Of a DNA stretch of 34,898 nt, positions 1 to 34,898 are shown in pieces. The notes under the pieces were generated by a model. The model had not been told where the DNA came from. It ran no database searches and saw nothing but the letters and a program-made list of their open reading frames with translations. The translations under genes were made by a program, and so were the position numbers. The number at the start of each line of letters is the position of its first letter. The stretch's first letter is position 1. Source of the DNA: Spirogloea muscicola (Eukaryota > Streptophyta > Zygnematophyceae > Spirogloeales > Spirogloeaceae); assembly GCA_009602725.1 (NCBI GenBank), contig WELB01000341.1, positions 1-34,898 of the forward strand. Direction: 5' to 3'.

Positions 1-89
1 AGCCAGGCCCCCCCTGCCGCCGCCCCCCTGGCAGGTAAGTCAGCTCGTCCAGCTCCACTGCGACAGACTCTCTTCCAGTAGAGAAGAAA

Positions 90-390
90 GTGCTCGCCCA
101 TTGAGAATAGGGGCTGGAACAACCAGCCAGAAAAAGAATGAACAGAGTACGAGAAGGGGGCCAGGGGAAGCGCTAAGTAACAGAAACAAAGCTGCTACGA
201 GACACTTAGTAACCCCTGCTAAGCAGCCGCAGATCAGAGATGCTGGGCTCCTGGAAGTGGGTCCCCTGGCCAGCGCCAGAGGCAGCAGCGAGGGCTCTGC
301 CGGCACGAAGGTGCAGCGCCCGGGCCATGGACCTCTGCAGCGAGACGGCCAGGCGCATTCGATACACTTGCGATACACAGTAGAGAGGGC
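90..390 (-). mobile_element. 5'-truncated LINE tail (ORF end plus 3' UTR)
   Basis: Minus-strand fragment with the C-terminal end of a repeated reading frame (QVYRMRLAVSLQRS, then RAGRALAAASG, then LRLLSRGY and stop at 208-206), followed by a 3' UTR that contains the GGCTGG...CCAGCC stem-loop near 112-136. The same peptide tail recurs at about 12.4, 13.5, 13.7 and 25.8 kb on both strands. The longer copies carry a [RRVD]LVA...LLLDVV...DTHGALG...LLHQLAR pattern, which resembles the C-terminal end of algal non-LTR retrotransposon reverse-transcriptase ORFs. The family assignment is an inference; no RT core is present in this fragment. Confidence 0.55.
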
Positions 391-457
391 GGTGGCTGTG
401 AGTGGCCAGCCCTTGAAATAAAGATTGAACAACGCCGAAGGGGCCAGCGCTAAAGCA

Positions 458-690
458 CAGCGACTCAGGGGTTACTGAGTAATTTGTAGCTGCTTTCTTT
501 CTTTGTGTGCTTTGGTTTCTTAGCGCTTCCTCTGGCTTCCTCTGGCCCCCTTCTCGTTCTTTGTTCATTCTTTTTTGGGCTGGCTTGTCCAGCCCCTATC
601 CTCAATGGGCGAGCCCTTTCTTTGTTTCTGTGTGTGCTTGGTTTTCTTAGCGCTTCCCCTGGCCCCCTTCTCGTACTCAAGTGGTCACTG
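458..690 (+). mobile_element. LINE 3' UTR fragment
   Basis: Plus-strand copy of the same LINE 3' end. It starts at the last codons (GGGGTTACTGA) and continues through the UTR with a stem-loop (GGCTGGCTTGTCCAGCC, about 580-596) and the ATGGGCGAGC motif. No coding sequence beyond the terminal codons remains, which is consistent with extreme 5' truncation. Confidence 0.45.
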
Positions 691-779
691 GGTGCTCAAT
701 GTCAATAACAACCTCCCAGAAGAGAGAAGGCGCGCGGGGCGCATGAATTGAAAGGGAGGCCAATTCAAGCCAATACATT

Positions 780-1062
780 GTTCAGGCAGAGTCGAAAGAA
801 GAAAGAAAGAAAGGGCCAGAAGAAAGGGCTGAGGATAGGGGCTGGAATAAGCAAGCCCAAATAAGAAAGAACAAAGTACGAGAAGGGGGCCAAGGGAAGC
901 GCCAGAGAAGAAAGTGCTCGCCCATTGAGAATAGGGGCTGGAACAACCAGCCCGAAAAAGAATGAACAGAGTACGAGAGGGGGGCCAGGGGAAGCGCTAA
1001 GTAACAGAAACAAAGCTGCTACGAGACACTCAGTAACCCCTGCTAAGCAGCCGCAGCGCCAG
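780..1062 (-). mobile_element. LINE 3' UTR fragment with duplicated stem-loop
   Basis: Minus-strand fragment beginning at the LINE stop context (CAGGGGTTACTGA near 1046-1034). Two successive copies of the CATTCTTTTT-GGGCTGG-loop-CCAGCCCC stem-loop module follow, at about 932-965 and 843-870. It ends near a CT-rich tract (about 785-830). Confidence 0.4.
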
Positions 1063-1480
1063 AGCTCTTCCGCGCCCTCGTTGTGAGAGCCTCCACAAGA
1101 AGTGAGCTCTGTCAACGGGGTTGAGGGCTGTGAAAGTCGAAGTGGCTCTCCCAATAGGGGCAAGGACTTTCAAACGCCAGCCAGAACTAGGTCCAAATGG
1201 CCGAAAAGGCGCCAAAACCACACGGCTGTGCATATGACTACAGCGAATGGGAGCTTCGTAACTGCGAGTCAGCAGCCGCAATTCGGAATTGCTTGCAGCT
1301 GGAAACGAGGCACCCCGACGAGACAGAGGGGGCGGGGGCTTTGCCAAGCCAGCCCAGAAAGAACGAACAAGGTCCAGAAAGGCCTGGCAGGAGAAGCAGC
1401 ACTCATTCACCGAAAGCGTCCTTGCTGAGAGAGTGGTGGCTGCGACGTGCAGGCCCCAAAGTGATAATTGGCGAGGCGAG
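1063..1480 (-). mobile_element. Diverged LINE tail
   Basis: The minus strand reads SNSELRLLTRSYEAP around 1235-1300, an evident relative of the SYSDLMLLTRGY-stop ending of the better copies. It is followed by a UTR (GTGTGGTTTTGGCGCC, GGCTGGC) that matches the stretch near 26790-26850. The reading frame is not intact. Confidence 0.35.
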
Positions 1481-2400
1481 TAGCACCTGCTGAAGCAGGG
1501 CTCAATACAACGATAATGCCAAGGCTCAGTAGTACCTGGCATCAAAGGTTGGACAGACTGGCCCCACAAGGAGAGCCAACCTTCCAGCACGTTGCCCAGT
1601 GTGAGTGAGGTGCAAGTGATCGGAGGGATATGCAGTTGTTGAGGCTGAGTGTGAAACGTTCTGGTGCGGGCGAAGAGTCCATTGCAACTCACTGGGCATT
1701 CTGATGAAGACTCTGTAAGCCTCTCACTACAGCCCAGCCTCCTGCTGCTTTGGCATGTCCCTTGCTGACTGTGAGGCCACCTTGCACCTGCATGTCCCTC
1801 TTCTCTGAACTCGAGCACCAGATCCGATAAGTCATCGTCCAACTGCACACTCTCTATCATACTATCGTCCAGATTTAAGCCCGACCCTTGTGATATGCCA
1901 CTCAATGACCATTGACCTGCATGGTCTGCATGGAGTGGAGGACGGATGCATCTGACTTGGCATCTCCTTGAACATCCACCAGGACTGGCAAAAGTCAAGG
2001 GCTCCATGGCTGTAACTTCAACATACATTGCATGCCCGAGTTGCTCACTTCTTCTGAAGTGGGCTGAAATTTTGCAACTGCTGCATTGATGTGCAGGGGG
2101 CAGCATACATGTGTGTATAGCATGCCTGCTGAGCCGGTGCTCTTGCCAGGAATTTATCGTCATGACATCAACATAGGACCGAGAAAGTTCACAAACTACC
2201 ATGTGCCACCACCTAGCCATCAAAGCTCAAGAGAGAGGGAGGGTAAAATCTGTATTTCTTCAATTCTGAGCCATATGGCGATAACAAGTAAGGCGCATGT
2301 CAAGGAGAGCTAGAGAAGCTAAGAGAGCCGGTGCAGCACACCTCCTCTCTTATGGCTTTCATGAGCGTTCCTGCCTCATCTATCTCTGGAGTGAGTCGCC
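1481..2400. other. Unassigned stretch with one open minus frame
   Basis: A 397-codon open frame on the minus strand runs from 2223 to 1030. Its downstream third is the LINE tail described at 1063-1480. The upstream part (about 2223-1500) contains an acidic stretch (LDDDLSDLVLEF) but no domain that I recognise, no signal peptide and no clear splice signals. It may be chance or an old gene fragment. Confidence 0.25.
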
Positions 2401-2440
2401 CTCGGCCACCACATACATGACAAACGTCTCCGCCGTGGAC

Positions 2441-2471
2441 GGTCTCAAGTGGGACGGGCCCACTTGAGACC
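2441..2471. repeat. Perfect 13-bp inverted repeat (hairpin)
   Basis: GGTCTCAAGTGGG at 2441-2453 is perfectly complementary to CCCACTTGAGACC at 2459-2471, around a 5-nt loop. It lies about 185 bp beyond the stop codon of the minus-strand oxidase gene. Confidence 0.8.
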
Positions 2472-2542
2472 AGCTAAATGAGCAAGAAGTATTCAAGCCT
2501 ACTTTGGGCGGCATTGTTGCAGCCAGAATCTGAGTGCTTCTA

Positions 2543-2547
2543 TTACA
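2543..2547 (-). promoter_or_regulatory. TGTAA polyadenylation signal
   Basis: TGTAA on the minus strand, about 110 nt after the stop of the oxidase gene. TGTAA is the usual poly(A) signal of chlorophyte nuclear genes. A short hairpin (AGGGCCC-TTGT-GGGCCCT, 2568-2585) lies between the stop and this signal. Confidence 0.45.
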
Positions 2548-2655
2548 AGTGGTCGTCCATCACCAGGAGGGCCCTTGTGGGCCCTGCGCATCGCAAGCTT
2601 GCCTCGGAGCCCATTGGTGGTCAATTACTGAGCTCCATGGGCGAACAATAAAGGC

Positions 2656-4707
2656 TCAGAAAATTGGAAAGCCGCCAACCTGAACGTACTTCCCAACGGA
2701 GGGGACGGGAGGCTGGCCGCCAGTGGGCGTCATGACCACGTAGAGCAGATAGTACCCAGGCGGGGCCAGGTTGGCAGTCGGCGGTGCCGTGGCTGTGACC
2801 GATCCCATCGCAGAGGCCGTGATTGCCAGGTTCAGTAGCCGCTGGCTCATCAGGTCACCGTGAGTAGCAAAGCCCGTATCGATCAGAACCACAGCCGCGC
2901 TTGAAACGGTTGTGCTGCTGGTGTAGGAGACTGTGAAGCTCTGACTGTATGCCAGGGAAGAAGGGAAGCTTGTGATGGTTGGCTGCGACACGCCGGTCAG
3001 CAGGTAAGGCGGCGCAAACGCTTCCAGGTCAAGAGGAGTGCCTGCTGCATAGGTGGCGGTGTTGGGCAGCTGGAACGCGTTGCCACCAGCGACAAAGATG
3101 CGCCCATCTGGCACAAGCGTTGCCACTGACTGGTACATGCGCTGAACCGTCGAATTTGCTAGGATCGTGAAGCGGCCTGAGGCCCCAACTGCTTTGGTTG
3201 TGTCCAGTAGGTACGGCGCATATGCAGGCAAGGTGGGTGCCTTGGGATTGCCAGCCGTATCTGCCAACGAGAGTAGCACATGTATAAGCACCAGCACCGA
3301 ATGCTCCCATTCGTTGGCTGCAGTAATCCCTTACCCCTAAACCTAACCCCTAAACCCAAACGCTAAAATCCAAAACCCTGGACGCAACAGTTTCCTGAAA
3401 AATTTGTCCCTGTTAGGCGTGCCGTAGTGGGCGGCAAGTGTCCTATGAGGCATGCAGTAGTGGGCGGCAAGTGGCTTACAGGCAGCGCCATTGCGGGCGC
3501 CATTGATGATGATGATGGCGCCAGTTGGTACCAGCACTGCAAAGCTCATGGTGCGATTCCCCGGCATGCTCTCGTACTGCCATATTGCACCAGGTGCCTC
3601 GGTGTCGATTGTGCCACACGATGACGTTGGCGGATACCCGCCTCCGCACACAATGATGCTGACGCCAAACCCTGTGCTGGCCTGTAGTGGCAGTATTGCT
3701 GAAGCTGCTGAGAAGGGGCTGTCACGGCCGCTCAGGGACGGGTCAATCTCAGGGTAAGTCTTCACGCATGCGCCACTGACCGTGATGTTCAACTCGCAGA
3801 CCTGCAGGATACAACGGAAGGGTAAGTGCTCCTCTTACTTGCCAGCCTCCTGGCTTGACAGCACGCAACAAGCACCAGAAGCTGCATGCAAAAAATATTG
3901 CAGAAGGAGATTGTACCATGGTGTTGGCGAGGACGAAGATGTTTCCATTCTTGAGGAGGTGGATGATGGGGTAGAGATTGTAGGGAACTGAGTTGGCCAT
4001 GATGTCCATATTGACGTACTTGGCCGTGGGTTTAAATACAAACTCAAATGAGGGCGAATTCTGGAATGATGAAGTGGTGTCGTTGGTATTCTGCTCGCCG
4101 CCAACAATCAGCGTGTTGCCAGCGGGCAGCCGCAGCGCCGACGCTTCATACCTATAGGAGACATGTGGGTGCAGGAGCCACGTCACTTGCGTTCGAGAGG
4201 CACATAGGAGCTACATTGTAAGGCAGCAAAGAGTAGCAGGACACGTGTTGATACGTGGTGCATGACACCTCAGAAGAGAAGGTCAATAAGAGTGCTGGAT
4301 CGTGTCCCCATCGCGTATCAGTCCCTGCAAAGGCAAGTATGTTCACCTGCGGCGTGCGAGGTTGGCCACTTCGCCAGCGAAGTCTGTGGTGCCTGCTGAA
4401 TCTGGGGCGAAGGGTCGCACGGCCGTGAATGCAGTGGAGTTGGAGCTCCAGCCTCCAAGGACAAGCACAGTACCGTTCGGTTGTGTGGCACCACAAGCAC
4501 CCAGGGCGTTGAATGCAGGGCCCACAAGGCCACGGACGCTGCCTGTAGCAATTGTCACCTCCGCCGCATGCGCGTACTGGCTGGGGTTCGCCGTCTGATT
4601 GAGCTTGGTGACAGCAATGTCTGTGCGGTCAACCAGCAGCAAGCGGCCGAACCGCGTGGCAATGCCGTGGTGGGGGCTGATGCCCAGCGTTGCAATGGTC
4701 GTCCAGG
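2656..4707 (-). other. Oxidase module 3 (degenerate active site)
   Basis: Third module, from TSPWTTIATLGISPHHG to the C-terminus GGFPIF. It keeps TH in GFATHGDLMSQR and a Cys in LGACGAT. The RWY motif is RYEAS across the 4346-4152 intron, so Glu aligns with the radical Tyr. The Tyr-His pair is RMYQS, so the His is lost. Introns at 3916-3802 (phase 0) and 3479-3261 (phase 1) match the two intron positions of module 2, which suggests that these two modules arose by internal duplication. Confidence 0.7.
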
Positions 4708-7700
4708 GGCTGGTTGGTGGCGGCGGTGGCACCGGCGGTGGTGGTGACTTTGCAGGCGGTGGCGGCGGTGACGCCGGCGGTGGTGGTGACTTTGCAGGCG
4801 GTGGCGGCGGTGACGCCGGCGGTGGCGACGCCGGCGGTGGCGGTGACTTTGCGGGTGGTGGCGGCGGTGACTTTGCGGGTGGTGGCGGCGGTGACTTTGC
4901 AGGTGGTGGCGGCGGTGACGCCGGCGGTGGCGGTGACTTTGCAGGTGGTGGCCGCGGTGGCGGTGGCGGTGGCGGTGACTTTGCAGGTGGTGGCGGCGGT
5001 GACTTTGCAGGTGGTGGCGGGGGTGGCGGTCGTGCAGGTGGTCGCGGGGCTGGCGGTGGTGGCGATGCTGGCGGCGGCGGCGGATATGCTGGCACGCCTC
5101 CGACCTGCACCCAGACTGCTTTGGAAGGCACACGGAGTCCGGTGGTCGTCGACTTGGGCACGGCAAACATCATGTAGTACCCTGGCGGGGCGACGAAGGC
5201 ATTGGGCGGCGCCACGACGCTGACGGTTGAGCCCGACACGGTGAAGACGAGGCCTTGCACCCCACGCTGGCCCATGTTGAGCCCGTGCGTGCTGAAGCCG
5301 GTGTCGATGAAGACCACGATCAGTGATGGGGCGTCGAACGCGAAGGAAGTGAGCGTGAAGGTGAAGAGCTGGCCGTAGCCCAGCGTGGTCGGCGCACTGG
5401 AGATGGTCGGCTGCGTCTGGCCTGTCTGTAGATAAGGCGGAATAAAGGCTTCCACAGACAGGCTCGCTGGTGGTGCCACATACTTTGCTTGATTGGGTGC
5501 TTGCACGGGATTGCCGCCAGCCAAGATGACGCGAGCATTCGGGTCGAGCAGCGCCGAGGCCTGGAACATGCGGGCTTGCGTCGCAGATGAGAGCACCACA
5601 AATCGGCCCGAAGCACCGATCGCCTTTGTGGAATCCAGCAAGTATGGTGTGAGGACGGGGTTTTGGGCACCGTTGTTGGCTGCAGGATGGACCTCACCAG
5701 GCCGGTCAGTACAAAGATGATGCAACCGAATGCATCGACAGAATTCAGATGCAGAGTGGTGCAGACGACGAGAGGGGTGAAGGCAGCTGAGCTGCTCACT
5801 GGCAGAGCCGTTGGCGGCGCCGTTGACAAACAGGATGTCACTGGTGGGCAGAATGATGCCGGCACTCATTGTGCGGGGCCCCGGCATGGACTCGTAAGCG
5901 TATGCTGGAGAAGCATCGCTCGGGCTGATTGTACCACAGCTAGATGTCGGAGGGCTGCCACCACCGCAGAAGGTGATGCGCGCCTTGTAGCCATCCGCCG
6001 GGCCGAGGACCTGAAGCACCGACGCGGCCGGGTACGGGTGGCTACGTGGCATTGCTGGCCCGCCAGAGCCGATTGTGAGGTTGGGGAAGGTGCGCAGGCA
6101 CGTGCCGCTTGCCGTCAGATTCACCTCGCAAGCCTGTCATGCAGTCGCCGAGACGCCTTTCAGTGAGCTGCCAAGAAGGCTTCTTGGATGCCTGCTAAGC
6201 CTTCCTAGAGGCTGCTAAGAAGGCAGTGAATGATGAAAGGGTCTAGCATAGTCTTTCATTCAGCCATGGTGGCCAGAGCAGGCGGCAATGATGGAAGGAG
6301 GTGGCTCGAATGAGAGGACGGAGAGTAGAGGAAGGCAGGTCTAGAAACGGAGTGGGAAGATCAGATAAGAGGGAGGAGAGGGAGGGGGGTGTGGGGAGGA
6401 ACACAGTGAAGGAGGGAGGAGATGGAGGGAGGGTGCAGTGACCTGGGTGTCGGCGAACAGGAAGAAGGTGCCAGTGGGAAGGAGGTGAAGCACTGGGTAG
6501 AGGTCGTAGGGCAGTGTGCCGGCGAGAAGCGGCAGTGACAGCAGGTTCTGGCCTGGCGGCTTGATCATCCGCTCATACGTCGGCTGATGGTGGTTACTGT
6601 CGTCAGCGTCATTGCCGCTGCTCGAGCCACCAAGGAAGACGAGGTTGCCATCGGGCAGGCGGTGCGCCGCGCCGCGGAAGCGCGATGCGCCCATCAATGT
6701 CGTGGCGCCAAAGTCGGCCAATGGCTTGAACTGGCGAATAGCACGGAACTCAGCCCCGACGACCTTCGCGTAGCCCCCTGCAACTATGACAGTGCCGTCG
6801 GGCGTGGTGTGGCCATGGCACCCGAGGTCATTGAGGTCCGGTCCAACGAGCGCGCGAGAAGCACCAGTTGCGACAGTGAGCTCCACGGCGTGTGCGTACG
6901 CTGATGCATTAGCTGGATTGGCAACCCCCGTGACGGCAATGTCGGTGCGGTCAGTGTAAAGGATGGTGCCGGCCTTGGTGAGCACAGCATACGTCCCAAC
7001 GATGCCGATATTGGTGTTGAGCACTAGGAAGTTGGCACCAGCGGGGGCAGGCGGCGAAGGGGGCGGGGGATTGGGGGNTGCGGCGGGTGCGGTGGCGGTG
7101 GCGGTGGTGAAGGAGCAGGCGGGCGTGGCGGCGGCGGCGTGGGGAAGCCGCCGAGCTGCAACCAGGGCGCGACCGAGGGCACGCCGTTCGAGACGGCGAA
7201 GAGCATGTAGTAGCCCGGCGACGCAATGCCCACATGGGGCGGCGCCACCGCGGACAGTGTCACCACCTGCGGGCTTCCCACCTGCATGACAGCACCAGCA
7301 GCTGCGACGCATCAGCTCTGGGCTGTTGCGGGACAGGAGAGGGAAGGAGGGAGGGTTGCAGGCAGGCAGCGGTGTGCTTCGATTGATGGATTGGAAGTTG
7401 ACGCGGCAGCTTGCCAAGGTTCACCGGCGCTCACCGCTGATGTGACAGTGTAGGCGCAGCGTATGGCGCGCTGGCCCATGATGAAGGAGTGAGTGTTGAA
7501 ACCAGCATCGAGCAGCACCAGCTTGATATTGGAATATGAGATGCCCGCCTGGACGAGGCTGAACTGCACGGTGAACGTCTGGCCATATGCGAGCGACATC
7601 GGCGCGCTCAGAATCTGAGGCTGCGGCTGCCTGAGACAGCAGAGAGCAGTGCCGGCCAGCAGGCGTCAGTGTGGAGGGTGAAGGAGTGGAGGCTATAAGT

Positions 7701-10651
7701 ATGAGAGCAGAGGAAGCAATCGTGGCCATACTTTGACCAGCTTTGTCATAGGAGACAGTTGAACTGAAGGGTGAGTGAGGCATGTGATCCATCAGACCCT
7801 GCTCTCTATGCATATGACTCCAGCATAGGCCCAGCTTACACTGTGCACACTCAAGCCGTGGCAGAGAGAGGTAAACAATGAAGTTCACAGAGAGGTAGCA
7901 GTGAAGAGAGTGGGGTGGAGGGAGGATAAGGGGCTGGGGGGCAGGGAGGAACCATCCGCACCCAGTGAAGAAGTAAGGAGGCGAGAATGTCTCGACACGG
8001 AACTCAGTGTTGAGGAAGACAGTGTAGTTGAGCGGCGTGTAGGTGTCACGGAAGTTAGAGCCGGCGAGGTAGATCTTGGCACTCGGTGTCATAGATAGCG
8101 ATGAGTGATACACGCGAGGGATCGTGGAGTTGCCCAGCACCGCAAAGCGTGGCGACACTGTCTCGTTTGACGGGCTTGGATTGGCGACATCCGGCCGATA
8201 CATGTACGCTGGCCCCAAACCCCATGCCACAGATGACGGTGTTGATAAGGTACAGATGTCAGAGAAGGTAAGGTCATCAACTGTTGAGTAGGGCAGCCAG
8301 CTGCTACACTGGCAAGATTGACAGGGCAGGGGATTAAGATGGGAAAAGTCAAAAACAAAGTAAATGAGGGCACCTTGATAGTTGGGGTCGTAAGAGAGGA
8401 AGTAACCGGCCAGGCCGCTCCGCACACCTTGGATGAGCACGATGTCGCCCGTCGGCAGCATCACCATTGGGCTCATGATCCTGTCAAAAGGTGTCAAAGG
8501 GGCAGGCGGTGATGCTGAGAGAGGGTGCTCAACTCTTGCAGAGGAAAGGCAGGCGGCAGGGCAGCTGGGGTACTTGCTGCACTGGCCCAGATGAAGCCGA
8601 GGGGGGAGCGAGAAGAAAGTTTGGTGTGAACGAGGAGAGAACGACCAGTGGGAAGGTTATGTTTGGCACACCGGGTGCCGGGCATGATCTCAATCGTCCA
8701 GCTGGGGTTGGGGTCGTCGACGTCAATGGAGCCACAGCTCTGAGCAGCCGGAATCTGGTTGGCAGGCACCGGATTCTCGCCGCCACCGCACACGATGATG
8801 GTCTGCTTGTATCCCGCATAAGGGTCTAGCGTGAGGAGGGCCGTCCCAGCTGCATGCCCACCCCCACAATCGACGTGCAAACCTCAGTCAGGCTTCTCAC
8901 GGACCACTAAGGTGGTAGTCGCTGCAATGCAAGTTGCAGCGGCGGTGGCACACCGGTCCAGGGGTGGTTGCGGGACGTGGCGTTGATGCCGTCAGGGGCG
9001 GTGATGGGAGGAAAGGTGCGGACGCAGGAGCCATTGATGTAGAAGTTGATCTCGCATGCTAGTGCGCCGGCGAGCACAAAGACGTTCTGGTTTGTCAGCA
9101 CGTGCAGGAAGGGGTACAGGTTGTACGGCAGCGAGTCGTCGAGGATGGGCACATGGTACAGCAGTGGTTTGGCCGAATTTACAAAATACTGGGCCGCCAT
9201 ACAAGAAGAGGTGGCGTCAGTGGCAGCCGGCGGCTAAGGCAGGAAGTAGACAGGAGAATGTAGAAGGGAGAGAGGGTCAAGGATGGAGGTGGAGCGCCAT
9301 GGTGCGAGCAGAGGGAGCAAGAGGGAAGAAGAGGGAGGGAAACGGGCGCAAGATAGTGGCAAAAACTCAGGAGAGAAGCAGCAGAGCACGGCACAAATAA
9401 GGGAAGGGTAGAAGAGAAGGAAGGTAAATCGTGCAGCTTGCCTCAAATGTGGGATTAGGCTGTGAGTTCTTCCCATCGCCGCCGACGCTGTGAGCGCCGC
9501 CTCCAAAGAAGATAATGTTCCCCGATGCAAGGCGGATGGATGACGGGTACCAGCGGTTGGAGCCCATTGTCTGATTGACAACCCAGTCGCAGTCGCCACC
9601 AGGGCCGCAGGGGTAGAACTTCCGCACCGACACGTAGCTGTTCACGAGATTCGGATTCCCGGATATGTTGACGAGAAACGTGCCGCCATTGTTGACTACA
9701 TACCCTTCCGGCGTCGTGTGGCCAGCCGAGCAGAAGGTGTTGGTAATCACCTGAACCACAGCGCCCCCCACAGCTCACAAACATCAGTCACAGCGGCGCA
9801 AAGGGCCAGCACTTCGGCCAGGAGGAGGCCAGTGAGCAAACAGAAGGGGTGGGTTTGCGCAAAAAGGGGGAGGAGCGCAAGTCACTCCACACAAAATCTC
9901 GTCTTGGAGGTGTGCTGGCTGGAGGAAGGAGAGTGGGGAACGGGAAAGGGTGAAGGGACTAGCCCACATAGGAGGGAGGACCAAGAGGCAGCGGGAGAGG
10001 GCATCGAGCGGCAGAGCAGACAGGAGAGGCGAGGTGTGTGAGTGATGGGGATGACAGAAGACAGGAGGGCAATGAGGCAGAGGGGAAGGAGCAGCGGGCA
10101 GCAGGAAAACCCACGTCAAGGCCGCGGCGCTCGTGGGTGTCAAGGTTGAGGAGGACAGAGTAGGCGTAGCCTCCAGTGGTCGTGTCGTTGATGCGCGTCG
10201 GGCCCACGTCGGTGCGGTCGATGAACAGCAGCTCGTTGGTGTGCGTCAGGATGCAGTGCATGGGCGAGATGCCGAGGTCCGGCACGACCACCTCGTGTTG
10301 CCCGCACACTGCAGGGGCGCGGGGCAGTGTCAGCTGTGAGTGGATTCGAACCGCTGACCTTACGATCATCAGGCGTGACTCTAACCGCCGCCGCGCCAGC
10401 TCGGCGCCGTGGCGCTGGCGGCGGTCAAGGCCAGCTGGGCAAAGGCCGACGTTGCTGGCCGTTGATGGCGCCGGATGCCCACCGTCTGGTCCGCCGACGC
10501 AAGCCGGCGCGTGCCGCGGAGGGATGACGGCGGCGGCGCTGCGGGCGCAGAGCAGGCCGGCGACGACGGCGAGCGCCACCGCCGCGGGCGACACCGCCGG
10601 CCGGCGCCTGCAGCTGCGCTGGGCCTCCGTTGGTGGGCTCCGCCCGGCCAT
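2656..10651 (-). CDS. Triple-module glyoxal-oxidase-like secreted protein with proline-rich linkers
   Basis: Predicted secreted or cell-wall protein of about 1,800 residues. Exons, on the minus strand: first exon from 10651 (3' end unresolved), 10308-10115, 9750-9442, 9233-8954, 8849-8672, 8480-8374, 8208-7962, 7630-7435, 7281-6443, 6133-5800, 5679-4347, 4151-3917, 3801-3480, 3260-2656. The N-terminus has an Arg-rich start followed by a hydrophobic signal segment (AVALAVVAGLLCARSAAAV). Three modules follow, each with the glyoxal-oxidase N-domain (LGISPMH-like start, LYP..H.L...G..F..A, CGGG, MPG.R, LPTG) and the DUF1929-type C-domain (GF.TH....QR, PPGYY). Linkers are proline-rich. One exon spans module 2, linker 2 and module 3 in frame, so those two are certainly one polypeptide. 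Module 1 joins through linker 1, where an ambiguous base at 7078 breaks the frame. Glyoxal oxidases are radical copper enzymes that oxidise aldehydes or alcohols and release H2O2; activity here is inferred for module 1 only. Exon 3 ends at a GC donor (9441-9440). Confidence 0.8.
3326..3366. repeat. Interstitial telomere-like repeat in an intron
   Basis: ACCCCTAAACCTAACCCCTAAACCC-type sequence, i.e. degenerate units of the plant/green-algal telomere repeat TTTAGGG, inside the last intron (3479-3261) of the oxidase gene. The same intron has two copies of a GTAGTGGGCGGCAAGTG motif, at about 3423-3440 and 3455-3472. Confidence 0.6.
4707..5095 (-). repeat. Proline-rich linker 2, minisatellite-encoded
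   Basis: About 130 residues made of repeated PPPPPAKS and PPPPAS units, encoded by a GC-rich minisatellite whose plus strand repeats GGTGGCGGCGGTGACTTTGC. Such Ser-(Pro)n sequence is typical of algal hydroxyproline-rich wall glycoproteins, where prolines are hydroxylated and arabinosylated. It reads without interruption from module 2 into module 3. The long Gly/Ala-rich plus-strand frames over it are antisense shadows. Confidence 0.9.
5095..7050 (-). other. Oxidase module 2 (degenerate active site)
   Basis: Second module, starting after linker 1 at about GANFLVLNTNIGIVGTY and ending at VWVQVGGVPAY. The TH of GFSTHGLNMGQR is kept and a Cys remains in LGCHGHTTPDG. However, RWYPSS is replaced by RFRGAA, so the radical Tyr is lost, and the YHS pair is replaced by RMFQAS, so Tyr and His are both lost. 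Introns lie at 6442-6134 and 5799-5680. It is probably not an oxidase. Confidence 0.7.
7040..7150 (-). other. Proline-rich linker 1 with ambiguous base
   Basis: Short linker (PPPPRPPAPSPPPPPPHPP and onward) between modules 1 and 2. The base N at 7078 sits next to a G run. Upstream of it the module 1 frame is open and downstream of it the module 2 frame is open, one base out of register. The exon is 839 nt as given but needs a multiple of three, so the N most likely hides a homopolymer length error. Confidence 0.75.
7150..10308 (-). other. Oxidase module 1 (catalytic residues conserved)
   Basis: First glyoxal-oxidase-like module, on exons 10308 to about 7150. It keeps every residue expected from the fungal glyoxal oxidase active site: the Cys in TFCSAGHTT (about 9735), the radical Tyr in NRWYPSS (Tyr codon 9549-9547), the Tyr-His pair in PRVYHSS (8110-8105) and the C-terminal ligand His in GFNTHSF (about 7495). 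It has seven introns. It is the least similar of the three modules: for example TDVGPTRIN against TDIAVT in the other two. Confidence 0.75.
10333..10390 (-). pseudogene. tRNA-Ile(GAU)-like remnant
   Basis: The minus strand reads GGTTAGAGTCACGCCTGATG, then ATCGTAAGGTCAGCGGTTCG and AATCCACTCA. This resembles the D-loop to T-arm part of bacterial/organellar tRNA-Ile with anticodon GAT preceded by T33. The T-loop TTCGAAT is intact, but the T stem and anticodon stem have mismatches and the acceptor stem is not convincing. It is probably a decayed tRNA or an organelle-derived insert in the first intron of the oxidase gene. Confidence 0.4.
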
Positions 10652-12030
10652 CGCCGCTGATGTCGCAGGGACGATTCGAGCGGCTCCCCTGTGCTCGGTC
10701 GCGGCCCGATCTCACCGGAGCCGCATGGCTTAGGCCCGGGGGGGGGGTTCAATCCGCGGCCGGCGCCGCGACGCCGCGGAGGCCGTCAGGCCCGCCAGTT
10801 GGCCTTTGTCGCGGAGCGGAGCTGGGAGCTCCGGCGCAGGCGGCCGCAGCTCGGCGGCGTTGAGCCTGGCTCGGCCGCCGCGGGCCAGCGGCAGGGCAGC
10901 GCTCGCGCGGCGAGCTCGCTGCTATGGCGGCCGCCGCCGGGTGAGGGAAGGGGGGCGGTGGGGGCCCGTTCTGGGCGTGGCGGCGCGACGGCGGGAAACG
11001 GGGGATGGGGGAGTACGTCTTGCGAGTCGCGACAAGCTTGGCGTCGCGACAAAAGCACGGGCCCGGCGGCGGCGGGCGCGGAGGCGATCCGCGAGCGGCG
11101 CCGCGGCCCCCGCCGGATCATCCGGCAGGGCGAAGATCCTCCCCCCCTCCGCCGCCCCGAGAATCCGGGAATGCGCGGATTGGTGGCCCCTGGGCGGCGG
11201 CGCCGGCGGGGAGGCCGCGGCCCGCCCGGCGCCCGCCACGTGCACCCGGCTGACGTCCCCCGACCGCCGACGTGGCAGCGCCTCCGCCGCCCGCGCGGCC
11301 CGCTCCGCCCGGTGGGCGGCCGCCACGTGGTGGCCGAGCACGCCTGCCGGGACCGTCACGGTACCGCTGATTCCCCGCGCCCCTGCGCAGATACTCTGCA
11401 TCCGCAAATTTCCGGGAAGGGCGGTGGCCGTCGGCTTGCCGGCCACGTCACGTGCGGGCCGTGTCACACGTGCGGTGCCCCAGTTCTGCCGCCCGGACCA
11501 GGGGGCCCCGGCCGGGTCAACGGGGGGTGGGCTCTCCGCCCCGCTGGCAGCCGCCCTTTTGACGGCGATCCATGGGGAGGGCCGCCAGGCGCGCCCGGGC
11601 CGGGCCCCGGCTGCCCCGGGCCGGCCTCGCGGGCAGCTGGCCGAGCTGTGTCCTGTCGTGGAGCCGCCGTTGTGGCAAGCTGGCTCTCCCAGCCACAGCA
11701 CCCATTCACTGCCCCCGCCGCCTTTGGACGAGCTTCACTCCCTCACTGGGACTGCTGCTTCCATTCTTTTGGGCTGGCCTCTCCCAGCCACCAGTTCATC
11801 TGGCCGCGCTTGCTCCCTGCTTCTTGGTGGGACCCCGCGGTTGGGCTGCCCGGCGCCAGGTCGGGCGGGGCGGTGGCACGAGGTGGGGCCCCCACCACCA
11901 CCTCGTCCACTTGCTGACGTCTTGGAGGCTAGTACCCTGCTTTTGCGCCATCCGACCCTATCAGACCCCTTTCTTATTGACTTACTGCGTGATTCATCCT
12001 ACACCACACTGAGATAGCGCTTCTAGCTCC
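10652..12030. other. GC-rich upstream region without a supported gene
   Basis: About 1.4 kb of very GC-rich DNA 5' of the minus-strand oxidase gene. Long open frames exist on both strands, but this is expected at such base composition; they show low-complexity Ala/Arg/Gly/Pro composition and no domain. It probably includes the oxidase promoter. From about 11700 it grades into LINE 3'-UTR-type stem-loop repeats. Confidence 0.5.
11237..11472. promoter_or_regulatory. Cluster of CACGTG (G-box/E-box) motifs
   Basis: Four CACGTG palindromes at 11237-11242, 11324-11329, 11449-11454 and 11467-11472, plus a further CACGTC at 11444-11449, within 240 bp. The cluster lies 600-820 bp upstream of the oxidase start. 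CACGTG is a bZIP/bHLH binding site in the green lineage. High GC raises the chance frequency, so function is inferred. Confidence 0.4.
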
Positions 12031-12239
12031 GTGGTTTGGCCCCTTCGAACCTCGTCAAATCTTTCCGGGTGGCAACTCACAGCCCTTGCCCCCATTGGGA
12101 GAGCCACTTGCATTCTTTCCCTGGCCCCCTTCGAAAATTGTTCATTCATTTCTCTGGGCTGGCCTCTCCCAGCCACCGCCCTCTCCTGGTCTTTCTCCTT
12201 ACAGACCTTGTCCATTCCTTTGGGCTGGCCTCTCCCCCT

Positions 12240-12473
12240 GGCTGTGGACGTGCATGGGGCTCTCGGATCCCACTGGCTCGACCTGTTGGCCAGGCTTGCA
12301 CGGCTCGCTGTGTCCCGCAGGCGCGATGAGCCGACTGACTTCAACGCCGCTGGCTCGTGGGCTCAGGTGTATCGTATGCGCTTGTCCGTCTCCCTCCAGC
12401 GGTCCATGGCCCACGCCTTGCATCTGCGTGCTGGCCGTGCTCTCGCTGCGGCCTCCGGCTTTCGTCAGGGGGA
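12240..12473 (+). mobile_element. LINE ORF fragment
   Basis: The plus frame reads VDVHGALGSHWLDLLARLAR, followed by the AQVYRMRLSVSLQRS and RAGRALAAASGFRQG motifs, colinear with the copy at 25562-25875. It stops at an ambiguous base (12474), where the sequence switches to an inverted LINE segment. Confidence 0.6.
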
Positions 12474-12474
12474 N

Positions 12475-13060
12475 GCGGCGGGCAACGGCGTGACGAGCAA
12501 GTTGGTGGAGCAGTTCGAGCCACCGAGCACCCAACGCCCCATGGGTGTCGATAGCCAGAGGGAAGAACGCGTCGGCTGGCGGATGGTCGGCGTACTTGGT
12601 CACCTTTGCGCGAGCGGCGCCTTCGACCGCATACCCAGCCTGGGTGGCACACTGGACTGGGTGGGAGCGGTCGAAGGCGTCGGTGGTCACCACGTCCAGG
12701 AGAAGACGTGGCCCGCCGGCCTGTGGGGTGGCCACCAGGTCGACTCGCCGGCCGTGGACACCGTCGGCCCTCTCCTGTAGCGGCATGACGCCGGAGTGCT
12801 CCGCAGCCACGGCGGCGGCGGCCTCCGGCTTCCGTCAGGGCGACGTCATTCCCCCGGCTAGCTACTCCGACTTGCATCTCCTGACTAGAGGTCACTGAGC
12901 GTCCGCTGGCTGATGTCTTCGTCCTAGTCCAAAGGCATGGACTGTAGTGTAGTTCTTTTTCCGGCTCCTCTTTCTTTGGCTTGGGATATTGTCCATTCTT
13001 TTTGGGCTGGCTTTGCCAGCCACTCTTCTCTATGGGCGAGCACATTCTTTCTGGCCCCTT
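12475..13060. mobile_element. LINE copy with inverted 5' segment
   Basis: 12475-12815 carries an upstream part of the LINE ORF on the minus strand (RRVDLVATPQAGGPRLLLDV, then IDTHGALGARWLELLHQLAR). From about 12816 the plus strand resumes with AAASGFRQGD, SYSDLHLLTRGH and a stop near 12898, then a 3' UTR with the stem-loop GGCTGGCTTTGCCAGCC (13005-13021). An inverted upstream segment joined to a same-sense 3' end is the pattern left by twin priming during LINE integration. Confidence 0.55.
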
Positions 13061-13179
13061 CAAACATTGTATCATTCTTGTTTTGTTGCGGTGTGGCCAA
13101 TCACAGCCCTCCACTGGAAAAGTCTTTCTTCTCTTCCGACGTCTTTCCGCCCTCTATTCTCTGAAGCGCACATGGAAAG

Positions 13180-14250
13180 GGCTCGCCCATAGAGAAGAGG
13201 GGCTGGCAAAGCCAGCCCAAAAAGAATGGACAATGTCCAAAGCCAAAGAAAGAGATGCCAAAGAAGGACTACTCTACCAAACACAACATCACACTAGGGA
13301 AGCTCACTACCCACGAGTGAGCAACAGCAGGTCAGAACAGCTCGATGCGGGAAAGGGAAGGGGGCCAGAGGAAGCCAGAGGAAGCGCTAAGAAACCAAAG
13401 CACACAAAGAAAGAAAGCAGCTACAAATTACTCAGTAACCCCTGCTAAGCAGCCGCAAATCAGAGAGGCTAGGGTCCTGGAAGTGGGTCCCCTGGACAGA
13501 GCCAGAGGCAGCAGCGAGGGCTCTCCCGGCACGAAGGTGCAGCGCACGGGCCATGGACCTCTGCAGCGAGACGGCCAAGCGCATGCGATACACTTGCGCC
13601 AGCGACCCGGCTGCAGGGAAAGGAGGCGCTCCGCCGAGACCCGGAGGCGGCGGCCAGAGCGCGTCCTGCGCGCGTGTGGACTGCGAGGGCAAGGGAACGT
13701 TGGAACGATACTGCCAGGCGCATCCGAAAGACTTGGGCGAGCGACCCGGCGGCGTTGAAGGCGGGCAGCGCCCCGGGCAGACCCGACCTCCTTCAATAGC
13801 CTGACGGGCAAGCCGCTGGAGGAGATCCAGCCAGCGGCTGCCGAGAATGAAGTAGCTACGAAGCACTCAGTAACTATTGTTGAGCATCCGCAGCTCGGGA
13901 GACACTGATTCCCTCGTAGCGGGTCCCCGGACCAAGGGCCAGACAGGCTGCAGCCAATGCGCAATCGACACGCAGATGCAGCGCGCGTGCCATTGACCGC
14001 TGCAGCGAGACTGACAGGCGCATGCGATACACCTGCGGGAGAGAGCTTGCTGCGTTTGAAGTCAGCCTGCTCCCCGTGGTACTTGCGGGATACAGCGGGA
14101 TACAGCGCTTCGCGAGAGCCAGTGGAGGAGCCTACCCACCTAGCGCCAAACGCCCCGCGGAATACGACGTCGATAGCGAACGTCGATTGCTTTCTTTGGC
14201 CCCTTCGAACTCTGTTCATTCTTCTTTCACTGGGCTGGCCTCTCAAGGCC
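13180..14250 (-). mobile_element. Run of fused LINE tails
   Basis: Minus strand. A degenerate tail (about 14190-13880) is followed by a tail of the FRMRLAVSFQRSLA...HTRAG type (about 13750-13625), fused to a tail of the YRMRLAVSLQRSMA...HLRAG type (about 13618-13432) ending LRLLSRGY-stop. A 3' UTR with the stem-loop at about 13200-13218 follows. No copy has an RT core. Confidence 0.5.
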
Positions 14251-15140
14251 AGCCCAGTAGTAATTTTCCCCCTTCAAGGCCACCGCCCCCTCCTGGAAGA
14301 AGTGGCTCTCCCAACGAGAAGTGGCTCTCCCAATTTGACACAGTGGCTGCGAGAGGCCAGCCCAAACGAATTGACAAGGTTTGAAAGAACAGGATGGCGC
14401 AACAAGCGAGCTCTCCCGAAGGCGGTAAGAGAGAACTGCTCGCTCACAGAAAAGAGGGCTGGCAAAGCCAGCCTAAAAAGAATGGGCAAGGGCTGTGAAC
14501 AGCCAGCCCGAAAATGGAAGCGTTTTCCCTTTTTCCTCTTTCACAGCCCCCGCCCCATTTGGAAGAGCTCACCTTTCCCACCGCCGCCGCGGGCAGCTGC
14601 TGCCCACTCTCTGCGCCGGCTTGCGCGACGAGCGGTGCTCCGATGCCGCGCGACGGCGCGCGGTGCGCTTGTATTGAAATGGAGGCCAAAGCAAGCCAGT
14701 ACACTGATTGTAAGGGGAACAATAAGTCCGGAGGGCCTAAGAGTAACAAACCAGAAAAGAAGGTGGAAAGGGGACTCTAGTCCTCAATAGTGAGCACTCA
14801 CATATCTGCCATCACATACCTAGCTGCCAGACAAAGGAAGGAAGTAGCACTCCCACAGGGGGCAAGGGCTGCGAAATGCCAGCCCAAAAAAGAATTGACA
14901 AAGGTTCGGAGGAACAAAGTATTTGCCAAAGCTGGCAAATACTTTTGGTAGCGATTTCCGGCCCCTTAGAAGATTTTCCGTTCTTGTCGGGCTGGCCTCT
15001 CACAGCTAGTTTCCTTCTCACAGCCCTCTACCCCTTTTTGGGAGAGCGTTCTATATCTCAATGGACCTTGTCCATTTTTCCTGGACTGGCTTTCACAGCC
15101 CTTGGCCCCTCTGGAAGAGCCACTTTTCTCCACTTTGAGT
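14200..15140. repeat. Dispersed stem-loop repeats
   Basis: Several copies of the LINE 3'-UTR-like module (GGGCTGGCC-loop-CAGCC, often preceded by CATTCTTT and followed by GGAAGAGC) lie on both strands, at about 14230-14255, 14457-14480, 14868-14890, 14988-15008 and 15085-15125. A segment at 14670-14710 (GAAATGGAGGCCAAAGCAAG) resembles 748-780. I see no gene here. Confidence 0.45.
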
Positions 15141-15640
15141 CGCGGGCGCACCGTTTTCGAAGTTCTCCTTCAGGTCAGATTGCACAGGAGCAATATTTGG
15201 AACGTCAACAACAGAGTTAAGGACCTAGGCAGATCTCAAGTTTGTGCACAAGTAGCAAATGCAAAGTCCTGTCCTCAGCCGAAGATACACACGCCTCGAT
15301 ACAATAAAGACCAGTAGCCAGAGGAGAGCAAAGGAAAGGCTCTGCGATTTCTAACAAATATGTTGCGAGCATTGACCACATACACTTGGACAGTGCACTG
15401 GACAAGCGTCCAGGACGTCCCTATAACCACCCTCAAAAAAGTACGAGTTAAGTAAGCGGTCGCCTTGACGAATGCGGAGACTGCAATTGGTCCGGTGGGG
15501 GCACTAGCCATCTGACTGATCAGTCGCTGTGTTTGGGTTGCTATGTGCTTCAGCGCGTTTTTGGACCCTTCGAACTTTGGGCTGGCCAATCACGGCCATC
15601 GCCCTCTACTGAAAGAGTCTATCTCTAGTACGCCCTAAGC
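15141..15640. other. Unassigned intergenic stretch
   Basis: No convincing ORF, RNA gene or splice-supported coding segment. One stem-loop repeat (GGGCTGGCCAATCACGGCC) lies at about 15582-15600. Confidence 0.5.
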
Positions 15641-15895
15641 TACCGGCCCGACTGCGACGGCCGCCGTCGACCAGGGGAGCCAGGAATAATGGAGTGTGAA
15701 TTCAAGTGATGGAGGGCCTGTGTGGCCAAATACAAGGCAAGCACAACTGAAAGATGTACATCACCTGCTGCTAAGCTGACCCGCTCAGTAACCACGAGTC
15801 AGCACATAAAGGTCGCTTATATATGCCCGACTACCGGATGGCAGTTGACAAGCTCTTGTGCCACCAGCTAAGGCTTGACCAGCTTCCTAGCCAGG
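15640..15895 (-). mobile_element. LINE tail, inverted relative of the 26345-26540 segment
   Basis: The reverse complement matches 26345-26540 with several shared blocks: AGCTGGTC..CCTTAGCTGGTGGCACA, ATGTGCTGACTCGTGGTTAC, GAGCGGGTCAGCTTAGCAGC and GGCCACACAGGCCCTCCATC. It contains the LTRGY ending of the LINE ORF and the following UTR. Confidence 0.55.
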
Positions 15896-16210
15896 GGAGG
15901 GAGGACCACTTGATACCGTACTCGCCATGAATGTCCTTACACGGATGGAAAATCAACTCACTGTGGTAAAATAGTACATCTTTTGGGGAAGGCCATCTGG
16001 CCTGGTTGGCACCCCGGTCAAGTTTAACCAGGGACCGTCACATCTCCCACTACCGACCACTAACCCGCCGTTGCCAAGGCGGCAACCGCGACAGCTAAAC
16101 GAGAATGTCGCTGTCTTTGGTGCGGGCCCCGCCCGACACATCCCCCCCCCCCCCCGGCGTCAACGAACTTAATCCCATCGCTTTTTTGGCCAATGCTCTG
16201 TCAATCTGTT
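15896..16210. other. Stretch between LINE tail and U6 gene
   Basis: No gene is visible. A 14-nt C run (about 16142-16155) lies 80 bp upstream of the U6 gene. Confidence 0.5.
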
Positions 16211-16218
16211 GATATATG
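16171..16218 (+). promoter_or_regulatory. Putative U6 promoter elements
   Basis: A TATA-like TATATG lies at 16213-16218, about 24 bp before the U6 5' end. AATCCCATCG at 16171-16180 resembles the plant upstream sequence element of snRNA genes (RTCCCACATCG) but lacks two bases. Its distance to the TATA box is about 33 bp, longer than the usual plant Pol III spacing, so the USE call is tentative. Confidence 0.45.
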
Positions 16219-16236
16219 AAAACCGCCACAAAATAG

Positions 16237-16256
16237 GTGTCCTTCGGGACATCCGT

Positions 16257-16288
<32 letters not shown>

Positions 16289-16338
16289 GGCCCCTGCGCA
16301 AGGATGACACGCACAAATCGAGAAATGGTCCAAATTTT
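16237..16338 (+). ncRNA. U6: U6 spliceosomal snRNA
   Basis: Nearly identical to plant U6. It has the 5' stem-loop TGTCC-TTCG-GGACA, then AAAATTGGAACGATACAGAG with the ACAGAGA box at 16272-16278, the AGC triad at 16284-16286, the TGCGCAAGGATGACACGCAC segment and the GGTCCAAAT 3' end. It terminates in seven T (16335-16341), a Pol III terminator. U6 pairs with the 5' splice site and U2 in the spliceosome core. All functional elements are intact, so this is probably a working gene. Confidence 0.93.
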
Positions 16339-16341
16339 TTT
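16335..16341 (+). terminator. Pol III T-run terminator of U6
   Basis: Seven consecutive T directly after the conserved U6 3' end. Confidence 0.85.
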
Positions 16342-16392
16342 GCCTTTACTACCCGCCACCTCGCCGCCGCGAACTTGATGTGCCACGGCGGC

Positions 16393-16765
16393 TACCAACG
16401 GCATTCTGCAAGTGAGCAATACCATGCCCATCACCACGGATTCTCAGGGACGCCATCACCGTCGCACCCTAGACATTGTGGGTGTGCAACCTGGCGGAGG
16501 CCCACGAGCTCTGGTTGATGTGGTCGTGACGGCGTCGTACAAGAGTCCAGCATCGACTCACATTGCTGGCCACGCAATGGGAGGTGCAGAGCAGAGAAAC
16601 TCCCGCAGTGATCACCTCCGACCAGCCGCAATTGACCGCTTCCGCTGCATGGGTCCTCGCTTCCACACCCTACTTCACACCGCAAGTCTGGGGTATGCGC
16701 AACGTGAGGATATGCTTCCAGCCGAGATGGGCATGCCGGCAGCCTACTTATCATTTTTGCAACGT
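16393..16765 (+). mobile_element. LINE ORF fragment, left part of split copy
   Basis: The plus frame has [20 protein letters not shown], homologous to RRVDLVATPQAGGPRLLLDV of the inverted copy at 12.7 kb, then degenerate sequence to AAYLSFLQR at 16765. The copy is interrupted by the gypsy element and resumes at 26298. Confidence 0.6.
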
Positions 16766-17101
16766 TGTCATGAGATATCCCGTCGGTGGCCCACTTGTGT
16801 CGATCTGACAAGGATGGTGACGTGGAAGTATACGTGGACATTACAGGTGGACTCACATTTGCTCTAGTGTGAATGAGTCGCAATCAGGTCACCTCCGGCT
16901 CCACGTCAGTCAGGAAAGATTCGCACCAATCCGGTTCGGTGTCGGAGCACCATCCGATCCGCCGCCGTGCCTTCCCCCATCAACGGCAAGCAGCCCTTCC
17001 TGCCGCCCGAACCGCTCAAATAAAGCCCAAAGAAGCCGAAAAGCCCTACGTCCACTTCGATGGGTGTGCCCCCACCTTGACAAGTGCTGGCGGGTACCGG
17101 C
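16766..17101 (+). repeat. 5' LTR, incomplete
   Basis: 336 bp almost identical to 25262-26056 once the nested insertion there is removed. It contains an AATAAA signal (about 17019-17024). It lacks the distal 228-bp part that the 3' LTR has at 26070-26297. Confidence 0.8.
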
Positions 17102-18009
17102 CAGGCTAGCGGCGGGTAAAGGTAGGTAGGGATAGAAATTACAGTCTCGGGCTACACTGGCCGTCGAGACGGTCTCAGGCTACACTGGCCTTGGGACCTG
17201 GGGTGCCAAAAGGCCAAATGGCCAGCCCCCAAAACCCATGTAATTCTTTGCCTGACCAATGATAAGGGGTGCGGAGGGTCGGGGCCGAGCAGTCCACTCG
17301 GCCCAGTCTTTTGCTCTTGCCAGAACTGCCCCCAGCGCCGCCGCCGCCGCCGCATTGCCGTCGTCGCGTCTTCGCTGCTGTCGAGCCACGCCAGGAAGGC
17401 GTGGGCTCGCAGGAAGGGCAGCCGCGCTGCTAAAAAGCGTTACCCCGGGGGACTCCGCTGCCGGTCGCGACAGAATCGGTGCACAGGTAAACCACGAAAC
17501 ATCGTGACCTTGTGCGTGAGGTGCAGATATCGAGTATTGCCTCGGTCTGCTCTGAGGTTGCCATACGTAGTCTTGCATCACTGGATCTTGTGGCAGTAAC
17601 TGGTTCTCGCACTCCGGTGCCGGTTACGGTTACTTGGAAGTTGCACTCCGGTGCAATTACAGCAATTACAGTTACTAAAAAGTTGCACTCCAGTGCGGTT
17701 ACAGTTACTTGAAAGTTGCACTCCGGTGCGGTTACGGTTACTTGGAGTTGCACTCCGGTGCGGTTACTGTTGACTGGAATCCGCACTGCTGCGCTGGCCT
17801 ATTATTGCTTGGCTTGAGCTCTGCTGCATCGAGTGCCGTGCATCTTGTTCACGACATACTCGTTTTACTGGGCCGAGTGGACTCCTCTTTGCATAGAACG
17901 TGTCCTTGCTGTGAAGATTTGACCTTTGAGTGATCACATTTGCTTGGAACGTTGCTTGCTTTGAAGACACTCTGTGTTTGTTGTGGACAAGTCACATTGT
18001 ACACAGTGA
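17102..18009 (+). other. Retrotransposon 5' leader
   Basis: Untranslated leader before gag. It contains a repeated GGCTACACTGGCC (17150-17162 and 17178-17190), a (GCC)n stretch near 17337-17353 and the tandem repeats at 17610-17783. Confidence 0.55.
17610..17783 (+). repeat. Tandem repeat, five ~33-bp units
   Basis: Five units start CACTCC(G/A)GTGC at 17610, 17644, 17686, 17719 and 17751; most continue GGTTACNGTTACTTGGAAGTTG. Spacings are 34, 42, 33 and 32 bp. They lie in the leader about 230 bp before the gag start and are not present in the LTRs. Confidence 0.85.
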
Positions 18010-19904
18010 ATGTATTTGAGGTCCGGACGTAGCCTGGAGTCTGGCATCAATCCATCGGACATTGCTCCTGAGATTGACGTTAATTCATCAGAATTTGTTC
18101 CCGTGCCCCTTGACGGTGTCGCAGATTCTTCCGAGGCAGTGATTCCGCGGAGGAAGCAAGTATTCACCATGGCTCAGAAACCAAGACTCCAATATCAAGG
18201 TATTCCCGGTGGTGCTTCTTTGGCCGAAGTCAAAAGTAACTATGAGGCGGAGATGTGTCAATTGGGAATGCAGGGATGCACGATAACCAGAAAATCTGCC
18301 ATGACCCTGCTGAGTCCGTATCTGAGTGAAGCTGCCGGTGATGTCTATAGAAGCTTAAAGGATTCAATCCTGGAACAGACCAAGCCCATCCCAGCTAATG
18401 CGACTGCTGCCGAGAGAGCGTTAGGTCCTCAGCTGTTGGATAACCCAGTAGAAGAGATGTTTAAGCGTCTCGCACAAGAGTTCCCGGTCAACACTACGTT
18501 ATTAGCAAGAATTGTTGAAGTTCGACTGCAGGCAGGATGAGTCGGTCGCTGTCTGCTATTTCCGTTTCAAGAAACTTGTTGAACAGTCAAAAACTGAAAT
18601 AAGTGAGAAGGAAATTGGCAGTACAGTTTCTGCGCATCATGGCTGGTAGATCTTTTGATCAACTGCTGAATCTTCTCATAATGAGGAAACAGTAACAAAA
18701 CAAGCAAGACTATGATTTAGCAGATGTCTATCAGGTCTTGCTGACCAAAGAAAAAGAAGATATCACACTGCAAACTGTCAATGAACATTTTGCAGGTCTG
18801 AAAGCTTTGGGCTCACAACAGACGACTAAGGACAAGGCAGCTACAGGTACCAGAAGTGCTCACGTTGCTTTGCCTAGCTCTTATCACAACGAAGATGTGG
18901 TACCTCACAGTCGTGTCTCTCTCAAGTGTCATATGTGTGGTAGACTGGGTCATCTTGAGAAAGATTGTCGGTTGAAGCATCAAACGAGTGGTGCTACCTG
19001 TGCATATTGCTCAAAGCCAGGTCACATCGAACAGCAATGCTGGCAAAAGAATCCTGCTAAAATGCCTGAGGCGCTGAGAGCAAAAATTGCATCAAAGAAG
19101 CCTCAGTATGATAGTAACAAGTCAAAAGGGTCACAATCCGATAAGATAGAGCAGATGGCTCTACAGATTGCTGACCTAAACAAACAGCTGGCTATGGCCA
19201 AAGCGCAGACCAGGAATGAAGTAGTCTCAGCTGCGTTATTTGATCCAGATGAACAGGAGGACCAGGATTATATCTCAGATTCGCAGCCCTCAGAGAAAAT
19301 TGACAGGTACCGCCCTGATGCTGATTACTTTCCTGCTGCAACCGCTATGGTTGGGTCTGAGATAAGTCGCAATCCTCTGAAGCGTGGAGAAACAGAACAA
19401 CAGCAAACAGTTAGGCTGGGTAACTCTAGATATCCGGCAAGTTTTAGGTTGAAGGAAGTTGAAGCCGACAGCCTATCACGCCGTGTCAAGCCTGTTTCAC
19501 CTGAGCCTATTAGCGACACAATTACTACCAACTGTTCTGTGTCCACTGAGAAACTGTTGGACAGGATATATTCCACACCGCTATTAAGCTTTGAGGATCT
19601 TGGTATACCCAAGGCCCAGCTAGGTGAAAGAATGCAAGCTTCCAATGTGTTGAACCAGGCAGTCACAGTACAAGTTGCAAGTCCTGCCGCAATGTCGGCT
19701 ACATCCATGACCAAGGTCTTGTCTGATACCATCCTTCCATGCAGACCTCCTACGGAGCGAACTGAACACCTCGCATCCGTGACGTTACTCGACAACTCGC
19801 AAGGGATAGTACAAGTTGCAACAACGAAAGCGACAGGGGCACCGAAACATGTTCTTTATGGACACAGGTGCCCAACCCATCTTAATTGGCTGTCACTTTG
19901 CTAA
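18010..19904 (+). pseudogene. Retrotransposon gag, frameshifted
   Basis: An N-terminal open frame at 18010-18540 (starts MYLRSGRSLESG) is followed by about 200 bp with stops in every frame, though coding continues in another frame (QDESVAVCYFRFKKLV). A second open frame at 18738-19904 holds two CCHC zinc knuckles, CHMCGRLGHLEKDC (about 18928-18969) and CAYCSKPGHIEQQC (about 19001-19042), which bind RNA in Gag. The break is probably decay of this copy rather than programmed shifting. Its 3' end overlaps the next frame by about 90 nt in the +1 register, which would allow a gag-pol frameshift. Confidence 0.75.
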
Positions 19905-21924
19905 AATGTTGAACCTTGGGAAGGATGACTTGATTCAAAACCAGGTCAAGATCATTACTGCTACTGGTGGATCAGACAGCGTAGTGGGGGTCACTAAGCG
20001 TCCATTGTGCATTACTTTGAATGCTCAAGATCCCAAGCAGCGTACTTCTTTCAAAGCTGTGTGCATGATCACTCGGGCAACCACATACGATATCTTGCTG
20101 GGTACGGAAATTTTGGTGCCATTGGGGTTCGGGATAGACTATTATGCTGAACTAGCATGGTACCGACCTGGCTGGAAGTCGTCTGGTACTCATAAGGTCA
20201 TGTTGCCTCTGTTAAAAGGGTGGAGTCCTTCTGACATATCAGCTAATACTGGCATCATTACTTTGGACTCAGGAAAGAAGAAGCAGGAAGAAACTGAAGA
20301 GTCCAAGAAGCCGGAAGAAGCTGATACCTCTGCTTTGCACGAGAAGGCTGACAACAGAGGCAAAAAGAAGGCCGAGTCTGCACATCCAGAAGAGTCTGCT
20401 CCTAAGAAGGGGATGGCTAAGTCCGCAGGTTCAGCGGGGACTTCTCAAGCAGCGGCCAAGAGTGGTACATCATCATCTTTCCAGGTTCCCCAAGTGCCTG
20501 AGACAGCTTTGCCCGTCATTGTGCCTGAGATACCTTTGGAGGTCATTGCGCCTGAACCACCTCAGCCACGCCCGCTGGTGCGCCTTATCGAGCCATTACC
20601 TGATATGGGCTTGACTCATGCCCAGTTGGAAGAGTTGCAAGTGGAGAAGAATTATGAACAGATTAAGGCAGCCAGGCTATGTTTTCCACTGGTAGCTCAC
20701 ATGCGCGCGCAGGAAGCATGGTCAGCTGCCACCTTGACTGCTCAGCCCCCAGTGGTCGCTACCAATGCTGAACGAGATGTCGCTGACGCCATAGGAACAT
20801 TCTATGATGGAGTAATTGAGTGGACGATACCACCAATGGGCATCGTCTTGATGGAGGTCTTTGGCGGAACTGCCAACGGGCTGAAGGCAGCACTGCAGAG
20901 CCACCTGAAGGTGGCGAAGTACTACTACATTGACAAGGATGATGAAGCTCGTGAGGCAGCTCGTCATCACATCAACTTCCTCAAGGAACAATACCCACTT
21001 CTGGTGAACGACTCCACTTTTGCCAAGTGGGACACCCTGTTGCCCCGGGACATTGCTCACGTCGCCACTTCTCCAGCTATTAGGAAGTTGCCAACAGTGG
21101 ACCTCCTAATAGCAGGGTTTCCATGTGGGGGGTTCAGCCCCATCGGCGAAGGTCGTGGTTTCCGACATCCTGAGACAGGGCTCTTTAAGGACCTGATGAA
21201 GTTGATGCACACTATTCGCGCGCGGCAGGATCGTCCTCTGGGATACATTATTGAGAATGTCATGCCGCGAGACAACCATCGCTTTGCGCGCAGGGACTTC
21301 AACACTGTATGCGAAATTTTGGGTCCGTACACTATATTGGACGCAGCATGCCTTGGGTCACTTGCGGATCGACGTCGAGTGCACTGGACAAACCTGGCTC
21401 CAGCCTCCATGCTGCAGACTTGCATCAACAGGCAAAACCGTCCCCCAGGCCTATTTGCTTATCAAGCATTGGACCCAGGTCGGGATGTGATTGATGTAGA
21501 TAATGGCAGCAGGCATCCATTCAACAAGCCGGGCAAACCCAGAGTAACCTTTCCAACCTTTCTGGCCACAGTCCAGTCTATGGCTTTTCGCATGCAGCCT
21601 TATGGGCCTGGACCAGGCATGGTTAGGATTGTCAGCACAGGAACATATGAGGAGCCTAATCCACGTGAGAGAGAGAAGGCTATGGGCTATGAGCCTGGAG
21701 AAATTACACTCCTGCATTTCTCGTTTGCAACTAATGTTAGGCTGACTGGGCAAGCTTTCGATGCCAACTCGATTACCTGGATGCTTAGCGTATGTAATGC
21801 TGTTCAGACACAGAAGAAGGTGAAACATCTCTACTTCACCACTCATCCCAATGGAATCACCGACCTGGATAGAGCATTGTTTGAGTTGTTTGATCCCCTC
21901 ATGCAGGAGGAAGAAGAAACCTAG
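19816..21924 (+). CDS. Retrotransposon protease fused to cytosine-C5 DNA methyltransferase
   Basis: An intact open frame of about 700 codons; the first in-frame ATG is 19849. Residues near the start contain the retropepsin motif FMDTGAQPIL. After a Lys/Glu- and Pro-rich spacer (about 20270-20620), a DNA methyltransferase domain follows with motifs in canonical order: I, MEVFGGTANG (about 20850); the acidic turn YYYIDKDDE; IV, the catalytic Pro-Cys in LLIAGFPCGGFSPIGEGRGF (about 21103-21162); VI, IIENVMPRD (about 21245); VIII, SLADRRRVHWTN; IX-like, EREKAMGYEPGE; X-like, LTGQAFDANSITWML. The motifs needed for catalysis all appear present. It ends at a UAG (21922-21924) in the same frame as RT. 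It would methylate cytosine at C5 in DNA; target and activity are unknown. Methyltransferase capture by LTR elements has been reported in dinoflagellates and a streptophyte alga. Confidence 0.85.
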   Translation: MQQRKRQGHRNMFFMDTGAQPILIGCHFAKMLNLGKDDLIQNQVKIITATGGSDSVVGVTKRPLCITLNAQDPKQRTSFKAVCMITRATTYDILLGTEILVPLGFGIDYYAELAWYRPGWKSSGTHKVMLPLLKGWSPSDISANTGIITLDSGKKKQEETEESKKPEEADTSALHEKADNRGKKKAESAHPEESAPKKGMAKSAGSAGTSQAAAKSGTSSSFQVPQVPETALPVIVPEIPLEVIAPEPPQPRPLVRLIEPLPDMGLTHAQLEELQVEKNYEQIKAARLCFPLVAHMRAQEAWSAATLTAQPPVVATNAERDVADAIGTFYDGVIEWTIPPMGIVLMEVFGGTANGLKAALQSHLKVAKYYYIDKDDEAREAARHHINFLKEQYPLLVNDSTFAKWDTLLPRDIAHVATSPAIRKLPTVDLLIAGFPCGGFSPIGEGRGFRHPETGLFKDLMKLMHTIRARQDRPLGYIIENVMPRDNHRFARRDFNTVCEILGPYTILDAACLGSLADRRRVHWTNLAPASMLQTCINRQNRPPGLFAYQALDPGRDVIDVDNGSRHPFNKPGKPRVTFPTFLATVQSMAFRMQPYGPGPGMVRIVSTGTYEEPNPREREKAMGYEPGEITLLHFSFATNVRLTGQAFDANSITWMLSVCNAVQTQKKVKHLYFTTHPNGITDLDRALFELFDPLMQEEEET

Positions 21925-22863
21925 CAACGACAGTTGATCAGGCAGGTCCATTCTTTGACAGCATATCAGTGGCAAATGGGTCCTGACCTGACTGCAAAAG
22001 AGAATGCATCACTAGTCAAGTTGTTGAACTCAAAGCTTGCAGCTTTTGCTTTTTCCTCAGCTGATCTGGGTACCTATACAGGTGCTCAATTTCAAATCAT
22101 CTTGGATAACGATAAGCCTATTTTCAGGAAAAGATACAAATTGTTTGCAGTTGAAAACCAGTTCATCAATGACAAATGTCAAGAGTTGTTAGCTAATGGT
22201 TTGATAGAACCATCCCACAGCTCTTATGCAGCACCAACCGTTTTACCTGCCAAAAAGGATGAATTTGGCAACTACACCGATAGGCGAATGTGTGGTGATT
22301 ACAGACAACTGAATGCCGCCACGCCTTTGGACCGCTACCCCATGCCAACGCCTGAAGAAATCTTTGACCGTGTTGGCGCAAGTAAAATCTTTTCTGTACT
22401 TGACCTTAGGCAGGGCTTCAATCAAATCAACATTGAGCCTCGCGACAAACACAAAACAGCATTCTGGGGGGTGGACCAGGGTATCGATGTTTTATACCAA
22501 TGGATTAAAATGCCCTTCGGACTTAAAAATGCTCCAATTATGTTTCAGCGAGTCATGGATGCAGTACTCCGAGGTATCTCCTTTGCTCGTTGTTACATTG
22601 ACGATGTACTGATTTTCAGCAAGGACTTCTCAGAGCATATGACTCATATTACAGTGGTACTGGACACAGTTCACTACGCTGGACTTCGGTGTCACCCAGG
22701 CAAATGTCGATTTGGACTCACGGAGGTTGTTTACTTAGGTCACCAAATCTCCGACCGCGGCTTATCACCTCACGATGCCAAGGTTCAGGCTGTACTTGAA
22801 ATTCCAGCACCCTCATGTCTTAAGTCGTTGCGCTCTTTCCTTGGCTTAGTCAGTTACTATTGA
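21925..22863 (+). pseudogene. Reverse transcriptase domain, ends at premature UGA
   Basis: Same frame as the methyltransferase, after its UAG. Palm and finger motifs are visible: ANGLIEPSHSSYAAP, CGDYRQLNAATPLDRYPMPT, FSVLDLRQGFNQI, MPFGLKNAPIMFQR and the catalytic CYIDDVLIFS (equivalent of YxDD), then YLGHQISDRG and LRSFLGLVSYY. The frame is closed by TGA at 22861-22863, within the usual connection motif (SYY.RFIPDFS is readable beyond it), so this is a nonsense mutation rather than a natural end. Confidence 0.85.
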
Positions 22864-24058
22864 CGTTTTATTCCTGATTTCAGCTCCCATGCTCGACCTC
22901 TAAATGATTTGTTGAAGAAAGATGAATCGTGGAATTGGACACCAACTCGTGATTCAGTTCCAACAATTGAAGGTTGCTTTGACACAAGCTCCAGTTCTGC
23001 GGCGTCCTGATTACGATAAAGACTTCTTTCTTTTCACCGATTGGAGAAAAGTGGGAATGGGTGCAGTTCTTACTCAGCGAGACGAACATCAACATCATTA
23101 TGTGATTGCCTATGCTAGCCGTAGCAATACATCTGCTGAGGCTAATTATTCCGCATACGAAGGTGAATGTTTAGCTGCAGTATGGGCCGTCACCCACTTC
23201 CGTCCATATCTACATGACAGACCTTTTCAATTGATTACAGATCATCAACCTCTACAATGGTTGTTGACCACTCAGAACTTGACAGGAAAATTGGCACGCT
23301 GGGCATTGAAGCTTCAAGACTATCAATTCAAAATTGTTCACAGACCAGGTCTTCGAAATATGGATGCTGATGCCCTCAGTCGTATGCCACTACCTACCAC
23401 GGATTCTCCGCCACTAGCTCACATGGTAATACGAGCAAAGCCAGACTTTTCATACCTTGCTCATGCTCTTACTTCATCATTACATAAATATCCAATTGCT
23501 TGCGCTTTGGATGTTATCGACGACGATATCTTTTCCGAAGATGTATGGTTAGACGCGCCAAATCTTCAATATCTTCAGACTGGCATCTATCCTCCACATT
23601 GTACAACAATGCAGAAGGACCGTATTAAGCACCGAGCACGTCGTTATATCTGGGACGATACACAACTCATGAAACCCCATACAGAATATGGCAATCAAAT
23701 TGTTCCACCACCAGCAGTACGAGTGCAACTGGTGCACGATGTTCATACATCTCTTGGACACTTTGGCATCAAACGGACTATCAGTTTGCTAGCCACTAAG
23801 TACTGGTGGTCAGGTCTTACACGAATGGTCAAACATGTGCTATCCACATGCGAAGAATGTGATAGAATTCGCAACACCTTTTCATTGAAGTCACCTGAAC
23901 ATCATCCATTGCCTATTCGGGGACTGTTTTATAGATGGAGTTTGGATTTGGCCGGTCCTCTGCGCAAAAGTCCCCACAAATCTTACGTACTGATTATGAT
24001 CGAACATTTTTCCAGGGTAGAAGTGGGTAGAAGTGGTCACCATTCCGACAAAGTCTAG
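22864..24058 (+). pseudogene. RNase H and integrase N-terminal/core, frameshifted
   Basis: After the UGA the RT frame reads on as RFIPDFSSHARPLNDLL, then slips by one base near 22960. The next open frame (22922-24058) has RNase H (LFTDWRKVGMGAVLTQ, then EGECLAAVWAV, then LITDHQPLQWL), the HRPGLRNMDADALSR tail, the integrase zinc motif (H...H, then CEEC) and the first catalytic Asp in WSLDLAGPL. It ends in a frameshift at 24016-24036. Confidence 0.8.
24017..24036 (+). repeat. 10-bp tandem duplication causing a frameshift
   Basis: GTAGAAGTGG occurs twice in direct succession inside the integrase core. The integrase frame before it continues in a different frame after it (TIPTKSSVYIAEAFL). Confidence 0.8.
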
Positions 24059-25034
24059 TGTATACATCGCTGAAGCTTTCCTGACCCAAGTGCTATCCAG
24101 ATTTGGCGCTTGCGCTGAAGTGCTCACTGATCAAGGATCAGAATTTCAAGGTGACTTTCAGCGTCTCCTAAACCAAACGTTTATTGATCACCGCCTTACC
24201 TCACGAGACCATCCTCAAGCAGATGGATTAGCAGAACGCATGGTACAAACTATTAAACGAGGTTTGACAAAGTATGCGCTCCGCAAAGGCACAGAACGGT
24301 GGGATAAGTTCTTGCCATGGCTAATCATGGGATACCGAAAGTTGAAACAAACTGCATTGTCTGCATATATTCCATACTTCCTATTATACGGACGTCATCC
24401 AGTAATCCCTGTAAGCCTTCATGCTGTCGCAACAGAAGTGGTTGATCTTGATAGCCGAAAGCTATAAGTCAAAGTTTGTACTGAACGTGGGAAACTCTTC
24501 AAAAGACATATGCCTATTGCTTTGGATAATTTACGCATAGCACAACATCGAGACACTCAGCGTTACGCCACTACTCGTAGTGGTAATTACCAACCAAAAC
24601 TTAACACAATTGCCATCAATGACTATGTCTACCTAAGGGTGAAACCTCAAGATGCACTTGATGCTTCTACAGGTCCATTCATCTATAAAGTTGTTGGCAA
24701 AAATTTATCTGGAGTTGTTCGCTTGCAAGGCTCTTGTGGTAGGGAGATTTCGGATCACATCCACAATATCACACCTTACCACATTTCCAACATTGACACT
24801 ACCGTTGACCCTACCAGGCAATGGGTCTCAGCACACTTAACTTGCGAAGTGTGTCATCGGGAGGACCAATCAGCAACCATGCTATTATGCTCTGCTTGTA
24901 ACAAGGGGTGGCATATTCACTGTTTAACGCCACCACTGACAAGCATACATACTGATGACTGGTTCTGTACAGCTTGTGTGGATCGTGACCCAACTCTTCA
25001 TCCTAGTCCGGACTCACAGTTAGGGGGGGGGTAA
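24033..25034 (+). pseudogene. Integrase C-terminal half with PHD finger
   Basis: Continues the integrase core: second Asp in EVLTDQGSEFQ and Glu in HPQADGLAERMVQTIKRGL, then the GPY/F-like region. A TAA at 24465-24467 interrupts the frame, which resumes in register. Near the end (about 24838-24990) is a C4HC3 PHD finger: CEVC, then CSACNKGWHIHC, then WFCTAC. Many chromoviral integrases carry a chromodomain at this place; a PHD finger typically reads histone H3 tails. The frame ends in a G run and TAA (25032-25034). Confidence 0.8.
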
Positions 25035-25259
25035 TTTGCAATCATCCATCACAAGCTCAAAGTCTACTATCGTACTATTACTAGCCTATCTTTTCAGCAA
25101 TGCTTTTGTTTGCAAATAGGAACACCTAATTTTGTGAGTTTTATTTTCTTTAACAATGTGTTGCGCTACCTATCACGTAAACTCCAACAATCTCACTTGA
25201 ACTTCTGACCAATCTGTTGCATCGACGTTATATGGCACTCGACACTCCGTGGCACGACA
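25032..25259 (+). repeat. Extra partial LTR copy before the 3' LTR
   Basis: 228 bp about 97% identical to the last 228 bp of the 3' LTR (26070-26297). It is joined to the coding end at a nine-G run (25023-25031) and followed by GC and then the TG start of the 3' LTR. The G run could be the polypurine tract. Confidence 0.8.
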
Positions 25260-25261
25260 GC

Positions 25262-26297
25262 TGTCATGAGATATCCCGTCGGTGGCCCATTTGTGTCGAT
25301 CTGACAAGGATGGTGACGTGGAAGTATACGTGGACATTACAGGTGGACTCACATTTGTTCTAGTGTGAATGAGTCGCAATCAGGTCACCTCCGGCTCCAC
25401 GTCAGTCAGGAAAGATTCGCACCAATCCGGTTCGGTGTCGGAGCACCATCCGATCCGCCGCCGTGCCTTCCCCCATCAACGGCAAGCAGCCCTTCCTGCC
25501 GCCCGAACCGCTCAAATAAAGCCCAAAGAAAGCCGAAGCCCTACGTCCACTTCGATGGGTGATGAGTTCGCGGCCCTGGCGATAGATGTTCACGGGGCCT
25601 TCGGCAGCCGCTGGCTGGATCTCCTCCAGCGGCTTGCTCGTCAGGCTATTGATCGGCGGTCGGGTCCGCCCGGGGCGCTGCCCGGCTTCAACGCCGCCGG
25701 GTCGCTCGCCCAGGTCTTTCGTATGCGCTTGGCGGTATCGTTCCAGCGATCCCTTGCCCACGCTGTCCACACGCGCGCAGGACGCGCTCTGGCCGCGGCC
25801 TCCGGGTCTCGGCGGAGTGCCTCCTTCCCTGCCTCGAGCTACTCGGACCTGATGTTGCTCACTCGCGGGTACTGAGCTTCCCTAGCATGTTGTCGTGATT
25901 GGTAGAGTAGAGGAGTCCTTCCTCGGCTTCTCATTCTTCGGCTTTGGACATTGTCCATTCTTTTTGGGCTGGCTTTGCCAGTCCCTCTTTCTTTATGGGC
26001 GAGCCTTCTTCTTGATGGGTGTGCCCCCACCTTGACGAGTGCTGGCGGGTACCGGCGGGTACAGGGGGGTAATTTGCAATCATCCATCACAAGCTCAAAA
26101 TCTACTATCGTACTATTACTAGCCTATCTTTTCAGCAATGCTTTTGTTTGCAAATAGGAATACCTAATTTTGTGAGTTTAATTTTTTTTAACAATGTGTT
26201 GCGCTACCTGTCACGTAAACTCCAACAATCTCACTTGAACTTCTGACCAATCTATTGCATCGACGTTATGTGGCACTCGACACTCCGTGGCACGACA
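25262..26297 (+). repeat. 3' LTR interrupted by a LINE tail
   Basis: Starts TGTCATGAG and ends CACGACA. Without the nested insertion (25562-26013 and one 8-bp duplication) it is about 576 bp. Its first 335 bp match the 5' LTR; its last 228 bp match 25032-25259. Confidence 0.8.
25562..26013 (+). mobile_element. Young LINE tail nested in the LTR
   Basis: 452-bp insertion flanked by GATGGGTG at 25554-25561 and 26014-26021; the uninterrupted site is visible in the 5' LTR near 17060. It has an open frame: LAIDVHGAFGSRWLDLLQRL, AQVFRMRLAVSFQRS, RAGRALAAASG, SYSDLMLLTRGY-stop at 25875. The 3' UTR follows with the stem-loop GGCTGGCTTTGCCAGTCC (about 25969-25986) and ends in CTTCTTCTT. Lack of terminal inverted repeats, 5' truncation and a short repeat tail fit a LINE. 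Confidence 0.75.
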
Positions 26298-26460
26298 ACG
26301 TCGAGTGTCAGCCTGTCTGCAGCGAGCTCAGTGCCTTCCATCAGAAAGCTGGTCGACCCTTAGCTGGTGGCACATGAGCTTTGTCTATTGCCGTCCGGTA
26401 TTCGGGCATCCGTTAGCAACCTCTATGTGCTGACTCGTGGTTACAGAGCGGGTCAGCTTA
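26298..26460 (+). mobile_element. LINE ORF fragment, right part of split copy
   Basis: Continues the copy at 16393-16765 in frame (RVSACLQRAQC), then degenerate sequence with KAGRPLAGG and NLYVLTRGY near 26420-26450. Confidence 0.6.
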
Positions 26461-27150
26461 GCAGCAGGTTATGTACATTTGTCAATGTGCTTGCCTTTGT
26501 ACTTGGCCACACAGGCCCTCCATCACTTCATGCACACTCCATTGCCCCTTCAGTGCCCACTCTTCACCGATCAGGCTGGCTTCACCAGGCCTCACCCCCT
26601 TTCCGGAAGAGCTTACATCTGTCTACTTTTTCCAAGGTGTTCCAGCACTGCTCCGGCTTTCTTCTTTCCTGTCCGGCCCTTTCTGACCTTGTCCATTCTC
26701 TTCGGGCTGGCCATTCACAGCCCCCGCCCCCTGCTTTTTGCGCCATCCGGCCCTTTCGGCTGGGGTTACCAAGCTCCCCTCCGCTGTAGTCTCGTGCATA
26801 GCTGTGTGGTTCAGGCGCCTCTCGGTTCTTTGGACCTTGTCCATTCTGTTTGGGCTGCCTTTCCCAGCCTCTACCTGATATCGCAAGAGCTTTCCTTTCA
26901 GACCCTGTACATTCCTTGGGGCTGGCCTTTCACAGCCACTGCCTTGTATTGAAGAGCTGGTTCGTTGGAAGATGTAAGTGGCTCTTCCCAACTTTCCTTC
27001 GGAAGAGTCGCTGTGTACTTCATTGCTTTTCTTGGCCCTCACAGTCAAATTCATTGGGGCTGGCCAATCACAGCCATCGCCCTCGACTGGACGAGCCTTT
27101 CTTATTTGGAACAACTCACTTCTTTTTGGATGAGCTTCTTTTCACTTTCA
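26461..27150 (+). repeat. Tandem degenerate stem-loop array
   Basis: Successive modules of about 70-110 bp share CCTTGTCCATTC, GGGCTGGCC-loop-CACAGCC and (G)GAAGAGC. Copies are near 26690-26720, 26840-26875, 26910-26945 and 27050-27095. It follows the LINE tail and probably derives from its 3' UTR. Confidence 0.5.
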
Positions 27151-27728
27151 CGGGCACGGGGCGTTTGGCATTAGTGGCTGGACCACCTATAGCGGCTTCC
27201 ATGACGGGCGATCACTCACGCAGAAGTTGGCCAAGCATCCGTACCAATGTTACTCATGATTTGATAGTTCCCTTCTCTAAGCAACATACAGTACACCAAC
27301 AAGCCTCCTGGTCAGACTCCAGAGCTTCACAGCCGTTCAGCTCATAAAGCCACCAATACCAAGACCTGCAAGCTCACTACTTCAACATTCTGCATGTCTT
27401 CTGAAGGCAATCAGATTCCTACGATACCTTGATTGAGGACATTCCCTGCGGATGTTAAGATCACGCTGGTCTGTATGAACAAGGCCACCAGACCACAAGG
27501 CCTTCTGTGGCAGTTTTCATATTTAGATGACTACCTGAGTCTATTCAAATCTTGCTAATTACACCTCAAGTTGCCGCAAGACATATGCACACGCCGTGAC
27601 GGACACCAAATTGAATGCTAGCATGTCTCCACCTAATTACCTGGTTGCTCCTCATCCTAAGTATTGGCAATTGAGTGCCGTCCCTGACATATAACGAGCT
27701 CTAGAAAGCTGCACACAGGCATGGTAAA
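27151..27728. other. 3' flank of the phosphatase gene
   Basis: No coding region is visible. On the minus strand a TGTAA poly(A)-type signal occurs at 27563-27559, about 166 nt after the phosphatase stop. Confidence 0.45.
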
Positions 27729-30700
27729 TTATATCCATGCCAATGAGCTGCGATCATTGCTGCTCTGAGGGCGTCCACGAGTTGGCGTTGGCGGCCATTG
27801 ATCATTCAGCTCCTGCAAAAGGGCAAGTAGCAGATCAGGCGGGTATTCAAGGTTATTGTGCTGCCTGCCCACAGTTAGCAGCTGCACAACATACAGTCAA
27901 ACCAGGGGTCTAGCGCAAGCTGCTATACTAAACTAAAAGCAACACTTCGGCTCATAAGTGCACCTTTATCCTGTGGCAAATCCCAGCTGAGTAAAGTGCA
28001 GACCTGCATCCAGGTATCCTCAGGTTGGCTCTCAGGTGAGGATGTGGGTGAGTGGCCTGTCGGCGGAAGTGGGTGTATAAGCTTGGGTACAACCACCAGG
28101 TCTCTTCCCAGTACCAGTATAGCACCCGCATTGTTTGCCGTCCCTGGACAGAGACGATCAAAATCAGGAAGTCAGTTGTTCTGGTTAAATGTACCTCAGC
28201 ACTGCAAGAGCATTGCAAGTGAAGCAGCTATGCTGCCTTGCTTGTTCCGTGCTACAGCAGGAACCAACAGAAAACAACAATCAAACTTGAAATTAACGGC
28301 CAAATTCTAAAAGTTGAGGCCTAGGTAGCCAGAAGTCGACTTGAATTGGAGACGTTATTGCCTTTGTTCCTTACCACAGTAGTTTGTGGCAGAGAAAAGT
28401 GTGATCAGGTGACCTTGAGCAAAGCGCTCAAAGCCATCCATCACACACTCATGAGCACGCACAATCAACTGCAGGTCGTTGTTTTTGCAGAAGTCCATTA
28501 CCCGGTCCGGCTGACACTCACCACAGTTGCTTGCAGCAATGTCAAACACACTGGCCAGAGGGCATGCAGTTTACCAAAAGCTCTCTGACACGCAGACGCG
28601 CTGAGACAGTGCAGCATGATGTAACTACCCTTCGAACGTCAGAAGCTTTCCTGCTCACCCCGAATGTGACAAGACCAGGTCCTCGAGCATTTGGCCGAAG
28701 ACCTTCAACACTGTCGTTTTCGGTTGGATCAGACCTGGCGCAGTTGTGGAACAATGATTCAGAGTAAGGCAAAACTTGGACTCTGATGCAGAAATAAGAC
28801 ATTGCAAAACCAATGTCCTTACCACAGGAGGTCCATCAGGACAACCGAGCCAGCTTCCATGGTGATGGGACGCTGAAGTGCCTCAATTTGCTCCACATGA
28901 TGAATTGACCTCCCAATTCCACCATGCATGCAGATAATTTTCTTCTCTATCAAGGCAGCAAGGGGCAGCCAGTTGAATAGCTGATTGATGCGCTGCCAGA
29001 CCCAGATACCTGCAACCTCTCCCTGAGGCATACAATTTCCAACAGGAAAACGGATGAGCCATTTGGTGCAGGTGCATGTCATAATGATCATCAAAGCAAT
29101 CTCGTGCACAAACATACACTTTCGCCCTCCTTGGGCAGAGTTTTGGCAGGAATGCTCACCATGCGTTCGATGCACTCGATGCGGAAGCCAAAGAGTGCAT
29201 TTATATCTGCAGCCTCATGGTTGCCTCGAATGAGGTGCACATTTCTGGGATACTCAATCTGAGATACCAGACGAATTCCTATGTCAGCATTGACTCGTCG
29301 ACATCTGGCAGCTGCTAATAAGTTCGACCAGATGATGCCCAGGACTTGCACCGCTTCTTGAAAGCGATGCTTACCTTCAGAGCCAAAAGAAGGGATATGG
29401 TCTCCAGGCTATGTTGACCACGATCCACGTAATCCCCAAGGAATAAGTAGTCAATGTACCTAATCAAAGAGGATACAGACATCCAACTTAGTAAGGGCTT
29501 GAATGTACAGCAGAGAGAAGCTGACAAGGCCATGCTAACAACTTGCAAGAACTGTGTGGTGAGGTACGTGGGTGACAATGGAATTCAAAAAATTCGTCGC
29601 CCTGAAGCAGCTCTCCAGGGACAGGCAAACGTTTGCATGCTGCTGCACAGAGTGCTTTGGTAGATGGGCCAGCACAGTGCTAGGTCAGCCAGGACGTGAT
29701 ACATAATCGTGAATCCTAAGGAAAAAGCACGACTTAAGCAGAGAACGCAACCTACGTGATGTCTCCAGCCGTTGACGGTGACCCATACTCGTCAAAGAGG
29801 CGCATGAGGTCGCCAAATTGACCATGTAAGTCTCCAAATATTTTCACTGGTGCACGTATCTGGATGACACTGCCCTCCTGCTGAAAGTGCCGCTCCGCAT
29901 AGTCACAGAGCTCTGCAATCTCATGCATGTCCATGAAGTATTGCCTCCTCACTGGAGGTTTCCAGCCCCGGGGCTTGAGCAGGTAGGACAAGACCTGGAG
30001 TGTAGCTTGTTAAAGTCTTAGACCCAGATCTTCACAAGAACGAGAGACTTCCTGAACTCTTGATCATTAACCAGGGCATTCTTGGGCAAAGACTGTGCAT
30101 TCCTCGTCATGTACGGCAACAACCTATATTCCTGTCCCGTTGGGTTTACAGTGGGCAGCTCAACCTGTGACTGGGTGTCGCTAAGATAGCAACTACTTTT
30201 GCAATGGACAAAAGCTGAGCGCACTTGCTTGCAAATGTGGAGGTGCAAACCTTCTTATGAACGCCTTGCATAGACATTTGCCTGTCCAGTAACCTGCGTG
30301 CAGCCCCGGCGCTGTCTGGTGTACCAAAGCTCACTCGTCTTCCCTCGTTCTCAAATTGGTCAATTGAGAGCTGCCTGACTAGCCCTCCAAGTGCACCCCC
30401 AGACTCTGCTGCTACAACTACCTGCAAATAGATCAATGGAAGCATGATGTGAGGCTCGTGCATAAGTACAACATTTGATAGACCAAATGGAAAGAGCACA
30501 AGCTTTACAGCAGCAAGCATGTCAATCTCTGTGCTCACCGCCCGGTGGTGTAGCCTGACGCCCTGGTTTTGCTCAGCGGCCTGGCTTTGAGCAGCCAAAC
30601 TTGCCGCAGCTGCCTTTGTGAAGCCGCCCATGGACGGTAAGGTCGTGGCAGCTCCTGCAGCTCCATTGGTCGTCGCATCAGCTCCCCTGTCACGCTCCAC

Positions 30701-33700
30701 CTGCTCCTTGACAGTAGGATCCAATTCCCCGTTCTCCTGCAGCTTGCCTGAAGCAGCCGCTGCCAATGCCGCGCTGGCAGCAGCTGCCTCTGCAGCAGCT
30801 GCCTCCACCAGCACTGCTGAGTCCTTCTCGTCCACACTGCAACAGCAGAATCAGCTCAAAATTAGCCCCCTTATTTCACTGGCGCTTGTCTTTCTGTTGA
30901 CCTCTCGGAGCCTGAGCTGTGCCCCCAGTGACCATCACCTAGATCTCCCCACCTGGCCCGAGCTAATTGCTCCAAGCCGCTACAGCTCAGTAGCTGGCTT
31001 GCAAGCTGACTGTCTATGTTCATGCCCAAGTCTGCCACAAACTTTTATTTCTGGGCCTCTGTAACTCTGCATTTCCAATCTGCATTTTCAGTGCTCACCT
31101 ATGATCATGTGCGAGCGCATTCTCTGTGGTAATGTCCATCTTTGTTTCCCCGCCCACTGGAGCGGCAACAGGACTCTTCACCACCACAGGACTAACGTGA
31201 CCATTTTCAAGTAGGCTCTCGTTATCGCTACTCGATTGAGATTTTGCAGCCACTGGAATGCTACCAGCAGTAGCAGCAGCTGCAGCAGCCTCATTTGCTG
31301 CTGGAGTAAGCTCTGCAGCTGCAACATCCTCAGCTACTAAAAGGTCGTCCAGCAAGATCCCTAAGGACACCACAAAGAACACATTAGAGTCAACCAATCT
31401 GATCTAGCCTTTCCTTCCCCCTAATCAACTTTAAATATGACGCTCGTAGACCATATTTGGCAGTATTGTCAAAGCATCCAAGCAGATAATAGCCTGCCTC
31501 CTACTGGATCCAGGTACTGCCAAGATGCTGACCACCGCGAAGACCGCCGTATATGTAGATGTTATCCGCAATAGCTGCAGCCGCATGCCGACATCTTCTT
31601 GTAAGCTCAATAGCAGCATCACCACCAGGTGCGTCTGCACTGTAGCGGCCTGTTCTGGGGCTGGTCACCACTGCCCTACGGTCACACCACACTCCTGCAG
31701 CAGTATCCAGCACTGCAGCCACAAGGACCAAGGAGCGCAGAAAGTCAGGTCAAGACATACCAAGCAGCCACAGAGGGATCCACCTGCCCTTATGTAGGAT
31801 ATAGACCATGCATTCCTCATCCCTGGATGGAGCTGTGTAAGACTGTGAACCCAGTTCACAATCAGGTAATGAGCTCTTAAGCCACAAACACTGTTGGAAA
31901 TGAATCACAATGTGGTGGGTCTCCAATCAAGTTGCATGCATCTTAGCACTGCACATATTCGAACTCCAATCTGCTATCGGAACAGATTTCCTTTGGTTTA
32001 GGAGGATGCAAGTCGCATAAGACTCAGCTGAGTAGGAGACTAGAACAGTACCTGCCACACTTGAGGCATCTTCCACCATTCTGCCACCTCCCAGAGCACC
32101 TCCTGAGACATGCAATCTTGCATTCACAAATACCTGCCGCAAAGACATCCACATTAATGTGTCAGATCGCACCGACCATTCAACTATATGCAACCCAGCA
32201 GCTACGTGATCATGGCCATGGCTGCGAAGCAGTCCAGCCCGGTCTTTGCTTCAGCAGCCATTAAGCAATCTTTGGAGTTGCTCTCGTGTCAATACATGGT
32301 GGATATTAGAGAGAGGTAATGCAGTTCGTCCGATAAATAGGCTTGCCCACCAGAGCTAAGAGCTTGCAATGAACGCAAGTTCAAGAATCTACCGCTGCAT
32401 GCTGGTATCTGGCAGACGGCGAAATGCCAGGAGCAATTGCCCACTCCCATCGCCCGTCCCGGTGCCTTGCTAACCCGTATGCACCAGCCAGCGGCTGCAA
32501 AGAAGATGCAAACGGTCAACCTCGGTCAACCTCACCCCATTTGACAAAGACACCCAAGAAGACAAGGACATGTAAGCAATTTCCAGGATTGCCAGAAAGT
32601 CCTGCTTACAGGAACTAAATTTGTCAAGAGACCAAAAATCATCATCATGCATTAGCAAAAGCTATGCGATTGTAAGTAATGGGTTTCAAGCAATACCACA
32701 CTGCTCGCATCCCTCCCTCCACACAACAGCAGCAATCCGTCTGAACGAGCGCTCGCCGTGGCATACCTACCAGACAAAGCAAGCACTGTGATGGAAAGGG
32801 CGATAGTGACTCCCTTGACTTGATTCCTTATTCCTTAACGTGAGATGTTTGTTGCTGCAACTATGACAGTTATGTAACACATGATGCACCAAAAGGAGAA
32901 CCTTTGCAGCTCTACATACTGTCTCTAGTGCAAGTGTCTAATTGAGTAGAACAGCATTGCATACATGCACGGAGGAGGACCCTCGCCATCTGGCTCAAGC
33001 TTCCTCCACTCGTAAGGTTTTGCAGCTGTATCTAGGGCCCATACGTCTGCTAGTGGCCTTTTCCCTGTCAAACCAAGCCATGGTCAGGCAGGTGCCCACA
33101 TAATCTTAAGGTGGATGAACCTTGACCCGGAAGCATAGAATGCCTTCCAATATTGCATACATGGAAGTTGGAGCTCACATTTGTGATGTGGGACATCACC
33201 AGATGTCCCCGCAGATGCTCAAAATGGATCTCGGCAGAGAAGGCTTGAGGGAGAAGAATTTTGCAGGATTGTGGTGGAACATACCATCATTGCCACTAAT
33301 TGAGAGAAGGAATCGCTGGCCAACCAAGGCCATGACGTGGCCATACCGGGGTCCAGGCCCAGCACCCTGTACTACCACACTGCAAAGCGCCAGCACGTTG
33401 ACTTAGGTCTGCTGATGACTTACAGTACCGGCTAGGTACTCAGCAGATCAGGTTTGTGCACCAGACTTGATTCATCACCATTTATGTAGGAGGTTGTAAG
33501 TCCTCACCGGTGCCAGCGAGGCTTTGTCTGAGTCAGATCAAGCACGTGCAGATCGTCCGTGGCGAGACCAGCTGGTCCAATACCACCCTGCATTAGACAT
33601 AAATGCAGAATAAGTTATGAGCTACGATTGCCCACATTACCCGGCCACACTGGTTGAGTGTATTCCTTGAGAGTCATCTGCACAAGCTGCACAATGTGCT

Positions 33701-34898
33701 TCTCGTCTGCAGATGAGCAAGTCTTTCTCAAAACCCCACGGCACAAGTCTGGTGTTGCCAACACAATGTTTACGTCGACTTTAGTGCCAGCTTGGTCCAT
33801 CCTGCTAGCTTCCTCTTGTCACAACAGCAGGTTTAGGACCACAGTGTCTAAGGAGGTAGATATGCAATCTGTTGATCCACATAATCTGGACAAGCCAAAC
33901 AGCTGTTCTCTCACACAAGAAGCTCAACTTAGGGCTTCGACTTGTTGGCTGCACCAGCTGACCTGAATGACAACCATTGTGCCCACAGCAGTAGCAGCAT
34001 GTGCAGCCCGGGGTGAAGGTGGCTCCCCCACTGGTTGGAACCTGTATGAGAAAAGGCTCACTGTGATGAAGCTAGGCAAAAAATCGCAAGCTACATGGGC
34101 TAGGCAATCATAACAGGGCAATCTCCACACTCCACAATCTCTGGTACAATGGCATGCCGTCAGTGTAACCAGCAGAATGCTGTCCTCCTCTATTCTGCTT
34201 ATGAGCAACTTGGCTCGAGGTGCAATTGACATCGGTGGAAAATGTGAACCTTGCATCAAGTCATGGCTCTCACCACTAGGTCACCGGCCATCTTCTGGTG
34301 CAAATGCACCAGAGATGTCTGAGCCCGACAGTCGCGGCATCTAGTGTGCACTACTGTGACCTGCAAGTCTGCAGCAGCTTGGCGCGCGGCCGTGCTCACC
34401 TCGACCATGTGCTGGTCTGGACATCGAAGCTGTGGATGTCCGCCGTTGCGCCAGCCAGACCTGCCAGCAGGACCGAGCTGTGCGACCGTGAATGGCTATG
34501 TTACGGAGATCACATTACATCTGCGTCCTCCCCGGTTCACAACACCGTCAGGATAGAGCAGCTTCTCGTTAAGTATAGATGGCGCTCGTGGTCCTATGGC
34601 CGTCAGCACGGTCGCTCTCAGACCAATGGATCATGGGGAAGTCTGGCAAATGGAAACCCTAAGCGAAGGCGCGTTGATTCTCGGCGTCCTCGGCGCTCAC
34701 GTATCCCGGCGGCGCCTCCCGCGCTGGCCTGGGGGCCGCTGCTGCCCTCGAGCGCGGTGGCGCCGCCGAAGAGGATCAGCCGCGCGCCGACGTAGTCGTC
34801 GGCCCCGGGCTCGCCGACCGCCGCCACGGACGTCAGCGTGTGGCCGCATCGCGGGCCCGGCGTCTCGCCGTGCCCCTGCAGCGGCGCGAACGCCGGCA
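27729..34898 (-). CDS. BSL: Kelch-repeat Ser/Thr protein phosphatase, BSU1/BSL family (5' partial)
   Basis: Dephosphorylates phospho-Ser/Thr; plant BSU1/BSL members act in brassinosteroid signalling, the algal role is unknown. Exons (minus): 34898-34701 (runs off the window), 34460-34400, 34041-33963, 33587-33508, 33379-33285, 33064-32965, 32766-32700, 32494-32393, 32133-32052, 31712-31533, 31360-31099, 30836-30539, 30421-30251, 29994-29756, 29459-29375, 29258-29160, 29022-28823, 28734-28659, 28510-28375, 28143-28004, 27812-27729. All are GT-AG and phase-consistent, giving about 944 residues. The N-terminal Kelch propeller has repeated GG blades (LILFGGAT, GGIGPAG, CGGRD, VSGGALGGG, YIYGGLRGG). 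An Ala-rich linker and the family-specific VRQLSIDQFENEGRRVSFGT follow. The PPP catalytic domain has GDLHGQFGD, GDYVDRG, RGNHEAAD, CMHGGIGRS and IVRAHECVMDGFERF, with metal ligands intact. The C-terminus EDTWMQ...SLAWI-stop is that of plant BSL proteins. It appears functional. Confidence 0.95.

Follow-up and report, generated by a model that had tools for sequence, protein, structure and literature searches.

The window, a 34,898-nucleotide stretch of DNA from the streptophyte alga Spirogloea muscicola, contains a copy of a retroelement of the Ty3/Gypsy type that encodes its own DNMT3-like cytosine-C5 DNA methyltransferase between the protease and the reverse transcriptase (RT); we are nearly certain that this is a dead but fairly young element of the Gypsy-Dnmt3 kind. 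This kind has been known since 2018, and Spirogloea is the second streptophyte alga in which it is found; judged from protein sequences, it would also include a liverwort. Three aspects appear to be new: the stop codon between the methyltransferase and RT is a conserved feature rather than decay; a unit with split repeats, TG...CA ends and a 4-bp duplication is moved by a DDE integrase; and protease-methyltransferase homologues occur in Marchantia and in metagenomes, with a sister group that places the enzyme elsewhere.

The unit is 9.5 kb in length; its direct repeats are split, its ends are TG...CA, it lies between the copies of a 4-bp target duplication, and empty sites are found elsewhere. 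Its genes, all on the forward strand, follow the order Gag, protease, DNMT3-like methyltransferase, RT, RNase H, integrase and PHD finger. The Ty3/Gypsy order of RT, RNase H and integrase (H2C2 and DDE core) is found in the window and in copies C2 and C157, a profile match is to Ty3 Gag-Pol (2.4e-54), and the short target duplication and TG...CA ends are also those of Ty3/Gypsy elements. The full LTR at each end that would be expected is missing, that is, the left end is L5 without B and the right end is B1-GC-A2-B2. The original prediction of an LTR retrotransposon is thus right as to the Ty3/Gypsy-type retroelement and has to be amended as to the ends, which are split direct repeats without a full 5' LTR in the window copy; the chlorophyte host that it assumed is replaced by a streptophyte. 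The protein P0001 (SM000028S10147, s28:645431-648364) agrees in contig number and coordinates with a place in the genome of the window, and identifiers of this form are those of Spirogloea muscicola.

The gag region (18010..19904) is broken into two frames (18010-18540 and 18696-19904) and encodes two zinc knuckles (PF00098, 4e-5, two stretches). The retropepsin-like aspartic protease (DTGA; 19852..20220) was likewise predicted; the motif is present and the domain aligns with its relatives (at 38% with the protease of P0002 and at 44-97% with other copies in the genome), but the window sequence scores 12.6 bits with Pfam, under the cut-off of 24.3. In the window, gag and protease are in different frames; in C2, Gag, protease and methyltransferase form a single frame of 1411 aa, and C157 has such a frame of 1203 aa that reaches the end of the stretch read there. 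The methyltransferase-bearing open frame is 19810-21921 (704 aa); it had been proposed as 19849..21924, but 19849 is no natural start and Gag shares the frame elsewhere. Its intactness amid broken neighbors had been considered telling; by our estimate, approximately six breaks over approximately 7 kb of coding sequence make an unbroken 2-kb stretch unsurprising. Downstream, RT (21925..22863; RVT_1, 1e-28) is in the frame of the methyltransferase and ends at an in-frame TGA, RNase H and the integrase zinc-binding domain follow in a shifted frame (22916..24058; PF17917, 4e-37; PF17921, 4.6e-15), and the remaining integrase catalytic core is in a third frame (24021..24467), where the rve match (1.1e-5) is below the cut-off; in C2 the rve match is over it (2.7e-11). 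The C-terminal part of the integrase (24468..25034) carries a PHD finger (~24843-24977; PF00628, 7.5e-10) that is also located at the integrase end in C2 and C157.

The methyltransferase domain (20770..21921; catalytic Cys codon 21124-21126) was assigned from Pfam, motifs, profile and fold. As predicted, it matches the methyltransferase HMM (DNA_methylase, PF00145; E 1.5e-10, 41.5 bits, cut-off 22), and its motifs occur in the order VFGGTANG, GFPCGGFS, IIENV, DRRRVHW, EREKAMG and GQAFDAN, which we take to be motifs I, IV, VI, VIII, IX and X. Of 54 related domains, 53 retain the motif IV cysteine, and six have Glu in place of the motif IV Pro. In DRM, the rearranged DNMT3 of plants, motifs VI-X precede motifs I-IV; a DRM identity is excluded by the unrearranged order of the domain. 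By fold and profile the domain appears nearest to DNMT3 and not to the tRNA enzyme DNMT2, the tree having contained no host DNMT rows. A Pfam family search of the genome gave 71 matches, the best eight of which are all at places of the element methyltransferase; there are also pieces, at C256, C168 and C234, that resemble an intron-split host gene present in three copies.

The element methyltransferase has 109 matches in the genome and adjoins RT at the 28 junctions that were read; comparisons of copy pairs (dN/dS) reveal that the domain is under purifying selection, with two pairs (0.77 and 0.89) that correspond to decay. Searching for other copies and comparing dN/dS had both been suggested as checks, and both support the prediction. 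The possibility that one element caught a host methyltransferase once, as a passenger, is suggested by nothing beyond the broken state of the window copy; this one-off insertion is refuted by the copies, the RT junctions, 47 related proteins and the purifying selection, and we give it essentially no credence. In two copy pairs the synonymous divergence (pS) of RT differs from that of the methyltransferase (C2-C39, 0.47 vs 0.81; C30-C48, 0.32 vs 0.77); this mismatch hints at exchange between elements.

The methyltransferase ends at a TAG followed by CAACGA (21922..21930), a readthrough-type signal site that is conserved across copies and in the window is one base off CAR-YYA. TAG or TGA is kept at the methyltransferase/RT junction in 23 of the 28 copies (TGA in seven of the 23), and the CAR-YYA hexamer follows the stop in 19 of these 23; the five junctions without a stop have sense codons (three) or are disrupted (two). 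Ordinary decay might be proposed because the window copy has further breaks; however, so many copies share a stop at this position with the hexamer kept, among them C2, whose two frames (1411 and 1021-1037 aa) have no other interruption, that this explanation is refuted. We assign it a negligible probability, and the stop at 21922-21924 is therefore not damage. Rather, its conservation strongly suggests that it is very probably leaky, with readthrough of the tobacco mosaic virus (TMV) type. Because the stop and hexamer are conserved between the methyltransferase and RT, the enzyme is placed on the Gag side. In five metagenome proteins (P0022, P0024, P0025, P0030 and P0032) methyltransferase and RT share one frame without a stop; therefore, the stop is not universal across the wider group. 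For RNA structure downstream of the stop, two copies gave z −2.0 and −0.4, which is not a consistent signal. The matches to viral contigs included nothing useful; two of them (L092 and L093, 28% identity) enter only among the control loci of the stop-signal comparison.

An in-frame stop with a CAR-YYA hexamer is shared with TMV (PMC2194720, PMC11166343); type I readthrough is described for UAG, whereas the Spirogloea copies also use TGA. SIRE1 of soybean also has an in-frame stop between two reading frames; there, to judge from a cited title, readthrough leads into an envelope-like gene, whereas the Spirogloea stop separates Gag-protease-methyltransferase from RT (PMC2194720). A fungal Copia element is described with a UGA gag stop and no CARYYA (PMC3441728). 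Among open-access titles and abstract openings we found no Gypsy element with a stop of the CAR-YYA type.

At its ends, the unit is flanked by the target site duplication ACGT (16762..16765 and 26298..26301), which is single in the empty sites. The left repeat L5 (16766..17868) begins TGTC, and a second copy of its first 336 bp (A1, 16766-17101) lies close to the right end. A putative primer-binding-site-like stretch, read from the sequence, starts TGG right after L5 (17868..17884); its 13-base pattern occurs at five places in the genome (the window, C5, C10, C71 and C242:7691), with those in C5, C10 and C71 less than 2 kb from other element matches, and, with C242:7691 set aside, the pattern search recognised no tRNA whose 3' end matches the stretch. 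At the right, a polypurine-tract-like G-run (25026..25034), also read from the sequence, directly precedes repeat B1 (25035..25259, ending ...CACGACA), followed by GC (25260-25261) and A2 (25262..26056), a truncated L5 copy. A nested 0.46-kb insert (25562..26013), flanked by the 8-bp direct repeat GATGGGTG (25554-25561 and 26014-26021), interrupts A2 and is missing from A1 and from the unbroken A repeats of C345, C171, C242 and C95. Repeat B2 (26064..26297), the right end of the unit, ends GACA and shares 97% identity with B1 over 234 bp. The 4-bp duplication is exact in five of the eight units read at both ends (the window, C242, C39, C171 and C345), and three of its four bases match in C95, C77 and C18 (C18 assuming one changed end base).

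Because of the TG...CA ends, the 4-bp duplication and the empty sites, we conclude that a DDE integrase moved the unit. DIRS/PAT-type elements have split direct repeats in the order A1...B1-A2-B2, and the window copy shares this order; unlike them, the Spirogloea element encodes a DDE integrase and duplicates 4 bp of its target. A DIRS assignment is excluded by this duplication and because a scan of seven frames of the window and four of C2 and C157 revealed no tyrosine recombinase domain. The split-repeat layout is read from the window copy and, less clearly, from the A...B-A-B order of C2, and for Klebsormidium from the legend of Fig. 4 (PMC5890265). B1-GC-A2-B2 could instead be a head-to-tail pair, L5...B plus a short deleted unit, both inserted at once out of a circular or concatemeric form. 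The window contains the only exact B-GC-A joint of the genome, and other duplication-flanked units are L5-B (the solo units of C242 and, with three of four bases, C95, in which L5 is joined directly to B) or L5-internal-B with single repeats (C345), as a head-to-tail origin would have it; however, recombination of split repeats also yields these forms (A1 x A2 gives L5-B and B1 x B2 gives L5-internal-B), C2 has a similar order, and the Klebsormidium family is described with DIRS-like repeats (PMC5890265). We consider the head-to-tail origin somewhat unlikely and retain the split-repeat reading.

The closest described system is KnitGypsy-Dnmt3 of Klebsormidium nitens, a Gypsy element with a DNMT3-related domain (de Mendoza et al. 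2018, PMC5890265). As described there, it shares with the Spirogloea element a streptophyte algal host, Gypsy domains, an intronless DNMT3-related domain, many copies and purifying selection, and also DIRS-like repeats (one clear copy in Spirogloea, the Fig. 4 legend in Klebsormidium); the window element fits this charophyte kind, and the separate capture that had been suggested is not supported (PMC5890265). By description, the Klebsormidium methyltransferase is in the Pol polyprotein frame, whereas the Spirogloea enzyme ends the Gag-protease frame before the stop (PMC5890265); Klebsormidium being compared by description and not by sequence, it may also have the Gag-side layout. No Klebsormidium sequence was recognised among the hits. 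The Klebsormidium enzyme had no activity in yeast, a result that its authors called inconclusive, and the SymbioDIRS-Dnmt3 enzyme methylates CG in yeast (PMC5890265). SymbioDIRS-Dnmt3 and SymbioLINE-Dnmt, the Symbiodinium retroelements that carry cytosine methyltransferases, differ from the Spirogloea element in class (DIRS or LINE) and in their dinoflagellate hosts (PMC5890265). A 2025 paper states that some DNMT3s are located in streptophyte and dinoflagellate retrotransposons, with Copia and DIRS named (PMC12344493). Open-access titles and abstract openings mentioned no methyltransferase retroelement of Spirogloea or Marchantia; two papers in which Spirogloea, a retrotransposon and a methyltransferase all occur (PMC9915684 and PMC8566536) may do so. 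Among the relatives that we found, the sister group (18 proteins) has the methyltransferase between RNase H and integrase.

Methylation is one of the main host brakes on retroelements, so a methylase that is kept by selection in such an element is a paradox. The Gag-side position narrows the question. Because the leaky stop lies after the methyltransferase, ribosomes would make mostly Gag-protease-methyltransferase, with readthrough yielding a minority of full polyprotein; the enzyme would be synthesised in proportion to Gag rather than Pol, and large amounts of it would enter the particle. In the particle or the nucleus, it might then methylate CG sites of the new cDNA, either ahead of integration or in the course of it, and the copy would thus arrive pre-marked as host-like DNA. 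That the enzyme acts on the cDNA of its own element is a tentative proposal; the best explanation as a whole seems probable.

Alternatively, the methyltransferase could restrain the element, acting on integrated copies or on its own promoter, and so limit copy number and spare a host in which the element survives, one of the possibilities named by de Mendoza (2018, PMC5890265). The copies are old and varied and still keep the domain, and the coding part is depleted of CpG (observed/expected 0.42-0.80), whereas L5 (0.91) and B1 (0.98) are not, as expected from a methylated, mutating body; however, host methylases could cause this depletion, the right flank outside the element is also at 0.48, and selection hardly keeps a self-limiting gene within an element family unless copies compete. 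We therefore judge restraint unlikely. Less likely still, the main substrate might be RNA, or chromatin at the target site in concert with the PHD finger, such that the element would land in, or create, a chosen state. In favor of this, the copies retain the PHD finger at the integrase end, as do 13 of 18 proteins of the sister group, in which the methyltransferase adjoins the integrase; against it, the Spirogloea-group enzyme precedes the stop, together with Gag and away from the integrase, and its fold and profile are nearer to DNMT3 than to DNMT2.

Methylation of the cDNA remains our preferred reading. In its widest form, which we offer as speculation that is rather improbable as a whole, an old group widespread in the plant lineage, from streptophyte algae to liverworts, would pack a DNMT3 at Gag dose by a virus-type leaky stop and methylate its cDNA; a DDE integrase would insert this cDNA in a circular or rotated form, with split repeats as the result, and the sister group would have moved or re-captured the enzyme. 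The two positions of the same domain in the wider group are a natural comparison of the effect of position, and the relatives in Marchantia, at four loci, would make the system accessible in a genetically tractable plant.

Of approximately 18 RT places with no methyltransferase match nearby, six were checked. Three of these retain methyltransferase remnants (C18, C290 and C123), one has an assembly gap in its place (C142:374k), and at two (C36 and C101) no methyltransferase was found, so methyltransferase-free relatives may exist. The copy at C9:1343700 keeps Gag and protease with a PHD remnant and reads as an internal deletion copy; Gag-protease frames similar to it are also located at C2:478544 and C59:677944.

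The best protein match to the element (16766-26297, plus strand) is SM000028S10147 (s28:645431-648364), and the same place is found on contig 28 (645431-648361) in the 153-Mb assembly to which the window belongs. Passages in PMC12290401 and PMC10541563 assign gene ids of this SM style to Spirogloea muscicola; the host, which the original prediction took for a chlorophyte, is this zygnematophyte streptophyte. The element is of the same kind as the Klebsormidium Gypsy elements with DNMT3, described in de Mendoza 2018 (PMC5890265) as under purifying selection and with DIRS-like repeats (the repeat layouts were compared by description); this kind is thus present in a second streptophyte alga. A Pfam search of seven window frames identified zinc knuckles, RVT_1, RNase H, Integrase_H2C2 and a PHD finger, with rve below cut-off; in the window copy, breaks occur within gag, where gag meets protease, within pol and after it. 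Another copy in the genome, C2, has two long open frames: the first (1411 aa) contains the methylase above cut-off and a zinc knuckle and protease below cut-off, and the second (1021 aa) contains RT, RNase H, H2C2, rve (2.7e-11) and PHD.

The methyltransferase and RT share one frame, with a TAG between them in the window (21922-21924). We read this junction in 28 copies (eight, including the window, plus 20; the stretch for C27b ended short of it). A stop is located at the identical place in 23 copies (16 TAG, 7 TGA and 0 TAA), and in 19 of these the hexamer that follows conforms to CAR-YYA, the exceptions being the window and C7a (CAACGA), C246 (CAATCG) and C1 (CGATCA). Three of the 28 copies (C134, C365 and C248) have a sense codon in place of the stop and keep the hexamer; the junction is disrupted in two (C59 and C269). 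CAA is the first codon after the stop in 22/23, even though the C2 frames use CAG more often for glutamine, and the second codon keeps YYA while its amino acid varies (Leu, Ser, Pro). In a control set (fetched loci ≥4 kb, some overlapping, read on both strands and with the true junctions counted in), CARYYA follows 8 of 534 stops ending frames of at least 100 codons. The kinship of the copies means that the hexamer count has no simple probability, yet 29 of 39 compared pairs are saturated at silent sites.

According to passages in PMC2194720 and PMC11166343, readthrough in tobacco mosaic virus is signalled by a stop followed by CAR-YYA, and the virus has this context in common with those 19 junctions. 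The conserved stop and hexamer argue strongly that the methyltransferase would be the final domain of the Gag product; ribosomes would mostly end at the stop after Gag-protease-methyltransferase, and RT would come by readthrough. Our search for related proteins identified 47 (7994 candidates scored). In agreement with the Gag-side placement, protease and methyltransferase are not followed by RT in 24 of them, although contig ends may have truncated some; four of the 24 are from Marchantia polymorpha (P0018, P0020, P0021 and P0023), for which this holds within the protein records, two of them named partial. Against this placement, five metagenome proteins (P0022, P0024, P0025, P0030 and P0032) carry methyltransferase followed by RT in a single frame. 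As a best guess, the methyltransferase would methylate the element's own cDNA; the rival explanations are that it restrains the element or that it acts at the target site.

In the other 18 relatives the methyltransferase follows RNase H or precedes integrase (both neighbors in view in 11, a PHD finger in 13). In the methyltransferase tree (54 domains, including 17 of these 18), this group makes up one side of a branch (100/100), and one side of another is made up of the Marchantia proteins; eight Spirogloea copies group together, with C361 apart and weakly placed. The tree of RT sequences (33 rows) has a branch with the Spirogloea copies as one side, and likewise one for the RNase H/integrase-position group; four Spirogloea RTs without an adjoining methyltransferase match stand apart, with P0025. 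Because both trees are unrooted and without host DNMT rows, they fit alike one capture followed by a move and two captures, either of which may explain the two positions. The metagenome proteins P0030, P0032 and P0036 have EHV in place of ENV in motif VI, and P0030 also lacks the catalytic Cys. In the open literature searched (titles, abstract beginnings and passages), we found no report of a leaky stop or of target duplications with empty sites for such elements, and none of the Marchantia proteins or of a second order of the domains.

The unit extends from TGTC at 16766 to GACA at 26297, with ACGT on either side. Its flanks, joined without the unit, match at least 39 other genome places in alignments that span the joint (40 of 1938 candidates scored), and the three that were read are gapless there; the matches represent empty sites in a high-copy repeat. 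The target (16600-16765 and 26302-26420) is itself this repeat (at least 39 other matches). Exact 4-bp duplications also flank C242, C39, C171 and C345, and three of four bases match in C95, C77 and C18. The "LTR retrotransposon" originally predicted is a retroelement with TG...CA-type ends and a target duplication, but its repeats differ from ordinary LTRs. On the left, L5 (the left repeat, 16766-17868) stands without B; on the right, the order is B1, GC, A2, B2, where A2 is a truncated L5 that carries an insert of 0.46 kb. L5 is fused directly to B in the solo units C242 and C95; C345 consists of L5, a portion of gag, an inverted segment and B; the A-to-B spacing is 1.35-1.5 kb in C39, C18 and C77 and 3.4 kb in C171 (all four read at their ends only). 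Split direct repeats in such an order are typical of DIRS/PAT elements. From this layout, the duplications and the empty sites, the window unit has the DIRS/PAT repeat order and, unlike those elements, was moved by a DDE integrase. Against the split-repeat order, the exact GC joint occurs in the genome only in the window, and the corresponding arrangement in C2 reaches just 75-90% identity and lies among tandem repeats. The identities of A1 (the first 336 bp of L5) to A2 (98.3%) and of B1 to B2 (97.0%) suggest a fairly young insertion.

The original prediction proposed a search for other copies of the element; the methyltransferase domain has at least 109 genome matches (107 of 297 candidates scored), several of which can be pieces of one copy. 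It also proposed comparing dN/dS of this domain with that of RT. Silent sites are unsaturated in ten of the 39 methyltransferase pairs (all window-copy pairs are saturated), and dN/dS is 0.10 to 0.24 in eight of these; C328-C65 (0.89) and C174-C39 (0.77) are as in decay. For C134-C351, the values are 0.16 for protease and 0.09 for RT; in other young pairs RT reaches 1.04 (C174-C39). In C2, C39, C30, C48 and C59, silent divergence is lower for RT than for methyltransferase in the same pairs, a hint of recombination between elements. Inverted pieces or neighboring plus/minus methyltransferase fragments occur in the C345 stretch (L025) and at C91, C24, C365, C38:66k and C18:625k, as if palindromic duplications were common among these elements. 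A deleted copy (L101, C9:1343700-1347400) keeps an open frame of 677 codons, truncated by the left edge of the stretch, in which Gag and protease are fused to a PHD end; methyltransferase, RT and integrase gave no match in it.

A U6 spliceosomal RNA gene (16239-16339; 106.6 bits) is located 426 bp upstream of the element. Within the element, a nested 0.45-kb insert (25562-26013) has an 8-bp duplication and inverted relatives at 13180-13844; its frame looks like the C-terminal part of a LINE reverse transcriptase, and two related frames gave no Pfam match. On the minus strand at 2656-7417, galactose/glyoxal oxidase-like gene pieces (PF09118, 2.5e-22 and 3.5e-22; PF07250, 1.9e-11) with proline-rich stretches are perhaps a tandem host gene cluster.
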